A stretch of DNA of 64,000 bases from Nitrospirota bacterium (GTDB lineage: Bacteria; Nitrospirota; Thermodesulfovibrionia; Thermodesulfovibrionales; Dissulfurispiraceae), in contig JBFMHE010000005.1 of the NCBI GenBank assembly GCA_040752355.1, positions 1 to 64,000 on the forward strand, read 5' to 3'. Shown in pieces: positions 1 through 64,000 of the stretch (its first letter is position 1; each line of letters opens with the position of its first letter). The position numbers and the translations under genes were made by a program. The notes under the pieces were generated by a model, which saw nothing but the letters and a program-made list of their open reading frames with translations, was not told the origin of the DNA and searched no databases.

Positions 1-1
1 G

Positions 2-493
2 GCCAACGGCTATCCGAAGTTCGTGGACAACACCTTTGTGAAGCAGGACAATCACGCGAGCTACCGGACCATCAAGAGCCAGTACTCCTCGTTCCCCAGC
101 ACCGGTGACTTCATCGGCAATAAATTCACAAATGGCGCGTCTGCGGAAAGCGTCGACCTCGAGTTCTGGGGACCCGGTAAAAAAGAGATCAAGGTGGGCT
201 GGCACGTGGATATCCAGGTGAAGAACGCCTCGGGTGCTCCGCTCGGCGGCGCTTCGGTCGTGGTGAAGACCAACACGGGAGCGGTTATATTCAACGGCTC
301 GACGAACGGAAACGGCAGTGTGCGGGCGGATGTCGCCCAGTACCTCCGGACTAATGTCTCCGGTGGTGTCGTTGTCCGCAAAGAGTCGAGAGTATCCAGG
401 ACCCCGCATACGATCGTCGTGACCAAAGACGGGAGGACGGTAACCAAGACCGTCACCGTTGCGGGAAATCAGACGGTGCAGGTGGTTCTGTAG
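2..493 (+). CDS. C-terminal part of a surface/secreted beta-rich protein (5' end outside window)
   Basis: The reading frame is open to the left edge, so only about 163 C-terminal residues are visible. The first third (NGYPKFVDNTF, then GDFIGNKFTNG) resembles the last turns of a right-handed beta-helix. After residue 60 comes an Ig-like or carboxypeptidase-regulatory-like beta-sandwich with the pattern V-NASGAPLGGASVVV, TNGNGSV and a basic beta-rich end (GRTVTKTVTVAG). The usual role is an extracellular or cell-surface structural or glycan-binding protein. No PEP-CTERM tail is present. A GC-rich hairpin follows the stop. The substrate cannot be read from this fragment. Confidence 0.6.
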   Translation, partial: ANGYPKFVDNTFVKQDNHASYRTIKSQYSSFPSTGDFIGNKFTNGASAESVDLEFWGPGKKEIKVGWHVDIQVKNASGAPLGGASVVVKTNTGAVIFNGSTNGNGSVRADVAQYLRTNVSGGVVVRKESRVSRTPHTIVVTKDGRTVTKTVTVAGNQTVQVVL

Positions 494-507
494 TCGTACG
501 TTCAACC

Positions 508-539
508 GTCCGGGCAGTGCGGAGCGCACCTGCCCGGAC
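508..539. terminator. GC-rich hairpin after the first gene
   Basis: The 10-bp arms GTCCGGGCAG and CTGCCCGGAC enclose a short inner TGC/GCA helix, 15 nt after the stop of the partial gene. There is no strong T-run, so intrinsic termination is likely but not certain. It separates the surface protein from prsK. Confidence 0.55.
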
Positions 540-641
540 CATCCTCTTGCCGGCCTCTCAATAAGTCTCTCACGTGCACTAAAAACCCTTCTCGCATCAC
601 CGCGTGCCTTTCCTTTTCTCAAAAAGGATGCCGCAGAACCC

Positions 642-2723
642 ATGACGACCACGATGCTGTACCAGGCGCCGGCGATCGCTGCAGCCGTGCTCGCCCTCGC
701 GTTTTCGGTCCATACCCTGGCGCGGCGTGAGCGGACGCCCTCCTCTTTTGCGCTCTCCGCCGCGCTCGCCGCGGGCGCCGCCCTCGAGCTCTTCGACCTG
801 ATGAGCGTGCTCGAGCCCCAGCGCCTCGCCCTCTGGAAGAGGCTGGGCATCATTGCGGAAGCGTTCCTTCCCCCGTCGTGGCTTTTCTTCTCGCTCACCT
901 TCTCCCGTGACTGGCGCTGGAGATCGTCGCCGGTACTGCAGCGGGCGCTCGCCGGCGGGACGCCGTTCTTCCTGATCGTCGCGCTGCTCATCCCCCCGGG
1001 GGGCTTTTTCGCGTCACCCGATTTTGCCGCAGAGCGGATGCTCTTCCTCGGGACCGCGGGTTTCTTTTACTACCTCTTCTTTGTAGCGTATATGGTCGTC
1101 GCGCTTGCCACGCTCGAAGGCACGCTGGTCTCCGCGGGGATGACGGCGCGCTGGAAGATAAAGCTCCAGGTCCTCGGCGCCGGCGCAATGATCGCCGTAC
1201 TGCTCTTCTACTACAGCCAGGCGTTCCTCTACCGGTCCATCAATATGAACCTCCTGCCGGTGCGCTCCCTCGTCCTTATGCTCGGGATAGCGCTCATCGC
1301 CTATGCGCAGGCGCGGCGCGGGAGCGGCGGCAGGGTGCAGGTATCGAAGCAGATGGCGTACCGCTCCGTCGTCATCTTCATGGTGGGGCTCTATTTCATA
1401 GGGCTCGGGCTCCTCGGTGAGGGGATGCGGTATTTCGGGGGGAGCGCCCAGAAAGCCCTCGCCCTCGCCCTCGCCTTTGTCGCCGGGATTGCGCTCGCCA
1501 CGGCGCTCCTCTCGGAGACCTTCAAGCGTAAGATCACGGTGCTGCTCCACAAGCATTTTTACATCACCAAATATGACTACCGGATCCAGTGGCTGAAGTT
1601 CACGGACCGCCTCTCCTCTGCAGGGGCAGGCGAGGAGGTGCTGAAGGCGATGCTGCTCGAATTCTGCGAGACCTTCGGCGCGGAAGGCGCTGCCCTCTTC
1701 CTCTACGACAGGGGCAAGGGAGGGTATTGCAATACCCTCTCGCTCGAGATGCCCCCGGTCAAGACGGTCGTCGCTCACGACAGCGGGCTGGTCGAGCTTA
1801 TGCGGGAGCGGCGATGGGTCGTTACGGCCGGGGACGACCGTCCGCCGCTTACCGAAGAGGGGAGCCGCTTCCTCCGGCAGCACGCCTTCTCGTTCGTCGT
1901 CCCGCTCATGGCGAACGGCGTCCTGGAGGGGTTCATTGCCATGGGAAGGCCGATCAATGCCAGTGAGCGGTATACCTATGAGGACTACGACCTGATGAAG
2001 ACCTTCGGCCGCCATGCCGCCTGGGCGCTCCTGAACTTCCGCCTTGCCGACGAGCTCGCGCGGTCGCGGGAAATGGAGACGGTCGGCAGGATCGCGACCT
2101 TCGTGGTGCATGATCTCAAAAATCTCATCTCGACCCTCTCTCTCGTCACGGAAAACGCGCACGAGTACATAGACGACCCCGCCTTCCAGAAGGACATGCT
2201 CCGGTCGCTCAGAACGACCATGGAGAAGATGCGGCGGTTGACGATGAAGCTGCGCAATATCGAGGAAACGCCCTGCCTCTCCCTCGAGACTGCCGACCTC
2301 TCCCGGGTCGTTGCGGCGACGGTCGCGATGGTTTCCAACGGAGGGGTGAGCGTCCGCGCCCGCTCCGTATACGCGAGGATCGACAGCGAGGCGATACAGA
2401 AGGTGCTGCTCAACCTGATCCTTAATGCGCTGGAGGCGACCGGCGGCAAGGGGCCGGTGGCGGTGGAGCTGGGCGGCGCCGCGAACGCCTTTATCAGGGT
2501 TGCCGACGCCGGCTGCGGAATGACAGAGGAGTTTCAGCGTGACCGCCTGTTCAAGCCCTTCTCCACTACCAAGAGAAAGGGCCTCGGCATAGGACTTTAT
2601 CACTGCAAACACATTGTGGAGGCCCACGGCGGCCGGATCGATGTCGTCAGCGAGGTCGGCAAAGGGTCGAGCTTTACCGTCCACCTTCCCGCCGCACAGG
2701 AGACGGCATGCGTCGCGCACTGA
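642..2723 (+). CDS. prsK: PEP-CTERM system sensor histidine kinase PrsK
   Basis: The 693-residue membrane kinase has about eight N-terminal hydrophobic segments (residues 1-290). A GAF-like domain follows (about 320-470), then a dimerisation/phosphoacceptor helix with FVVHDLKN near residue 486. The C-terminal ATPase domain shows the N box (NLILNALEAT), DAGCGM and GLGIGLYHCK. This architecture and the VHDLKN acceptor match the PrsK family found with XrtA/EpsH exosortase loci. The ATG at 642 is preferred over upstream starts because the hydrophobic region begins right after it and an AAGGA lies upstream. The cognate activator prsR follows 70 bp later. The signal sensed is unknown. Confidence 0.88.
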   Translation: MTTTMLYQAPAIAAAVLALAFSVHTLARRERTPSSFALSAALAAGAALELFDLMSVLEPQRLALWKRLGIIAEAFLPPSWLFFSLTFSRDWRWRSSPVLQRALAGGTPFFLIVALLIPPGGFFASPDFAAERMLFLGTAGFFYYLFFVAYMVVALATLEGTLVSAGMTARWKIKLQVLGAGAMIAVLLFYYSQAFLYRSINMNLLPVRSLVLMLGIALIAYAQARRGSGGRVQVSKQMAYRSVVIFMVGLYFIGLGLLGEGMRYFGGSAQKALALALAFVAGIALATALLSETFKRKITVLLHKHFYITKYDYRIQWLKFTDRLSSAGAGEEVLKAMLLEFCETFGAEGAALFLYDRGKGGYCNTLSLEMPPVKTVVAHDSGLVELMRERRWVVTAGDDRPPLTEEGSRFLRQHAFSFVVPLMANGVLEGFIAMGRPINASERYTYEDYDLMKTFGRHAAWALLNFRLADELARSREMETVGRIATFVVHDLKNLISTLSLVTENAHEYIDDPAFQKDMLRSLRTTMEKMRRLTMKLRNIEETPCLSLETADLSRVVAATVAMVSNGGVSVRARSVYARIDSEAIQKVLLNLILNALEATGGKGPVAVELGGAANAFIRVADAGCGMTEEFQRDRLFKPFSTTKRKGLGIGLYHCKHIVEAHGGRIDVVSEVGKGSSFTVHLPAAQETACVAH

Positions 2724-2793
2724 ATAGCCACGATGGCGCGTTTATCCTGAAGGTACGAACCATCTTACTGTAGAGGGAGGTCACTGCACGCCT

Positions 2794-4176
2794 ATGGAAC
2801 GGTTACTCGTCGTCGATGACAGCGAAGAGATAAGGAAGCAGCTCAAGTGGGGGCTGGGCAGAGAGTACACGGTGCTCACCGCGGGCGATACCCGGGAGGC
2901 GGTCGCGCTCTTCAAGAAGCATCAACCGAAGGTGGTGACGCTCGATCTCGGCCTGCCGCCCCATGACAGCGGAACGGAGGAGGGCTTCCGCTGCCTCGAT
3001 GAGCTCCTGAAGCACGTCCCTTCCACCAAAGTCGTCGTCATCACGGGAAACAACGAGCGGGAGAACGCGCTCAAGGCGGTCAAGATGGGCGCCTATGACT
3101 TCTACCAGAAGCCCATCGACCTCAACGAGCTGAAGATCATCGTCGCGAGGGCCTTCTATCTCAATAACATCGAGGAAGAGAACCGGCGGCTGCACCTCTC
3201 CCTCGACGAGAAGACCACCGAGCTCGGCGGGATGATGGGCCAGTGCCCCGAGATGCTGAAGGTCTTCTCGACCATACGGAAAGTGGCGTCGTCCGACATC
3301 TCGGTGCTCATCATGGGAGAGAGCGGTACGGGCAAGGAGCTGGTGGCCCGGGCCGTCCACTCGATGAGCCTGCGGAAGGACGGGCCGTTCATCCCTATCA
3401 ACTGCGGCGCTATCCCCGAGAACCTGCTCGAATCCGAGCTCTTCGGGCACGAGAAGGGGGCGTTTACCGGCGCCCACGTGCAGGTGCAGGGCAAGGTCGA
3501 GTACGCGCACAAGGGGACCATCTTCCTCGACGAGATCGGCGAGCTCCCGTCCAGCCTGCAGGTCAAACTGCTCCGCTTCCTCCAGGAGAAGACCATCCAG
3601 CGTATCGGCGGCAGAGAGGACCTCCATGTCGATGCGCGCATCCTCGCTGCCACGAATATCGATATCGGCAAGGCGATAAAAGAGGGCAAGTTCAGGGAGG
3701 ACCTCTACTACCGCATCGGCGTGCTCATGGTCAATCTCCCCACCCTCAGAAAGCGCGGTGACGATATCCTGCTGCTCTCGAATATCTTTCTGCGGCGGTT
3801 CAGCGAGGAGTTCAGGAAGAAGATACGGGGGTTCAGCCCGGCGGCCATCAAGCTGCTCGAGTCCTACGAGTGGCCCGGCAACGTACGGGAGCTGGAGAAC
3901 AGGGTGCAGCGGGCCGTCATCATGTCGGAGCATTCGATGATCGAGCCCCACGACCTGGGCTTTACCGACCGTCCGGCGGTTCCGCAAGCGAGCATAATCG
4001 AGAACGGCACTCTCAGGGAGGCGCGGGACCGGCTCGAACGCGACATGGCGATCGCGGCGATCGAGAAGCATACCGGCAATATTGCGCGCGCCGCAGAGGA
4101 CCTGGGAATCAGCAGGCCGACGCTCTACGACATCATGAAGAAGCACGGCCTCTTCAACGCGGCGCCCCAGTTTTAG
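2794..4176 (+). CDS. prsR: PEP-CTERM-box sigma-54 response regulator PrsR
   Basis: The 460-residue NtrC-type activator has a receiver domain (1-125, phospho-acceptor Asp in VVTLDLGLPP near residue 50). The AAA+ domain carries Walker A GESGTGKE near 176 and the sigma-54 contact loop GAFTGA near 223. A Fis-type helix-turn-helix lies at the C-terminus (GNIARAAEDLGISRPTLYDIMKK). It pairs with PrsK just upstream and belongs to the family that switches on exosortase/PEP-CTERM genes through sigma-54. A GAGGGAGGT ribosome site precedes the ATG. The local -24/-12 promoters at 4876, 5774, 10384 and 11165 are plausible targets. A short GGCGCCC palindrome overlaps its stop. Confidence 0.9.
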   Translation: MERLLVVDDSEEIRKQLKWGLGREYTVLTAGDTREAVALFKKHQPKVVTLDLGLPPHDSGTEEGFRCLDELLKHVPSTKVVVITGNNERENALKAVKMGAYDFYQKPIDLNELKIIVARAFYLNNIEEENRRLHLSLDEKTTELGGMMGQCPEMLKVFSTIRKVASSDISVLIMGESGTGKELVARAVHSMSLRKDGPFIPINCGAIPENLLESELFGHEKGAFTGAHVQVQGKVEYAHKGTIFLDEIGELPSSLQVKLLRFLQEKTIQRIGGREDLHVDARILAATNIDIGKAIKEGKFREDLYYRIGVLMVNLPTLRKRGDDILLLSNIFLRRFSEEFRKKIRGFSPAAIKLLESYEWPGNVRELENRVQRAVIMSEHSMIEPHDLGFTDRPAVPQASIIENGTLREARDRLERDMAIAAIEKHTGNIARAAEDLGISRPTLYDIMKKHGLFNAAPQF

Positions 4177-4230
4177 GGCGCCCCTCATCTTCCCCCCTTC
4201 CCCGGGGGCGTCCTGCTCGCCTCGAATCCT

Positions 4231-4557
4231 TTACGATCCGTGGTCCTGGACGATCACCCGGAGCCCCGAGAGGCTGGTCGCGTGGATGGCGCTGTCGAGG
4301 AGATCGTCGGACCGCGCATCCGCGATAGCGGGGAGCGCTCCTCCTCCCTCCTGCGCTTCGCGATAGCTGTATGCTGCATGTCCCGGCGCATCGACGGGAG
4401 ATGCCGTATCGCTCGCATACGACAGCAGCGAGGCTGCGAGGCTCACGGCATCGGCCGCCGGGGTTATGACGAGTGCGCGGCACTCGGGAGCGGCGGCAGG
4501 AGAGAGGAGGAAGAGAAGAAGCAGGCATATCCCGAAAGCTCTTTCGGCTCCATTCAT
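4231..4557 (-). CDS. small secreted protein of unknown function
   Basis: 108 residues. The start is chosen at MNGAERAF because AAGGAGGG sits 6-7 nt upstream and a clean signal peptide follows (GICLLLLFLLSPAAAPECRA, cleavage near residue 25-28). The mature part is Ala/Ser-rich with many aspartates (AADAVSLAASLLSYASDTASPVD, ARSDDLLDSAIHATSLSGL). No domain is recognised. It is transcribed against prsR, and the nearest upstream promoter is the sigma-54-type site at 4876-4890. That placement suggests it is a PrsR-controlled envelope protein, which is inference. Confidence 0.6.
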   Translation of the reverse strand: MNGAERAFGICLLLLFLLSPAAAPECRALVITPAADAVSLAASLLSYASDTASPVDAPGHAAYSYREAQEGGGALPAIADARSDDLLDSAIHATSLSGLRVIVQDHGS

Positions 4558-4656
4558 GACAGTTCCCTCCTTGTGCGATGGTGGTGAGAGCGCTCGACCG
4601 CTCTCTGCAAGATAATCCCGCCGGACGATGCCGCAGCAGTGCGGCAACGGAAACGA

Positions 4657-4776
4657 TCAGTGGCTCAGGAGCTCGAGATACTTGTTTGCGAGATAGTTCA
4701 GCAGACGCAAACGCTCCTTGAGAGGAAGCCTGAGATAGAGCGGGGATTCCATTACTATCGATGCCAGGCGTTTCAT
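4657..4776 (-). CDS. possible 39-residue small protein
   Basis: The frame MKRLASIVMESPLYLRLPLK to LLNYLANKYLELLSH is short but looks protein-like: Leu-rich, amphipathic, basic in the middle and free of low-complexity sequence. It lies between the sigma-54-type promoter (4876-4890) and the secreted protein at 4231-4557, so it would be on the same transcript. No good ribosome site precedes the ATG, and this is the main argument against it. An in-frame TTG seven codons upstream is an alternative start. No family is recognised. Confidence 0.35.
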   Translation of the reverse strand: MKRLASIVMESPLYLRLPLKERLRLLNYLANKYLELLSH

Positions 4777-4875
4777 AGCAGGACAGACCAGGTGCAAGAG
4801 ATGCGACGTTCATACGGGCTGAGGAGAGCCGCAGTGCGTGAGCGGCGGGCGGTCCACCATCTGCCGTATGCTGAT

Positions 4876-4890
4876 GCAAGCGGTATGCCA
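4876..4890 (-). promoter_or_regulatory. sigma-54 (-24/-12) promoter for the small secreted protein
   Basis: On the minus strand the site reads TGGCAT-ACCGC-TTGC, with GG and GC separated by exactly 10 nt as in the RpoN consensus TGGCAC-N5-TTGC. The start of transcription would be near 4864. It faces the genes at 4776 and 4557. A TTTACA-type box lies about 90 bp upstream, at 4977-4992. Confidence 0.7.
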
Positions 4891-4976
4891 CGGATGGACA
4901 GCGGCCTATGCCCTGCATTTCACGCCCTTATTTCACTATGGTAGCGGCGGGACTCTGCGCGGTTGTGTAAGCAATG

Positions 4977-4992
4977 TCGACAAAAGTGTAAA
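4977..4992 (-). promoter_or_regulatory. candidate PrsR enhancer box
   Basis: The minus strand reads TTTACACTTTTGTCGA. It shares TTTACACTT-TGT with the palindrome at 11038-11053 and sits about 90 bp upstream of a sigma-54-type promoter, a normal enhancer distance. A further TTACACAA lies just beyond (4962-4970). Assignment to PrsR is inference from proximity. Confidence 0.4.
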
Positions 4993-5006
4993 GCTGCGCT
5001 TACTGC

Positions 5007-5048
5007 AAAACGAGAAGGGGCTGCCGTTCGGCAGCCCCTTCTCGTTTT
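5007..5048. terminator. bidirectional intrinsic terminator
   Basis: A perfect 19-bp stem (AAAACGAGAAGGGGCTGCC pairing with its complement) has the 4-nt loop GTTC and A/T runs at both ends. It follows the stop of the PEP-CTERM gene at 5070, so it mainly ends that minus-strand transcript. Confidence 0.9.
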
Positions 5049-5069
5049 GAGGGCCCTTCGAAATTCGCT

Positions 5070-5660
5070 CTACGTTCTTCTGAACCTCCGCATCACGAGG
5101 GTCATCCCCGCAAGTCCTGCACCGAGCATGATAAAGGGAGACGGTTCAGGAGTGGGGATGGCAGTATTGCCGGGGTCGTTACCTCGAGGATCGCGCGGTA
5201 TGATGGCTATCACGGGATCTGAGGCGAGCGATATGCTGCTCCCCACTCCCGAGAGGCTGCCGGCGACGGCGGCGGCAGCAGGAATGTCGCCTACGGCGTA
5301 GCTGCCGAACCCCGGGACATATTCCCGGGCCGGAGACGAGTAGAGCCCGCTCGCGTCGGCCAGGACGCCCGCATCGATATCCCCCACGGAGCCGGCTGCA
5401 GCGCGTATGCTCTTGTCGTCCAGCGCGAGTGTCTCCGGTGATCCTCCTCCTGCCCAGCCGGTGAACTCGCTGGCCCCGGAGTGAACAACGAGGCCCTGGA
5501 GCGGGGTGTACTCGATGATGACGGCCGGTTTCGGCGCAAAGGAATTCGAGATAGCGGGCGCAACCTGAGCCAGCAATGAAAATGACAAAAGCAGCAGAAA
5601 GGCGGAGACGGGTAGGGCGACCTTCTTCCTCTTCAACCACTTCGCAAGAAACTTTTTCAT
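5070..5660 (-). CDS. PEP-CTERM sorting-signal protein
   Basis: 196 residues. An N-terminal signal segment (KKVALPVSAFLLLLSFSLLA) is followed by a Gly/Ala/Ser-rich mature region. The C-terminus has the tripartite exosortase signal: PTPEPSP, a hydrophobic helix (FIMLGAGLAGMTLVM) and a basic tail RRFRRT. Exosortase is expected to cleave it at PEP and attach the protein to the envelope or exopolysaccharide. No enzymatic domain is visible. GGGGGAG lies 3 nt before the ATG. A sigma-54-type promoter sits about 115 bp upstream (5774-5787) and a strong terminator follows, so it is probably a single-gene PrsR target. Confidence 0.85.
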   Translation of the reverse strand: MKKFLAKWLKRKKVALPVSAFLLLLSFSLLAQVAPAISNSFAPKPAVIIEYTPLQGLVVHSGASEFTGWAGGGSPETLALDDKSIRAAAGSVGDIDAGVLADASGLYSSPAREYVPGFGSYAVGDIPAAAAVAGSLSGVGSSISLASDPVIAIIPRDPRGNDPGNTAIPTPEPSPFIMLGAGLAGMTLVMRRFRRT

Positions 5661-5773
5661 GTTCTCCCCCTGAATGTGTGATCTCCGTGCTCCTCATGCC
5701 TCGGCGGCGATGAGCTCCTTTTTCGACAAGACCTCCTTTCCCCGAAAGGTGTGTAGATACTCTTCAAATGATA

Positions 5774-5787
5774 GCAAGATGCATGCC
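5774..5787 (-). promoter_or_regulatory. sigma-54 promoter of the PEP-CTERM gene
   Basis: The minus strand reads GGCATGCATCTTGC followed by TATCA. GG and GC are 10 nt apart and the -12 element is TTGC. The same 14 bases occur before the BON lipoprotein gene at 11165-11178, so the two promoters are near-identical. The leader would be about 100 nt. Confidence 0.7.
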
Positions 5788-6130
5788 TCTCTGCAATGCC
5801 GTTGATTTGCCTGGCATGGCGGCGGCCTCTCGAGGCAGAGAAAGCGGGATGTAAAGATTTCCGACCGCCGGTTCCCGGCAAACCGGCTTCCTGCGGGCTT
5901 TGCCGCGCATATCCTCGTGCACGGCAGGAGAAAAAAATGTTATTATAGGGAGCTTTGGTTTTCGGGTGTTGTCGTGTGCGCAGGCGCTCGTACCCGTGGT
6001 CGCTCCGTGATGTAATGGCTGTGTGCAGTGCTGAGCAGTGAAGGAATGTCCGTTTTCACCTCTTCCGATCTCGCCGTTGCTCACCCGGTATTCCCCGTGA
6101 GGCGCTCCGTACAAACCCTGTTATACAGAG

Positions 6131-6136
6131 TATAAT
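6131..6136 (+). promoter_or_regulatory. -10 box next to the start codon (leaderless mRNA likely)
   Basis: A perfect TATAAT is followed by only six bases (GCTTAT) before the ATG of the kinase, and no ribosome site is present. Transcription would begin at or within a base or two of the start codon. The -35 region is weak. Confidence 0.6.
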
Positions 6137-6142
6137 GCTTAT

Positions 6143-7585
6143 ATGCGCTTGAGTATTTTTTCTCGGATGATCGTCGGCTATATCGCTATCTTCTTGCTCG
6201 TCATGGCGGTGAGCATCTATGCCGTGATACAGCTCCGGCAGTTCAGCACAACCACTCATGATATCCTCGAGATCGATAACCGGCTCATCGATTACGAGAA
6301 GAGGCTCACCGATTCGCTGCTCTCCCAGGTGCGCTATGAACGCAAGTATCTCATCATCAAGGACCGCGCCCTTTACGACCAGTTCATCGCCGCGGCCGGC
6401 GACTTCACCCGCTCCATCGATGCGGCCCTCTCCCTTGGGGGCGACTTCCACAGGGAGGGGGTAGACCGCATACGGCGGCACCACGGACACTACGTAGCGC
6501 TCTTCGAGAAAGAGGCCGCACTGGTCCGGGGAGCGGTCTCTTATGAGCAGGCGTGGTACCGGCAGCAGAAGGAGCTGGCCATCACGGATGCCATGGAGGA
6601 GCTGAAGCGGCTGCGGGCCTCTTCCCAGCAGAATACCTACGAGCGCATCAGGCAGCTGGGCGATGCGGGCGTCCGGGCCCGCAGCGTGATGGGAGGGCTG
6701 GCGGTAGCCGCCCTGGTGCTCGGCGTCGCCATATCCGTGGTGATCACGAGGAGCATTACGCGGCCCATAGCCGTTATGATCGATAAAACGAGGGAGGTGG
6801 CGAACGGCGTGCTCAAGGGCGATCTCGCGCTCTCCTCGCCCCCGGAGATCGGCGAGCTCTCGACCTCGTTCAATGCCATGTGCAGGAAGCTGAGGGCGCT
6901 GGATAAGATGAAGTCCGACTTCTTTTCTACCATGTCCCATGAGCTGCGCACGCCGCTGACCTCCATACGGGAGGGTACGAGCCTCCTCCTCGAAGGCAAG
7001 GGCGGCGAGGCGACCGAGAAACAGCGGCGGCTCCTCACGATCATCTCCGAAGAGAGCAATCGGTTGATCGGTCTCGTCAACTCCCTTATGGACCTGTCGA
7101 AGATGGAGGCGGGCATGATGGCCTTCACCCTCACCGATACCGCCCTTGCGCCGCTGCTCCATAAAGCGGCGGCCGAGGCCGAGCTCCTCGCATCGGTCAA
7201 GAAGATCGCGCTCGACATCTCCTGCGCGCCCGACCTTCCGGCGGTCTGCATGGACGGGGAGCGCATACTCCAGGCCCTGCGCAATCTGATCGGCAACGCG
7301 ATCAAGTTTACGCCGGAGGGCGGCCGGGTCTCGGTTGCGGCGGCGCATGACGACAGAGGGGTGCGGGTGGCCGTTTCCGATACCGGTCCGGGCATCGGAA
7401 AAGAGTACCTGACGGTCGTCTTCGAGAAGTTCCAGCAGGTCCCCCTTGCCGACTCGTATAAGGTCAAAGGCACCGGATTGGGGCTCGCTATCGTCAACCA
7501 TATTATCACCGCTCACGGAGGAAGCGTATGGGCAGAGAGCGAGCCAGGACAGGGCAGCTCGTTCATTTTTGTATTGCCTGCATAG
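6143..7585 (+). CDS. membrane sensor histidine kinase (GlrK/QseE-like)
   Basis: 480 residues. A transmembrane helix (residues 8-29) precedes a periplasmic four-helix-like sensor. The second membrane helix is at about 190-210 and HAMP at about 210-265 (SITRPIAVMIDKTREVANG). The phosphoacceptor is in SHELRTPLTSI, and the ATPase domain shows NLIGNAIKFTP, DTGPGIG and GTGLGLAIVNHII. A lipoprotein gene overlaps its 3' end by 58 bp, and a sigma-54 response regulator follows. That is the gene order of enterobacterial glrK-qseG-glrR, which suggests an envelope-stress sensor. The order is seen; the function is inferred. Confidence 0.85.
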   Translation: MRLSIFSRMIVGYIAIFLLVMAVSIYAVIQLRQFSTTTHDILEIDNRLIDYEKRLTDSLLSQVRYERKYLIIKDRALYDQFIAAAGDFTRSIDAALSLGGDFHREGVDRIRRHHGHYVALFEKEAALVRGAVSYEQAWYRQQKELAITDAMEELKRLRASSQQNTYERIRQLGDAGVRARSVMGGLAVAALVLGVAISVVITRSITRPIAVMIDKTREVANGVLKGDLALSSPPEIGELSTSFNAMCRKLRALDKMKSDFFSTMSHELRTPLTSIREGTSLLLEGKGGEATEKQRRLLTIISEESNRLIGLVNSLMDLSKMEAGMMAFTLTDTALAPLLHKAAAEAELLASVKKIALDISCAPDLPAVCMDGERILQALRNLIGNAIKFTPEGGRVSVAAAHDDRGVRVAVSDTGPGIGKEYLTVVFEKFQQVPLADSYKVKGTGLGLAIVNHIITAHGGSVWAESEPGQGSSFIFVLPA

Positions 7586-8061
7586 CGCTGCTGCTCTTGG
7601 CAGGCTGTGCGGTAGTGCACGAGGCTGTGCGGGATGACGCACGGGAAGAGCAGCGGGCGGAAACAGCCGCCCGAAAGCCCCGGCAGAGGGCGGATGAACG
7701 GGAGAGCAAGGGAGAGCAGGGGAGGGCGGCTGCGGCGCATCTGCAGTCGGCGCGAAAACTGCTCGTCCAGGGAGACCCGGAGGGCGTGCTGCGGGAGAGC
7801 CAGAAGGCGCTGACCCTGGCGGGGAAGAACCCGCCGGCGGATGAGGCGCTGTTTACCATGGGTCTCGCCTTCGTGCACTATAAGAGCTCGCACCGGGACT
7901 ACAAGCAGTCCATCGATGCGTTCAGGCGGCTGGTACGGGAGTATCCGCAGAGCCCCCTGGCCGAGCAGGCCAGGATATGGGCCGGCGTGCTCCAGGTTAT
8001 CGAGCAGTCGAAGCAGGTGGACATCGAGATCGAAGAAATGAAAAAGGAATTAAACCGGTAA
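7528..8061 (+). CDS. QseG-like lipoprotein with TPR-type repeats
   Basis: 177 residues. A lipobox (LLLLAGC) follows a signal segment, so the mature protein starts at Cys near residue 27 and is lipid-anchored. A charged helical stretch (residues 35-70, coiled-coil-like) leads into tetratricopeptide-like helices (AARKLLVQGDPEGVL-type, DYKQSIDAFRRLVREYPQSP, LAEQARIWAGVLQVIEQ). The gene overlaps the kinase by 58 bp and ends 16 bp before the regulator. QseG/YfhG lies between glrK and glrR in enterobacteria and is an outer-membrane lipoprotein of that system. The same position here supports an accessory sensory role. GGAGGAAG precedes the ATG inside the kinase gene. Confidence 0.75.
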   Translation: MGRERARTGQLVHFCIACIALLLLAGCAVVHEAVRDDAREEQRAETAARKPRQRADERESKGEQGRAAAAHLQSARKLLVQGDPEGVLRESQKALTLAGKNPPADEALFTMGLAFVHYKSSHRDYKQSIDAFRRLVREYPQSPLAEQARIWAGVLQVIEQSKQVDIEIEEMKKELNR

Positions 8062-8077
8062 GGGGGACGGAGTGGCT

Positions 8078-9436
8078 ATGTCGCGCATAATGGTCGTTGA
8101 TGATGACAAGAACCTCCTCGAGCTGATCACGATGCGGCTCGAGTCGTCGGGGTACGAGGTGGTAACCGCCTGCAAAGAGGAGGACGCGCTCGAGGCGCTG
8201 CGGCAGCAGCCGATCGATCTCTCCATTATCGATCTGCAGCTGCTCAGGCGGGACGGCATCTTGCTGATGGAGGAGCTCCATGCGATCAGCCCTGAAATGC
8301 CCGCCATCATTCTCACCGCGCACGGCAGCATCGAGAGTGCGGTCGATGCCGTGAAGCGGGGGGCGTATAACTACCTCACCAAGCCCTTCGACCCGCAGGA
8401 GCTGCTCCTGCAGATCGACCGGGCGCTCGAGAGCCGCAGGCTGAACGACGAGATCAGGCGGCTGAAAGGGCTCGTGGAAGAGCGCTTTACCTTCTCCAAT
8501 ATCATCGCCCGGAGCGAGAGTATGCAGATGGTCCTGGAGCAGGTGGCGCGCATCGCGAAGACGGAATGCACGGTGCATGTGCAGGGAGAGAGCGGGACCG
8601 GCAAGGAGCTCATCGCGAAGGCGATCCACCTCGCCAGCCTGCGCAACGAGGCCCCGTTCGTAGCGATCAACTGCGCCGCCATCCCCGAAACCCTCCTCGA
8701 AAGCGCGCTCTTCGGCCACGAACGGGGGGCCTTCACGGGCGCGGTAAAGAGCTCGCGGGGGCTCTTCGCCCAGGCGGACGGCGGCACGATATTCCTCGAC
8801 GAGATCGGCGATATGCCGCTCTCGATTCAGGCGAAGCTGCTCAGGGTGCTCCAGGAGCGGCAGTTCTATCCCGTAGGGAGTGAAAAGCCGGCCGAGGTGG
8901 ACATCCGGGTCATCGTGGCCACGAACAAGGACCTCGAAGCCGAGGTGAAGAAGGGGAGTTTCAGGGAGGACCTTTTCTACCGCATCCATGTCATCCCCAT
9001 TTACCTGCCGCCGCTCAGGGACCGGCGCGAGGACATCCCCCTCCTGGCGGATTATTATCTGAAGAACATGGCCGAGCAGATGAACAAGCCGCTCAAAGGG
9101 TTTACTCCTGAAGCGATGCAGAAGCTCATGTCCTATGACTGGCCGGGCAATGTGCGGGAGCTGAGGAACTCCATCGAGTACGCCGCGGCCATGTCGCACC
9201 AGGAGACCATCACCGAGGACCTGATCCTCCAGAACAGGGATGTCCAGAGCGAGGAGATCAAGCCGCTCAAAGAGGCGCGGGATGCCTTCGAACGGGGCTA
9301 TCTCATCCGCATGCTCGAATTCACCAAAGGGAACGTGAGCAAGGCGTCGATGCTGGCCGGCAAGTACCGGGCCGACTTCTACAATCTCATGAAGAAGTAT
9401 AATCTCAACCCCGATGTCTTCAAGAAGAATCCCTAG
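8078..9436 (+). CDS. sigma-54-dependent response regulator (GlrR-like)
   Basis: 452 residues. The receiver domain (1-120, Asp in LSIIDLQLL) is followed by an AAA+ domain with GESGTGKE near residue 170, GAFTGA near 217 and DEIGDMPL. The C-terminal DNA-binding helix pair is GNVSKASMLAGKYRADFYNL. The ATG at 8078 is preferred (GGAG 5 nt upstream); a GTG two codons earlier is equally placed behind GGGGGA. It is co-transcribed with the kinase and lipoprotein. The downstream palindrome at 9462 and the sigma-54-like site at 9638 are possible targets. It is a second bEBP, independent of PrsR. Confidence 0.88.
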   Translation: MSRIMVVDDDKNLLELITMRLESSGYEVVTACKEEDALEALRQQPIDLSIIDLQLLRRDGILLMEELHAISPEMPAIILTAHGSIESAVDAVKRGAYNYLTKPFDPQELLLQIDRALESRRLNDEIRRLKGLVEERFTFSNIIARSESMQMVLEQVARIAKTECTVHVQGESGTGKELIAKAIHLASLRNEAPFVAINCAAIPETLLESALFGHERGAFTGAVKSSRGLFAQADGGTIFLDEIGDMPLSIQAKLLRVLQERQFYPVGSEKPAEVDIRVIVATNKDLEAEVKKGSFREDLFYRIHVIPIYLPPLRDRREDIPLLADYYLKNMAEQMNKPLKGFTPEAMQKLMSYDWPGNVRELRNSIEYAAAMSHQETITEDLILQNRDVQSEEIKPLKEARDAFERGYLIRMLEFTKGNVSKASMLAGKYRADFYNLMKKYNLNPDVFKKNP

Positions 9437-9461
9437 CAGTGTGGCTTCTGTTCGCCGTCGC

Positions 9462-9481
9462 CTGTATGAAGAAACATACAG
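9462..9481. promoter_or_regulatory. inverted repeat, candidate activator site
   Basis: CTGTATG and CATACAG are perfect 7-bp arms around AAGAAA, 25 bp after the regulator stop and about 175 bp before the -24/-12-like site at 9638. A related partial palindrome (GTAT-GAAA-ATAC) lies near 9547. No T-run follows, so an operator fits better than a terminator. Confidence 0.4.
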
Positions 9482-9637
9482 CGGGTAAGTAGCTCTTTTC
9501 CCGCACCTTCGGTCCGGGTGATCCTGCTGCCCTCCTTTTTCGGGGTGTATGAAAATACCTTCACCCCCGCTCTCCTCTCAAGGGTATGTTCTCTGTTTTT
9601 CCTGCTAAAACAGCGCTTTGCCGCCTCGTGCCTGTCG

Positions 9638-9651
9638 GGTATGCACTTTGC
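9638..9651 (+). promoter_or_regulatory. possible sigma-54 promoter
   Basis: GGTATGCACTTTGC has GG and GC 10 nt apart and a good TTTGC -12 element, but the -24 part departs from GGCAC. It would drive the genes at 9705 and 9863. It is weaker than the other sites in this region. Confidence 0.35.
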
Positions 9652-9704
9652 TGATGCTCCTGAGGTCTTGATGAGATCGTAACTACGTAAGCCAGGAGTG
9701 CAGC

Positions 9705-9851
9705 ATGAAGCGTATGGTCGTTTTTTGGTATGAGCTCGTCACCATTGATGAGCCGGTGATTACGCAGGGGGTTCCTCTGTCGCTCGCCCGCCTCCCCCGC
9801 TACGCGCGGGAGGCCTTCGACGAGATCGAAGCCCCGAAACTGCTGAACTGA
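9705..9851 (+). CDS. 48-residue small protein, coupled to the next gene
   Basis: MKRMVVFWYELVTIDEPVIT begins a compact frame ending EIEAPKLLN. A GGAG ribosome site precedes the ATG by 6 nt, and its TGA touches the AGGAG of the next gene (9851-9855), which suggests translational coupling. The N-terminus is aromatic and hydrophobic but not a clear signal peptide. No family is recognised. Confidence 0.5.
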   Translation: MKRMVVFWYELVTIDEPVITQGVPLSLARLPRYAREAFDEIEAPKLLN

Positions 9852-9862
9852 GGAGCGTGCGC

Positions 9863-10336
9863 ATGGATAAAGCGGTTCTTTTGATGACAGGCCTCCTGCT
9901 CCTGCCGCTGGGGGATGCTGCGCTGCTCTCCCGCGCCGACGCAGAGGTGAGTATCAACATAGGCATCGGCGCCCCGCTGCCCCCTCCCGTTATCGTTGTC
10001 GAGCGGCCTCCGGAGGTGGTTCTTATCCCCGGGACGAGAGTATATTTTGCGCCCGACATCGGCGACAGCGAGCTCTTCTTCTATTCGGGCTACTGGTACC
10101 GCCGGCATGGAAGCGCCTGGTACCGTGCTGCGCGGTATGACGGCTCCTGGATCCACCTGCCCCCCCGGAGGGTTCCCGTGGTATTCGTCAAACTGCCGAA
10201 GGGATACCACCGCGATTACGACAGGCATGAGCGTATGCCCTACGGGAAGCTGAAGAAAGAGTGGAAGAAGGCGGAGCGGGAGCACCGGAAGCACGAGAAG
10301 GAGCGCCACAGGAACAAGCGCGACCACGACGATTAG
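9863..10336 (+). CDS. secreted basic protein with YxxxYWYR-type motif
   Basis: 157 residues. A signal peptide (AVLLMTGLLLLPLGDAALLS, cut after ADA) is followed by a Pro/Val-rich strand (GAPLPPPVIVVERPPEVVL). Then come an aromatic FFYSGYWYRRHGSAWYRA core and a highly charged Lys/Arg/His/Glu tail (KKEWKKAEREHRKHEKERH). The aromatic core recalls small periplasmic YXWGXW-like proteins, but the function is unknown. The ATG at 9863 is chosen over the in-frame GTG six bases earlier because AGGAG has better spacing. It follows the 48-residue gene directly. Confidence 0.7.
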   Translation: MDKAVLLMTGLLLLPLGDAALLSRADAEVSINIGIGAPLPPPVIVVERPPEVVLIPGTRVYFAPDIGDSELFFYSGYWYRRHGSAWYRAARYDGSWIHLPPRRVPVVFVKLPKGYHRDYDRHERMPYGKLKKEWKKAEREHRKHEKERHRNKRDHDD

Positions 10337-10383
10337 GTTCTATTGCAGAACATAACCGGGAGGTCTCCCTTTGAAAACTTTCT

Positions 10384-10397
10384 GGTCCTGAAATTGC
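10384..10397 (+). promoter_or_regulatory. sigma-54 promoter of the acyltransferase
   Basis: TGGTCC-TGAAA-TTGCAT matches -24/-12 elements, with GG (10384-10385) and GC (10396-10397) 10 nt apart. Transcription would start near 10409, which excludes the in-frame ATG at 10398 and supports the one at 10422. An inverted repeat GTTCT-ATTGC-AGAAC lies about 45 bp upstream. Confidence 0.6.
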
Positions 10398-10421
10398 ATG
10401 GAGCGGGTAAGAGGCAGGCAT

Positions 10422-11111
10422 ATGCTGATCATAAAAAGAGCCGCTTCAGAACGTGAGCTGCAGGACGTGCACGCGCTGCGGTATGCCGTCTATTGTCTCG
10501 AACGGGGCTATGAGCCTCCTGACGACTATCCGGCTAAGGTCGAGGTTGACGGCTACGATCCCTACTCGGTCCATTTCATCGCGTATGCCCCGGCCCTTCG
10601 CGATGTCGTGGTACCGGCAGGCACGGTGCGTCTTATTCTCCCCAACCCCCTCGGGTTTCCTGTAGAGCGCTACTGCAGGGTGCAGGTGCGGAACCGCTGC
10701 AATGAAACAGCCGGGGTCGCCGAGATCTCGCGCCTTGCCGTGAGCGCGGAAGCGACGGCGCGGCTGCGGATCGTTAAGAGCGAGGTTACCTTCGGCCTCA
10801 TCAGGGAGCTCTACCATACGCTGCGGGAGCTGAATATCGAGCGTGTGTTTACTGCAATGACGACCGGCCTCGAGCGTCTACTGAGAGCGTGCGGGCTGAG
10901 CTTCACCGCAGCGGGCCCCTCCGTCGCCTACCATGGCATCAGGACTCCCTTTTACGCCGAGGTCGATACGCTGTTCAAGGGGGCGGCAATGAGCAGGAGA
11001 GGCGCTCTGCAGCTCCTCTGCAGACCGCGGGAGGAATTTTACACTTCTGTAAACCGTACCGACAGCATTGCCTGCTCCGGATCCGCCGCACACCGGGCGC
11101 CGTATTCATAA
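10422..11111 (+). CDS. PEP-CTERM/exosortase-associated acyltransferase
   Basis: 229 residues with the autoinducer-synthase/FeeM-like GNAT layout. The conserved N-terminal block LRYAVYCLERGYEPPDDYP is followed by a D-Y--HFIAY strand, a G-VRLILP strand and an EISRLAVS segment, as in exosortase-linked acyltransferases. The family is predicted to move an acyl chain from acyl-ACP or CoA to a small molecule; the natural acceptor is not known. The sigma-54 site at 10384 and the PrsK/PrsR genes nearby tie it to the PEP-CTERM regulon. GAGG lies just before the chosen ATG. No exosortase gene is in the window. Confidence 0.8.
   Translation: MLIIKRAASERELQDVHALRYAVYCLERGYEPPDDYPAKVEVDGYDPYSVHFIAYAPALRDVVVPAGTVRLILPNPLGFPVERYCRVQVRNRCNETAGVAEISRLAVSAEATARLRIVKSEVTFGLIRELYHTLRELNIERVFTAMTTGLERLLRACGLSFTAAGPSVAYHGIRTPFYAEVDTLFKGAAMSRRGALQLLCRPREEFYTSVNRTDSIACSGSAAHRAPYS
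11038..11053. promoter_or_regulatory. candidate PrsR enhancer palindrome
   Basis: TTTACA-CTTC-TGTAAA is a perfect inverted repeat inside the 3' end of the acyltransferase gene, about 110 bp before the BON-gene promoter. It matches the TTTACACTTTTGT box at 4977. Position and symmetry fit a dimeric bEBP site. Confidence 0.45.
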
Positions 11112-11164
11112 GGCGAAGGATTGTCCCTTTTATCAGGGCACTGCCGGGGCAGAAGACGGAGGCA

Positions 11165-11178
11165 GGCATGCATCTTGC
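11165..11178 (+). promoter_or_regulatory. sigma-54 promoter of the BON lipoprotein
   Basis: GGCATGCATCTTGC has GG and GC 10 nt apart and is identical over 14 bases to the promoter at 5774-5787. It lies 52-65 bp before the ATG at 11230. Confidence 0.7.
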
Positions 11179-11229
11179 TTATACTCAAAGAGAGTGCTGT
11201 GCCATCTCTTCAATAAGGAGGCAGAGTTT

Positions 11230-11550
11230 ATGAGAAAGGCGGACGCACGGAGAGCATTCCTGATGCTGGTACTCGCGGTCTTCCTCGCCACCGGCTGCGC
11301 AACACTGACCGGGAGGACGGCCGGGCAGACCATCGATGACTCGACAATCACCACGAAGATCAACGGGAAGATCATTCAGGACCCCCAGCTCTCGTACCTG
11401 AAGCTCGATGTCGATACCTTCCAGGGAGCTGTGACCCTCTCCGGGACGGTGCCGAGCAAAGCTGCGCAGGACAGGCTCGTCGAGATCGTGAAGAGCACCG
11501 AGGGCGTCAAGAGCGTGAAGACCAACCTGGTCATTCAGCCCCCGCAGTAG
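11230..11550 (+). CDS. BON-domain lipoprotein
   Basis: 106 residues. A signal segment ends in the lipobox FLATGC, so it is lipid-anchored. One BON domain follows (residues 38-104: DSTITTKINGKIIQDPQL, LKLDVDTFQGAVTLSGTVPS, VEIVKSTEGVKSVKTNLVI), as in OsmY-type periplasmic proteins thought to contact phospholipid. AAGGAGG is placed 8 nt before the ATG. Its promoter duplicates that of the PEP-CTERM gene, so it is a likely PrsR target. A terminator follows at 11607. Confidence 0.82.
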   Translation: MRKADARRAFLMLVLAVFLATGCATLTGRTAGQTIDDSTITTKINGKIIQDPQLSYLKLDVDTFQGAVTLSGTVPSKAAQDRLVEIVKSTEGVKSVKTNLVIQPPQ

Positions 11551-11606
11551 CGCTGTCCCGGTTGCCGCTGGATATCCGCCGGCCCGGCTCTCCCCTCTCC
11601 CTTACC

Positions 11607-11638
11607 CCCGGCGCTCTCGGCAGGGTGCGCCGGGTTTT
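11607..11638 (+). terminator. intrinsic terminator after the BON gene
   Basis: CCCGGCGC and GCGCCGGG form an 8-bp stem around a 12-nt loop and are followed by TTTT. Confidence 0.7.
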
Positions 11639-11707
11639 CCCGGATGGAGTATAATAATGCACCATTAGAAGAGAGGCAGCGGAGAACTATCTGCGGACCG
11701 GCGCCGC

Positions 11708-12727
11708 ATGGAAGAGAAATTCATATCCGTCATTATCCCCAACCGCAACGGCAGCGCGACCATCGGCCTCAGCATCGAGGCTGCGCTCGCCTCCGACTAC
11801 CCGCGCTTTGAGGTGATCGTCGTCGACGACTGCTCCACCGACGGCTCGGTCGAGGTAATCCGGCGGTATCCCTGCCGCCTTGTCCGGCTCGCCGCGCACG
11901 GCGGCGCATCGAAGGCGCGCAACCGCGGCGCACAGGAGAGCCGCGGGGAGCTCCTCTTCTTCACCGATGCCGACTGCCTCCTGGCTCCCGGCGCCCTTGC
12001 CGCGGCAAACCGCATCGCAACCGGGCAGGGCCCCGACGCCGCCGTCGGCGGCACCTACACGCGCGTCCCCTACGACGCGGGCTTCTTCAGCCTCTTCCAG
12101 TCCGTCTTCGTTAACTATTCCGAGCTGAAGAGGAAGGACGATCCCGACTACCTGGCGACCCATGCCCTGGCGATCGACGCCCGGACCTTCGAGAGGGCGG
12201 GCGGCTTCGCCGAGGAGTTCATGCCGATCCTCGAAGACGTGGAGTTCAGCCACCGGCTGCGCCGCAGGGGATACAGGCTCATGATGAGCCCCGACATTCT
12301 GGTGCAGCACATCTTCAATTACTCGCTCAGGCGGTCGCTCGGGAACGCCTTCAAGAAGACGAAGTACTGGATAGTCTATTCACTCAAGAACCGCGACCTC
12401 CTCGCCGATTCGGGCACCGCCTCGGTGGAGCTCAAGCTCAACGGGCTCGTCTTTCTTCTGATGGCGCTCCTCATTCTTTTCGGCACAGTCTCCGGCACGG
12501 GCGCCGCCGCCCTGGTCGCGGCAGCTCTCCTCCTTGCCGGCGTCAACGTCGCGGTCAGCAAGGAACTCCTCGCCGCCTTCTCCGGGACCGGCGGGCGGGC
12601 CTTCGCCCTGCGCGCTGCCGCGTACTACATGCTCGTCTATCCGGCAGCGATCTGGGCAGGGACCATCGCAGGAGTGCTCGCCTATTTCCGCACCACTGCC
12701 CCACCGGCCGGCAGGGCGCCTCAGTGA
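11708..12727 (+). CDS. family 2 glycosyltransferase, membrane-anchored
   Basis: 339 residues. The GT-A fold begins ISVIIPNRNGSATIG, with the nucleotide-binding VIVVDDCSTDGS and a metal-binding FFTDADCLL. The acceptor region follows (LEDVEFSHRLRRRGYRLMM). The last third (about 240-330) has three or four membrane helices. Such enzymes transfer sugars during exopolysaccharide or glycolipid synthesis, consistent with exosortase-linked polysaccharide. A TATAAT at 11650 is its likely -10. It is separated from the next operon by 213 bp with a separate promoter. Confidence 0.85.
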   Translation: MEEKFISVIIPNRNGSATIGLSIEAALASDYPRFEVIVVDDCSTDGSVEVIRRYPCRLVRLAAHGGASKARNRGAQESRGELLFFTDADCLLAPGALAAANRIATGQGPDAAVGGTYTRVPYDAGFFSLFQSVFVNYSELKRKDDPDYLATHALAIDARTFERAGGFAEEFMPILEDVEFSHRLRRRGYRLMMSPDILVQHIFNYSLRRSLGNAFKKTKYWIVYSLKNRDLLADSGTASVELKLNGLVFLLMALLILFGTVSGTGAAALVAAALLLAGVNVAVSKELLAAFSGTGGRAFALRAAAYYMLVYPAAIWAGTIAGVLAYFRTTAPPAGRAPQ

Positions 12728-12810
12728 ATCCTGCACGGGTCGGAGCAATGAGGCGCCCGAGACGTACATGCTCGGAAGGGACCCCGACCCCCTGACCGCA
12801 GCGAGGGCAC

Positions 12811-12839
12811 TTGCGTCAGAGTACTTCTACGGCTATATT
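12811..12839 (+). promoter_or_regulatory. sigma-70-type promoter of the dehydrogenase set
   Basis: TTGCGT, a 17-nt spacer and TATATT stand about 100 bp before the first gene (12941). Confidence 0.5.
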
Positions 12840-12940
12840 TTAAGTAGCTATGAACGGTGTCTCGAGAAACGGCACGAGGGCCCGGCCCTGAGTGATATCA
12901 GGATCTCCGGCCCGGAGCAGCCGGAGACGAGGAGGTGTGC

Positions 12941-13384
12941 ATGGACACATGGGAAAGCTGGCCTCCGCAGCGTTTTTTCTATCTCTTCATAGGGCTCGCC
13001 TATCTGATGCTCTGGGTGCAGGTGCTCCTGTTTCATTGGCGCGGCGCCTTCCGCCACTGGTCCATGTGGGGACCGGTGCTCTTTGCGCCGGTGCTGGCGG
13101 TTATGGGTATTCTCTACTCCTTCATGTACGGCGGGTGGCTGAACTGGCTGTTCGTCATTCTCTTTGCCGTCGGAGCGATCGAGGGCATACTCGGCGCCCT
13201 CTTCCACTTCAAGGGCGTTAAACACTATATCGGCGGCTTCTCGCTCAGGAATTTCATGGTCGGCCCGCCGCCGATCCTGCCCATGATGTTCATGACGCTC
13301 TCCCTCGTGGCGCTGCTGGTGTACTTCGCATGGCCGGGACCGGTGACGGGACCGGCGGGAGGCGGATATGCGTTTATCCCGTAA
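12941..13384 (+). CDS. small integral membrane protein of the GMC dehydrogenase operon
   Basis: 147 residues with about four hydrophobic helices (FFYLFIGLAYLMLWVQVLLF, LFAPVLAVMGILYSFMYGG, WLFVILFAVGAIEGILGALF, FMTLSLVALLVYFAW). Start at ATG 12941 behind GAGGAGGTG. It overlaps the gluconate-dehydrogenase subunit 3 gene by 17 bp and so is translated with it. No heme-binding motif is seen. It may anchor the dehydrogenase or pass electrons to the membrane, but that is inference from the operon. Confidence 0.65.
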   Translation: MDTWESWPPQRFFYLFIGLAYLMLWVQVLLFHWRGAFRHWSMWGPVLFAPVLAVMGILYSFMYGGWLNWLFVILFAVGAIEGILGALFHFKGVKHYIGGFSLRNFMVGPPPILPMMFMTLSLVALLVYFAWPGPVTGPAGGGYAFIP

Positions 13385-13967
13385 AGAGCTGAGCGGCTAC
13401 ATGGAGAACTGGGACGACCGGACCCGCGCGGTCCTGGTCCTGCGCATGGAGGAGCGCTTCAGGCGTCTTGCGCTCGAACATTTTTCGAGCGATGAGGCGG
13501 TGCTGCTCGGGGCCGTGCTCGACCGGCTCATCCCCCAGGATGAAGGCGAAAGGATCGACCTCGTCGGCTTTGTCGATGGAGCGCTCGGGAAACCGCTGGG
13601 ACGGGGTGATCGCCGGGAAGGCATTCCCGAAGAAGCGGGCTTGTTCCATAAGGGCCTGACGGGGATCCAGGAGACCGCCCAGGCCATGTTCGGCAGGTCT
13701 TTCGTCGAGCTGCATGAAACCCAGCAGGATGCGGTCCTCGGCGCCATACAGGACGGGGCTGCGAAAGGAGGGGTATGGAGGGATATCCCTTCCCCGTATT
13801 TCTTTACCAGGCTCATGACCAAGGCGCTGACCGGCTACTGCGCCCACCCTTTTGCATGGATGCGCATGGGGTTCCCGGGGCCGAGCTACCCCGAGGGCTA
13901 TGTCTGGATCACGGAGCAGGAAGTCCAAGCGAGACGCAGACACTTCCCGGGGTGGAAAACGCTCTGA
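13368..13967 (+). CDS. gluconate 2-dehydrogenase subunit 3 family protein
   Basis: 199 residues resembling the small (gamma) subunit of membrane GMC dehydrogenases: the segment FSSDEAVLLGAVLDRLIPQD, a central helical block, and the C-terminal YPEGYVW. Subunit 3 is often exported by the Tat route with its large subunit; no Tat signal is present here. It is followed 91 bp later by the GMC flavoprotein, its expected partner. The substrate need not be gluconate. Confidence 0.75.
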   Translation: MRLSRKELSGYMENWDDRTRAVLVLRMEERFRRLALEHFSSDEAVLLGAVLDRLIPQDEGERIDLVGFVDGALGKPLGRGDRREGIPEEAGLFHKGLTGIQETAQAMFGRSFVELHETQQDAVLGAIQDGAAKGGVWRDIPSPYFFTRLMTKALTGYCAHPFAWMRMGFPGPSYPEGYVWITEQEVQARRRHFPGWKTL

Positions 13968-14058
13968 AAAGCGAACCTCAACCGCCTGACTGCGCAATAC
14001 GTGGACAGCGGTGATGCTCCTTTTATCGTGGTGATTGGCGACTTCCAGGGAGGGCTTT

Positions 14059-15702
14059 ATGAAACCGATGCGGGAGACGATGAGGCGGTACAACGGCCCT
14101 GTCGATGTATGCGTCGTCGGGTCCGGCGCCGGAGGCGCCGTCGTCGCTAAAGAGCTGGCAGAAGGCGGATTGTCGGTGGTGGTCATCGAGGCGGGCCCCT
14201 GGCTCGATACGCGGGAAGACTTCGTCAATGACGAGCTGACGATGCTCGACGGGCGCCTCGACTGGGACGATCTGCGCATTACCGCGGGAGAGGACCCCCT
14301 TGCGATGGGACGGAACAACACCGGCCGCGCGGTCGGCGGCAGCACGGTGCACTATACCGCAGTCACCCTTCGCCTCCACGAGGAGGACTTCCAGGTGAAA
14401 ACCCGCGAGGGGGTAGCTGACGATTGGCCGATTACGTACCGGGAGCTGGAGCCCTACTACCGGAATGTCGAGCACTACCTCGCCGTATCGGGACCGCGCC
14501 GTTTCCCCTGGCCCCCGTTTTACGGACCCTATCCGCATCCGGAGCTGCCCTGGAGCGCGCGGGACCGCCTGCTCGGCGAGGGCATGATCAACATGGGCCT
14601 GACCCCCGCAAAAGCGCCCCATGCCATTATCATGGGCAGCAAAGGAGACCGTTCGCCCTGCATGATGTACGGCTTTTGCGCCAACGGGTGCAAGTCCGAT
14701 GCAAAATCGAGTACGCTCGTCACCTATATCCCCGATGCGGTGAAAGCGGGCGCCGAGATCCGCGACCGCTGTTTCGCCGTCCGGGTCAATACCGACAAGC
14801 GGGGTATGGCGCGGTCGGTGAGCTATATCCACGAAGGCAAGACGCTTGAGCAGGAGGCGGAGATCATCGTTCTCTCCTGTTATGCCGTCGAAACGCCCCG
14901 CCTGCTGCTCAATTCGGCAGACAGCCGGTCCCCTGACGGGCTCGCGAACTCGAGCGGCATGGTCGGAAGGAATTTCATGGTGCACCTCGGCGACAACGTC
15001 ATCGGGAGGTTCGACAGGCCGATCGACAACTGGATCACGCCGCCGGTCGGCATCATGAATCAGGACAGGTACAGCACCGACCCGAAGGCCGATTTTGTCC
15101 GCGGCTACACCCTTGAGGCTTATAATATGTTTCCGGTGGAGTTCTTCACCACGCTCGTCGAGACCAACCCCTATCTCTGGGGGAAGCGGCTGATGGACAT
15201 CGTGGATCAGTACGACGCCTATACTGTCCTGGGCAACGTGGGAGAGGTGCTGCCCGATGAGCGCAACTTCGTGAGCCTCGCTGAAGAGAGGGACCACTAC
15301 GGTGTCCCTGTTGCCAAAGTCACCTACTCGCACAGCGAGAATTCGAAGAGGATGTCGGAAGCCTCCATGCGGCTCTGCGAGGAGGTCCTGAGGGCAGCGG
15401 GCGCTCGCGATATCTATCGCATGCCGGGGACGATCCACCTGCTCGGCACCTGCCGCATGGGGAATGACCCGGAGACCTCGGTCATCGACAGGTGGTGCCG
15501 CTCCCACGACATCCCCAATCTCTTCATCTGCGACGGCAGCGTCTTCGTAACCGGCGGCGCCGTTAATCCCAGTCTCACCATCCAGGCCCTTGCCGTACGG
15601 ACAGCCGAGCATATACGGAAACACGGCAAGAGACATGCGCAGAGGCGGACAATCGTCGCCGGGGCGCGGGAAGAGCCCTCGCCCGCGCGCCGCTGGGAAT
15701 GA
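14059..15702 (+). CDS. GMC-family FAD oxidoreductase (large subunit)
   Basis: 547 residues. The N-terminal FAD site is VCVVGSGAGGAVVAKELAEG, with Glu of VVIEAGPW for ribose. NNTGRAVGGSTVHY follows, as do MYGFCANGCKSDAKSS and the C-terminal active-site block TIHLLGTCRMG and FICDGSVFVTGGAVNPSLT. ATG 14059 has GGGAGGG upstream. GMC enzymes oxidise alcohols or sugars. With subunit 3 and the membrane protein it should form a respiratory dehydrogenase. No cytochrome c subunit is present, so the electron path differs from the textbook enzyme. Confidence 0.85.
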   Translation: MKPMRETMRRYNGPVDVCVVGSGAGGAVVAKELAEGGLSVVVIEAGPWLDTREDFVNDELTMLDGRLDWDDLRITAGEDPLAMGRNNTGRAVGGSTVHYTAVTLRLHEEDFQVKTREGVADDWPITYRELEPYYRNVEHYLAVSGPRRFPWPPFYGPYPHPELPWSARDRLLGEGMINMGLTPAKAPHAIIMGSKGDRSPCMMYGFCANGCKSDAKSSTLVTYIPDAVKAGAEIRDRCFAVRVNTDKRGMARSVSYIHEGKTLEQEAEIIVLSCYAVETPRLLLNSADSRSPDGLANSSGMVGRNFMVHLGDNVIGRFDRPIDNWITPPVGIMNQDRYSTDPKADFVRGYTLEAYNMFPVEFFTTLVETNPYLWGKRLMDIVDQYDAYTVLGNVGEVLPDERNFVSLAEERDHYGVPVAKVTYSHSENSKRMSEASMRLCEEVLRAAGARDIYRMPGTIHLLGTCRMGNDPETSVIDRWCRSHDIPNLFICDGSVFVTGGAVNPSLTIQALAVRTAEHIRKHGKRHAQRRTIVAGAREEPSPARRWE

Positions 15703-15826
15703 CGCCGTCCCGGCCTCCCGTCATGCCGGTGCGCCCGGCATCACGCACTGATTGAGCATAGGCCATGCCTCGTCCGCGGGCCGGGGCGCATTTTGCATTT
15801 GGCCCGGAGATTTGTTAGGGTAGGTA

Positions 15827-16939
15827 ATGTACTCGCCGGCGCGTCATATAGGGCAGGTCTTCCGCAAGAGCAGACCGATTCACCTCACCTTCTTCCTGAC
15901 GAGGCGGTGCAATGCCCGATGCCCCTTCTGCTTCTATCTCAAGAGCGGCAATGACCCTTCCGGCGGCCGTCCCGAGCTCTCTCTCGATGAGATAGAGAAG
16001 GTCTCCCGGTCCCTTGGCACGCTCCTCTGGCTCGCCTTTTCGGGAGGAGAGATCTATCTCAGGAGCGACCTCGTCGCCATAGCGGAGACGTTCTACCGGA
16101 ACAACAGGCCCGCCATAATGCTCTTCCCGACGAACGGCCTGCTGCCCGAGGTGATCAGGGACAAGACGGAGGAGATCGTGAGGAGCTGCAGGGAGAGCGT
16201 CATCGCCGTAAAGCTCTCTCTCGACGGCCTCGGTGACGACCACGACCGCCTGCGCGCCACCCCGGGCAGTTTTGCGAAGACCATGGAGACCTGTGCGCTG
16301 CTGGGCCGGCTTGTCGACCGCTATCCTCACTTCGAGCTCGGCATCAATACCGTGTTCTGCGCCGAAAACCAGGACGCGATGGAGGCGATCATCGGTTTCG
16401 TGAAGGGGCTCGCCGCGGTAAAGACGCATACGATCTCGATGGTGCGGGGCGACCTGGCCGACAGGCGTTATAAAGATATCGATATCGAAAAGTATGACCG
16501 GGCGATCGCCCGGCTCGAGGAGAACCTGAGAGACAGGACCGCTCCCGTCTACCGGTTCCGCGGAGCGCGGATCAAGGCAGCGCAGGACATCCTGCAGCGC
16601 CGCCTCATTCACCGCACTTGGCGCGAGCAGAAGCGGATCGTTCCCTGCTATGCGGGCAGGCTCAATCTCGTGCTGACCGAATGCGGCGATGTCTTCCCCT
16701 GCGAGATGCTGACGGAGCCCTTCGGCAATGTGAGGGACTGCCAGTACGATATGGGCACGGTAATCCGCTCGGCCTCGGCGAAGAAGAGTATCGAGAGCAT
16801 CCGGGCCGGACGGTGCTGCTGTACGCACGAGTGCTATTTCATGACCAATATCCTCTTCAACCCGGCCCTCTATCCCGTGCTGCTGAAGGAGTACGCGCAG
16901 CTCAGGCTCTCCCCTGCGATCGGCAGTGAGCTCCCTTAG
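15827..16939 (+). CDS. radical SAM protein with SPASM-like C-terminus
   Basis: 370 residues. The [4Fe-4S]/SAM motif is CNARCPFC (residues 27-34), followed by GG-E of LAFSGGEIYLR. The C-terminal third has further cysteines (CYAGRLNLVLTECGDVFPC, then CCCTHEC) in the arrangement of SPASM auxiliary clusters. No peptide substrate gene is nearby. It may modify a sugar, lipid or peptide linked to the envelope genes to its left. AGGGTAGG precedes the ATG. A structured repeat follows its stop. Confidence 0.8.
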   Translation: MYSPARHIGQVFRKSRPIHLTFFLTRRCNARCPFCFYLKSGNDPSGGRPELSLDEIEKVSRSLGTLLWLAFSGGEIYLRSDLVAIAETFYRNNRPAIMLFPTNGLLPEVIRDKTEEIVRSCRESVIAVKLSLDGLGDDHDRLRATPGSFAKTMETCALLGRLVDRYPHFELGINTVFCAENQDAMEAIIGFVKGLAAVKTHTISMVRGDLADRRYKDIDIEKYDRAIARLEENLRDRTAPVYRFRGARIKAAQDILQRRLIHRTWREQKRIVPCYAGRLNLVLTECGDVFPCEMLTEPFGNVRDCQYDMGTVIRSASAKKSIESIRAGRCCCTHECYFMTNILFNPALYPVLLKEYAQLRLSPAIGSELP

Positions 16940-16951
16940 AGTGTCTAACGG

Positions 16952-17135
16952 AATGAGCAGAGGGGAGTCAGACGAGGTAGAGCATGTTCGTCTCATTCTC
17001 GGCAAACATCCTGTTTGCCTCCGAGGTACCAGCTCGGAATCGAGTCGTACCGACCCGCTCCGCAGTCCATTGCTCCGCTTGGGCTGCTAATACCGCTCAC
17101 CTACTCTACCTCGCCCGACTCCAAACTCTTTCATT
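16952..17135 (+). repeat. structured repeat element, copy A
   Basis: Long imperfect inverted repeat filling the gap between two convergent genes. The outer arms are 16964-16982 and 17104-17122 (17 of 19 pair). Inside, CTCATTCTCG (16992-17001) and CTCCGAGG flank a hairpin GCAAAC-ATCCT-GTTTGC, and GCTCCGCTTGGGCTGC lies at about 17072-17087. Copies B (51643) and C (56490) keep the layout with different stem sequences. Confidence 0.7.
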
Positions 17136-17136
17136 T

Positions 17137-17520
17137 TTAAAAGTATTCACCGGGAGACCGTATGACCTCGAGCTTGACAAGGAGCACGATCAGGACGGTA
17201 TAGCCCGCGGAGAGGGCCAGGTCCCTTATGACGTCCCTCCTGGTGTACGGTTTTGACCCTCCTTCCTTTCTCACTATCGTTTCAGCTCCCTTGTGCAGGA
17301 TCACGAGGCCGGCGATATTCGTTATCCAGTAGGCGATGATGAACGCGGGCAGAAAGGCCGCCGGGCAGACCAGGCTCGCCACCCAGGCGCCGAAGTAGGC
17401 GAGCGGGATGTTGAGGAAGACGTCGTTCCAGGGCGAAAGCGGCGATAGGAGGTATCCTACGGCTCCCATGAGACTGCCCTGGAGGAGGCGCTTATAATTC
17501 GCGTGATGGAGCTGCACCAT
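17137..17520 (-). CDS. membrane protein of unknown function
   Basis: 127 residues. Three or four hydrophobic helices (SLMGAVGYLLSPLSPW, VFLNIPLAYFGAWVASLV, AAFLPAFIIAYWITNIAGLVIL, LALSAGYTVLIVLLVKL) are separated by a basic loop KEGGSKPYTRRD. The family is not recognised. It is transcribed alone. A 12-bp-stem hairpin (17552-17580) lies just upstream of its start and may be an operator or leader structure. Confidence 0.6.
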   Translation of the reverse strand: MVQLHHANYKRLLQGSLMGAVGYLLSPLSPWNDVFLNIPLAYFGAWVASLVCPAAFLPAFIIAYWITNIAGLVILHKGAETIVRKEGGSKPYTRRDVIRDLALSAGYTVLIVLLVKLEVIRSPGEYF

Positions 17521-17978
17521 AGTCCTGACCGCTCATTGCGATAGAGGCCCTCAGTAAAGCATAGCGGATATGCTTTGCTGTGTAAAACCGTGCCCGCTTC
17601 CCTTGCGCAGGGTGCTGTTTCTTGACACATCCCGTCAGGGGCGATAGTATTTAACAATAAACGGGCGACGGCAATGGCAGCGGTCATTCGGAGCTCTCGA
17701 AGCATGGCAAGGGCGCCGCCTGTATCCGGCACACCGTACATTCCTCCATCCACTGTTCCTGTACGTGCTGCGGCATAGTTATCAGAGATGTTCCCTGAAG
17801 ATACAAAATTGTCTCGCCCGACTGTCAAAGAGCGCACAAAAAAGACGATATTAATGAGGTAAAGGCACTGCGGCTGTTTGACATCCCCGGTATCGTGGCC
17901 CGATGCACCGATGCACCGCAAGAAAGAGCGTACGTATGGCGCCGGAGCCGGGAGCCGGAAAAGGAGGTGCCGTATATC
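17521..17978. other. 458-bp divergent intergenic region
   Basis: It holds a hairpin (CAGTAAAGCATA-GCGGA-TATGCTTTGCTG, 17552-17580) and a strong sigma-70-type promoter on the plus strand (TTGACA at 17622-17627, 17-nt spacer, TAGTAT at 17645-17650). The 34-codon frame 17674-17778 after this promoter has no ribosome site. The promoter is about 330 bp before the next good gene, so a small RNA or long leader is possible. Confidence 0.45.
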
Positions 17979-18428
17979 ATGAACAGATGGGAGACCGGGA
18001 AACGGCGCAGTATCGACAAGGAGCTCGACTTCGAGCGGAGACGCCTGCTCAACCTGATCGAGTGCAGGATCAGGAGAAACGAAGTGGAGCGCGCCCGGCA
18101 GCATGCGGAAGAGCTGTTCAATACGGAGCTGGAATTCGAGCTGCTCAGGAACACGAAGCGGGTTGTCAGGTACAACGGCGTGCTGGTGAACATCATCGGC
18201 TTCCTCATGTGCGTCGTGCTGCTCCTCACCGCGGCCGCCGTGCTCAACATAGAGCCTTCGTTCAGCCTTATTGCCGAGGCGGCGGTCATGCTCTCGATCG
18301 TCTTCCTGCTGATGGTCGATTCGTTCATCGTGCGGCGGTTCGAGAAGACCCTCAGGAGGCTCATGGACAAATACGAGATCGATAAGCAGTCGTTCATATA
18401 CAGGACGGTCGACATGTTCACCAAGTAA
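17979..18428 (+). CDS. two-helix membrane protein of unknown function
   Basis: 149 residues. A charged N-terminal helical region (FERRRLLNLIECRIRRNEVE, then ARQHAEELFNTELEFELL) is followed by two membrane helices (VLVNIIGFLMCVVLLLTAAA and AVMLSIVFLLMVDSFIV). A cytosolic tail ends in YRTVDMFTK. AAGGAGGTG precedes the ATG at 17979, which sets the start. The next gene begins 38 bp later with the same kind of ribosome site, so the two are probably one operon. No family is recognised. Confidence 0.65.
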   Translation: MNRWETGKRRSIDKELDFERRRLLNLIECRIRRNEVERARQHAEELFNTELEFELLRNTKRVVRYNGVLVNIIGFLMCVVLLLTAAAVLNIEPSFSLIAEAAVMLSIVFLLMVDSFIVRRFEKTLRRLMDKYEIDKQSFIYRTVDMFTK

Positions 18429-18466
18429 TCCCGGAGCGAGGGGGTACGGCAAGGAGGTGATGCAGG

Positions 18467-18685
18467 ATGCTCTTCTTCATGGTCGATAACGAATATTTTG
18501 TCCTGACCAACGTGAATGAGAATACCATCAGGGGCTACTGGAAGGACTACTATGCCTACCGCTACGATATCAATTTCAGCTTTCACGAGTTCCTCAGGGA
18601 GAACGGCCTCTACGTGAGGATCACGTCGCCGCCGCTCGACCCGTTCGGCTATAACCTCACCGATATCGAGATCTGCCTCAACTGA
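18467..18685 (+). CDS. 72-residue protein of unknown function
   Basis: Soluble, aromatic-rich small protein (MLFFMVDNEYFVLTNVNENT, then YWKDYYAYRYDINFSFHEFL). AAGGAGGTGATG is placed before the ATG. It follows the membrane protein at 17979 closely and precedes xseA, which has its own promoter. It probably works with the membrane protein. Function unknown. Confidence 0.6.
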   Translation: MLFFMVDNEYFVLTNVNENTIRGYWKDYYAYRYDINFSFHEFLRENGLYVRITSPPLDPFGYNLTDIEICLN

Positions 18686-18732
18686 GCCCCGCGGACCTGC
18701 TGCGCTCCTGTCGTCCCTCTCCTGTTCTATAG

Positions 18733-18738
18733 TATAAT
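18733..18738 (+). promoter_or_regulatory. -10 box next to the xseA start (leaderless mRNA likely)
   Basis: TATAAT is followed by seven bases and the ATG of xseA, with no ribosome site. This is the same arrangement as at 6131. Confidence 0.6.
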
Positions 18739-18745
18739 TACGTAC

Positions 18746-20071
18746 ATGGAATCTCCCGCGACGAACAGGACCGCCTACCGCCTGTACGAGCTGCAAGCGA
18801 TCATCAAGGCCGCTCTCGGCGACGCCTTTCCCGGGGCCTGCTGGGTGACGGCGGAGATCGCCGAATGCAAGAGCAACCAGCGCGGCCACTGCTATCTCGA
18901 GCTCGTCGAAAAGGAAGAGGATAAAATCATCGCGCAGGTCAAGGCGACGATCTGGGCCTACGACTACCGGAGGCTGAGCCAGAAGTTCAAGGCCGCAGCC
19001 GGGGAGCCGCTCAAGCCTGGCATGAGGCTCCTGCTCTTCGTCTCGGTATCGTTTCACGAGGTCTACGGGCTGAGCCTCAACGTCAAGGATATCGACCCCA
19101 CCTATACGCTCGGCGAAATGGCGCGCAAGAGAAAGGAGATCATCGAGCGGCTCAGACGGGAAGGCGTCATCGACGAGAACAAGAAGCGGCCGCTGCCCCT
19201 CGTTCCCCAGCATATCGCGGTCATATCGTCGCCGACCGCCGCGGGATACGGCGATTTCTTCAACCAGCTCGACGGCAACCTCTACGGGTACAAGCTCGTC
19301 CATATCCTCTTCCCCGCCGTGATGCAGGGCCAGGAGGCGGAGCTGTCCGTCACTGCCGCGCTGAAGAAGATCAGGCGGCTGCAGGACCGCTTCGATGTCG
19401 TGGTCATCATCAGGGGAGGGGGGTCCGCCATCGACCTCAGCTGCTTCGACAGCTATGACCTCGCCGCAGCGATCGCCCGTTTCCCCCTGCCGGTCATCAC
19501 CGGCATCGGCCATGAAAAGGACGACACGATCGCCGATATGGTCGCCCATACGAAGATGAAGACCCCCACCGCCGTAGCCGAATTCCTCCTGTCGGGCATC
19601 AGGAGCTTCGAAGAGGGTATCCTTTCCCTGCAGCACCGGCTTTCGCTCTCTGCCGAGCGGCTCCTGAAGGACGCCCGGTATGCGCTGAACGGTATTGCCC
19701 AGAAGCTCGTCGTCATCCCCGCCTGTCTCGCCGCGCCGCGGAACAGGCTTCTGCTCCTGGAGCGGGAGCTTCAGGGAAGGCTGCGGGAAGCGCTGCTGCG
19801 GCAGCACTCACGACTGGAGGTCTGCGCGCAGGCGGTGCGGCTCCTCGATCCCGCCAAGGTGCTCCGGCGGGGCTACAGCATCACGCGCTGCAACGGCGCC
19901 GTGGTCAAGGAGGCGTCACAGGTGAAGAAGGGGGCGGTGATCACCACCAGGCTGCATAACGGGACGGTCACCAGCATTGTCGGACAGACGAAGGAGGCGA
20001 AACAGCGTGAGCAAGAGCAGGCAACGTGCTTACTCCCAGGCTTTGAGCGAGCTGGAACGGATCGTCAGTGA
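18746..20071 (+). CDS. xseA: exodeoxyribonuclease VII large subunit
   Basis: 441 residues, normal length. The N-terminal OB-fold (YELQAIIKAALGDAFPGACW, ITAEIAECKSN-type) is followed by the catalytic region with VISSPTAAGYGDFF, DVVVIIRGGGSAIDL and PVITGIGHEKDDTIAD. A long helical arm and a C-terminal domain (VLRRGYSITRCNG) complete it. With XseB it degrades single-stranded DNA to oligonucleotides. xseB overlaps its end by 65 bp. Confidence 0.95.
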   Translation: MESPATNRTAYRLYELQAIIKAALGDAFPGACWVTAEIAECKSNQRGHCYLELVEKEEDKIIAQVKATIWAYDYRRLSQKFKAAAGEPLKPGMRLLLFVSVSFHEVYGLSLNVKDIDPTYTLGEMARKRKEIIERLRREGVIDENKKRPLPLVPQHIAVISSPTAAGYGDFFNQLDGNLYGYKLVHILFPAVMQGQEAELSVTAALKKIRRLQDRFDVVVIIRGGGSAIDLSCFDSYDLAAAIARFPLPVITGIGHEKDDTIADMVAHTKMKTPTAVAEFLLSGIRSFEEGILSLQHRLSLSAERLLKDARYALNGIAQKLVVIPACLAAPRNRLLLLERELQGRLREALLRQHSRLEVCAQAVRLLDPAKVLRRGYSITRCNGAVVKEASQVKKGAVITTRLHNGTVTSIVGQTKEAKQREQEQATCLLPGFERAGTDRQ

Positions 20072-20291
20072 GATAGAGGCGGAAGATATCGACGTGGATG
20101 CGCTCTCCGAAAAGGTGAAGCGCGCCACCACGCTCATCTCCTTCTGCAAGGAGCGGCTGCGCGCCACCGAAGAGGAGGTCGGCAGGATCCTGGCAGAGGC
20201 CGAGGCGCAGTCCGAAGGCCGGCCTGAAGATGGGGAGGAGCGCGATGCAGAAGAGCTTGCCGATCCCGACGATCTCGATACCGGACCCTGA
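20007..20291 (+). CDS. xseB: exodeoxyribonuclease VII small subunit
   Basis: 94 residues. The family signature is clear: YSQALSELERIVSEIE near the N-terminus, then ALSEKVKRATTLISFCKERL. The rest is an acidic tail (EDGEERDAEELADPDDLD). GTG at 20007 is chosen because AAGGAGG lies upstream and the homologous region starts there. It overlaps xseA, as expected for the coupled subunits. Confidence 0.9.
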   Translation: MSKSRQRAYSQALSELERIVSEIEAEDIDVDALSEKVKRATTLISFCKERLRATEEEVGRILAEAEAQSEGRPEDGEERDAEELADPDDLDTGP

Positions 20292-20323
20292 TCGCTGCAT
20301 AGTGCCGGGCAGCGCCAGGATGT

Positions 20324-20590
20324 CTAGAAGAGAAAGAGGCCGGCCCTGAATTTCCCGGCCAGCGGCATGCTCCACTGGACGACGGCGTTCAGGGGTGAGA
20401 ACCCGCCGCTGAGGCTCTCGAAGGCGAGGAACTGCCCGAACTCGAGGGGCGTCTCGGTAATGATGCCCAGGCCGCTGTTGCTCACATCGATGGCAAGGCA
20501 GGTATACCGCTTCTGCCCGCTTTCACCGTAGAAATAATAGCGCAGCTCGGCGTCGTAGGGCATCCGTTTTTCCCGCCTCGTCTCTTTCAT
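20324..20590 (-). CDS. PilZ-domain protein
   Basis: 88 residues, a single PilZ domain. KETRREKRMPYDAEL gives the c-di-GMP-binding basic cluster, DVSNSGLGI matches the D/N-x-S-x-x-G motif, and the fold ends with KFRAGLFLF. It is a probable c-di-GMP receptor for the GGDEF/EAL proteins elsewhere in the window. The start is at MKETRRE. On this strand TATTGT stands 6 nt before the ATG with TTGCAC 18 nt further up, so the mRNA may be leaderless. Confidence 0.8.
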   Translation of the reverse strand: MKETRREKRMPYDAELRYYFYGESGQKRYTCLAIDVSNSGLGIITETPLEFGQFLAFESLSGGFSPLNAVVQWSMPLAGKFRAGLFLF

Positions 20591-20642
20591 GGGAACACAA
20601 TACCATACGGTGCGAGCAAAGTGCAACGCGCGGCGTACGGTG

Positions 20643-21671
20643 CTATCGTACCTCCTGCACCCCTATCCAGAAAGGGAACTTGGGGACCGGTATCCTCTTG
20701 GTCACGGTCCGCTTTTCAGGATCGATAACGACGATGGTGTTCTCGCCCGTCACCGCAACAAACGCGTACTTCCCGTCGCCGCTGAATTTGACTCCGTGAG
20801 GCCCTTTGCCGACGTGGATCGCCGCGACCGGCTTCCAGGTCTTGAGGTCGATCACGGTGATGAGACCGGCGCCCACGCCCGAGACGTAGGCATAATCGCC
20901 CTTCGGGCTTATGTCGATGCCGTGATGTCCCTTTGATACGGGGATGCGCAGGAGCGGCTTGTCCTCCTTGAGCCGGATGACCGAGACGTCGTCGGAGCCC
21001 ATATTGGTAACCATGCCGTATACGCCGTCGGGGGTGATGGCTATATTGTGGGGATGGCCCGGTCCGCCGGGGGAGTGTTCCGCTCCATGCCCGTGATCGT
21101 GGCCGTCACCCTTCGGCCCCAGGGCGAGATCGTGTATGGGGCGATGAGCGGCGGTATTCACAAAGGTGATGCTGTTGTCCCCTGCATTGGTCACCACCGC
21201 TACCGGACGGACGGGATTGAAGCCCACATTATGGGGAGCCGTGCCCACCGGGACTGTCGCGACCTGCTTTCCCGTCGCCGCCTCGAAAACGTAGACGTTA
21301 TTCGACCGCTTCCCCTCGTTCACGACATAGACAAACCTGCTGTCGGGTGTCACCCCGACGCCTTTGGGTGCATCGCCGAGCGGGAGCTCCCGCTCTACTG
21401 TCAGCGAGCCGGTGTTGATGACGTAGAGCTTCTGCGCTGCCGTGGTGACGGCAAAGGCGTACTTTCCGTCGGGGCTGACATCGATGTAGGAGGGATCGGC
21501 GCCGACGGGAATAGTCTTGATCACCTCGCCTTTGTCGATATCGACGACGGCGACCTCGTTCGCGTGCCTGCACGGTACGAAGACGCGCCACCCCGCATTT
21601 GCCGGAACAGGGAGCACGGCGTTCATAATCCAGAGACCGATCATCACTATCGTTACATGCAAGCGGGCCAT
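20643..21671 (-). CDS. secreted YVTN-type beta-propeller protein
   Basis: 342 residues. A signal peptide (ending PVPANAG) is followed by seven blade-like repeats of the YncE/YVTN kind (EVAVVDIDKGEVIKTIPVG, IDVSPDGKYAFAV, NVYVFEAATGKQVATVPVG, VTVIDLKTWKPVAAI-type). A His-rich loop GDGHDHGHGAEH sits between blades 4 and 5 and may bind metal. ATG 21671 is six bases after AAGGAGG. YncE-type proteins are periplasmic. The partner is unknown, and the gene stands alone on this strand. Confidence 0.8.
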   Translation of the reverse strand: MARLHVTIVMIGLWIMNAVLPVPANAGWRVFVPCRHANEVAVVDIDKGEVIKTIPVGADPSYIDVSPDGKYAFAVTTAAQKLYVINTGSLTVERELPLGDAPKGVGVTPDSRFVYVVNEGKRSNNVYVFEAATGKQVATVPVGTAPHNVGFNPVRPVAVVTNAGDNSITFVNTAAHRPIHDLALGPKGDGHDHGHGAEHSPGGPGHPHNIAITPDGVYGMVTNMGSDDVSVIRLKEDKPLLRIPVSKGHHGIDISPKGDYAYVSGVGAGLITVIDLKTWKPVAAIHVGKGPHGVKFSGDGKYAFVAVTGENTIVVIDPEKRTVTKRIPVPKFPFWIGVQEVR

Positions 21672-21851
21672 CGCCACCTCCTTCTTGGTTATGAGCGCAA
21701 CTGCCTGCGGTGATATACTCTCATTATACTGCCGGACCGGACAACGTACAACGGCTGCACCACGGGTGTGGCATACCGTTGCCGGACCGGGCGGAGTGTG
21801 CTATTGTAGAGCAGCCCGCTTTACGGATACGGCCCACAAGGAGGAGCAGGG

Positions 21852-22061
21852 ATGAGGATCAATGCGGAGCTCGTCGTCGGAGGGCTCATGACGCTGGCGT
21901 CGGCATATTACTGGGCGGCTATCGGCAATGTCCGGCCGGTGCAGGAGGTGCCGCTCGTCTACCAGTATACGTTCAGGCTCTACCCCTATCTCGACACTGC
22001 GATCACCGCCGTCGGGATGCTGGTGCTCTATCGGGGCCTGAGGAGACTCAAGGAGGGGTAA
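21852..22061 (+). CDS. small two-helix membrane protein
   Basis: 69 residues with two hydrophobic helices (ELVVGGLMTLASAYYWAAI and LDTAITAVGMLVLYRGL) and a basic end. AAGGAGGAG is well placed before the ATG. No family is recognised. Confidence 0.6.
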   Translation: MRINAELVVGGLMTLASAYYWAAIGNVRPVQEVPLVYQYTFRLYPYLDTAITAVGMLVLYRGLRRLKEG

Positions 22062-22246
22062 CTCTCGCGTATTCATCACGAGAGACCGCCTCGTAAACAG
22101 TGTCTTCCTCATTCCCTACGCCGGGCGGCATTCCTTTCCATAGCCCGCTCTCTTCTGGTATCATTGGTTTTAGGGGGGGGCAGGCATACATGGTTCGTGA
22201 TAATGCATGCCGGTAAGAGTAACGTGCAGTGAAAGGATGTACGCAT

Positions 22247-24406
22247 ATGATACGACGCATCGTGGTCAGTTTTGTTATCTGCTGTTTCAGCCTGGGGGTA
22301 CCCGCAGCGCAGGCCTTCCCGTCTTCCGATGACACGGACTACAACCGGGCGCGCCTGCTGGGCTATGTTCTCCTGCAGTACCTCAAAGCGAACAACTTCA
22401 GCCAGAAGAAGCTGGACGACGCCCTGTCGCGGGACGCCTTCGGTCTTTACCTGAAGCAGCTGGACGGGCAGAAGCGCTTCCTCCTCAGGGACGATGTCGA
22501 GAAGCTCAGGACCTACGCCGACAGGATCGACGACGAGCTCATCACCGGGAAGATCGAGCTGCCCGAGGTGAGCGTGGCGATCGTCGACCGCCGGACCGCG
22601 GCTGTACGGGAAATGATCAAGGAGCTGCTCGCAAAGGATTTCGATTTCTCGGCGGACGAGACTGTCGAGACCGACGCCGACAAGCTCGAGTACTGCGCCA
22701 CCGAGGCGGAGCTGAAGGAGCGCTGGCGCAAGATGCTGAAGTACCAGGTGCTCAACCAGTATCTCACCCTGCTCGACGACGCCAAGGACGCCAAGGCAGA
22801 GACCGGGGGCAAGAAGAACGAAGGCGCCGGCAGCGGAAAGGAAGAGAAGAGCCCTGCCGACCTCCGGAAGAAGGCCCGGGAGAAGGTGCTGAAGAGCTAC
22901 GAAGACTCGTTCGCCCGTATGCGGCAGGAGAAGAAGTCGGAGCGGTACGACCGCTACCTGGGCGCAGTAACGCGGGCGTACGATCCCCATACCAGCTATA
23001 TGCCGCCCACGAGCAAGGAGGACTTCGATATCAGCATGAAGGGCACCCTCGAGGGCATCGGGGCGGTGCTCCGCGAAGAGGACGGCAACATCAAAGTGGA
23101 GAGCGTGAAGCTCGGCGGCCCTGCTGCACGCCAGGGGCAGCTCCTTGCCGGCGACCTCATTCTCAAGGTCGCCGAGGCGGGCGGCGACCCGGTCGACGTG
23201 ACGGAGATGCGGCTCCGGGACGCCGTCAGGCTGATCCGCGGCAAGAAGGGCACGGAGGTGAAGCTCACGGTCAAGCGGCAGGGCATGCCTTCGTTCGTTA
23301 TCGCCATTGTGCGCGATGTGATTCAGCTCGACGACACCTTCGCAAAAGGGACGACGCTCACCGATGAGAAGAGCGGGAAGAGCTTCGGCTATATCAAGCT
23401 GCCGAGCTTTTACCGCGACTTCGAGCAGCACGGCAGCGGGGAAAGGGCCCGCACCTCGACGGACGATATGAAGGCGGAGCTGAAGAAGCTCGCCTCCGGG
23501 AGTATCAGCGGCCTCGTGCTCGACCTGAGAAACAACGGCGGCGGCGCCCTCACCGATGCCGTCGACATCGCCGGCCTCTTCATCAGGGAGGGCCCGGTGG
23601 TCCAGGTGAAGAACGGCCTCGGCAAGGTAACGGTCCTCTCCGATGAAGACCCGGAAGTCTACTACAGGGGGCCGGTGGTCGTGCTCGTGAACCAGTTCAG
23701 TGCATCGGCTTCCGAAATCCTTGCCGGCGCCCTCCAGGACTACGGCCGTGCTGTTGTCATCGGCGGGGAGCATACCCATGGCAAGGGGACGGTCCAGATG
23801 GTGCTGGACCTCAACGAGAGCATGTCTTTCGGCGGCATGGAACAGTACAAACCGCTCGGGGCGCTGATGATCACCATCCAGAAGTTCTACCGGGTGAGCG
23901 GAGAATCGACCCAGTACCGGGGCGTCGTGCCGGATATCATCCTGCCCGATGCCCTGAAAGGGCTGAAGACAGGCGAGCAGTACCTCGATTTCGCCCTCCC
24001 CTGGGATACGGTGAATCCCGTGCCCTATGCAAAGTGGCAGTCCCCTGCTCCCGAGGTGAATGCCCTCAAGCTGAAGAGCAGCGAGCGCATCAAGGACGAT
24101 AAGGATTTCGCCGCGATTATCAGCGATGGCAGCAGGCTCGAGGAGCACCGGAAAAAGACGCTCCAGTCGCTCCGCCTCGATACGGCCCGCAAGGAGCGGG
24201 AGTCGGCACAGGCCGCCCTCAAGCTGAAAGGCGTTGACGGCATTCTCTCCGTGCCCGGGTCGGCGCATGGGGCGTCCGGAGTCGGCGGAGCCGGGAAGCG
24301 CGGCCTTTTTTGTTTCCGTCCCTGCCGCCGGCCTGCCTGCTCCCTGCAGGTGCGAATGCCTGTTTTTTCAGCAGTTTTCGAGGGCCGACCAGCTCAAAAT
24401 AGATAG
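22247..24406 (+). CDS. prc: carboxy-terminal processing protease (Prc/Tsp, S41A)
   Basis: 719 residues. The signal peptide is followed by the N-terminal Tsp domain, then a PDZ domain (about 265-350: DISMKGTLEGIGAVLREEDG, GGPAARQGQLLAGD). The S41 protease core shows NQFSASASEIL (nucleophile Ser) and GKGTVQ (general-base Lys), with the DUF3340-type C-terminus after LPWDTVNPVPYAKW. Prc trims the C-termini of periplasmic and lipoproteins and acts in envelope quality control. The last 45 residues (after LKLKGVDGIL) are Gly/Arg/Cys-rich and unlike the family. Either they are a lineage tail or a small frame error has extended the frame past the true stop. Confidence 0.9.
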   Translation: MIRRIVVSFVICCFSLGVPAAQAFPSSDDTDYNRARLLGYVLLQYLKANNFSQKKLDDALSRDAFGLYLKQLDGQKRFLLRDDVEKLRTYADRIDDELITGKIELPEVSVAIVDRRTAAVREMIKELLAKDFDFSADETVETDADKLEYCATEAELKERWRKMLKYQVLNQYLTLLDDAKDAKAETGGKKNEGAGSGKEEKSPADLRKKAREKVLKSYEDSFARMRQEKKSERYDRYLGAVTRAYDPHTSYMPPTSKEDFDISMKGTLEGIGAVLREEDGNIKVESVKLGGPAARQGQLLAGDLILKVAEAGGDPVDVTEMRLRDAVRLIRGKKGTEVKLTVKRQGMPSFVIAIVRDVIQLDDTFAKGTTLTDEKSGKSFGYIKLPSFYRDFEQHGSGERARTSTDDMKAELKKLASGSISGLVLDLRNNGGGALTDAVDIAGLFIREGPVVQVKNGLGKVTVLSDEDPEVYYRGPVVVLVNQFSASASEILAGALQDYGRAVVIGGEHTHGKGTVQMVLDLNESMSFGGMEQYKPLGALMITIQKFYRVSGESTQYRGVVPDIILPDALKGLKTGEQYLDFALPWDTVNPVPYAKWQSPAPEVNALKLKSSERIKDDKDFAAIISDGSRLEEHRKKTLQSLRLDTARKERESAQAALKLKGVDGILSVPGSAHGASGVGGAGKRGLFCFRPCRRPACSLQVRMPVFSAVFEGRPAQNR

Positions 24407-24414
24407 CCTGGACC

Positions 24415-24459
24415 GGTCATTTTTAATGACCGCGCGTCCAACCTCTGTAGAAAGAGGTT
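24415..24459 (+). promoter_or_regulatory. two small hairpins before the sigma-factor gene
   Basis: GGTCATT-TTT-AATGACC (24415-24431) and AACCTCT-GTAGAA-AGAGGTT (24440-24459) are perfect 7-bp stems between prc and the sigma-54 site at 24483. They may be a terminator pair or activator sites. The second is followed by GAAAC and recalls half a CRISPR repeat, but there is only one copy. Confidence 0.4.
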
Positions 24460-24482
24460 GAAACTAAATAAAAAACACTGTT

Positions 24483-24496
24483 GGCATCTCGTTTGC
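24483..24496 (+). promoter_or_regulatory. sigma-54 promoter upstream of the sigma-70-family gene
   Basis: TTGGCAT-CTCGT-TTGCAA is a close -24/-12 match with GG and GC 10 nt apart. The leader to the chosen TTG start would be about 138 nt. Confidence 0.6.
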
Positions 24497-24603
24497 AATG
24501 AGAGTGGCCACAATATTTTTGACGGCTTCAGAAACGATGCATGGTGCAGGGAAGAGATTGCCCGTAATAGCAGGCACAGCGGCGACAGTTGGCAGCCGCC
24601 TGC

Positions 24604-24631
24604 CGCCGAACGCCGAACGCCGAACGCAATG
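24604..24631 (+). repeat. heptamer repeat (CGCCGAA x3)
   Basis: Three perfect CGCCGAA units and a fourth partial one lie 15 bp before the start codon and directly before the ribosome site of the sigma-factor gene. Period 7 matches arrays at four other loci in this window. Confidence 0.7.
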
Positions 24632-24645
24632 AAGAGGAGGAGCCC

Positions 24646-26061
24646 TTGAAAGAACTACTGAGCATGTACGAGGAGAATTTTACCTGCCGGGATGAGGAGC
24701 TCACCGATGATTTCGCCGACGACTCCGTGCCCTCGCTGGAGGAGCGGGAGGAGCAATGCGAGAGCGCCTCTGCTTATGACGACGGTCTTCTCGATGTCTA
24801 CCTTAAAGAGATCAGCACGACCCCGCTGTTGAACAAGGACAAGGAGCGGCTGCTCGCGCAGCAGCTGGAAGAGACGAAGCTGCGGGTGTATGCGGTCATC
24901 TTCAGCGTGCCCTGCGCCCTCGCAAAGCTCGTTGAGCTCGGCACGATGGTCGAGAAAGGCGAGCTCCCCCTTGCAGCGGTGATGAAAGAGGATGAGGAGT
25001 GGTCCGAAAGGGAGCGCGCACAGCAGCGGAAGAAATTCATTCAGGGCATCAGGGCGCTGCGGGAGGCGCTGCAGCAGCGTACGGCGCGGAGCGCCGGCGA
25101 TGCGGTAATCGAGAAGGTCAGGGCATTGCACATGAACGACGAGGCGCTGAGCGTTTTTTCCCGGGAGCTGAAGGAGCTCGCCCTGCAGCTCAGGGAGGCG
25201 CAGGCCCGCTGGGATGGCATGGAGCAGCGGCAGCGGCGCACTGCCGAGGGCAGGCGGAGCAGGCAGCGCATTACCGCGCTCGAGGCGCGCATCGGCCTGA
25301 AGCTTCCCGCCTTTGATACGGCGCTGGCCCGCCTCGAGCGCGCCGAAGCGGACGTGGACGAGGCGAGGCGGCAGATCATCGAGCCGAATCTCCGCCTCGT
25401 CGTCAGCGTGGCGAAGCGCTACAGCGGCAAAGGATTGAGCCTCGAGGACCTCATCCAGGAGGGAAACCTCGGCCTCATGAAGGCCGCGGACCGGTTCGAC
25501 TACCGGAAGGGGTTCAAGTTCAGCACCTACGCCACGTGGTGGATCCGGCAGGCGATCGGCAGGGCGGTGTCGGACTATTCGAGGACCATACGCATACCGG
25601 TCCATATGATCGAGAACATGTACGCGGTGCACAAGATAATGAGCACCTATACCCAGGAGTTCGGGGTGAAGCCCGAGCCCGAAGAGATTGCGCGCAGGGC
25701 AGCGCTCCCGGTCGAGAGGGTCTTCGATGTCCTGAAGATATCCGACGAGCCGCTCTCCCTCGACGCCGCCGTCGGCGAGGATGACGCGCTGCTGAAGGAG
25801 TTCATCGAGGACACCTCCACCCCCTCGCCCTTCGACCGGGCGGTCCGCGAAGAGATGAAGCTGCATATCGACAGGATACTGTCGTCGCTCTCGACGAAAG
25901 AAGAGATGGTCATCAGGAAGCGCTTCGGCATCGGCTGCGGGCAGCCGCTCACCCTCGACGAGATAGGACAGGAGTTCGAGGTGACCCGGGAGCGCGTCAG
26001 ACAGCTCCAGGAGCGGGCGATGCGGAAGCTCCAGGCCCCGATGGGCGCCCTGTTGAGCTGA
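24646..26061 (+). CDS. sigma-70 family RNA polymerase sigma factor (group 2-like)
   Basis: 471 residues. Region 1.2 is at about 50-75 (LDVYLKEISTTPLLNKDKE) and region 2 at about 245-310 (NLRLVVSVAKRYSGKGL, DLIQEGNLGLMKAADRF, FSTYATWWIRQAI). Region 3 follows RTIRIPVHMIE, and the region 4 helix-turn-helix is LTLDEIGQEFEVTRERVRQ. A charged helical insert separates 1.2 and 2. The -10 reading helix (AVSDYSRTIRI) differs from housekeeping RpoD, and the gene has a sigma-54 site upstream, so an alternative group-2 factor is more likely than the primary sigma. TTG 24646 follows GAGGAGG by 5 nt; ATG 24664 is the alternative. Confidence 0.85.
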   Translation: MKELLSMYEENFTCRDEELTDDFADDSVPSLEEREEQCESASAYDDGLLDVYLKEISTTPLLNKDKERLLAQQLEETKLRVYAVIFSVPCALAKLVELGTMVEKGELPLAAVMKEDEEWSERERAQQRKKFIQGIRALREALQQRTARSAGDAVIEKVRALHMNDEALSVFSRELKELALQLREAQARWDGMEQRQRRTAEGRRSRQRITALEARIGLKLPAFDTALARLERAEADVDEARRQIIEPNLRLVVSVAKRYSGKGLSLEDLIQEGNLGLMKAADRFDYRKGFKFSTYATWWIRQAIGRAVSDYSRTIRIPVHMIENMYAVHKIMSTYTQEFGVKPEPEEIARRAALPVERVFDVLKISDEPLSLDAAVGEDDALLKEFIEDTSTPSPFDRAVREEMKLHIDRILSSLSTKEEMVIRKRFGIGCGQPLTLDEIGQEFEVTRERVRQLQERAMRKLQAPMGALLS

Positions 26062-26097
26062 GCGCGGAGGAGGCCGGTAAAGAATGAGGTCCTTCAA

Positions 26098-26127
26098 CCG
26101 ATAACTAAGGGGCCGATAGCTGAGGGG
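26098..26127 (+). repeat. 15-bp direct repeat (two units)
   Basis: CCGATAACTAAGGGG is followed at once by CCGATAGCTGAGGGG (13 of 15 identical), between the sigma-factor gene and the next small gene. Confidence 0.5.
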
Positions 26128-26155
26128 CAGTTCAACGATACTGCAGGAGGGCATT

Positions 26156-26452
26156 ATGACTACGGGAGCCGTCTCGATCAGGAAGCGTGCCGTCGGGGCA
26201 TCAGGAGTCGCAGAAGCACATCCGTTGAAGCAGCTTGCGGAATCGATTATCCTCCAGGCTCTCGAGGACCTCTGGACCCCTGCGCGCAGCAGGGAGGGCT
26301 TCAGCTTCTTCAAGGGAGCAGGGTTCGAGCTCTGCGCGACCATGGCCGGGATGAGCGCGGCCCACAGGCTCACGCTGCTGGACATGGTGGCGAAGACCGC
26401 AGCGGGACCGCGTGCGCCGCGTGCAATGGATGCAGCCGTTTCGCTCCGGTAA
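26156..26452 (+). CDS. 98-residue protein of unknown function
   Basis: GGAGGG precedes the ATG. The central segment LAESIILQALEDLW, followed by an FFKGAGFELCATMAGM block, looks like a conserved short helical unit; the tail is Ala/Arg-rich. The gene lies 95 bp after the sigma factor and may share its transcript. No known family is recognised. Confidence 0.55.
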   Translation: MTTGAVSIRKRAVGASGVAEAHPLKQLAESIILQALEDLWTPARSREGFSFFKGAGFELCATMAGMSAAHRLTLLDMVAKTAAGPRAPRAMDAAVSLR

Positions 26453-26456
26453 CAGG

Positions 26457-26485
26457 GTGACCGCTGTTCCAAAACATGCTACCAT
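26457..26485 (+). promoter_or_regulatory. promoter placing the start at the ATG of the THUMP gene
   Basis: GTGACC (26457-26462), a 17-nt spacer and TACCAT (26480-26485) are followed by six bases and the ATG at 26492. No ribosome site is present, so a leaderless mRNA is likely. Confidence 0.45.
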
Positions 26486-26491
26486 GAGAGT

Positions 26492-27031
26492 ATGCATGAC
26501 TGGAACGTGGTCGTCAGCGTCAACGAGCACGGGTTCAAGCAGGCCTTCCGGGTGCTCGGCCCTCTCGGACGGCTGAGCAAGACCGCCTTCTATAACATAC
26601 TCGTCATGCAGGTGGACGATACGCGCCGCCTGCTCGACGGGCTCCGCAGGGTGCACGAGGAGGACCCGCCGTCACTCTCCTTCCTCTCCCGGATCGTACC
26701 GGTCAGCCGTACCTTCATGTTCCAATCCCCGGAAGAGTTCGAACGCTCTGCGCAGGAGGCCGTCCTTTCCTGGGCGCCGGCCATTGCGGGAAAGAGCTTC
26801 CATGTGAGGATGCACCGCCGCGGCTTCAAAGGCAGGCTCTCGAGCCTCGATGAAGAGCATCTCCTCGACGCGGCGCTCCTCGCCGCAGCCGAGCGGCTCG
26901 GGGCTCCTAGCCGGATCACCTTCGATGACCCCGACCTCATCATTGCCGTCGAGACCGTCGACCAGCGCGCCGGCCTCTCGCTCTGGACCCGGGATGAGCT
27001 GCGGCAGTATCCCTTCGTCAGGCTCGACTGA
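26492..27031 (+). CDS. THUMP-domain protein
   Basis: 179 residues. After an N-terminal region starting WNVVVSVNEHGFKQAFRVLG, the THUMP core spans about 50-165: IVPVSRTFMFQSPEEF, AGKSFHVRMHRRGFKGRL, DEEHLLDAALLAAAERLG, DDPDLIIAVETVDQRAGLSLW. THUMP domains bind RNA and are usually fused to a tRNA-modifying catalytic domain; none is present here. It may guide a partner enzyme or act as an RNA-binding adaptor. The -10 box is immediately upstream. Confidence 0.8.
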   Translation: MHDWNVVVSVNEHGFKQAFRVLGPLGRLSKTAFYNILVMQVDDTRRLLDGLRRVHEEDPPSLSFLSRIVPVSRTFMFQSPEEFERSAQEAVLSWAPAIAGKSFHVRMHRRGFKGRLSSLDEEHLLDAALLAAAERLGAPSRITFDDPDLIIAVETVDQRAGLSLWTRDELRQYPFVRLD

Positions 27032-27188
27032 CGGGGGGCCCGCCTGCCTTTTCGAGCGGCGCTGACCGGCATTGTCCCTGCCGTATATCCATGATAGACT
27101 CTAGGTAAGTTGTCGTGCCGCTGCAGTATCGTCATTCCGCACAGCCGACTATTATTAACTCTTGCCTGAAAACCATGAGGAGGAGCTG

Positions 27189-28580
27189 ATGGGCACTCAA
27201 CGCCGTAAGCGCAGGGGAGAAGAAGCTCTCCCATTTCCCGTACCGGTCACCAGCGTGCTCGAGACCGACCCCGCTCGGCCGCTCCAGTCGGCGGAGCAGC
27301 GAAGGGTCGAGGCGATTACCCGGGAGCTGGCCGGGACCTGCGGGGAGCGACTGGGCATGACCAGGCGGGAGTTCCTCAAAACGAGCTGCGGCATGGCGGC
27401 AGCATTCATGGCGCTGAACTCGGTATTCGGCGACTTCTTTGCCGTTCATCCCGCAGAGGCCGCTGACCCCGCATTCGCCCAGGCGAGAAGGGACGCCCTT
27501 TCCGGCCAGTTCATCTTCGATGTCCAGACCCACTTTGTCAGCCCGCGGTACGGTTCCGAAGCTATCCTGAAGCTCAGGGAGATGGCGAAAAAATGGAATC
27601 CTCAGCTCAAGGGCGAACAGGAGAGCCTCGAGAAGATCCGTTTCGATAATTATTACCGGGAGATCTACGAGCTCAGCGACACGAAGATAGCGCTCCTCAC
27701 GAGCGCTCCCAACGACGACCCGAAGAAGTGGTTCATCCATAACGACGAGATAGCGAAGACGCGCGAGGCGGTGAACAGGAAAGCGGGAAGGAAGATCATG
27801 TACAGCCATGCCGTGTTCACGCCGGGGCATCCGGAGTGGAGGGAGGCCCTGGACCGGGCTATTGTCGAGTACCAGCCTGACGCCTGGAAGGGCTACACCA
27901 CCGGCGCGCCCTTCGACAGCTCCCGGTATCCCTGGAGGATGGATGACGAGAAGCTCGTCTACCCCGCTTATGAGAGGATGGCGAAGGCGGGCATCACCAA
28001 CGTCTGTATCCATAAGGGGCTGCTGCCCCCGGGGTACAAGAAGACGATGGGGAAGACCTGGCGGTACGGCTCGGTCGCCGATGTGGGGAAGGCGGCGAAG
28101 GACTGGCCGCAGCTGAACTTCATCATCTATCACGCGGGCATCATGAAAGGAGAGCCGCCGTCCAGGGATGACGTAAAGAATTTCGAGAGGACGGGGCATA
28201 TCCCGTGGGTGAGCGAGCTGGCGGCCATACCCCAGCAGTACGGGGTGAAGAACGTCTACGGCGAGATAGGCAACACCTTTGCGCTTACCGCGGTCAGCAG
28301 CCCCCGCTATTGTGCGGGAATACTGGGCACCCTGATCAAAGGGCTCGGCGCGGACCATGTGCTCTGGGGCACGGACTCGGTGTTCTACGGCTCGCCCCAG
28401 TGGCAGATCGAGGCCTTCCGCCGCATCGAGATCCCTGCCGACCTGCAGAAAAAGTTCGGTTATACGCCGCTCGGTCCTGCCGACGGCGAAGTGAAGCAGC
28501 TGATCTTCGCCGGCAACGGGGCGCGGCTCTACAAGGTGAAGACCGAGGCAGGGCCCGACCTGGTGAAGGCGCAGCGATAA
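27189..28580 (+). CDS. Tat-exported amidohydrolase-family protein
   Basis: 463 residues. A 55-residue N-terminal extension leads into a twin-arginine-like signal (MTRREFLKTSCGMAAAFMAL). The TIM-barrel amidohydrolase_2 fold follows, with IFDVQTHFVSP near the first strand, NFIIYHAG in the middle and LWGTDSVFYGSP carrying the late Asp. The usual HxH of the first strand appears as QTH, so metal ligation may differ. GGAGGAG precedes the ATG at 27189. The substrate is unknown. Export by Tat would fit an enzyme folded with its metal. A GNRA-loop hairpin follows its stop. Confidence 0.75.
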   Translation: MGTQRRKRRGEEALPFPVPVTSVLETDPARPLQSAEQRRVEAITRELAGTCGERLGMTRREFLKTSCGMAAAFMALNSVFGDFFAVHPAEAADPAFAQARRDALSGQFIFDVQTHFVSPRYGSEAILKLREMAKKWNPQLKGEQESLEKIRFDNYYREIYELSDTKIALLTSAPNDDPKKWFIHNDEIAKTREAVNRKAGRKIMYSHAVFTPGHPEWREALDRAIVEYQPDAWKGYTTGAPFDSSRYPWRMDDEKLVYPAYERMAKAGITNVCIHKGLLPPGYKKTMGKTWRYGSVADVGKAAKDWPQLNFIIYHAGIMKGEPPSRDDVKNFERTGHIPWVSELAAIPQQYGVKNVYGEIGNTFALTAVSSPRYCAGILGTLIKGLGADHVLWGTDSVFYGSPQWQIEAFRRIEIPADLQKKFGYTPLGPADGEVKQLIFAGNGARLYKVKTEAGPDLVKAQR

Positions 28581-28606
28581 AAAACTTACCGCGTTATTCG
28601 CTCACG

Positions 28607-28638
28607 GTTCCGCGGCAGAGGCGACTCTGCCGCGGAAC
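28607..28638. terminator. GC-rich hairpin after the amidohydrolase gene
   Basis: GTTCCGCGGCAGAG pairs perfectly with CTCTGCCGCGGAAC across the GNRA-type loop GCGA. Only a weak T-rich tail (TTCTTC) follows. It probably terminates the amidohydrolase transcript ahead of vapBC. Confidence 0.65.
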
Positions 28639-28755
28639 TTCTTCGAGCCCGATACGATCTTCATCGAGCACGCGGGGAGCTCCCTGCCGTTTGCCATCCT
28701 TGCGTATTTCCCTGCCAAAGTATATACTCGTAATATATATTATGGAGGTGGGGTA

Positions 28756-28986
28756 ATGAAGACGGCAAAAATATTCCGCAACGGCCAGAGTCAGGCGGTG
28801 CGGCTGCCCAAAGAATTCAGGTTCAAGGACGACCAGGTATTCATCAAGAAAATAGGAGGCGCGGTCGTGCTTATCCCCAAGAGCAGCTCCTGGGATCCTC
28901 TCGTAGAGAGCCTGAGAAAATTCTCGGATGATTTCATGTCCGAGAGGGTGCAGCCAAAGACAGAGACGCGGGAGAGCTTTTCGTGA
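28756..28986 (+). CDS. vapB: VapB-type antitoxin
   Basis: 76 residues. The AbrB/MazE-like DNA-binding fold (KTAKIFRNGQSQAVRLPKEF, DQVFIKKIGGAVVLIPK) is followed by a flexible C-terminus that would wrap the toxin. GGAGGTGGGG lies before the ATG. An AT-rich near-palindrome (GTATATAC, TAATATATATTA) upstream, about 28722-28741, is the likely promoter and autoregulatory operator. The vapC start overlaps its stop (ATGA-type, 4 bp). Confidence 0.88.
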   Translation: MKTAKIFRNGQSQAVRLPKEFRFKDDQVFIKKIGGAVVLIPKSSSWDPLVESLRKFSDDFMSERVQPKTETRESFS

Positions 28987-29384
28987 AGTTCATGCTGGAT
29001 ACCAATACCTGTATTTACCTTATCAAACAAAAGCCGGAAAAAGTGCTGCATCGCTTCAAAGCGTACACCGTGGGCGATATCGGCATCTCCTCCATCGTTC
29101 TTGCCGAGCTCGAGTACGGTGTTGCAAAGAGCCGGCATGTCCAGAGAAACCGGCTTGCGCTGCATGAATTCATCCTGCCCCTCGAGATCGCCGCGTTCGA
29201 CGAGCGTGCTGCGGAAGCGTATGGCACGGTCCGATCGATGCTCGAGAAAAACGGTATGCCTGCCGGCTCAATGGATATGCTCATAGGAGCGCATGCCCTC
29301 AGCCTCGGCGTGACGCTCATTACGAACAATATGAGAGAATTCGGCCGAATAGAGGGATTGAAAGTTACCGACTGGACCGCCTAA
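28983..29384 (+). CDS. vapC: VapC-type PIN-domain toxin
   Basis: 133 residues. The PIN-domain acidic residues are visible in MLDTNTCIYL, in the LAELEYGV segment, in FDERAAEAYG, and in GSMDMLIGAHAL with ITNN near the end. VapC toxins are Mg-dependent ribonucleases, commonly cutting initiator tRNA or rRNA; VapB neutralises and co-represses. It ends next to the convergent helicase gene. All catalytic positions appear intact. Confidence 0.9.
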   Translation: MKFMLDTNTCIYLIKQKPEKVLHRFKAYTVGDIGISSIVLAELEYGVAKSRHVQRNRLALHEFILPLEIAAFDERAAEAYGTVRSMLEKNGMPAGSMDMLIGAHALSLGVTLITNNMREFGRIEGLKVTDWTA

Positions 29385-29394
29385 CGGCAGGAGA

Positions 29395-31293
29395 TCAGAA
29401 CGCCTCTTCCTCTTCCCGAGCCGTCAGCTCGTCCCGTATCTCGTCGATATAGCGCGACTCGAGCGAGAACATCACGTCGCCGAAGCGCATCCTGCGCGAC
29501 GCTGAGGAGAGATAGAGCCGCTCCTTCGCCCTGGTGACCGCGACATAGAAGAGCCGCCGCTCCTCTTCCATCTGGGAGAGGCTCTCGAGCGCCCTCGCCG
29601 AGGGGAATATCTCCTCTTCCAGCGCCATGACGAAGACGGCCGGGAACTCGAGGCCCTTGGCAGCATGGATGGTCATCACCTTCACCGTATCGCCGCCGCC
29701 GATCCGGTCCTGGTCCTGGGAGAGGAGGTTCTCTTCGAGGAACTCGGAAAACGGCGTTCCCTCGCTCTCCACCGTCTTCAGAACATTGGCCAGTTCCGAG
29801 ATATTGCCCCTCCGGTCCTCGTAGTCGTCCTTGTAATGGTCGACGAGGTAATCGTCGTAGTGCAGGTCGCGCAGGAGCTCCATCATGACCGTGTAGGGCT
29901 TCTCCTCGACGCTGTCCCCGTACGATTCGATGATATCGGCGAGCCGGTCGGCATGGGCCCGCTGGCGCGCTCCGAGCTTCGTATCCCGCAGCGCCTGCAC
30001 CCAGTCCGTGACGAACCGTTCCTTTATCTTCGCCAGCGTCTGCGCGCCAATCGAGCGGGGCGGGACATTCACGATCCGGTCGAACCCCGCCTTGTCTCTC
30101 CGGTTCGCGATAACGCGGAGGTAGGAGAGGATATCCTTTATCTCCGCCCGGTCGTAGAACGCCGGGCCGCCGATGATCTCGTAGGGTATGCCGTAGCGGA
30201 CGAAGGTATGCTCGATCCCCCGCGACACGAAGGACATGCGCATCAGGACCGCCATGTCCGCGTAGCGGCAGCCCTGGTCCGCGAGGTCGCCGATCTTCTC
30301 GGCAATAAAGGAGCACTCGGCCTCGTCATCGTAGCCGCGGGTATACCGCACCTCGCCCCCGTCCTCCCTGACCGTCGAGAGCTCGAGGATCTTGCCCTCC
30401 CACACCCGGTCCGCCCGGGCGATGATCTTGTTGGCGATGTCGAGGATCTTCCTGGTCGAGCGGTAGTTGACCTCGAGCTTCGTCTCGCGCGCCGCGTGGT
30501 CCTCGGCGAAATTGAGGATGTTCAGCGGATGGGCGCCGCGCCAGGTATAGATGCACTGCTGGGGATCGCCGACCACGCAGATATTCCCCCGGTCGCCGAC
30601 GAGGAGATTGACCAGCATATACTGGATCTTGTTGGTGTCCTGGTACTCATCCACGAGGATATAATCGAAGCGCTCCTGCCAGAGCTTCCGGAGCCCGGGT
30701 TTCTTTACGAAGAGGTCTACCACATAATAAATGAGGTCGTCGTAGTCCATGGCATTGCTCCGTTCGAGCTCGGCCTGGTACTGCCCGGCGACGGCCGCAT
30801 AGGTCGAAGCGGGGAAGGCCAGCCGGGAAACGTAGTCGACGATACTCTCCCGGTATTCCTGCTTCGCCTTCGAGATGACCGCCTTCGCCTTGTCGGCCTC
30901 CCGGATATCCCTGTTGAGACCGCGCAGGATATCCTTCAGGACCTTGATACTGTCGTCTTCGTCGTAGATGAGGAACTTCCGGTCGAAGCCCCGGTCGAGG
31001 GCTTCGACGCTCTCGCGGAGCACCCGCACGCAGAAGGCATGAAAGGTGGATATCCATTTCGGCCGGATGGCGAGCAGCTGCTCCACGCGCTCCTGCATCT
31101 CCCGGGCAGCCTTTTTGGTAAAGGTGATGGCGAGGATACGGTTCGGCCTGATCCCCTTCTCCTGAATGAGCCAGGCGATCTTGTGGGTAATGACCTTTGT
31201 CTTGCCCGAGCCGGCGCCGGCGAGCACGAGCAGGGGGGCGCCGAAGTGTTCGACCGCTTCGCGCTGCTGTGGATTCAGATCGTCGAGTATCAA
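29395..31293 (-). CDS. UvrD/PcrA-type superfamily 1 DNA helicase
   Basis: 632 residues. Helicase motifs in order are LNPQQREAV (Q motif), AGAGSGKT (I), YDDLIYYVVDLF (Ic/Id area), VDEYQDTNKIQY (II), GDPQQCIYTWRGA (III), VNYRSTRKIL (IV), TIHAAKGLEFPAVFV (V) and FYVAVTRAKERLYL (VI). It unwinds DNA 3'-5' in repair or recombination. The start is set at TTG 31293: GGAGAGG lies 8 nt upstream and a TATAAT overlaps the extended reading frame. Homology also begins at ILDDLNPQQ. It is somewhat shorter than PcrA/UvrD (about 720), lacking the C-terminal RNA-polymerase-binding tail, so Rep-like is possible. Confidence 0.9.
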   Translation of the reverse strand: MILDDLNPQQREAVEHFGAPLLVLAGAGSGKTKVITHKIAWLIQEKGIRPNRILAITFTKKAAREMQERVEQLLAIRPKWISTFHAFCVRVLRESVEALDRGFDRKFLIYDEDDSIKVLKDILRGLNRDIREADKAKAVISKAKQEYRESIVDYVSRLAFPASTYAAVAGQYQAELERSNAMDYDDLIYYVVDLFVKKPGLRKLWQERFDYILVDEYQDTNKIQYMLVNLLVGDRGNICVVGDPQQCIYTWRGAHPLNILNFAEDHAARETKLEVNYRSTRKILDIANKIIARADRVWEGKILELSTVREDGGEVRYTRGYDDEAECSFIAEKIGDLADQGCRYADMAVLMRMSFVSRGIEHTFVRYGIPYEIIGGPAFYDRAEIKDILSYLRVIANRRDKAGFDRIVNVPPRSIGAQTLAKIKERFVTDWVQALRDTKLGARQRAHADRLADIIESYGDSVEEKPYTVMMELLRDLHYDDYLVDHYKDDYEDRRGNISELANVLKTVESEGTPFSEFLEENLLSQDQDRIGGGDTVKVMTIHAAKGLEFPAVFVMALEEEIFPSARALESLSQMEEERRLFYVAVTRAKERLYLSSASRRMRFGDVMFSLESRYIDEIRDELTAREEEEAF

Positions 31294-31461
31294 AATAAAC
31301 GCCTCTCCGCTATTATAACAGCTGGGGGCGCCGGCGGGCACGATGCCGTTGCCCCGGGCCTCCCCCGAGCCTTTATTGCCCCCTTTCATTGACCATGGAG
31401 CAGCTTAGTGGTACCCTTTAAGTAAGAACGTCTGTTTTTATTCCTGTCAGGGAGGTGCTCT

Positions 31462-31695
31462 ATGTTTTTCAGCGGAAGAGACAACGGGCGGAGCGGCATC
31501 ATCTACTCGGCTTTGATAGGAGGCTTTGTCGGAGCGGGGCTGGCGATGCTCCTTACCCCGCATTCGGGCAAGAAGATGCGTCGGCGCATCACCGACATGG
31601 CCGAGGATGCGCGGGACTACGCGAACCGCATGGCCGACGATGCGAAAGAATACGCAGTGCGCGTGCAGAAAAGCATGGGCAAGATGTCAAAATAA
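31462..31695 (+). CDS. YtxH-like small membrane protein
   Basis: 77 residues. The single glycine-rich membrane helix (IIYSALIGGFVGAGLAMLLT) is followed by PHSGKKMRRRITDMAEDARD, the YtxH family signature, and a helical basic tail. AGGGAGGTG precedes the ATG. The family is linked to general stress. A terminator follows directly. Confidence 0.8.
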   Translation: MFFSGRDNGRSGIIYSALIGGFVGAGLAMLLTPHSGKKMRRRITDMAEDARDYANRMADDAKEYAVRVQKSMGKMSK

Positions 31696-31706
31696 TAATT
31701 GTTTGA

Positions 31707-31743
31707 GAGAGGGGGCGGGGCATACCATTCCCCGCCCCCTCTC
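31707..31743. terminator. bidirectional terminator between convergent genes
   Basis: A 14-bp G/C stem (GAGAGGGGGCGGGG and its complement) with the 9-nt loop CATACCATT lies between the YtxH-like gene and the PEP-CTERM protease. Confidence 0.8.
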
Positions 31744-31746
31744 CCC

Positions 31747-32772
31747 CTATCGAGATTTTCTTCTATAGTACGAGATCAGGGCGATAGCGCCCAATGCGCA
31801 GAGGGCGAAGGTGCCCGGCTCGGGCGCTGCAACGACGCCGTCGACCCAGGAGGCGTATGGGGCGACGCGCGTGCCGCCGCCGAGCTCTCCGAAGGTGTCG
31901 TTCAGCTCATTGTCGATGTCAAAGGGAACGCCGAACGTAGCGCCGAAGGAGTGGACGCCCGCGATCTTGAAGTCGATGAAGGCAGGCGCGCCCGAGTCTC
32001 CCGGCGCGGTCATCACCTCGCTCGCACCGGTCCCCCGGTCGGGGACGCCGAAGAGATTGCCGATGGTGTCCCGTTCCGCTGACCCGTCGTCGAAGTCGTA
32101 GGCAAAGGGGAGGCCCGGGATGTCCCAGAAGGTGTCGAGCCGGTTCGTCCCTGCGCGCAGGGCGCCGAAGGAGCCCTCTACCGATCCCGTCGTGCCGGTC
32201 CCTGTATCGCCGTAGCCCGCCAGGTCGGCGACGCCGCCGATGAACTCCTCGTCCCTGAAGAGCTCGTAGCCGCGCGTCCCGGCCCTTCCGGAGAGCCGTA
32301 TGAGCGCGATGTCGCTGCCGTGGCCGATATCGCCGTTCCATCCGGGATGCAGTGCATACGACGCACCTTGAACGTCCTGTCTTCCGCCCGAAAAGAAGAA
32401 GCTCGCTGTCGCCGACTGCGCGGCAAGCCTGCCCGTATCGTCGGTGAGGCAATGCGCTGCGGTGAGCACATGGAGGCCGCTGTTGAGGAGGGCGCCGGTG
32501 CATCCGACCGTTCCGGCCGGGGTGGTGATGAGCACCCGGGCAACGCCGTCGTAGAAGCTCGTCGGGGTCACCGCACGGTCTGCGGGAGCGCCTGCCGTGG
32601 TGAGCGCCGGGCGCGAGGAGGGGGGAAGGGAGAGAAAGCCCCCTCCGGGGTCGTCCGCCGCTTGTACCGGGATGCAGGGGATCACCGTGAGCAGGAAAAG
32701 AAAGAGGGCGGTTGCGCGCGCGGCCGATACTGTTCTGTCGGTTCGGTCTGGGATGCAAGCTGTACGTATCAT
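31747..32772 (-). CDS. trypsin-like serine protease with PEP-CTERM anchor
   Basis: 341 residues. The signal peptide (ATALFLFLLTVIPCIPVQAA) is followed by a chymotrypsin-fold domain with the full triad: His in VLTAAHCL, Asp in GSDIALIRL and Ser in APGDSGAPAF. The C-terminus is a PEP-CTERM signal (VAAPEPGTFALCALGAIALI with tail SYYRRKSR). An exosortase should sort it to the cell surface. AAAGGAG lies 9 nt before the ATG at 32772. No sigma-54 site is seen upstream, so it may lie outside the PrsR regulon. Substrate unknown. Confidence 0.85.
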   Translation of the reverse strand: MIRTACIPDRTDRTVSAARATALFLFLLTVIPCIPVQAADDPGGGFLSLPPSSRPALTTAGAPADRAVTPTSFYDGVARVLITTPAGTVGCTGALLNSGLHVLTAAHCLTDDTGRLAAQSATASFFFSGGRQDVQGASYALHPGWNGDIGHGSDIALIRLSGRAGTRGYELFRDEEFIGGVADLAGYGDTGTGTTGSVEGSFGALRAGTNRLDTFWDIPGLPFAYDFDDGSAERDTIGNLFGVPDRGTGASEVMTAPGDSGAPAFIDFKIAGVHSFGATFGVPFDIDNELNDTFGELGGGTRVAPYASWVDGVVAAPEPGTFALCALGAIALISYYRRKSR

Positions 32773-32985
32773 GCCTCTGCTCCTTTCATTGCGCCGCAGC
32801 GGGAGCGGGTGCCGCTGCCCCGGCGGCAGCATTGAGGGTGGCGTGTTACGAGCGAGCAGGGGTGCTGAGAGACGAGCGGTTCGGAATGCTGAACGAGTGA
32901 TGAGAGAGAGTACTGGTGACCGGCGGTGCAGCGGGCGTCCTCATCTCGAGGGGAGGGGACGCCTCTGCCGGAACCGGGAGCGTGT

Positions 32986-33414
32986 CTAGGTGAGCAGCGT
33001 CGCTTTGAGCGTAATCTCTGTTCCTGCCAGCGCCTTGGATACGGGGCAGCCCTTCTTGGCCGCCTCGGCCTTTTCCATGAAGGTCTTCTCATCGATGCCG
33101 GGCACCCGGGCTTCGGTCTCGAGCGCGCTCGAGGTGATGCCGAACCCGTCGCCGACCTTCTCGATCTTTACCTTTGCGATCGTATGGACGCGTTCTGCCG
33201 TATACCCGGCCTGTTCGAGGATGAACGACAGCGCCATCGAGAAGCAGCCGGCATGGGCCGCAGCGATCAGCTCCTCGGGATTGGTGCCGGTCCCCTCCTC
33301 GAAACGGGAAGCGAAGGAATAAGCGCCTTCGAAGGCGCCGCTGCCGAGCTTCATGCTGCCCTTCCCGTTCTTCAGCGCCCCTTCCCACACTGCTTCAGCC
33401 CTGCGTACCGGCAT
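32986..33414 (-). CDS. OsmC-family peroxiredoxin
   Basis: 142 residues, normal length. The two redox cysteines are in HAGCFSMAL and KGCPVSKAL; the first helix region is TNPEELIAAAHAG. These enzymes reduce organic hydroperoxides with dihydrolipoamide or thioredoxin-type donors. GGAGGTAGG precedes the ATG. The DsrC-like gene lies about 120 bp upstream on the same strand, so they may be co-transcribed. Confidence 0.9.
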   Translation of the reverse strand: MPVRRAEAVWEGALKNGKGSMKLGSGAFEGAYSFASRFEEGTGTNPEELIAAAHAGCFSMALSFILEQAGYTAERVHTIAKVKIEKVGDGFGITSSALETEARVPGIDEKTFMEKAEAAKKGCPVSKALAGTEITLKATLLT

Positions 33415-33533
33415 ATCCTACCTCCACAGCGGTATAACGGCCTGTCGATCACGGCCGTTGTGAGGAAGGGGCGTTCATCTCCCGCTTCCTCCTAAAGTCT
33501 ACAACACCACGAAGAAAAGTCAATTACGCGGGC

Positions 33534-33878
33534 TTACGTTACCCCGCCCTCTCCCCGCAGGTCGGCGATGACATGCTCGTCGGGCTTCGGGAGCCCCGCG
33601 ATCTTCCACGCCTTGAGCGGGTCGATGAAGTGCTCGCTGAAGCACTCCTTCGGCTGCTGCACGTTCCTGCAGACGGCCCGCAGGATGGGGAAGGCGTTGT
33701 ACTGCCGGTAGTACTGCCGCATGAACGTTATGATCGCCATCCGCTCCGGCGTCAGCTCATCGATCCCCTCCCGCTCCGCAAGCGCGCAGGCTACCTTTTC
33801 GTCCCACGCGTCAGTGTTGACGAGGTAGCCCTCGTCATCGACCGCGACCGCCATGCTCCCGTACTCGATCACCGGCAT
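33534..33878 (-). CDS. DsrC/TusE-family protein lacking the C-terminal cysteines
   Basis: 114 residues. The DsrC/TusE fold is clear: DDEGYLVNTDAWDEKVACAL, then GIDELTPERMAIITFMRQYY, and a C-terminal segment WKIAGLPKPDEHV. In DsrC and TusE the arm carries one or two conserved cysteines (as in CKIAGLPKPTGC). Here those positions are Trp and non-Cys, so the persulfide/trisulfide chemistry is absent. Cysteines remain elsewhere (VACAL, AVCRNV, KECFSE). Such paralogues are thought to be regulatory. GGAGGTG precedes the ATG. No dsrAB or tus genes are in the window. Confidence 0.8.
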   Translation of the reverse strand: MPVIEYGSMAVAVDDEGYLVNTDAWDEKVACALAEREGIDELTPERMAIITFMRQYYRQYNAFPILRAVCRNVQQPKECFSEHFIDPLKAWKIAGLPKPDEHVIADLRGEGGVT

Positions 33879-33953
33879 GATGCACCTCCTGCAAAGGCAT
33901 GTTCTCTTTCCATTCTACGGCATCGCCGCGTGGTCGTCAACGCAGCAACGGCA

Positions 33954-33995
33954 GCTCTCAGCTCTCAGCTATCAGCTATCAGCCGTCAGCTGTCG
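33954..33995 (+). repeat. heptamer repeat array (GCTNTCA x6)
   Basis: Six consecutive 7-bp units: GCTCTCA twice, GCTATCA twice, GCCGTCA, GCTGTCG. It lies between the DsrC-like gene and the CheB-CheR gene, ahead of two TATAAT-type boxes (34042, 34068 area) and a small palindrome AATACGG-TTTG-CCGTATT. Confidence 0.75.
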
Positions 33996-34173
33996 TGCTG
34001 AAGGGGGCAATTCTATGAGGGATTCACGGTATGATTCAAGGTATAATTTATTAGGACCGGGCAGGTATAATACGGTTTGCCGTATTTCGGTCCATTCGTC
34101 GTCTGTTTTTCCGGTAAGCTTCTTTAGTCGCAGTGCAGTCGTCATCCCCGGCAGTCAGGAGGAGAGCGCGTCA

Positions 34174-37100
34174 GTGGCAAGGAAGGAGAGCAAGCCCGCG
34201 GCTTCGAAGAGCGGAAAGAAAACGGTCAAAAAACCGGCCGCACCCGAGCGTCCTAGCCGCGCTGTCGCACCCCCTGCCGCACGGCCCGCGCCGAAGGCCG
34301 CCCCCCAGGAGAGCGGAGACCAGCTTCTGAAAGACCGGGACGGCAGCTTCTTCGTCGTCGGCATCGGGGCCTCTGCCGGCGGGCTCGAGGCTTTCGAGCA
34401 GTTCTTCACCGCCATGCCCGCGGACAGCGGCATGGGCTTCGTCCTCATCCCCCATCTGTCGCCGGAGCACAAGAGCATCATGAGCGACCTGCTCGGGCGC
34501 TACACGAAGATGGAAATATTCGAGGCCCGGGACGGCGTGCAGGTGAGGCCCGACCGTGTCTATATCATTCCGCCCGACAAGGACATGTCCATATTCCACG
34601 GCCGGCTCCAGCTCATCAAGCCGGTCGAGCGGCGGGGCCTCCGCCACCCCATCGACTTCTTCTTCCGCTCCCTCGCCGCAGACCAGGGAGAGCGCGCCAT
34701 CGCCATTATCCTTTCGGGCACCGGCACCGAGGGGACGCTGGGGCTTAAAGAGGTCAAAGGCGTCGGCGGCCTGGTGATCGCCCAGGACCCCAAGACCGCC
34801 CGCTACGACGGCATGCCCCGGAGCGCCACCGCCACGGGCCTCGTCGACTACGTGCTGCCTCCCGACAAGATGCCCGAGCAGCTCCTCCGGTATGCGCGGA
34901 GCGCCACCGGCAGGGTCTCACTGCCGCCGCGGGAGGCCGAGAGGGCCAAGCCCGCCGACGCGCTCCAGAAGATATTCGTGCTCATCCGCTCCCAGACCGG
35001 CCACGACTTTTCGCTCTACAAGCACAACACCGTCATGCGCCGCATCGAGCGCCGCATGGCCGTGGTCCAGGCCGGCGTCCTCGCCGAATACTACGAGTAC
35101 CTCCGCAACCATACCGCCGAGGTCGAGACGCTCTTCCGCGAGCTGCTCATCCGGGTCACCAACTTCTTCCGCGACCCCGAGGCCTTCGAGGCGCTCAAGA
35201 GCAAGGCGCTCCCGCTCCTCTTCGAGAACAAACCCCACGGCCACCAGGTCCGCATCTGGGCGCCGGCCTGCTCCACCGGCGAAGAGGCGTATTCCCTCGC
35301 CATCGTCTTCAGCGAATATATGCGGACCCTCAAGGGCAGCTACAAGCTCCAGATATTCGCTACGGACATCGACGCCGGCGCGATCGAGATCGCCCGCGCC
35401 GGCCTCTACTCGTCGAATATCTCGGTCGATGTCTCGCCCGAGCGGCTGGCGAACTTCTTTGTCAGGAAGGACAACATGTACCGGGTGAAAGAGGAGATCA
35501 GGGAGCTGCTCGTCTTCGCCACCCAGAACATCATCAAGGACCCGCCCTTCTCGAAGCTCGACATGATAAGCTGCCGCAACCTCCTCATCTACCTGAGCGC
35601 CGACCTCCAGAAAAAGGTGCTGCCCATCCTCCGCTACTCGCTGAACCCCGGCGGCATCCTCTTCCTCGGCTCCTCGGAGAGCGTGGGGGACAACAGCGAC
35701 CTCTTCACCGTCATCGACAAGAAGTGGAAGCTCTACCGGGCCCGCAGGATCGAGACGCCCGCGCTCATCCCGCTGGAGCTGCAGCGCGTCCCTCTCCCCG
35801 AAGGCGGAAAGCGGGTGCGGGCGGCCGCGCCGAAGGCGGCCGGCGAGCCGGATATCGGCGAGCTGACCGCGGACCTCCTGCTCACCCACTATTCGCCGCC
35901 CTGCGTCGTCGTCGACAGGAACGGCGACATTGTTCATGTCCACGGCAAGACCGGCAAGTACCTCGAGCCCGCTGCCGGCAAGGCCTCCCTCAATGTCGTC
36001 GAGATGGCGCGGGAAGGCCTCCGCATGGAGCTCCGGACCGCCCTCCGCCAGGTCTCCAAACAGATGAAGGATAGTACCGTCGAGGGGATCGGCGTCAGGA
36101 CGAACGGCAGCATCCAGATGATCACCCTCGAAGTGCGCTACCTCAAGGAGCCCGAGAACCTGCGGGGGCTCATGATGGTCGTCTTCAGGGACATGCCGAC
36201 GCTTTCTATAGAGAAGGCGGCCGAGGGCCGCCCCCTTTCCCGTGAGAAGATGGACAGGCGCGTCGCCGACCTCGAGTTCGAGCTGAAATCGACCAGGGAG
36301 CATCTCCAGACCACGATCGAAGAGCTCGAGACCTCGAACGAGGAGCTCCAGGCGACCAACGAGGAGCTGCAGTCGTCGAACGAAGAGCTGCAGAGCACCA
36401 ACGAGGAACTCGAGACCTCCAAGGAGGAGCTGCAGTCCACCAACGAGGAGCTGATGACGGTCAACTCCGAGCTGCAGCACAAGATGGAGGAGCTGTCGCA
36501 GGTGAACAACGACATGAACAACCTGCTCGCCAGCACCCAGATCGCCACCATCTTCCTCGACGAGGAGCTGAAGGTCAAGCGTTTTACCCCTTCGGCAACG
36601 GACGTAATCAACCTCATCCAGGGCGACATCGGCCGCCCCGTGACCGACATCGTCTCGAAGCTCGACTATCCCGAGCTGGCGCGGGACGCGGCCCAGGTGC
36701 TCCAGTCCCTCACCTCCAGGGAGCGGCTCGTCAAGCACCGTAACGGCCTCCAATACCTGACGAGGATCATCCCCTACCGCACCGTCGGCAATGTCATCGA
36801 AGGCGTCGTGATCACCTTCATCGAGGTGCAGCGCAAGATGCAGGAGCTGGGCGACCTCCTCGAATTCTCGCGGGGCATCGTCGAGACCGTACGCGAGCCC
36901 CTGCTGGTGCTGGACCAGAGCTTGAAGGTGCTGGCGGCGAACAGGGCCTTTTACGAGACCTTCAAGGTACTGGAGAAGGATACGGAAGGAAAGCTCGTCT
37001 ACGAGCTCGGCGGCCGGCAGTGGGACATCCCGGCCCTCAAGAAGCTCCTGGAGGAGATACTCCCCGAGAGCTCACAGTTCGTCGACTTCAGCGTGGAGCA

Positions 37101-37206
37101 CGACTTCCCCCGCATCGGCAGGCGGAAGATGCTCCTGAACGCGCGGCGGATAGAGAGGACGAATACCATCCTCCTGGCGATAGAGGACGTGACGGGGAAA
37201 AAGTAA
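34174..37206 (+). CDS. CheB-CheR-PAS fusion protein (chemotaxis methylesterase/methyltransferase)
   Basis: 1010 residues. After a basic Ala/Pro/Lys leader, a CheB methylesterase domain begins at FFVVGIGASAGGLEAF (about 57-240). The CheR methyltransferase follows (about 250-515, SAM site WAPACSTGEEAYSLAI). A coiled coil built of TSNEEL and STNEEL heptads spans about 700-780, and two PAS domains (from ATIFLDEELKVKRFT, and FSRGIVETVREPLLVLDQ) end the protein. No kinase domain is present. GTG 34174 is chosen (AGGAGGAG 9 nt upstream); upstream in-frame ATGs lie in promoter-like AT-rich sequence. The next two genes, a diguanylate cyclase/phosphodiesterase and a CheB, appear co-transcribed. Confidence 0.85.
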   Translation: MARKESKPAASKSGKKTVKKPAAPERPSRAVAPPAARPAPKAAPQESGDQLLKDRDGSFFVVGIGASAGGLEAFEQFFTAMPADSGMGFVLIPHLSPEHKSIMSDLLGRYTKMEIFEARDGVQVRPDRVYIIPPDKDMSIFHGRLQLIKPVERRGLRHPIDFFFRSLAADQGERAIAIILSGTGTEGTLGLKEVKGVGGLVIAQDPKTARYDGMPRSATATGLVDYVLPPDKMPEQLLRYARSATGRVSLPPREAERAKPADALQKIFVLIRSQTGHDFSLYKHNTVMRRIERRMAVVQAGVLAEYYEYLRNHTAEVETLFRELLIRVTNFFRDPEAFEALKSKALPLLFENKPHGHQVRIWAPACSTGEEAYSLAIVFSEYMRTLKGSYKLQIFATDIDAGAIEIARAGLYSSNISVDVSPERLANFFVRKDNMYRVKEEIRELLVFATQNIIKDPPFSKLDMISCRNLLIYLSADLQKKVLPILRYSLNPGGILFLGSSESVGDNSDLFTVIDKKWKLYRARRIETPALIPLELQRVPLPEGGKRVRAAAPKAAGEPDIGELTADLLLTHYSPPCVVVDRNGDIVHVHGKTGKYLEPAAGKASLNVVEMAREGLRMELRTALRQVSKQMKDSTVEGIGVRTNGSIQMITLEVRYLKEPENLRGLMMVVFRDMPTLSIEKAAEGRPLSREKMDRRVADLEFELKSTREHLQTTIEELETSNEELQATNEELQSSNEELQSTNEELETSKEELQSTNEELMTVNSELQHKMEELSQVNNDMNNLLASTQIATIFLDEELKVKRFTPSATDVINLIQGDIGRPVTDIVSKLDYPELARDAAQVLQSLTSRERLVKHRNGLQYLTRIIPYRTVGNVIEGVVITFIEVQRKMQELGDLLEFSRGIVETVREPLLVLDQSLKVLAANRAFYETFKVLEKDTEGKLVYELGGRQWDIPALKKLLEEILPESSQFVDFSVEHDFPRIGRRKMLLNARRIERTNTILLAIEDVTGKK

Positions 37207-37218
37207 GGGTATCCACCG

Positions 37219-39900
37219 ATGAAAAAGCGCACTAAAAAGTCAGGTGGCCCCGCCGGCACCCCGGGTCTGCGGCAGCGGGCCGAAGAGCGGCTCAGGCAGC
37301 AGACGGCCCTGCTGCGCGAGCTGTCGAAGCAGGATATCGAGCGGCTCGTCCACGAGCTCGGCACGCACCAGATCGAGCTCGAGATGCAGAACGAGGAGCT
37401 GCGCGCGGCCCAGGAAGAGATCGAGGAGTCGCGCCGCAAATACGCCGACCTCTACGATTTCGCGCCCGTGGGCTATCTCACCCTGGACCGCGACGGCATG
37501 ATACTCGAGGCCAACCACACCGCCGGAATCCTGCTCGAGAAACCGAAGCGCACCCTGCGCGGCCGCCGTCTCTCGATGAACATCGTCGCACAGGACCATG
37601 CGCGCTTCAGGAGCCATATCGACGCTGTCTTCACGCAGCTCACCCGCCAGGCCTGCGAGCTGAGGCTCAGGAGCACGGAGCAGGGCGAGTTCCCTGTCCG
37701 CCTCGAAAGCATCGCCGCCCTCGACCTCGGCGACCACCCGGTTCATATGCGCACCGCCCTCATCGATATCACCGAGCGGGTCCGAGCCGAGCAGTCGCTG
37801 AAAGAGAGCGAGGAACGATTCCGCATCCTGGCTGACAGCGCGCCGGTGCTCATCTGGGTGAACGGGCTCGAAGGCGCCGAATTCGTCAACCGCGCTTATA
37901 TCGAGTTCGTCGGCGTTTCCCGGGAAGTGGAGGTCCGGCGCTACGACTGGGCGAAGTTCGTCCATCCCGAGGACCGCGAGCGCTACGTCGCCGCCTATCT
38001 CGACTGCTTTGCACGGAGAGCGCCGTTCGAAGCGCAGTTCCGGTTCCGCCGCGCCGACGGCGTCTACCGCTGGATGAAATCGACGGGCCGGCCCCGCTTC
38101 ACGCCGGAGGGCCGTTTTCTGGGCTATGTCGGCAGCACGGTCGATATCACCGATATCAAGGAAGCCGAAGCAGAGCGCGAAGAGGTGCTGCGCCGGGAGC
38201 GGGCCGCCCGGCAGGAGGCGGAGGAGGGCAGGCGGATACTCGACGCGCTCCTGGAGTTCATCCCCGAGGGCATTGCCATCGCCGACGCGCCCCATGTAAC
38301 GCTCCGCATGATAAGCCGCTACGGCCAGGAGATCATCGGCCCGATTGCAGGGGCCAGGCCCGAGGAGTGGCGGGTCATGAGGCCCGACGGCGCCGCGCCC
38401 GCTTCACCCGAAGAGCTTCCGCTCTTCAGGGCCATACGGCGGGGCGCGGTGATTATCAACGAGGAGTGGACCGTACGGAAGCCGGACGGCTCGACGCTCA
38501 TGCTCCTCTGCAACGCCGGCCCCATCAGGGACGGGCAGGGCAGGATCGTGAAAGGCGTCATCGCCTGGCGGGAGATCACCGAGCGCAAGCAGATGGAAGA
38601 CGCCATACGCTACCAGGCGTCCCACGACCTCCTCACCGGCCTGCCGAACCGGACGCTCTTCATGGACCGCCTGAACCATGAAATAGCCCAGGCGCGGCGG
38701 CATCACACCCTGCTCGCCGTCATGTTCCTCGACATCGACCGTTTCAAGACGATCAACGACTCCCTCGGCCACGGGGTGGGCGACGAGCTGCTCAAGCAGG
38801 TCGCCGAACGGCTCCGTTCGGCGGTCCGCGAGTCCGATACGGTCTCCCGCATAGGCGGCGACGAGTTCACTATCCTGCTCACCGACATCGTGTATTCCGA
38901 CGACGCCGCGGCGATCGCAAAAAAGGTGATGGCCTCTTTCCGGAAGCCCTTCTCGTTCGGCAGCCACGACTTCAGCGTCAGCGCCAGCGTCGGCATCGGC
39001 GTCTTTCCGCAGGACGGCGAGTATGCCGACGAGCTGCTCAAGAACGCGGACATCGCGATGTACCACGCCAAGGAGCAGGGCAGGAACAACTACCAGTTCT
39101 ACAGCCCCGCCCTCAACATCAGGACCATCGAGCGGATGATCCTCGAAAACGGCCTCCGCCGCACCCTGGAACGGGGCGAGCTGACGGTCTATTACCAGCC
39201 CCAGATGCATATCGCGACCTGCCAGGTCGGCTGCGCCGAGGCGCTCGTGCGCTGGAAGCACCCCGAACTGGGGCTCCTGGGCCCCGAGCAGTTCATCCCT
39301 CTTGCCGAAGAGATCGGGTTCATCGTTCCTATCGACGAGTGGGTGCTCTACACGGTCTGCAGGCAGAACAGGCAGTGGCAGGACGAGGGGGCGCCGCCGC
39401 TCTGCGTTACCGTCAACCTCTCGGCCCGCCAGTTCCAGCATCCGGGGCTCGTCGACCTGGTCAGCCGCATCCTCAGGGAGACCTCCCTCGGCGCGCAGTA
39501 CCTGGGGATCGAGATCACCGAGACCATCGCCATGCAGGAAACGGCCATTACGATGGACAACCTCAAGGGACTGAGCAGCCTGGGCGTGAAGTGCTCGATC
39601 GACGACTTCGGCACCGGCTATTCATCCCTGAGCTACCTGAAGCGGCTGCCCATCGCGAAGCTCAAGATCGACAAGTCCTTCATCAAGGGCCTGACCGGGG
39701 ACCCCGACGACCAGGCGATCGTGAACGCGGTCATCGGCATGTCCCACAGCATGCATATCGCCGTCGTCGCCGAGGGCGTCGAGACCGAAGCGCAGGTGGC
39801 GTACCTGCGCTCCGCCGGCTGCGACGAGCTGCAGGGCTTTGTCGTGAGCGAAGCCCTCCCCGCCGAAGAGTTCATGAAAGTGGCCGCGCTGTACAGATAA
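37219..39900 (+). CDS. PAS-GGDEF-EAL c-di-GMP turnover protein
   Basis: 893 residues. An N-terminal coiled coil is followed by three PAS domains (about 75-175, 195-310, 345-450), then GGDEF (motif intact in RIGGDEFTIL near 546) and EAL (CAEALVRWKHPE near 674, with DDFGTGYSSLSYL and EGVETEAQ). Both the diguanylate cyclase and the phosphodiesterase motifs look catalytic. No membrane helix is seen, so it is cytoplasmic. It starts 13 bp after the CheB-CheR gene and is likely wired to the same signal. The PilZ protein at 20324 is a candidate receptor. Confidence 0.9.
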   Translation: MKKRTKKSGGPAGTPGLRQRAEERLRQQTALLRELSKQDIERLVHELGTHQIELEMQNEELRAAQEEIEESRRKYADLYDFAPVGYLTLDRDGMILEANHTAGILLEKPKRTLRGRRLSMNIVAQDHARFRSHIDAVFTQLTRQACELRLRSTEQGEFPVRLESIAALDLGDHPVHMRTALIDITERVRAEQSLKESEERFRILADSAPVLIWVNGLEGAEFVNRAYIEFVGVSREVEVRRYDWAKFVHPEDRERYVAAYLDCFARRAPFEAQFRFRRADGVYRWMKSTGRPRFTPEGRFLGYVGSTVDITDIKEAEAEREEVLRRERAARQEAEEGRRILDALLEFIPEGIAIADAPHVTLRMISRYGQEIIGPIAGARPEEWRVMRPDGAAPASPEELPLFRAIRRGAVIINEEWTVRKPDGSTLMLLCNAGPIRDGQGRIVKGVIAWREITERKQMEDAIRYQASHDLLTGLPNRTLFMDRLNHEIAQARRHHTLLAVMFLDIDRFKTINDSLGHGVGDELLKQVAERLRSAVRESDTVSRIGGDEFTILLTDIVYSDDAAAIAKKVMASFRKPFSFGSHDFSVSASVGIGVFPQDGEYADELLKNADIAMYHAKEQGRNNYQFYSPALNIRTIERMILENGLRRTLERGELTVYYQPQMHIATCQVGCAEALVRWKHPELGLLGPEQFIPLAEEIGFIVPIDEWVLYTVCRQNRQWQDEGAPPLCVTVNLSARQFQHPGLVDLVSRILRETSLGAQYLGIEITETIAMQETAITMDNLKGLSSLGVKCSIDDFGTGYSSLSYLKRLPIAKLKIDKSFIKGLTGDPDDQAIVNAVIGMSHSMHIAVVAEGVETEAQVAYLRSAGCDELQGFVVSEALPAEEFMKVAALYR

Positions 39901-39969
39901 CCGCACCTATCCTTTTGCCCTCTTTTCGGCTACACTTTTAGTAAACCCTCCCCTCCCGAGGTGACGGCC

Positions 39970-40995
39970 ATGCCTGGACGATCCGGAAACAGAGTCATCG
40001 CCCTCGGCGCTTCCGCCGGCGGCATCGGGGCGCTTTCGAAGGTTATCGCAGCCCTGCCCGAAGACATACCCGCGCCCCTCTTCATCGTGCAGCATGTCTC
40101 TCCCGAATCTCCCGGCGTCCTCGACCAGATCCTGGGCCGCGCGGGACGCCTCCCGGTAAAATACGCCGAGCACGGCGAGCACTTCCACACGGGCGCCGTC
40201 TACATTGCGCCTCCCGACCGCCACCTCATCGTCAAGAAAGATCATCTCGTGCTCTCTCGCGGGCCGCGGGAGAACCGCACCCGTCCCGCCGTAGACCCCC
40301 TTTTCCGCTCGGCTGCCGCGGCGTACGGCGCGCATGTGGTAGGTGTCGTTCTCACCGGGCTGCTCGACGACGGCACCGCAGGGCTCGCGACCGTAAAGCG
40401 GTGCGGCGGCATAAGCTGCATACAGGACCCTCGCGACGCCGAATTCCCCGGCATGCCACGGAGCGCCCTCGAGTCGGTCGATATCGACGTCTGCCTGCCC
40501 TTGGGCGAACTGCCCTCCGCCCTCGACCGCCTCGCCCGGCAGCCTGTGGCTAAGGAAGTCCCCATACCCGAAGACGTGATCCTGGAGTCTCAGATTGCCG
40601 AACGCGCGATGAGCGACATCGGCGTTATCGACACGATGGCCGAGAAAGCGCCCTTCGTCTGCCCCGAGTGCGGCGGCGGCCTCTGGGAGATGAAGAACGA
40701 CACCGTGCTCCGCTACCGCTGCAACACCGGCCACGCCTACAGCAAAAACACGCTGCTGTCGAGCCAGAACAATGTTGTCGAGTCGGCCCTCTGGGCGGCG
40801 GTACGCTCCCTGGAAGAGCGGGCGGGCATCCTCTCGCGGATGGCCCGGAACAGCAGGGAGCGGGGCGGCAGGAGCAGCAGCGCCCGCGAGTGGGAGAAAG
40901 AGGCCGGGGAGTCGAAGGCGCACGCCCGGCAGATCAGGGACCTGATCATGAAGGGCTACGCCCCGCAAGAGGCCGTAACGGACAGAAGCTCTTAG
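39970..40995 (+). CDS. stand-alone CheB-type methylesterase with zinc-ribbon tail
   Basis: 341 residues. The CheB catalytic domain starts VIALGASAGGIGAL (nucleophile Ser in GASAGG), with HVSPESPGVL and GVVLTGLLDDGTAGL containing the other catalytic residues. There is no receiver domain. The C-terminus has a zinc-ribbon-like CPECGGGLWEM-CNTGHAYS block and a long charged helix (ARNSRERGGRSSSAREWEKE). No chemoreceptor gene is nearby, so the substrate may be a non-chemotaxis protein or a distant receptor. The stop codon is the first base of a period-7 repeat array. Confidence 0.85.
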   Translation: MPGRSGNRVIALGASAGGIGALSKVIAALPEDIPAPLFIVQHVSPESPGVLDQILGRAGRLPVKYAEHGEHFHTGAVYIAPPDRHLIVKKDHLVLSRGPRENRTRPAVDPLFRSAAAAYGAHVVGVVLTGLLDDGTAGLATVKRCGGISCIQDPRDAEFPGMPRSALESVDIDVCLPLGELPSALDRLARQPVAKEVPIPEDVILESQIAERAMSDIGVIDTMAEKAPFVCPECGGGLWEMKNDTVLRYRCNTGHAYSKNTLLSSQNNVVESALWAAVRSLEERAGILSRMARNSRERGGRSSSAREWEKEAGESKAHARQIRDLIMKGYAPQEAVTDRSS

Positions 40996-41083
40996 CTCAT
41001 GGCCGATGGCCCATAGCGTATCGTCTTTGGTCTATAGTCTGTGGCTGATGACTGATCGCTGAGAGCTGACGGCTGAGAGCTAT
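40993..41083 (+). repeat. heptamer repeat array (13 units)
   Basis: Thirteen back-to-back 7-bp units fill the gap between the CheB stop and the convergent peptidase stop: TAGCTCA, TGGCCGA, TGGCCCA, TAGCGTA and so on to TGGCTGA, TGACTGA, TCGCTGA, GAGCTGA, CGGCTGA, GAGCTAT. The first unit is also the CheB stop codon TAG. Confidence 0.85.
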
Positions 41084-42210
41084 GCCCTTTTGAAGTGATC
41101 CCCGAACGAGACGATGGCAGTGAGCACGACGAGGCAGCCGTTGAAGAGGTCGTCGATGGTGATGAACTCCTCGGTCGAGTGGACGTTCTGCATGCCGTTG
41201 GAGATGTTGAGGGCGGTGATGCCGTGGCGGTTGAATACGTTCGCATCCGAGCCGCCGCCGGTGCGCGCGGCGACCGGCGTGATGCCGCACGAGGCGAGCA
41301 CACCGTGCATGAAGGAGAAGAACGCGTCCCGCTCGTCTATCCTGAACGCCCGGTACTCCTCCTGTTCCGTGATCGCGACGAGCGCGCCGCGCTGCGCAGC
41401 GATGCGGCGGGCGGTATCGAATATATCCCGCCTGATCGTCTCGATCCTCGCGTCGCTGTGGCTCCTGAACTCGCCCTTGATCACCGCCTCGTGCGGCACC
41501 ACGTTCGTCGCCGTCCCTCCCCGGACAACGCCGATATTGGCGGTCGTCCCGGCATCGATCCTGCCGTCGGGCACTGCTGCGATGATCTCGGCCGCAACCC
41601 TGAGGGCATTGAGGCCGCGCTCGGGCTCGATGCCCGCGTGCGCCGCCCTCCCGGTAACCCGCATCTCGTAGGTATATTGGGTGGGAGCTGCAGTGATGAG
41701 CTTCCCTATGCCGCCGCTCGAGTCGAGCACCAGGGCGTGCCGGCTCGCGAGCCTGCCGAAGTCGAGCCGCTTCGCTCCCACGAGCCCCCGCTCCTCGGCA
41801 GAGGTGAAGACGATCTCGATATCGCCGTGCGGGATCGCGCGCTCGTCGAGCGCCGTCACCGCCTCGACGATCTGGGCGAGGGCGCTCTTGTCGTCCGCGC
41901 CGAGCACGGTGGGACCGGTGGTCCGCACTGCATCGCTGTCCACGGTGAAGCTGATCCCTGCCGTAGGCTCTATGGTGTCCATATGGGCGCTGAGGAGGAG
42001 CGGCGGGGTATTCGGTCTCTCTCCTTTTTTCAGGGCGATGAGGTTGAACGACTGCCCGTATTCCTGGAAGCGTACGCTGCATCCCGCCCCTTCGAGCATC
42101 CGGGCGAGGGCAGCGCCGATCTCCCGCTCCCCGAAGGAGGGCGCGTTGATGCGGACGAGCTCCGTAAAGGTCTCGACCAGCCGGCTGCGGTTGATATGAG
42201 GGGCGAACAT
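41080..42210 (-). CDS. M20-family metallopeptidase (PepT-like)
   Basis: 376 residues. The di-zinc peptidase motifs are LLLSAHMDTIEP (first metal His and catalytic Asp), VLGADDKSALA (bridging Asp), FTSAEERGLVGA (catalytic Glu) and a late STEEFITIDD. A lid/dimerisation domain begins with MRVTGRAAHAGIEPERGLNA. Relatives cleave tripeptides or carry out N-acyl amino acid hydrolysis. ATG 42210 lies behind AAAGGAG. It stands alone on the minus strand. Confidence 0.85.
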   Translation of the reverse strand: MFAPHINRSRLVETFTELVRINAPSFGEREIGAALARMLEGAGCSVRFQEYGQSFNLIALKKGERPNTPPLLLSAHMDTIEPTAGISFTVDSDAVRTTGPTVLGADDKSALAQIVEAVTALDERAIPHGDIEIVFTSAEERGLVGAKRLDFGRLASRHALVLDSSGGIGKLITAAPTQYTYEMRVTGRAAHAGIEPERGLNALRVAAEIIAAVPDGRIDAGTTANIGVVRGGTATNVVPHEAVIKGEFRSHSDARIETIRRDIFDTARRIAAQRGALVAITEQEEYRAFRIDERDAFFSFMHGVLASCGITPVAARTGGGSDANVFNRHGITALNISNGMQNVHSTEEFITIDDLFNGCLVVLTAIVSFGDHFKRA

Positions 42211-42272
42211 GGGTGCTCCTTTCACTGCGGAGTGTTCCCTCTATTATATAATTTTTGCTGAAAGGAGTGGCC

Positions 42273-44495
42273 CTACGCGCCGCGGCGCATCAGCTCTCCG
42301 AATTCCCCGGCAGGCAGCGGGGCGCTGAAGAGGTGTCCCTGCATCTCGTCGCACCGGCTCGCCCTGAGGAACGAGAGCTGCTCCTCGGTCTCGACCCCTT
42401 CGGCCACGACCCTCATCTGCATGCTGTGCGCCAGGGAGGTTACGGCGGTGATGATCGCCCGGTCGTCGGGATCGGTGGCGATGTCGTGGATAAAGGAGCG
42501 GTCGATCTTGAGCCGCTGGACAGGGAGGCGCTTCAGGTGGATCACCGACGAGCAGCCGGTGCCGAAGTCGTCGATCGAGATGCGCAGCCCCTTCCGGGCC
42601 AGCTCGTTCAGGCGGGTGCTCGCTCTCTCGATGTTGCTCATGACGACACGCTCGGCGACCTCGATATCGAGGCACTCCGGGGTGAGCCCCGTCTCTTCCA
42701 ATATGCCCGTTATGAGGGTGCCCAGTTCCGGGTGGTGGAGCTGACGCCCCGAGAGGTTCACGGTGATAAAGAGGCCGGACCATCCCTCCTCCTGCCATCC
42801 GCGCACCTGGGCGCATGCGGTCCTCAGCACCCACTCGTCGATGGCCGAGACGAGCCCGGTCTCCTCGGCGACCGGCAGGAAGCGCACGGGACCGAGGAGC
42901 CCCTCCTCGGGATGCTGCCATCGCACCAGCGCTTCGGCGCAGACGACCGTGCGGGAGGCGATATCGATCTGGGGCTGGTAATGCACGGTCAGTTCGCCCC
43001 GCTCGAGGGTCCGGCGCAGGTCGCTCTCTATCCGCACCCTCTCGACAGTCCGGCTGTTCAATTCGTCGCTGAAGAACTGGTAGGCGTTCCTGCCCCTCTC
43101 CTTGGCATGATACAGGGCGATATCCGCGTAGCGGAAGAGCGGCTCTATCTCTTCGGCATCGTCGGGATAGACGCTGATGCCGATGCTGGTGGTGATGGAG
43201 AGCTCGTGCCCGTTAACCGTATAGGGCTTCCGGAAAGCGTCCACGACCTTGCGGGCGATAAGGGCAATGTCCTCGGTATGGACGATATCGGCAAGGAGGA
43301 TATTGAACTCGTCGCCGCCGATGCGCGCCACGGTGTCCGACTCCCTGACGCTCTCCCTGAGCCGTTCGGCGACCTCTTTGAGCAGTCTGTCGCCTGCCTC
43401 ATGCCCCAGGGTGTCGTTGACCTCTTTGAAGCGGTCGAGGTCGAGGAAGAGGATCGCCAGCTTTTTAGCATGGCGGCGGGCCTGGGCTGTCTCGATGGTG
43501 ACGATGTCGAGGAAGAGACGCCTGTTCGGCAGGCCGGTGAGCGCGTCGTGGTGCGCCATGTGCCTGATCTCCTCCTCCATAAGCATGCGGTCGGTGATAT
43601 CGGTGTTCGTACCGAACCACCGCAGGATACGGTCCTGCTCGTCGCGGATCGGGATGGCCCGTGAGAGGAACCAGCGGTAGCGCCCGTCCTTCCCGCGGAG
43701 CGGAAAGGTGTCTTCCCACACCTCCCCGGTCCGGAAGCAGCGGCCGATCTTCTCGACGACGCGCTGCACGTGGTCGGGGTGATGCACCTTCCGCCAGCCC
43801 CATCCCTGCATCTCTTCGAGCGTGGTCCCCGTATAGTCGAACCAGCGTTTGTTATACCAGAAGATCCATCCCGATGCATCCGCCATCCAGGCGAGCTGGG
43901 CGATGTTGTCGGCCAGGGTCTGGAAGCGCTCCTTGCTCTCCCGGAGCGCCTCCTCGGCGCGCTTCCTTTCGGTGATATCGGTGGATACCCCTGCCATGCC
44001 GTAGATAGTCCCCGCTGCGTCGCGCAAAGGGAATTTCATGGAGATATAGGTGCGGCGCTCGCCTCCGGAGATGATGCTCTCCTCGTATTCGGCCGGCGCG
44101 CCCCGTTCGATCACCTCCCGGTCGTTGGCGCGGATCTCTTCCGCAATATCCCCGGGGAGAATGTCGTAATCGGTCTTGCCGATCATCCATTCCCTAGGGA
44201 TGCCGAAGAGTCGGGCATATTCCTTGTTGATGAATATGAGGCGGCCTTCGAGGTCCTTCGAGTAGATGACCGCCGGGCTGTTGTCGGCGATCTCGGTGAG
44301 GAGGGCGCGGCTTTCCTCCAGCTCGCGCGTCCTCTCTTCGAATCGTTCTTCCAGCTCGGCATACGCCCTATCGATCGCTCCCTTCGCCCTTTCCTCCGTA
44401 CGCCCCAAGCGGCAGATGAGCCGCCGCTTTCTCCTGCTGTCCGGAGCTCTCTCCGCCGCTTTCTTCCGATGGCCTGGCTTCTCTCCCTTGTCCAT
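42273..44495 (-). CDS. PAS-GGDEF-EAL c-di-GMP turnover protein (second copy)
   Basis: 740 residues. A basic leader and a coiled coil (about 40-65) precede two PAS/PAC domains (about 70-190 and 195-315, including ITERKRAEEAL). GGDEF is intact (RIGGDEFNIL near 393-398) and EAL is intact (CAEALVRWQHPE near 520). The two enzymatic halves are closely similar to the protein at 37219, so they are probably paralogues. AAAGGAA precedes the ATG. The sensory input is unknown. Confidence 0.9.
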   Translation of the reverse strand: MDKGEKPGHRKKAAERAPDSRRKRRLICRLGRTEERAKGAIDRAYAELEERFEERTRELEESRALLTEIADNSPAVIYSKDLEGRLIFINKEYARLFGIPREWMIGKTDYDILPGDIAEEIRANDREVIERGAPAEYEESIISGGERRTYISMKFPLRDAAGTIYGMAGVSTDITERKRAEEALRESKERFQTLADNIAQLAWMADASGWIFWYNKRWFDYTGTTLEEMQGWGWRKVHHPDHVQRVVEKIGRCFRTGEVWEDTFPLRGKDGRYRWFLSRAIPIRDEQDRILRWFGTNTDITDRMLMEEEIRHMAHHDALTGLPNRRLFLDIVTIETAQARRHAKKLAILFLDLDRFKEVNDTLGHEAGDRLLKEVAERLRESVRESDTVARIGGDEFNILLADIVHTEDIALIARKVVDAFRKPYTVNGHELSITTSIGISVYPDDAEEIEPLFRYADIALYHAKERGRNAYQFFSDELNSRTVERVRIESDLRRTLERGELTVHYQPQIDIASRTVVCAEALVRWQHPEEGLLGPVRFLPVAEETGLVSAIDEWVLRTACAQVRGWQEEGWSGLFITVNLSGRQLHHPELGTLITGILEETGLTPECLDIEVAERVVMSNIERASTRLNELARKGLRISIDDFGTGCSSVIHLKRLPVQRLKIDRSFIHDIATDPDDRAIITAVTSLAHSMQMRVVAEGVETEEQLSFLRASRCDEMQGHLFSAPLPAGEFGELMRRGA

Positions 44496-44815
44496 GAAAT
44501 ATTCCTTTCAAAGTGCGGGTATGTTGCGGCAGGTTGCCGAGGAGGGGCCGCAGCGCACGGGCACGCTCATCCGGCGTGCTGCACTGACAGGCATCGCGTC
44601 TACTTAAAGTGTAGCGTTTATCGAGCAGGAGTGCATGCCCCGATATGGCGGCGGGTGAGTGTGTGCGTGTTTTTTTTTTTTTTGGAACAACGCCTTACAC
44701 GCGAAACGTATGGCGGGCTCCGCGGGATGCGCTGAGGGAAAGGGAACTGCTCGAACTTCCTATCGCTCGAAGTGATACAGGAGGTCGGCGCCGCCCAGCC
44801 GGCCTCTCTGCCTGC
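44496..44815. other. 320-bp intergenic region with homopolymer tract
   Basis: It contains a 14-T run (44670-44683), rare in such GC-rich DNA and a likely slippage or terminator site, and the first copy of the tamB-end direct repeat (44747-44794). No credible gene is seen. Confidence 0.5.
44747..44794 (-). repeat. direct repeat: duplicated tamB 3' end, copy 1
   Basis: 48 bp, 44 identical to 46156-46203, in the same orientation. On the minus strand it would encode GADLLYHFER and a stop, almost the tamB end GADLLYQFER. The two copies bracket the family 4 glycosyltransferase gene. Confidence 0.75.
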
Positions 44816-45976
44816 TTATGCCGCGTCTTTTTCCTGCGGTTTCACGCCGCCTCCGTGCGCCGCCTCTTTCTGTCCGAGGACGGGCTCTGCCGGACCGGGG
44901 ATCGACAGGACGGGTATCTCTTCGCCCGTGTAGCGGGGCAGCGCCTCCTGATCTGCCTTGGCCCTGCATTCCCGTATGAGCCGGAGCATTTCCTTTACAT
45001 AGCGCTGCTTGTTGAAGCGTTCGACTATCATTGCATATCCACTACGGGAAAGCCGCTCCCGCAGCTCCTTGTCGGAGAGGAGCGCCTCCATTTTCCGCCG
45101 GAGCTCGGCGGCGTCTCCCGGACGGTAGAGGAGCCCGCTCACGCCGTTCTCTATATAATCCCTGGCGCCGACCACATCGGCGACGATGACCGCTTTGCCG
45201 AACGCCATGGCTTCGAGAAACGAGGCCTGGCCCGTCGAGCGCTGCGTATCGTACAGGGGGATGACCACGAGCTCGGCTTTCTTCAGCAGCGCAATATACT
45301 GGTGATAAGGGATATCGCACAGCAGCTCGACCGATGAGGGCGGCCTTGCTGCGGCGACGTCCTGTCGTGATGCGATGACGATGATGCGCCTGCCCATGCC
45401 TTCTGCTGCGGAAAAGAGCGTGGGCCAGTCGCGCAGGCTCCGTCCGGCAGCTACGATCGATCCGTCGCTGTCCGGGATCATCTCGGGACGATCGATATTG
45501 GTGGGCCAGGGAATAAACCTGAGCCTGCTCTCGGGCAGCCCCAGGGCCCCGGCATACGCGCGCGCTTCGGCAGAGGCGTTCACCACCACGGCATCGACAT
45601 CGCGGAGCGCGAAGCGCATGATCCCTGCCGAGATTTTTTTCAGGAGCGAGGGCCTCTCGCTCTTCTCGAAAAAGAACTCCTTGGCAAGGTGGACCCTTCC
45701 CCGCCTGCCCAGGAGGCGGCCGAGCAGGCCGTACACCATCGCCGCCCGGTGGCCGACGGTGACGATGATCTTGAACTCACGGGCAAAAAGATACAGGAGC
45801 AGGCCTGCTATGAAGCCGTTGCTGCGCAGCCGTTTGACGGCATCGGGATACCCCCTCTCGCTCAGCACGGCCAGGAGCGGCACTGCATGCGCCCTGTATT
45901 CCTCATTCCTGAAGCTGTCCTGGTTCTGTAGAATCCTGAAATCGCTCTTCGGCGCTGCCTGCTTTCTCTCTCTCAT
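44816..45976 (-). CDS. family 4 glycosyltransferase (GT-B fold)
   Basis: 386 residues. The C-terminal nucleotide-sugar half is clear: IIVIASRQDVAAARPP, the acceptor segment YIALLKKAELVVIPLYD, STGQASFLEAMAFGKAVIVA (the EX7E-type region) and NGVSGLLYRPGDAAEL. The N-terminal half is less typical (MRERKQAAPKSDFRIL) and has no good ribosome site, so the start is uncertain. It should transfer a sugar in surface polysaccharide synthesis. The gene lies between two copies of the tamB 3' end, so it was probably inserted or rearranged there. Confidence 0.75.
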   Translation of the reverse strand: MRERKQAAPKSDFRILQNQDSFRNEEYRAHAVPLLAVLSERGYPDAVKRLRSNGFIAGLLLYLFAREFKIIVTVGHRAAMVYGLLGRLLGRRGRVHLAKEFFFEKSERPSLLKKISAGIMRFALRDVDAVVVNASAEARAYAGALGLPESRLRFIPWPTNIDRPEMIPDSDGSIVAAGRSLRDWPTLFSAAEGMGRRIIVIASRQDVAAARPPSSVELLCDIPYHQYIALLKKAELVVIPLYDTQRSTGQASFLEAMAFGKAVIVADVVGARDYIENGVSGLLYRPGDAAELRRKMEALLSDKELRERLSRSGYAMIVERFNKQRYVKEMLRLIRECRAKADQEALPRYTGEEIPVLSIPGPAEPVLGQKEAAHGGGVKPQEKDAA

Positions 45977-46155
45977 GGCCTGCTTGAAAGCAAGTGACGT
46001 GCCATGCGGCGCAGGGCGCTTTCCCTCGAAAGATCAACAAACGATAAGGCGCCGCGATCCCGTTCTGTAAGGAGCTCCGACGGGACGTGTAAAGCCCTCT
46101 TACACCCTTCAAGGGGCGAGGCGCTCCGTATGATCTCTCTCGCTCGAAGTGCCTA

Positions 46156-46203
46156 CCGTTCGAACTGCCTATCGCTCGAATTGATACAGGAGGTCGGCGC
46201 CGC
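46156..46203 (-). repeat. direct repeat: genuine tamB 3' end, copy 2
   Basis: Contains the last codons of tamB (GADLLYQFER, stop) and adjoining sequence. Just downstream of the stop, a 16-bp unit (CGCTCGAAGTGCCTAC, then CGTTCGAACTGCCTAT) is tandemly repeated. Confidence 0.75.
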
Positions 46204-49200
46204 TCTCGACTCCTGACTCGACCCGCAGCTGGAGCCGCCTGCTGAGGTCGTAGCGGAGCAGGAGCCTGCCCGCCGGCTCGAAGAGGCCTATGCCGTAGCT
46301 CACGTAGAGCCGCGGAGAGAGATAGGTGCCGAGCACGAGTGCCGCCTCTTCTATCGTGGTGCCCTTCTCGATGCGGATATCCTGGATGCCGAAGGTTCTG
46401 CCGATGCGGCGCGCCAGGAACTCGCCGCCGCTGAGGGAGAGGGACGTGGCTGCCCGGTAGAGCAGCTGCCCCTCCTCGCTCGTCGCGCTCTGGAGGGGCT
46501 GGCCCAGGATGAGGTAGGAGAGTATCTGGGTCTGCTCCATGGTCGGCGTGGAAAACAGCGTAAGGCGCGGGTTCCTGAGATTTCCCTGGACCCTGACGCC
46601 GGCGGTTACGTCGCCGGCTTTCCGCACGGCGCTCATATCGAGCACGGGGTTCGTGACCGGTCCGCCGGCAAAGAGAAGACGCCCGCGGTCGATCTGGAGC
46701 GACCGGCCGTACGCCGTGTAGCGGCCGTTGACGATGGACAGCTCTCCCTGGGCGGTGGTGAGCTGCCCCGGCTCGTCCACGACGAGGACGCTCCCCCTGA
46801 CGTTTCCGTTCAGCCCGAACCCGCTGAAGGAGACGCGGTCTCCGAGCACGATCCTGATACGGGCATAGATCTTCCACTCCTCTTCATCCCTCTTCTTTTT
46901 CCTCTCTTCCCTTTCGGAGACAATAACGACATCCTCCGAGACCGGCACCGCCGCAGCTCCGCTGCGCGGCGTTATCGACGCCTCGGGAATGAGCAGCTCG
47001 CCCGATGCCTCGACGCAGCGTCCTTTGATAGTCACCGCGATATCGGGCGAAGCGAGAATGCGCGCATCCGGTTTGCGATAGGCGAGGAACTCTCTCCCCG
47101 TAACCCGAAGAGAAAGGGACGGCGCCTGCCCGGGCCCCAGCGACGCGGTGCCGCTTACCGTTATGCTGCCGGGCCCCGAGAGAGCCCGCCCCTCGATCCT
47201 GAGCGGACCGCCACCGCTGCCCGAGGCGCTGAGCTGTATTCCCACGAGCCTGATGCCGAGGTCCGGCACGGTCGCCGCTCCTTGCTCCAGCGCGAGGCGT
47301 CCCGCAACCTGCGGCTCGGCCGCAGTGCCGGAAAAGGCGAGGTCGGCCTTCAGGAGGCCGCTCGTATTCTGAAGCGTGGGGACGAGAGCGGCGATGAGCC
47401 CGAGCTCTCTCAGCTCCGCGTTTATCGTCCCCTCTATCGCCTGGGTATTCCAGGAAAAAGTGAAATACAGGCAGAGCCGGGAAGAAGCATTCGCGAGACA
47501 CCATTCTCCTGTCCTCACCGCACCGGTCGCCGTATTGACCGCCAGCGGTCCGGGAGAGGCGAGCGTCCAGGTGCCGTAGTCTTCGGTGATGAGGCGCGCC
47601 TGGGTCAGGCTGCCCTGCCAGACCTTGTCGCGGTATCCGCCTTCAGCCCGCAACGGGAGGGTGACCCGGCCGGTCCTGATCTCTGCGGAGAGCGTATGCG
47701 ATGACAGCCTGCCGGTCCCCTTCAGCGCTGCTGCCCTGACCGTCTGTCCCGCGATACGCAGGCCGGCGGCGCTGAGATCGATACGCGACGGCCTGATATC
47801 CTGCATATCGAGTCCGACTTCTGCATCCAGGGCTTCCGCGCTATGGTTCCGGAAGGCGAGATTTCTGCCCGACAGGGCGGCTGCTATGAAGGGAGCGGCC
47901 CGCGGCCCGTTCACCGACCCGCTGCCCTTGAGCGATCCCCTGGCTGCAGGCAGGAGCGCATCCAGTTTGGGCGAGACGAGCTCCCACGAGAGATTCCAGG
48001 TATCGGCGACCGCTCCCGAAGCGGTGATCACGGTCCCTCCCGAGGAGAGCCGCGCCTTCTGCAGCCAGTAAGCGCTGCCGCTCATCGAGAGGCGCAGCGC
48101 TGCGGCGAGGGGATACCCGCGCACCTTCCCCCGCGCCTCCTGGAGATCGATCGTCGTCAGCACGGCGCCCGAACGGTCCTTGCCCGAGAGGGAGGCGCGA
48201 AGACCGATCGATCCCTGCCAGTCCGGCCACAGGACGCCGGGGTTGATTCCCTTCCCCCGTAGCGATACGGTCCAGTCGAGCGCGGGTCTCCAGGCAATGC
48301 TCCCGCTGCCGCTCACGGTCCCTTCCAGTGTCCTGCCCTGGAAGGTCTTCACCGTCACGGAGCTCGTATCTCCATGGCCGGCAGCGGTCCCGTGCGCGGT
48401 CCAGCGTATTCCCTCTCCTCCGGCAGCCGCCGTCTTCCCTTCGAGACCGAAATCGATGGTGAACCGGTAGGCGTCAGGAGAACCTGCTACGGTGAAGCTC
48501 CCTTGCGGGCTGGCGAGCGCGGGGTCCTTTCCCCGCAGCGGCCAGGTGAGGCCGCTCCACGACCCGCGGGCCGAGACCGGGTCCCGCCCTTTTTCGGGAC
48601 CTGCGGGGACATACGTGCCGCTCAGCGTTGCCCTCGCCGTGCTCTCCTGCAGCGCCAGGACGAGGCGATGGACCGTCAGCTCTTCCTCGCCGCGGGAAAG
48701 GGAGACCTCGCCTTTCAGGGTTCCATAGCCGGTATCGGCAGCGGTGAAGTCTCCTTCCATGTCGAAGGATGAGCCGTAGCCCTGTCCCTTGAAGGCGCCT
48801 TGCAGGAGCACGGCAGGCCACTCCCCGCGTATCGTCCGGGGCGAGAGCTTCTGTATGCGGAGATGCGCTCCCCAGCGCAGCGTTGTAAAGGGATCGGCTA
48901 TCACGGCCGTGACAGTCGCTTCGAACGGTGCGCGCAGCTGCTGGCGCACTATAAACCGTTCGAGCGTGCCCTCGGCGGCCCCGCCTCCCTCCATCCGAGG
49001 ATACCCTTCGGACGCCGCTGTCCATTCGGCAGTGAGGTCGAACGGATAGTTCCGCGCCGTGCGCACTGAACCCTTCAGGCGTGCAGAGAGAGAAGGCATC
49101 TCTATATCCAGTTTCCGGATGCGGAGCGTCTGCATGAGGCCGGAGTCCATATCGAGAGCGATGCGGTTGATGATCACCGGAGGCGCTGGAGCGCCTCGCA

Positions 49201-49630
49201 CGAGCGTGATATCGCTGAGCAGCGCATTCCGTACGGTGACCGCGAGCGGGAGACGGATCTCGGGAAGCTGCGGGGGAGAGGGGGCTTTCCCCTCTTCGGC
49301 GCCGGCGGTCGTAACGGTAATCCCCCTGGCGTTGAGCTCCGTCACATAGACCTCTCCCGAAAGGAGGAAATACGGCATCCAGTCGAGGGAGAGTCTTTCG
49401 AGCGTTACGGTTGTCCCGCCGGCGCGGTAGCGTACGCCGTTGAGCGAGAGCGGGCCTATCAGGCGGCCGCGGGCCTCCTCTATCGATACCTCGCCCGGCA
49501 GGAAGGTGACGAGCCGCGGCAAGAGCAACTGCAGCCCCCTTTCGGTCGCGACGAGGAACCCTATGCCGCCGGCGATGGCAGCGAGCAGGATCACCCCGCT
49601 GGCAGAGAGCGCGAGAAGGGCGCGTTTCAT
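46169..49630 (-). CDS. tamB: TamB-like inner-membrane translocation/assembly protein
   Basis: 1153 residues. One N-terminal membrane helix (ALLALSASGVILLAAIAGG) precedes a very long repetitive beta-rich body (AsmA/TamB-type, with LSLDWMPYFLLSGEVYV and many alternating strands). The C-terminal DUF490/TamB domain (YLILGQPLQSATSEEG, RIGRTFGIQDIRIEKGT) ends in GADLLYQFER, the expected aromatic-terminated beta signal. TamB spans the periplasm and, with TamA, helps insert outer-membrane proteins or move phospholipid. The start overlaps the tamA stop by 2 bp (ATGA), so they are coupled. Confidence 0.9.
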   Translation of the reverse strand: MKRALLALSASGVILLAAIAGGIGFLVATERGLQLLLPRLVTFLPGEVSIEEARGRLIGPLSLNGVRYRAGGTTVTLERLSLDWMPYFLLSGEVYVTELNARGITVTTAGAEEGKAPSPPQLPEIRLPLAVTVRNALLSDITLVRGAPAPPVIINRIALDMDSGLMQTLRIRKLDIEMPSLSARLKGSVRTARNYPFDLTAEWTAASEGYPRMEGGGAAEGTLERFIVRQQLRAPFEATVTAVIADPFTTLRWGAHLRIQKLSPRTIRGEWPAVLLQGAFKGQGYGSSFDMEGDFTAADTGYGTLKGEVSLSRGEEELTVHRLVLALQESTARATLSGTYVPAGPEKGRDPVSARGSWSGLTWPLRGKDPALASPQGSFTVAGSPDAYRFTIDFGLEGKTAAAGGEGIRWTAHGTAAGHGDTSSVTVKTFQGRTLEGTVSGSGSIAWRPALDWTVSLRGKGINPGVLWPDWQGSIGLRASLSGKDRSGAVLTTIDLQEARGKVRGYPLAAALRLSMSGSAYWLQKARLSSGGTVITASGAVADTWNLSWELVSPKLDALLPAARGSLKGSGSVNGPRAAPFIAAALSGRNLAFRNHSAEALDAEVGLDMQDIRPSRIDLSAAGLRIAGQTVRAAALKGTGRLSSHTLSAEIRTGRVTLPLRAEGGYRDKVWQGSLTQARLITEDYGTWTLASPGPLAVNTATGAVRTGEWCLANASSRLCLYFTFSWNTQAIEGTINAELRELGLIAALVPTLQNTSGLLKADLAFSGTAAEPQVAGRLALEQGAATVPDLGIRLVGIQLSASGSGGGPLRIEGRALSGPGSITVSGTASLGPGQAPSLSLRVTGREFLAYRKPDARILASPDIAVTIKGRCVEASGELLIPEASITPRSGAAAVPVSEDVVIVSEREERKKKRDEEEWKIYARIRIVLGDRVSFSGFGLNGNVRGSVLVVDEPGQLTTAQGELSIVNGRYTAYGRSLQIDRGRLLFAGGPVTNPVLDMSAVRKAGDVTAGVRVQGNLRNPRLTLFSTPTMEQTQILSYLILGQPLQSATSEEGQLLYRAATSLSLSGGEFLARRIGRTFGIQDIRIEKGTTIEEAALVLGTYLSPRLYVSYGIGLFEPAGRLLLRYDLSRRLQLRVESGVESGADLLYQFER

Positions 49631-51417
49631 AGGTCCGGCCCGATATTCAGGTGAATGCGCCACTGCCGCTCGTCCGGCTCGGGGTCGAGCGCCAGGGCGA
49701 CGTCGACGCGCACCAGCCCGACCGGGGATTTCCACCGCACCCCGACCCCTGCGCCCTGCTTCAGGGGATCGGAGAGGTTGTTGAGCGCGTTGCCCACATC
49801 GTAAAAGGCCGCGGCGCTCCAGGAGGAGGTGAGGCGGCGCTCGTACTCGACGCTGCCTTCGATGAGATGCTTGCCGCCGATCACGTTGCCGTCGCGCTTG
49901 GGCCCGAGCGTGTTATACCCGTATCCCCGGACGCTCCTGTCGCCGCCGGCAAAGAAACGCTGCGAGGCGGGCAGGTCCCTGAACCGTTCGACCTGGCTGA
50001 AGCCGAAGCCGGCGCGGAGCAGTACCCTTCCCGACCGCCAGGGCGAGCGGATGAACGAGGTGGCGGCCCGGAACTGGATGAAGGAGGTGTCGGAGAGGAG
50101 CGCCGTATGCGCGCCTTTCAGCTCGAGGGTTATCCTGCTGCCGTGGGTCACGTAGATCGGGTCGTTCGCCTTGTACCGGGTCCATATCGTCCCGGGGATG
50201 ATGAGGCGCGAGCTGCCCTCCTCATCGCCCACACTGAAACGCTCCTGCTGGAGGTTGGTATAGAAAGTAGCCTGCCACTCGCCGCGCTTGCGGGTGTAGC
50301 TCGCGCCGAGCGCATAGATCCGGCTCTCGCTCGTCTTCGTATCCTCCTCGGAGATGCCCGTCGAAAATTCGAGGCGGTCGGTGCGGGGGTTTTTCATGGG
50401 GATGAGATACCGGGCGGTAAGGCTCTGCCTGATCTCGGAGAGCCGCAGCTCGCTGGTGAAGCGGTGTCCCCTGCGGTTCACCCGCCGGTTCTCCCAGCCG
50501 AGAATGGCGCGGAACCCGGTATCGGTACCGTAGCCCGCGCCGACAGTATACCTCTGACGCTTTCTCGGGACGAGCTTTACGTCTACGGGAACGGTCAGGT
50601 CCTCGGCTTCGGCATACCGGGGCTCCACCTCGACGGAGCTGAAATAGTCGCTGTCGCCGAGCGCATTCTGGAGCTCGAGCAGGCCGGAGAGCCGGAAGGG
50701 GTCTCCCTCATCAAAGGGAACATACCGCGCGAGGAATTCCGGCCGGAGCGCTTCCTGTTCGAAGGTCACCTCGCCGAAGCGGTAGAGCGGACCGGTGTCG
50801 AGATGCAGGGTGACGGCAGCGGTATGCCGCTCCGGATAGACCTCGACCACGCTCGTCAGGAACTCGGCATCGAGATATCCCTGATCGGTCGCCGCCTCGA
50901 GCAGCTCCTGCTTCGCCCTTTCGTAGCGGGGATGGACCAGGCGGTCTCCTATGCTTATGGGGAGATCTCTCCTCACCCGCTCGATCCGGTCGTTACCCGA
51001 GCCTTCGCCGGTTATTACCAGATCGATATCTCCGATGAGGACCGGTCTCCCCGGCTCCACGACATAGCGTGCGGTCCAGAGCCTGCCGCTCCGCACCAGG
51101 TCGGAGCGTATCTCGGGCGTATAGTAGCCGAAGGGCTGGAGCGCCCGCCTGATCTCTTCCGGGGCCCGCTCGTGCAGCCGTTCGATCCTTTCCGCTGTAA
51201 GGGCCTGATCGCTCTTTTCCTGCTCGATCGCGAGGAAGGAGAGGATGTTGCCCAGCAGCGGGTCCTCGACGCCGATTACTTCTACCGAGAGAGTTGCCGG
51301 TGAGAGAGCTGCACGCGGGGGCGCAGCGGGCTCTGCTGCCGATGCGTCCGGAGCGATCCGGAGGAGCAGCGCCAGGAGGAGGACCGGAAGCCTGATGAGT
51401 GCTCTGGAAATGGTCAT
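49627..51417 (-). CDS. tamA: TamA-like outer-membrane assembly protein (BamA superfamily)
   Basis: 596 residues. A signal peptide (PVLLLALLLRIAPDASAA) is followed by POTRA domains (about 45-265; RFGEVTFEQEALRPEFLARY is the last) and a 16-strand barrel with the loop-6 signature GGDRSVRGYGYNTLGP. The C-terminus is WRIHLNIGPDL. This matches TamA (577 residues in E. coli, three POTRAs). The start at MTISRALIRL is behind GAGGG; longer frames lack coding character. A TATAAT near 51551-51556 on the minus strand is the likely promoter. Confidence 0.9.
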   Translation of the reverse strand: MTISRALIRLPVLLLALLLRIAPDASAAEPAAPPRAALSPATLSVEVIGVEDPLLGNILSFLAIEQEKSDQALTAERIERLHERAPEEIRRALQPFGYYTPEIRSDLVRSGRLWTARYVVEPGRPVLIGDIDLVITGEGSGNDRIERVRRDLPISIGDRLVHPRYERAKQELLEAATDQGYLDAEFLTSVVEVYPERHTAAVTLHLDTGPLYRFGEVTFEQEALRPEFLARYVPFDEGDPFRLSGLLELQNALGDSDYFSSVEVEPRYAEAEDLTVPVDVKLVPRKRQRYTVGAGYGTDTGFRAILGWENRRVNRRGHRFTSELRLSEIRQSLTARYLIPMKNPRTDRLEFSTGISEEDTKTSESRIYALGASYTRKRGEWQATFYTNLQQERFSVGDEEGSSRLIIPGTIWTRYKANDPIYVTHGSRITLELKGAHTALLSDTSFIQFRAATSFIRSPWRSGRVLLRAGFGFSQVERFRDLPASQRFFAGGDRSVRGYGYNTLGPKRDGNVIGGKHLIEGSVEYERRLTSSWSAAAFYDVGNALNNLSDPLKQGAGVGVRWKSPVGLVRVDVALALDPEPDERQWRIHLNIGPDL

Positions 51418-51876
51418 GGACGCCCTCGCGCACAACTGCACAGCAGCCCTGTTCCCGATGAGTTGCCCGAAGCCTGCGGAGCCGAAGCGTACAGAGAGCG
51501 GTGCGCTGCACCGCTCGAAAAAGAGAAAACAAAACAACACTCTCATATTATAGCCGATCACCGGCAAAGACCCAACTGCGCGTACTTTCGATCGAATGTC
51601 CCATCGCTGTATAGGGATAATCGCATTAGTCCTTCTGAGCGAGGAGAGGGGAGGAGGCGAGTCATTTGCGCTCATTCTCGACGGGCATCCGGCCCGTCTC
51701 CGAGGCGGGGCAGCCCGCTCCCGCCATCCTGGCTCCGCTTGGGCTGCCCGTGCCGCTCCAAATGCCCCGCCTCCTCCCCTCTCCGGATCCATGGGGGCGC
51801 GGGGGGCGCATAGCTTCCGGGAAGAGAAGCTGTTACACTTGTATAACATCCCCTTTTTCTGTATTGTAGGAGCTTC
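51418..51876. other. divergent tamA/lipA intergenic region
   Basis: 459 bp containing the tamA -10 (TATAAT on the minus strand near 51551-51556) and structured repeat copy B (51643-51784). The likely lipA promoter is near 51830-51870 (TTACACTTGTATAAC and a later TATTGTAGG). No gene is seen. Confidence 0.5.
51643..51784 (+). repeat. structured repeat element, copy B
   Basis: The outer arms 51643-51667 and 51760-51784 pair at 22 of 25 positions. The core keeps CTCATTCTCG (51671-51680) and CTCCGAGG around the hairpin ACGGGC-ATCCG-GCCCGT. GCTCCGCTTGGGCTGC matches copy A exactly, and GGCAGCCC pairs with GGGCTGCC as a third helix. Confidence 0.75.
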
Positions 51877-52731
51877 ATGCATCTGCCCGAGTGGATCAGA
51901 ACAAAAACGACGGGGCTCCACGCCACCAGGCATGTCCTCAGAAACCACCGGCTCACCACGGTCTGCGAGGAGGCGCGCTGCCCGAACAGGGGCGTCTGCT
52001 TCTCGAAGCCGACCGCCACCTTCATGATTCTCGGGGACCGCTGCACCAGGAGCTGCGCCTTCTGTTCGGTACAGGAAGGGAGCGCAGCGTCAGGAGGGCC
52101 GGCAGAGGTCGATGCGGACGAGCCCGGACGGGTTGCTGCTGCCGCAGCCGAGCTCGGCTTGCGCTATGTGGTAGTCACCTCCGTGACGCGCGATGACCTT
52201 TCCGACGGCGGCGCAGCGCAGTTTGCGGCGACGATCAGGGAGGTGAGGGGGCTGCTCCCCGATGCAAAGGTCGAGGTGCTCACGCCTGACTTCAAGGGAG
52301 ACCGGGAGGCCCTTGCCGTCGTGCTCGCCGCGAGACCCGATGTATTCAACCACAATGTCGAGACCGTGCCGAGGCTGTATCCCACGGTGCGGCCCCAGGC
52401 CGAATATCGGCGGTCGCTCGAGGCGCTGCGGAGCGCAAAGGAGATCGCGCCGGACATCATGACCAAATCAGGGCTGATGGTCGGCCTCGGCGAGACCATG
52501 GATGAGGTGCTCGCGCTCTTCGGCGACCTGAGGGCAGCGGGCTGCGATATCCTCACGGTGGGGCAGTATCTGAGGCCTGCAAAAAAGAATCTTCCTGTAG
52601 TAGAATACGTAAGGCCGGAGACCTTCGAGCTGCTCCGGCAGCGGGCGCTCGGCCTCGGCTTCGCATTCGTCGCCTCGGGTCCGCTGGTGCGGAGCTCGAT
52701 GAATGCAGAAGAAATGTACGGTAGCCCATAG
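51877..52731 (+). CDS. lipA: lipoyl synthase
   Basis: 284 residues. The auxiliary cluster motif is [12 protein letters not shown]; the radical SAM motif is [44 protein letters not shown] and the C-terminal SAM-cluster motif [10 protein letters not shown] are all present. LipA inserts two sulfurs into protein-bound octanoate. TAGGAG lies 5 nt before the ATG. The stop lies inside the first units of a period-7 array. Confidence 0.96.
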
Positions 52732-52877
52732 CCTTCAGCTCTCCGCTCACGGCAAAAGCAAACAGCTCACGGCTCAGAGGGTACATAGTTATTGCAGAGT
52801 GCTTTTTTAGTAACTTATTAGTCCTGGTGTTTATCTTTAGCTTTGCTGTGAGCTGTCAGCTATGAGCTGAGGGCTAG
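52722..52877 (+). repeat. paired heptamer repeat arrays
   Basis: Eight 7-bp units (52722-52777: TAGCCCA, TAGCCTT, CAGCTCT and so on) overlap the lipA stop. Six more (52836-52877: TTTAGCT, TTGCTGT, GAGCTGT, CAGCTAT, GAGCTGA, GGGCTAG) precede the aminotransferase ribosome site. The two halves are largely complementary and could fold into one long hairpin around a T-rich centre. Confidence 0.75.
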
Positions 52878-52894
52878 ATCAGGAGGAGCTTCGG

Positions 52895-54073
52895 ATGTTC
52901 GAGTTCAACAGGATCAAGCGGCTTCCGCCCTATGTGTTCGCCATCGTCAACACCCTCAAGATGGATTACCGCAGGAAGGGCGAGGACATCATCGACCTCG
53001 GGATGGGCAATCCCGACATGCCGACGCCGAGGCATATCGTCGACAAGCTCTGCGAAGCCTCCAATAACCCGAAAAACCACCGCTATTCGGCCTCGAAGGG
53101 CATCACGCAGCTCCGCTGCGCCATCTCGGAATGGTACAAGCGGCGGTTCGATGTCGATATCGACCCCGAATCGGAAGCGGTGGTGACCATAGGCTCCAAA
53201 GAGGGGCTTTCGCATCTCGCCCTCGCCACGATTCAGCCCGGCGATGTGGTGATGACGCCGACGCCCGCCTATCCCATCCATCCCTACAGCGTCATCATCG
53301 CCGGCGGGGAGATTATCACTGTGCCTATCGGACCGGGATACGACTTTTTCGAGGAGCTCGAAAAGACGCTCAAGAAGACCTGGCCGCGTCCCAAGATGCT
53401 GATCCTGAACTTCCCGCACAACCCGACGACGACCGTTGTCGAAGGACTCGATTTCTACACGAAGGTGGTGGACTTCGCCAGGGAGAACAACATCATCGTG
53501 ATCCAGGATTTCGCTTATGCCGACCTGGTCTTCGATGACTACACCGCGCCGAGCATCCTCCAGGCGCCGGGTGCGAAGGAGGTGGCGGTCGAGTTTTTTT
53601 CGCTCACCAAGAGCTACTCCATGGCGGGCTGGCGGGTCGGGTTCTGCTGCGGCAGCAGAGAGGTAGTGGCTGCTCTCATAAAAATCAAGAGCTATCTCGA
53701 TTACGGGATGTTCCAGCCCATACAGATCGCGAGCATCGTCGCGCTGCGGGGGCCGCAGGACTGCGTTGCGGACATCCGCACGGTCTACCAGTCGCGCAGG
53801 AACGCGCTCATCAAAGGGCTGAAGAGCGCCGGATGGCAGGTGGAACCGCCGAAAGCGACCATGTTCGTCTGGGCCGGGATCCCGGAGCCGTTCAGGAAGA
53901 TGGGCTCCCTCGAATTCTGCAAATACCTGATCACCGAAGGCAAGGTGGCGGTATCTCCCGGCATCGGCTTCGGCGAGGGCGGCGATCACTATGTCCGCTT
54001 CGCTCTCGTCGAGAACGAGCATCGTATTCGTCAGGCGACGGCAGGAATAAAAAAAGCGCTCAATAAGGGGTAA
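52895..54073 (+). CDS. class I/II PLP aminotransferase (AlaC/DapL-like)
   Basis: 392 residues, normal length. [11 protein letters not shown] is near residue 30, [13 protein letters not shown] follows, and NFPHNPTT carries the PLP-ring Asn. The Schiff-base Lys is in [15 protein letters not shown], and a C-terminal Arg is in VRFALVEN. It fits the alanine/glutamate-pyruvate or LL-diaminopimelate aminotransferase group; AlaC-like is the closer guess. AGGAGGAG precedes the ATG. It begins the long biosynthetic run, and hom starts 11 bp later. Confidence 0.85.
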
Positions 54074-54084
54074 TCGCAGCGGTT

Positions 54085-55404
54085 ATGAAAAAGGACAGCA
54101 TATCGGTTGGCATCATCGGCTTCGGGACGGTCGGCTCAGGGACTGCACGGATACTGCTTGAGAACAGGAGCCTTCTGCGGGAACGGACCGGCTTCGACAT
54201 CGTGCTCAAGCGCATCGCCGATCTCGATGTCACGAAGGACAGGGGATTCGCCGTGCCTGAAGGGGTGCTGACGACCGATGCCCGGTCGCTCCTCACCGAT
54301 CCCGACATCGATATCGTCGTGGAGCTCATCGGCGGCATCCGGCCGGCAAAGGACCTCATCCTCGAAGCGCTGCGCAACAGGAAGCATGTGGTTACGGCGA
54401 ACAAGGCGCTGCTCGCCACCGAGGGCAACGAGCTCTTTGCGGAAGCGGCGAAGGCGGGTGTCGAGATCGGCTTCGAAGCGTCGGTGGCGGGCGGCATCCC
54501 GATCATCAAGGTGCTGCGCGAGGGGCTCGTCGCCAATAATGTCGTCGCGGTCTACGGCATCATCAACGGGACCTGCAACTATATCCTTACGAAGATGACC
54601 GAGGAGAAGGTCGAGTTTTCAACGACCCTGCAGGAGGCCCAGCGGCTCGGCTATGCCGAGGCCGATCCGACCTTCGACATCGAGGGGATCGACTCCGCGC
54701 ATAAGCTGACCATCCTCGCCTCGATCGCCTACGGCATCCCGCTTTCCTACGGGAGCGTCTATAAAGAGGGGATTACGAAGATAACCGCCCAGGATATCGA
54801 GTTCGCTTCCGAGCTCGGCTATAAGGTGAAGCTCCTCGCCATTACCAAGGCGTCGAACGGCGAGGTCGAGATGCGGGTGCACCCCACCATGGTGCCGAAC
54901 GAGTACCTGATCTCGAAGGTCGACGGCGTCTTCAACGCGGTCTATGTCGAGGGCGACGCCGTCGGCTCGACGCTCTACTACGGCAGGGGCGCGGGCGATC
55001 TGCCGACCGGCAGTGCGGTGGTCGCGGATATCGTCGATATCGGAAGGAATATCCTCCGCGGCGGCGTAATGAGAGTCCCCGGCATATCCGGAGCTGGAGT
55101 CCAGGGTTCAGGGCCGAAGCGCATCAGGAAGATGGAGGATATCGAGAGCATGTACTACTTCCGCTTCTCCGCCCTGGACGAGCCCGGCGTCCTCTCGAAG
55201 ATATCGGGCATCCTCGGGAACAACAATATCAGCATCGCCTCGGTGATCCAGAAAGGCAGGCGGGTCGGCAGAGCGGTCCCGCTGGTCGTCCTCTCCCACC
55301 GCGCCCGCGAGCGGGATGTCGTCAGCGCGCTCAGAGAGATCGACGCCCTGCCGGTGGTGACCGAAAAGACACTCTATATAAGGGTCGAGGGCAAAGAGGA
55401 ATAG
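54085..55404 (+). CDS. hom: homoserine dehydrogenase
   Basis: 439 residues. The NAD(P) site is VGIIGFGTVGSGTARILLEN, followed by VTANKALLA. The catalytic domain has NGTCNYILTKM and YAEADPTFDIEGIDSAHKL. A C-terminal ACT domain (FRFSALDEPGVLSKISGILG) suggests threonine feedback. It reduces aspartate semialdehyde to homoserine for threonine and methionine. TusA-like follows after 28 bp. Confidence 0.95.
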   Translation: MKKDSISVGIIGFGTVGSGTARILLENRSLLRERTGFDIVLKRIADLDVTKDRGFAVPEGVLTTDARSLLTDPDIDIVVELIGGIRPAKDLILEALRNRKHVVTANKALLATEGNELFAEAAKAGVEIGFEASVAGGIPIIKVLREGLVANNVVAVYGIINGTCNYILTKMTEEKVEFSTTLQEAQRLGYAEADPTFDIEGIDSAHKLTILASIAYGIPLSYGSVYKEGITKITAQDIEFASELGYKVKLLAITKASNGEVEMRVHPTMVPNEYLISKVDGVFNAVYVEGDAVGSTLYYGRGAGDLPTGSAVVADIVDIGRNILRGGVMRVPGISGAGVQGSGPKRIRKMEDIESMYYFRFSALDEPGVLSKISGILGNNNISIASVIQKGRRVGRAVPLVVLSHRARERDVVSALREIDALPVVTEKTLYIRVEGKEE

Positions 55405-55432
55405 CGGCGGCTGTCAGCTGCTGGCCAACGAT

Positions 55433-55678
55433 ATGGAAGGGATGAAGATAGATAGGCGCATCGATATAAGGGGATTGGTCTGTCCGTATACCTTTGTCAA
55501 GGCCAAGCTCGCCATCGAGGAGATGAATGCAGGGGAGGTCCTCGAGATCCTCCTCGACTACGAGGAGGCGTCCCGGAGCATCCCCCAATCGATGGAGATC
55601 CACGGGCACACGGTGCTGGGAGTGAGCAAGGTAAACGATACCAGCTGGGTGGTAGTGATACGAAAAGAGAGGGACTAG
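55433..55678 (+). CDS. TusA-family sulfur-carrier protein
   Basis: 81 residues. The TusA fold starts IDRRIDIRGLVCPYTFVKAK and ends in a VVVIRKERD strand. The sulfur-accepting Cys is present, but the usual CPxP reads CPYT. TusA-like proteins relay persulfide sulfur to other carriers; here the next genes are a MoeB-like activator, a JAMM protease and a ThiS-like carrier. Two starts are possible (ATG 55433 or 55442). The MoeB-like gene begins 4 bp after its stop. Confidence 0.82.
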   Translation: MEGMKIDRRIDIRGLVCPYTFVKAKLAIEEMNAGEVLEILLDYEEASRSIPQSMEIHGHTVLGVSKVNDTSWVVVIRKERD

Positions 55679-55682
55679 GGGA

Positions 55683-56492
55683 ATGAGCGCTTTCGATTTC
55701 AGTGACGATCAGCTGCAGCGGTACAGCCGCCATATCATCCTTCCCGAGGTGGGCGGCAAGGGGCAGAAGAAGCTCCTCGGGGCAAAGGTCTTCATCGTCG
55801 GCGCCGGGGGGCTCGGCTGCCCGGTGGGGTATTATCTCGCTGCTGCCGGGGTGGGCACCATCGCGATGATCGACAACGATACCGTCGAGCTGAGCAACCT
55901 CCAGCGGCAGATCGCCCATAGCACGAAGACGGTGGGCGCCTTCAAGGTGGATTCCGCCAAGGCGACCTTCGAGACCCTCAATCCCGATGTCACGGTGGTG
56001 GGCATCAAGGAGCGCATCTCGAGAGACAACATCATGGACCTGATCAGGGACTGCGATGTCGTGGTGGACGGGAGCGACAACTTCCCGACGCGCTACCTGG
56101 TGAACGACGCCTGCGTGCTCTCCCGGAAGCCGCTCGTGAGCGGCGCGATCCTGCGGTTCGAGGGACAGGTGACCACGATCATGCCCGGCAAGGGCCACTG
56201 CTACCGCTGCCTCTTCGAGGATATGCCGCCTGCGGGGCTCGTGCCCTCGTGCCAGGAGGCCGGCGTCATCGGCGCCATCACCGGCGTGGTCGGCTCGCTC
56301 CAGGCGATCGAGGTGATCAAGGTGCTCCTCGGCAAGGGCGAGGCGCTGACGAACGCCCTCCTGATCTACGATGCCCTGAAGGCGACCTTCCGGCGCGTCA
56401 GGGTCCCCAAGAACCCCGACTGCCGCGTCTGCGGCGAGCACCCGACCATCACCGAGCTCCAGGACTACGAGGGCGGGTATTGCAGGCTTTAG
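55683..56492 (+). CDS. MoeB/ThiF/HesA-family E1-like adenylyltransferase
   Basis: 269 residues. The N-terminal RYSRHIILPEVG is followed by the nucleotide loop VGAGGLGCPVGYYLAAAG and IDNDTVELSNLQRQI. VVDGSDNFPTRYLVND and the zinc cysteines (CYRCLF and CRVCGEHP) complete the fold. There is no rhodanese domain, so sulfur must come from another protein such as the adjacent TusA. It should adenylate the C-terminal glycine of the ThiS-like protein at 58644. Structured repeat C begins at its stop codon. Confidence 0.9.
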   Translation: MSAFDFSDDQLQRYSRHIILPEVGGKGQKKLLGAKVFIVGAGGLGCPVGYYLAAAGVGTIAMIDNDTVELSNLQRQIAHSTKTVGAFKVDSAKATFETLNPDVTVVGIKERISRDNIMDLIRDCDVVVDGSDNFPTRYLVNDACVLSRKPLVSGAILRFEGQVTTIMPGKGHCYRCLFEDMPPAGLVPSCQEAGVIGAITGVVGSLQAIEVIKVLLGKGEALTNALLIYDALKATFRRVRVPKNPDCRVCGEHPTITELQDYEGGYCRL

Positions 56493-56668
56493 TCCGTGCA
56501 CGCAAGGCACATCTACTGCGATCGGCTGCAGGGTTCCCGTGCTTCGTTGTCAGGGGAGCATAGTCCTCGACGTAGCGCTGCTACGCCTCCGGGCTCTTCT
56601 CCCCCTCCGCCTCGCACAGAAAGCCCTTCGCTCGATCTCGTGACGATGCGCCTTGCGTGCACGGACTA
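56490..56668 (+). repeat. structured repeat element, copy C
   Basis: The outer 19-bp arms 56490-56508 and 56650-56668 are perfectly complementary and unrelated in sequence to the arms of copies A and B. Inside, CTCGA-CGTAGC-GCT-GCTACG-C-CTCCGGG (56567-56593) keeps the hairpin layout with new stem bases. It fills the gap between the MoeB-like and JAMM genes; the left arm starts on the MoeB stop. Confidence 0.7.
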
Positions 56669-56681
56669 GTCTCATCCTATG

Positions 56682-56710
56682 AGGACAGGCTGCGCTCTTA
56701 CGTCTATTAT
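56682..56710 (+). promoter_or_regulatory. promoter next to the JAMM gene start
   Basis: AGGACA (56682-56687), a 17-nt spacer and TATTAT (56705-56710) stand 10 nt before the ATG at 56721. No ribosome site is seen, so the leader would be only a few bases. Confidence 0.45.
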
Positions 56711-56720
56711 TCAGGCTATT

Positions 56721-57122
56721 ATGGATCGGTTGATAATTCCCCGGCATATTTTCGACGGCATGGTCGCCCACTGCAGGGCGGGGCTGCCGGATGAGGCGTG
56801 CGGCATTCTCGCGGGTACGGGAAGTGAAGTCGCCGTACTCTATACGATGACCAATGCCGACCCCTCGCCGGTGAGCTACCTGATGGAGCCGGGGGAGCAG
56901 CTCACCGCATTCCGGGATATGCGGGAAAAGGGTATGCAGATGCTCGCCGTTTTCCATTCCCACCCTCAATCGCCGGCCTACCCCTCGGCAAAAGACCAGA
57001 GCCTCGCCTTCTACGAGGACTCCCTCTATGTCATCGTGGGCCTGGCTGAAGGAGAGCCGGTGGTGAAGGCCTTTTCCCTGCGCGGCGGCGAGGTGGCCGA
57101 GACCCCCCTGGTCGTCAGGTAG
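56721..57122 (+). CDS. JAMM/Mov34 (M67) metalloprotease, Mec/HcyD-like
   Basis: 133 residues. The zinc motif is complete: Glu in PDEACGILAG, then HSHPQSPAYPSAKD (H-x-H-x7-S-x2-D). Bacterial relatives (Mec, HcyD) trim residues or release an amino acid from the C-terminus of ThiS/MoaD-type carriers. The ThiS-like protein nearby ends GGSSV and needs exactly such trimming. The gene sits between the E1-like gene and thrC, with its own promoter. Confidence 0.85.
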   Translation: MDRLIIPRHIFDGMVAHCRAGLPDEACGILAGTGSEVAVLYTMTNADPSPVSYLMEPGEQLTAFRDMREKGMQMLAVFHSHPQSPAYPSAKDQSLAFYEDSLYVIVGLAEGEPVVKAFSLRGGEVAETPLVVR

Positions 57123-57304
57123 GAGCAGGACGGTTTCCGTTGTATTCACTCGCCTTTCCGTCCCGGTGCGCCGGCAGTTCCCCTCTCCGTCTTGCCTCCT
57201 GTGTAATGCTTTGATTTTATTCCGGTCTTGAAGTAAAATAAAGTTTCATTTTCTTGCAGGCGCTCAGGGGAGATTTTCAGAAACGAGGGTGAGGAGGAGG
57301 CCTT

Positions 57305-58543
57305 ATGGGGTATGTACGCGGTCTTAAATGCAGGGAGTGCGGCAGGGAGTACCCGGTCGATCCCATATATGTGTGCGAGTTCTGCTTCGGTCCTTTGGAG
57401 GTCAGCTACGACTATGCGGCGATAAAGAGGGTGTTGACGAGAGAGGCTATCGAGGAGCGGGAAACGAATCTCTGGCGCTATAAAGAGCTGCTTCCCATAG
57501 ACGGAGAGCCCCGGGCAGGCCTGAAGTCGGGATTCACTCCCCTGGTCAAGGCCGATAATCTCGGACGCGAGCTCGGCGTCAAGGAGCTCTACATAAAAGA
57601 CGATACCGTCGTCCATCCGACGTTGTCCTTTAAAGACAGGGTCGTGGCAGTGGCGCTGACCAAGGCAAAGGAGTTCGGGTTCGATACGGTCGCCTGCGCC
57701 TCGACGGGCAATCTCGCGCACTCGGTCTCTGCCCACGGCGCGAAGGCGGGGTTCAAGCGTTTTGTCTTCATCCCCGCCACGCTCGAGCCGAGCAAGATCG
57801 TGGCGTCGCTCGTCTACGAGCCGAACCTCGTCGCGGTCGACGGCAACTACGATGAGGTGAACAGGCTCTGCAGCGAGATCGCGAACAAGTACCGCTGGGC
57901 CTTCGTCAACATCAACATACGGCCCTTTTACGCAGAAGGTTCGAAGACGCAGGGCTTCGAGATCGTGGAGCAGCTGGGCTGGAGGGTCCCTGATACGGTC
58001 GTCGTGCCGTGCGCCAGCGGCTCGCTGCTGACGAAGATATGGAAATCTTTCAAGGAGCTCAAGGAGGTGGGGATCGTAGGGGAAGTGGGGACGAAGGTCT
58101 TTGCCGCCCAGGCGACAGGCTGCTCGCCGATCACGACCGCCATAAAGCAGGGCGCCGATGTCGTCAAACCGGTAAAGCCCGATACCGTGGCAAAGTCCCT
58201 CGCCATCGGCAATCCCGCCGACGGTTTTTATGCGAGCCAGATCGTGAAGGAGACGGGCGGGGGCGGCGAGGATGTTTCGGACCGCGAGATCATCGAGGCG
58301 ATAAAGCTGCTCGCGCGCACCGAGGGTATCTTTGCCGAGACCGCGGGCGGGGTTACCGTCGCCGCGGCGCGGAAGCTGATCGAGCAGGGAAAGATCGACA
58401 GGAACGGAACGACGGTCATCTGCGTCACCGGCAACGGGCTGAAGACGCAGGAGGCCCTTACCGGCCATACGGCGGCGGTCCATCACATAAAACCGAATTT
58501 AGGCGCCTTCGAAGAGGTGCTGGAAAAGATAAGTAAGAAGTAA
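57305..58543 (+). CDS. thrC: threonine synthase
   Basis: 412 residues. An N-terminal zinc-ribbon-like CRECGREYPVDPIYVCEFCF precedes the PLP fold. The PLP Lys is in HPTLSFKDRVVAVAL, with ASTGNLAHSVSAHGAKAG and the phosphate-binding GVTVAAARKL region. It turns O-phosphohomoserine into threonine. The next gene encodes the ThiS-like carrier, so the enzyme or its substrate may also serve sulfur transfer, but the sequence looks like ordinary ThrC. GAGGAGG precedes the ATG. Confidence 0.93.
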   Translation: MGYVRGLKCRECGREYPVDPIYVCEFCFGPLEVSYDYAAIKRVLTREAIEERETNLWRYKELLPIDGEPRAGLKSGFTPLVKADNLGRELGVKELYIKDDTVVHPTLSFKDRVVAVALTKAKEFGFDTVACASTGNLAHSVSAHGAKAGFKRFVFIPATLEPSKIVASLVYEPNLVAVDGNYDEVNRLCSEIANKYRWAFVNINIRPFYAEGSKTQGFEIVEQLGWRVPDTVVVPCASGSLLTKIWKSFKELKEVGIVGEVGTKVFAAQATGCSPITTAIKQGADVVKPVKPDTVAKSLAIGNPADGFYASQIVKETGGGGEDVSDREIIEAIKLLARTEGIFAETAGGVTVAAARKLIEQGKIDRNGTTVICVTGNGLKTQEALTGHTAAVHHIKPNLGAFEEVLEKISKK

Positions 58544-58627
58544 GAGGAAGGGGGAGCTTAGGGGAGTTCTTTTATTCTGGCTCCTGTTTTTACTTCCTAC
58601 TTTTCACTTCTTACTTCTCACTTGAAT
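58528..58627 (+). repeat. paired heptamer repeat arrays
   Basis: Left units GATAAGT, AAGAAGT, AAGAGGA (58528-58548) overlap the thrC stop. Right units GTTTTTA, CTTCCTA, CTTTTCA, CTTCTTA, CTTCTCA, CTTGAAT (58586-58627) precede the ThiS-like gene. The halves are complementary, so the transcript could form a hairpin. Confidence 0.7.
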
Positions 58628-58643
58628 AAGAGGAGGTGAGCAT

Positions 58644-58925
58644 ATGGCGGTAAAGGTGAGGATTCCTACCCCTCTCCAGAAGCTGACGCAGGGCAAGGAG
58701 GAGGTCGAGGGCAGGGTCGGCTCGGTTATCGAGCTGATCAACGACCTCGAGACGAAGTATCCCGGTATTGCCGAGAGGATATCCGAAGGCGGCAAGGTCA
58801 GGCGCTTCGTGAATATCTACGTGAACGAAGAGGATATACGCTTTCTGCAGGCTGAGCAGACCCCGGTGAAGGATGGAGACGAGGTCTCGATAGTCCCTGC
58901 GATAGCGGGCGGGAGCAGTGTGTAG
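58644..58925 (+). CDS. ThiS/MoaD-family ubiquitin-like sulfur carrier with extra C-terminal residues
   Basis: 93 residues of beta-grasp type (VKVRIPTPLQKLT, GSVIELINDLETKYPGI, NIYVNEEDIRFL, KDGDEVSIVPAIAGG). The conserved GG is not the end: SSV follows. Carriers of this kind (as in CysO/HcyS systems) must be cut to expose GG before adenylation and thiocarboxylate formation. The JAMM protease at 56721 and E1-like protein at 55683 supply these steps. It is the probable direct sulfur donor in the operon. GAGGAGGTG precedes the ATG. Confidence 0.88.
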   Translation: MAVKVRIPTPLQKLTQGKEEVEGRVGSVIELINDLETKYPGIAERISEGGKVRRFVNIYVNEEDIRFLQAEQTPVKDGDEVSIVPAIAGGSSV

Positions 58926-59006
58926 AGCATCGGACGTGGAGCGGTATCGCGTGCGCATCGCCGTCCGCGCCAACGCTCGACGATATACCATGAGAGAGGG
59001 GGCAGC

Positions 59007-59243
59007 ATGAAGAGGCGAGTTAAATTGACATTCCCGCAGCAGCTTATCAGAGAGCCGGTGATCTTCACCATGGCCAAGAAGTACGACGTGCTCCCTAACA
59101 TCAGGAGGGCGCGGGTAACGGATACCATGGGAGAGATGATCCTCGAGCTCGAGGGCTCCGAAGAGAATCTCGACAAGGGGGTGCAGTCCCTCAAGGACCA
59201 GGGTATCGAAGTGGAGCTCATCGAAGGAGATGTTGTCGAGTAG
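59007..59243 (+). CDS. NIL-domain protein
   Basis: 78 residues, a single NIL/ACT-like domain: RVKLTFPQQLIREPVIFTMA, then VLPNIRRARVTDTMGEMILE and LEGSEENLDKGVQSLKDQGI. NIL domains occur on methionine transporters and in a novel homocysteine-synthesis protein of methanogens and sulfate reducers, where ferredoxin domains are fused; these are absent here. It probably has a sensing or accessory role in sulfur amino acid synthesis. It lies between the ThiS-like gene and the mutase-like gene. Confidence 0.82.
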   Translation: MKRRVKLTFPQQLIREPVIFTMAKKYDVLPNIRRARVTDTMGEMILELEGSEENLDKGVQSLKDQGIEVELIEGDVVE

Positions 59244-59340
59244 ATCGCAGCCGCTCTCCGGAAGGGAGCGTACTGCAATCGCGGCGGCTGCCAGGGCCGA
59301 CGCCGAACGGAAGCGGTTCAGCGGGCAGAGAGGATAGCCT

Positions 59341-60561
59341 ATGAAATACATCGTACTGATCGGTGACGGGATGGCGGACCGGCCCCTGCAGGAGCTGGGC
59401 GGTCTGACCCCCCTCCAGAAGGCGGCGACGCCCCACATGGACCGGCTCGCCCGCGAGGGCGTCTTCGGCAGTGTGCATACCGTGCCGCGCGGCTTGCCGC
59501 CCGGCTCGGATGTGGCGAACCTCAGCATCCTCGGCTACGATCCCCGGCGGTATTACACCGGGAGAGCGCCGCTCGAGGCAGCGAGCATCGGCGTCGCACT
59601 CGACGATACCGATGTCGCCTATCGCTGCAACCTCGTGACCCTCGCATTCACGGGGAATGACGCCGATACCGCGATGGAGGACTACAGCAGCGGCCACATA
59701 ACGACCGAAGAGGCGCGGGTGCTGATCGAGGCGCTCAAGGCCGAGCTCGAGAGCGAGACTATCCGCTTCTATCCCGGCGTCAGCTACCGGCATCTCATGG
59801 TCTGGAAGAACGGCAGCGCCGATGTGGAGTGCACGCCGCCCCACGATATCCTCGGCAAGACTATCTCGGCGTATCTCCCCAAAGGAGCGGGCGACGGAGT
59901 GCTGCGGGATCTCATGCAGCGGTCGGTGTGCATCCTCGAGAGCCATCCGCTCTGCAAGGAGCGTGTTGCCAGGGGAAAGAGGCCGGCGAACAGCATCTGG
60001 CTCTGGGGGCAGGGACGGCGGCCGCAGCTGCCCACCTACAAAGAGAAATACAAGGTTACCGGCGCCCTCGTCTCGGCGGTGGACCTCACGAAAGGGCTCG
60101 GCATCTACGCAGGCTTCAGGGTGCTGAATGTGCCGGGCGCGACAGGATGGCTCGACACCAACTACGCGGGCAAGGTGGCCTACACGCTGGAGGCGCTGAA
60201 CGAGGTGGATTTCGTCTACCTGCATGTGGAAGCCCCCGACGAGGCGGGCCACTCCGGCGACGTGACAAATAAATTGACCGCCATAGAGGATTTCGATGCA
60301 AAGGTGGTCGGCCCGGTGATGCAAGGGCTGGCGGAGCGGTTCGGGGAGTACCGGGTGCTGCTGATGCCCGATCACCCGACGCCGATCGCGATCAGGACCC
60401 ACTCGGCCGATCCGGTGCCCTTCGTTATCTATGACAGCAGGAGCATAAGGAACAACGAGGGCGTCGGCTATGACGAAACGATTACGGAACGGCGCGATGC
60501 CGTCGTGATAGAGGAAGGACATACGTTGATGGATCATTTTATCAGGGAGGGGCAGCGGTAA
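59341..60561 (+). CDS. phosphoglycerate-mutase-like enzyme, candidate homoserine kinase
   Basis: 406 residues of the alkaline-phosphatase superfamily: [31 protein letters not shown] (nucleophile Ser), [17 protein letters not shown] and [20 protein letters not shown] supply the two metal sites. It is a member of the archaeal-type cofactor-independent mutase group. The branch found beside thrC, hom and lysC has been proposed to act as homoserine kinase. No ordinary ThrB is in this run, so it would fill the step between hom and thrC. lysC overlaps its stop by one base. Confidence 0.82.
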
Positions 60562-61808
60562 TGCTTATCGTCCAGAAATACGGCGGCACATCGGTAGCGA
60601 ACATAGAGAGGATCAAGGCGGTGGCCGAGCGCGTGGTGCGCACGGTGAAGCAGGGCAACAGGGTCGTGGTGGTCGTATCGGCCATGTCCGGCGAAACGGA
60701 CAAGCTGATCAACCTCGCCCAGCAGATATCGCCCGCCCCGAACGAACGGGAGATGGACCTGCTCCTCTCCTCCGGAGAGCGCGTCACCAGCGCCCTCACC
60801 GCGATCGCGGTCGAGGCCCTGGGCTGCAAGGCGGTGGCCCTTACCGGCCGCCAGATGGGTATCGTCACCGATACGGTGCATACCAAGGCGAAGATAGAGA
60901 AGATAACCGGCGACCGCGCGAAGAGGGCGCTCGACGACGAGTGCGTGGTGGTGGTGGCCGGCTTCCAGGGCATCACCGAAAGCGAAGACGTGACAACCCT
61001 CGGCCGCGGGGGATCTGACCTCTCCGCCGTTGCCGTGGCTGCGGCGCTGAATGCCGATCTGTGCGAGATATATACCGATGTGGACGGGGTGTATACGACC
61101 GACCCCAATATCGTCCCTGAAGCGAGAAAACTCGAGAAGATATCCTTCGAGGAGATGCTCGAGCTCGCGAGCCTCGGCGCCAAGGTGCTCCAGACGCGGT
61201 CGGTCGAGTTTGCGATGAAATACGGGGTGCCCGTGGTGGTGCGTTCGAGCTTCAACGATAACCCGGGGACGCTGGTTACCAAGGAGGATAAAGAGATGGA
61301 GAAGGTTGTTGTATCGGGTGTCGCTTATGACAAGAACCAGACGAAGATCACCGTTATGGGCGTGCCTGACAAGCCCGGTGTCGCTGCGCAGCTCTTCAAA
61401 ACGATAGCGGACGCGAGCATCGTCGTCGATATGATCGTCCAGAATGTGAGCAGCGATGGAAAGGCTGCCGATATATCGTTCACCGTGCCCAAGACCGACA
61501 GCAAGAAGGCGCTGAAGCTGACCGAAGCGGTGGCGAAGGAGCTCGGCGCCAAGGGGGTCAACCTCGGCGAGGAGATCGCCAAGATATCCATCGTCGGCGT
61601 CGGCATGAGGACCCACTCGGGCGTTGCGGCCCAGATGTTCGAAACACTGGCGAAGCACGGTATCAACGTGATGATGATCAGCACCTCGGAGATCAAGGTC
61701 TCCTGCATCATCGCCCTGAAATATACCGAGCTCGCCGTACGGGTGCTCCACGACGCCTTCGGGCTCGCGGCTGGGCAGGGCGAGGGTAAAAGCGTTGTCA
61801 ATGCGTAG
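60561..61808 (+). CDS. lysC: aspartate kinase
   Basis: 415 residues. [46 protein letters not shown] and [10 protein letters not shown] mark the kinase. Two ACT domains follow ([20 protein letters not shown] and [20 protein letters not shown]), so lysine and/or threonine feedback is expected. It phosphorylates aspartate, the entry to the threonine/methionine/lysine branch. The start overlaps the stop of the mutase-like gene, and cimA overlaps its stop by 8 bp. Confidence 0.95.
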
Positions 61809-63369
61809 AATAGAGATTTACGACACCACGCTCAGGGACGGCGCCCAGGCCGAAGATGTCTCGCTCTCGGTCGAGGACAAGCTGCGCATCACCGAGCGGC
61901 TCGACGAGTTCGGCATCCACTATGTGGAGGGAGGATTCCCCGGCTCGAACCCCAAGGACGCGGAATACTTCAAGAAGGCGAAGAGGCTGAAGCTCGGGAC
62001 CGCCCGGGTCGTCGCCTTCGGCAGCACCCACCGTCCGAAGCACAAGGCCAAGGATGACCATAACCTGAAGGCGCTGGTCGATGCGGAGACGCCGGTCATC
62101 ACCATCTTCGGCAAGACCTGGGACTTCCATGTGAAAGAGGCGCTCAAGGCGACGCTGCCGGAGAACCTCGCTATCATTCATGATTCCGTCGCATTCCTCA
62201 AGAAGTATGCCGAAAAGGTCTTCTTCGATGCGGAGCACTTCTTCGACGGCTACAAGGACAACCCCGAGTACGCGGTGAAGTGCCTCCTCGCCGCCCGGGA
62301 CGCCGGAGCCGACTGCCTCGTCCTCTGCGATACCAACGGCGGCACACTCCCCGACGAGCTCAGGAAGATCGTGCAGCAGGTGAACAAGCAGGTGAAGAGC
62401 CCCCTCGGCATTCATGCCCACAACGACTCGGAGTGCGCGGTGGCGAATTCACTCGTCGCTGTCGAGCTCGGGGCAGTGCAGGTGCAGGGCACGATCAACG
62501 GCATCGGCGAGCGGTGCGGCAACGCCAATCTCTGCTCGATCATCCCGAGCCTCCAGCTGAAGATGGGGCTCAAGGCGCTGAGCGGCGATAACCTGAAAAA
62601 GCTGCGCGATGTGTCGCGCTTCGTCAACGAGATCTCGAATATCCGCCACTTCAAACGCCAGCCCTTTGTCGGCGACAGCGCGTTTGCCCACAAGGGCGGC
62701 ATGCATGTGAGCGCTATCCGGAAAAGACCCGAGACCTACGAGCATGTCAGACCTGAATCTGTCGGCAATTCGCAGCGCGTGCTGATCTCCGATATGGCGG
62801 GAAAGAGCAATGTCCTCAGAAAGGCCGAAGAGTTCGGCATCCATCTCAAACCCGATTCACCCGAGGTGCAGGTAATCCTCGACAGCATGAAAGACCTCGA
62901 GCACCAGGGCTTCCAGTTCGAGGGCGCCGAAGCCTCCTTCGAGCTCCTCATCAAAAAGGCGCTCGGCCTCCATAGGAGATTCTTCGACCTCATCGGCTTC
63001 AGGGTCATCGACGAGAAGAGGAGAGAGAGCGAGACTCCCATAAGCGAAGCGACGATCATGGTCAGGGTCGGCAAGCATGTCGAGCACACCGCCGCCACCG
63101 GCAACGGCCCGGTGAACGCCCTCGACCACGCGCTGAGAAAGGCGCTCGAGAAGTTCTATCCCGAGCTGAAGAAGGTCAAGCTCTACGACTACAAGGTCCG
63201 CGTCCTCGCCGCCGGCAAGGGAACCGCAGCCCGCGTCCGCGTCCTCATCGAATCGGGCGATGACGTGCACAAGTGGGGCACCGTCGGCGTCTCCGAAAAC
63301 ATCATCGAGGCCTCCTGGCAGGCCCTGGTAGACAGCATCGACTACAAGCTGCTGAAGGAGAAAGAGTAA
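61801..63369 (+). CDS. cimA: citramalate synthase
   Basis: 522 residues. The DRE-TIM motif is [20 protein letters not shown] (metal Asp and catalytic Arg), with [16 protein letters not shown] and [16 protein letters not shown]-terminal regulatory domain (about 400-520) follows. CimA condenses pyruvate and acetyl-CoA to citramalate, giving 2-oxobutyrate for isoleucine without threonine deaminase. Length and motifs favour the CimA group over 2-isopropylmalate synthase. It closes the operon. Confidence 0.92.
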
Positions 63370-63462
63370 AGAGGGGCGGTTCCCGTTATCGCGAAGAAAA
63401 TAGAACTTCCCTGCTTATTTATGCAGTTATGCAGCGGCAACCTTTCTCCGTCGATCTGCCGA

Positions 63463-63792
63463 TCAACGGCTTAGCTTGGCGGCGACAAGGCGGTTCAGGC
63501 TCACTCCGGTTTCAGCCGACCGGATAGCGAGGGCCCTATGTGTTTCAGGGGTAACGCGCACTACAAATCTCCCGCTGTAGCGGCGGTTTGCAATCGGCTC
63601 CGGTATCGCCTCTCCGGTCTTCTTCATGTCGTTTATCACCGCTGCAACAATCTTGCGGATACCTTTCAGCGCGCCCTCGGGTGTTTTTGCCAGCCAGCTT
63701 AACCCGGGGAATTCGGAGCACAGTCCGACATACTCGTTGTCTTCCGGAGACCACGTCACCCTATACGTGTAATGGTCATTCTTCAACGTCAC
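63463..63792 (-). CDS. hicB: HicB-family antitoxin
   Basis: 109 residues. The partly degraded RNase-H-like fold (YRVTWSPEDNEYVGLCSEFP, LSWLAKTPEGALKGIRKIV) is followed by a ribbon-helix-helix C-terminus (RFVVRVTPETHRALAIRSAE, VSLNRLVAAKL). GTG start behind GGAGGTG. The toxin gene overlaps its 5' end by 17 bp (toxin first, antitoxin second), as usual for hicAB. It is convergent with cimA. Confidence 0.85.
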   Translation of the reverse strand: MTLKNDHYTYRVTWSPEDNEYVGLCSEFPGLSWLAKTPEGALKGIRKIVAAVINDMKKTGEAIPEPIANRRYSGRFVVRVTPETHRALAIRSAETGVSLNRLVAAKLSR

Positions 63793-64000
63793 AATTCACC
63801 TCCAAGAGCTCAATGGCTCTGAGAACCTGTCTTACCTGATATGCCTTTGCCTTCCCTCTGTCGTTTTGAATATTAATCCTCGGATCTCCCGGCCACGGTG
63901 TTTTATATACCCTATGGCTGCTCCCTTTATGGCGGGCTGCTCCGAAGTAATGGTCGCAAACGAGGCACAGATCAGCAAATCGAATGTTCCGGGCATTGTT
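63776..64000 (-). CDS. hicA: HicA-like mRNA interferase toxin (5' end outside window)
   Basis: The frame is open to the right edge and gives 74 C-terminal residues: NIRFADLCLVCDHYFGAARH, then KGSSHRVYKTPWPGD with the catalytic-type GSSHRVY segment (the GS-H of HicA), and KAKAYQVRQVLRAIELLEVN. HicA toxins cut mRNA; the adjacent hicB would neutralise. The 5' end is outside the window. Confidence 0.75.
   Translation of the reverse strand, partial: NNARNIRFADLCLVCDHYFGAARHKGSSHRVYKTPWPGDPRINIQNDRGKAKAYQVRQVLRAIELLEVNCDVEE

Follow-up and report, generated by a model that had tools for sequence, protein, structure and literature searches.

Start-adjacent -10 boxes point to a minority class of leaderless or nearly leaderless genes in a Nitrospirota bacterium

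In the genome of a Nitrospirota bacterium, -10-like hexamers are concentrated 5-8 nt ahead of start codons that have no Shine-Dalgarno (SD) site. A minority class of leaderless or nearly leaderless genes, predicted to comprise approximately 4-6% of all genes, is well supported because the spacing peak occurs at SD-less starts and the boxes are enriched in -35 and TGn elements. We consider it highly probable that these boxes belong to sigma-70 promoters whose -10 box stands 5-8 nt from the start codon and that they give rise to leaderless mRNA. According to this explanation, a housekeeping-type (sigma-70) promoter would carry its -10 box 5-8 nt ahead of the start codon, and RNA polymerase would initiate at, or no more than approximately 3 nt from, the first base of that codon. 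The resulting mRNA would have no leader and no space for an SD site, and its 5'-terminal AUG would be bound directly, probably by a 70S ribosome or by a 30S subunit preloaded with initiator tRNA. Such initiation would represent a minority second mode alongside SD-led starts, used by that 4-6% of genes and by approximately one fifth of the SD-less genes at the head of a transcription unit.

Materials and Methods

The window is the whole stretch of DNA that was analysed, bases 1-64000 of one contig (C5) of a 3.57 Mb genome in 44 contigs. Gene-level counts were taken from 1.24 Mb, that is, the window and 1.18 Mb from the rest of the same genome, in which 1047 genes were called by a coding-only model that is blind to upstream signals. 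Hexamers in this 1.24 Mb were tallied by their distance from the called start. The spacing test covered 1040 of the genes, and a gene heading a transcription unit is termed a head. The -10 weight matrix, which was fixed and untrained here, and the SD rule were entered from general knowledge, and the expected count at N5-N8 (Nx denotes a spacer of x nt between box and start codon) is the baseline from the other spacers in the same gene set. The start-call errors of the coding-only model, at 11194 and 27162, were left in the genome-wide counts. Because no 16S rRNA gene was found in the assembly, the standard anti-SD sequence was assumed; the anti-SD described for the class Thermodesulfovibrionia is ACCUCCUUU (PMC10783764).

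For the promoter marks, 73 of 423 SD-less genes were picked on the hexamer alone, and the -35 and TGn elements were not used in the choice. The xseA comparison comprised 14 distinct Nitrospirota relatives: the identical sequences L071 and L087 were counted once, L081-L084 were left out as second pieces of xseA genes already counted, and for L071 and L079 the start was identified by visual inspection of the sequence. The histidine kinase comparison used nine of 30 fetched loci, our own included, that aligned over the full length with at least 52% identity, and the PilZ comparison used nine of 30, again with our own. Five loci were compared for the THUMP-like gene, one of which (L100) lacks its 5' end, and 29 relatives were fetched for the JAMM gene out of 47 genomes with a match. 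The upstream regions of the histidine kinase and THUMP-like loci were judged by eye.

Results

The earlier note had singled out five boxes directly ahead of start codons in the window, and on direct reading all five are present with the claimed spacers (Table 1). The five starts had also been described as lacking a ribosome site, in contrast with most other genes. None has an SD match of at least 4 nt at a usable distance, with the caveats of a weak GAGAG just upstream of 26492 and a CAGG upstream of 56721, and the contrast holds because 34 of the 56 model-called starts in the window carry an SD match. The -10 spacing expected if transcription begins at the start codon is found at the histidine kinase, xseA, PilZ and THUMP-like genes, and the JAMM gene, at N10, lies outside the leaderless peak. 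A two-box sigma-70 scan requiring at least 9 of 12 matches returned no promoter at the first four genes and one at the JAMM gene. The histidine kinase and xseA genes would depend on a strong -10 box, and the PilZ (TGG) and THUMP-like (TGC) genes on an extended -10.

Table 1. Start-adjacent boxes and the genes behind them, in window coordinates.
Feature	Position	Strand	Remarks
-10 box TATAAT	6131-6136	+	N6 before ATG 6143 of HAMP histidine kinase gene
Histidine kinase gene, proposed leaderless	6143-7585	+	Pfam HAMP, HisKA, HATPase_c
-10 box TATAAT	18733-18738	+	N7 before ATG 18746 of xseA
xseA, exodeoxyribonuclease VII large subunit, proposed leaderless	18746-20071	+	NCBIfam TIGR00237
PilZ-domain gene, 88 aa, proposed leaderless	20324-20590	-	Pfam PilZ
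-10 box TATTGT, TGG in front (extended -10)	20597-20602	-	N6 before ATG at 20590
-10 box TACCAT, TGC in front	26480-26485	+	N6 before ATG 26492
THUMP-like gene, possibly leaderless	26492-27031	+	Pfam THUMP match under cut-off
Promoter-like AGGACA-N17-TATTAT (TATTAT 56705-56710)	56682-56710	+	N10 before ATG 56721
Prok-JAB (JAMM) gene	56721-57122	+	Pfam Prok-JAB E 2.7e-23; start supported by relatives

A tally of SD-less starts preceded by a box, which the earlier note had proposed as a check, places the peak of -10-like hexamers at N5-N8 in the 1.24 Mb. Ahead of ATGs at gene 5' ends, TATAAT occurs 3, 7, 5 and 2 times at spacers of 5, 6, 7 and 8 nt and 0-4 times (mean approximately 1) at the remaining spacers up to 49; for TAnnAT the counts before the same ATGs are 9, 21, 17 and 16, compared with 1-15 (mean approximately 7) at the remaining spacers up to 49. 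The peak drops within a few nucleotides to either side. When the genes are separated by SD status and position, SD-less heads have 58 boxes at N5-N8 against 12.8 expected (n = 227), and SD-less genes close to a same-strand gene have 19 against 6.7 (n = 192). The corresponding numbers are 8 against 18.9 for SD-led heads (n = 308) and 3 against 8.1 for SD-led genes close to a same-strand gene (n = 313); the shortfall is in part inevitable, since the SD site occupies those positions. All 1040 genes together have 88 boxes against 46.5 expected, an excess of 4.0%, and the excess in both SD-less groups amounts to approximately 57 genes, or 5.5%. A lower-threshold version of the test gave the same picture. 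The genome as a whole contains 126 copies of TATAAT-N5..8-ATG and 65 of TATAAT-N13..16-ATG (two-sided binomial p 1.2e-5); these word counts take every ATG, whether a start or not, and their signal is diluted in A+T-rich genomes. Since TATAAT is a promoter word in its own right, a reversed-pattern control was judged too lenient and gave way to the N13-N16 control. A free 6-mer EM fit was also set aside: it converged on TATAAT only at N4-N7 and N5-N8, but its share of 12.8% at N5-N8 is no measure of the class because 11-16% of genes were assigned to some motif in all ten of the 4-nt windows.

The boxes before SD-less starts also have other marks of a promoter. A -35 element (at least 4 of 6 matches) stands 15-18 nt from the box in 41% of the 73 SD-less boxed genes, and TGn precedes the box in 36%. 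At the wrong spacings of 20-23, 25-28, 30-33 and 35-38 nt, the -35 score in the same genes falls to 14%, 10%, 10% and 22%. Boxes before internal ATG or GTG codons (n = 161) have TGn in 3.7% and a -35 in 8.1%, and boxes within 60 nt downstream of a stop codon (n = 427) in 9.8% and 16.4%; the positive control, boxes of SD-led heads (n = 129), gave 23% and 31%. The start-adjacent boxes are therefore enriched over the controls in the manner of working sigma-70 promoters, which they look like. Spacers of 35-38 nt also have an elevated -35-like score (22%, compared with 10-14% at 20-33).

The strongest case of the five for a leaderless or near-leaderless gene is xseA, whose product passes the TIGR00237 cut-off of 180 with 354.9 bits (E 5.8e-106). 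TATAAT lies at N5-N12 of the likely start in 10 of the 14 Nitrospirota relatives, and at N5-N8 in five of them. The spacer is N5 in L070 and in L077 (counted to the second of two ATGs) and N6 in L072 (with an extra ATG at N3), L074 (with a GTG start) and L088; it is N9 in L085 and L086, which are nearly identical in that region, N11 in L071 and L073, and N12 in L079. Because the spacer of 9-12 nt in these last five relatives would leave a leader of a few nucleotides, strict leaderlessness does not appear to be conserved. Four of the 14 lack a near box: L078 has a TATAAT farther upstream with AGGAG in between, and no near TATAAT box was found in L075, L076 or L080. Of the 11 XseA relatives with a named source, the top four are from Nitrospirota (one of them labelled Thermodesulfovibrionales, the order in which we tentatively place the window) and the remaining seven from Bacteroidota, and none of these seven has a TATAAT box at xseA.

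The histidine kinase gene is likely to be leaderless. The model had placed its start at 6167, which was dropped for 6143 because the starts of all eight relatives favour the latter: a start codon lies at residue 1 in five and one codon earlier in three. Both candidates, 6143 and 6167, lack an SD site. The box is kept in two of the eight relatives (L132 and L133, which share the same upstream sequence) as TATACT-N6-ATG, with the ATG one codon before aligned residue 1. An SD-like GAGGGAGGGA lies upstream in L137, and the five other relatives have no near box, some of them with brief SD-like motifs (AGGT in L138, for example). The PilZ gene (E 2.2e-6, 28.3 bits, cut-off 22.5) is likewise likely to be leaderless. 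Its nearest relative (L162) reads TTGACA-N17-TATTTT-N7-ATG, and a paralogue in our own genome (L187) reads TGTAAT-N5-ATG. The box is absent from the other six compared loci: four encode proteins extended at the N-terminus and carry an SD-like run of purines, and the remaining two are parts of larger proteins.

For the THUMP-like gene, a leaderless message is possible. A GTGACC (26457-26462) lies 17 nt upstream of its TACCAT box, and the box is not conserved: in none of the three relatives with a readable 5' end (L097, L098 and L099) does it stand at the start, where SD-like purine runs are found instead. The JAMM gene probably has a leader of approximately 3-4 nt rather than being strictly leaderless, which follows from a box that lies 10 nt from a start supported by relatives. 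When 30 nt were searched each way, the nearest start codon lay no more than 6 nt from the position matching 56721 in 26 of the 29 relatives. The upstream ATG at 56679 (TAGTCT-N6) was rejected as the start, with an in-frame stop after the matching position in 20 of the 29. TANNNT occurs at a spacer of 4-9 nt in two of the 29 relatives (L105 at N6, L110 at N8) and at N10 in three more (L104, L115 and L129), and a 4-nt word search gave a loose SD match in 12 of the 29. The leaderless set of the earlier note thus fits xseA, the histidine kinase and PilZ; its THUMP-like member has a box that is not conserved, and the N10 of its JAMM member points to a short leader. As for the gene names in that set, xseA stands, and the THUMP label falls short, with a score against PF02926 of 15.1 bits (E 0.032) below the cut-off of 20.6.

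Two look-alike starts on the forward strand, neither of which belonged to that set, are probably not leaderless. Downstream of the GTG at 11194 (box TATACT) lies a better ATG at 11230 behind AAGGAGG, in a gene whose product matches OsmY with a score under the family cut-off. The amidohydrolase gene with a TTG at 27162 (TATTAT-N6-TTG) more likely starts at the ATG at 27189, which follows GAGGAGGAG. Both boxes probably drive ordinary leadered messages.

Counts of TATAAT-N5..8-ATG and its N13..16 counterpart cover 295 genomes from the phylum, 178 of which were summed. Of the 100 genomes of the order, 91 have more N5..8 than N13..16 matches (21452 vs 17594 in sum), as do 59 of the 78 genomes of family f27 (2090 vs 1685 in sum); in single genomes the excess reaches p<0.01 in 39 of the 100 and three of the 78. 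The top ratios in the order are all above threefold (G174, 127 vs 35; G152, 61 vs 18; G130, 75 vs 24) and exceed that of our own genome (126 vs 65). The gene-by-gene spacing test was run on four genomes, our own and three others, and the leaderless-type signal is clear in two of the others and weak in the third. Their SD-less heads have 18 boxes against 2.3 expected in G004 (n = 78), 33 against 3.8 in G130 (n = 91) and 13 against 3.7 in G140 (n = 142), and the excess over all genes is 1.9% of 375, 9.2% of 505 and 1.4% of 461, respectively.

Discussion

The position of the boxes, the absence of SD sites, the spacing peak, the enrichment of -35 and TGn elements and the conservation at xseA are direct observations. 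From the sequence we infer where transcription begins at these genes and how they are translated. The usual distance from a -10 box to the transcription start is 7 nt, and with a peak at N6-N7 the start site would therefore coincide with the A of the ATG or adjoin it. That peak (21 and 17 occurrences of TAnnAT) speaks against the possibility that the messages have very short leaders of 1-6 nt and form a short-leader class, for which the spacers of N9, N9, N11, N11 and N12 in five xseA relatives and the N10 of the JAMM gene, with its -35-like hexamer at 17 nt, can be cited. We regard such leaders as a possible but doubtful general account, one that overlaps the leaderless explanation, so that the likelihoods of the two should not be added.

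It is improbable that the boxes are promoters of messages with normal leaders, translated from a downstream in-frame codon led by an SD site, so that the starts have been wrongly placed. This is likely what occurs at 11194 and 27162, but the first 60 nt of xseA contain no alternative start codon, and the alignments with its closest relatives, like those of the PilZ protein with L162 and L187, begin at residue 1; in the histidine kinase, the SD-less starts and the agreement of all eight relatives within one codon argue in the same direction. Still more improbable is that the boxes are chance A+T-rich hexamers before SD-less starts that are merely A+T-rich. Approximately 13 of the 58 sites at SD-less heads are expected from background, and TACCAT and TATTGT are weak boxes. 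However, background of this kind does not agree with a sharp peak a few nucleotides wide or with -35 and TGn frequencies above both the internal and the after-stop controls. We therefore retain sigma-70 promoters placed against the start codon as the best explanation, although the empty two-box scan at four of the genes, the elevated -35 score at spacers 35-38 and the uneven conservation of the boxes count against it. The interpretation of the earlier note, as a minority leaderless or near-leaderless class, appears mostly right and is partly supported.

If this explanation is correct, a known start mechanism would be extended to a phylum for which open-access word searches gave no report, and gene callers that expect an SD site may misplace leaderless starts. 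The conserved xseA promoter offers one gene for testing strict leaderlessness and its use. We suggest, tentatively and with considerable doubt, that leaderless or near-leaderless initiation is a standing second mode in Thermodesulfovibrionales (approximately 9% of genes in G130) and that several of its families retain it at particular genes, xseA among them. Retention of this kind would suggest a regulatory role, for example translation that continues while SD-led initiation is limited.

The leaderless transcriptome of Mycobacterium tuberculosis reportedly represents a far larger share of genes than the class described here. Leaderless and SD-led mRNAs likewise occur in one cell in that species (PMC3898074), where the 5' ends were mapped experimentally, whereas our claim is read from the genome. 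Leaderless mRNA itself has long been known in other bacteria, and the new element would be its occurrence in Nitrospirota; word searches of the open-access literature found no report of leaderless genes in Nitrospirae, Nitrospirota, Thermodesulfovibrio or Leptospirillum. The TA-led leaderless genes of Zheng et al. (2011; PMC3160421), described in 207 of 953 bacterial genomes, share with our case a TANNNT approximately 12 bp before the start, the absence of an SD site and the status of a minority class. The main text of that paper does not name Nitrospira or Thermodesulfovibrio and its group list does not name Nitrospirae, although its row "Other Bacteria" could include them. In Deinococcus-Thermus, a -10 box that precedes the ORF by a few bp has been shown to drive leaderless mRNA, and a -35 element raises the output of such promoters (Zhong et al., 2025; PMC12340547). 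There the class comprises approximately 30% of ORFs, compared with our approximately 4-6% of genes, and the evidence is experimental, compared with sequence in our case; that study scanned the whole bacterial domain, and its main text has no mention of "Nitrospir". Another account puts the bacterial species with predicted leaderless transcription at 21.6% and presents a gene finder that uses several upstream models (PMC9581028). A survey of SD-less genes cautions that an A+T bias ahead of starts may arise in other ways, for example through S1 binding (PMC5397173).

Two other genes of the window are recorded here as minor observations. A primary-type sigma-70 factor with Pfam regions 1.2, 2, 3 and 4 is encoded at 24589-26058 (+), shortly upstream of the THUMP-like gene. 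In a PLP-dependent enzyme encoded at 57305-58540 (+), the N-terminal residues 8-32 (25 residues) match Pfam NinF, a phage-named family.
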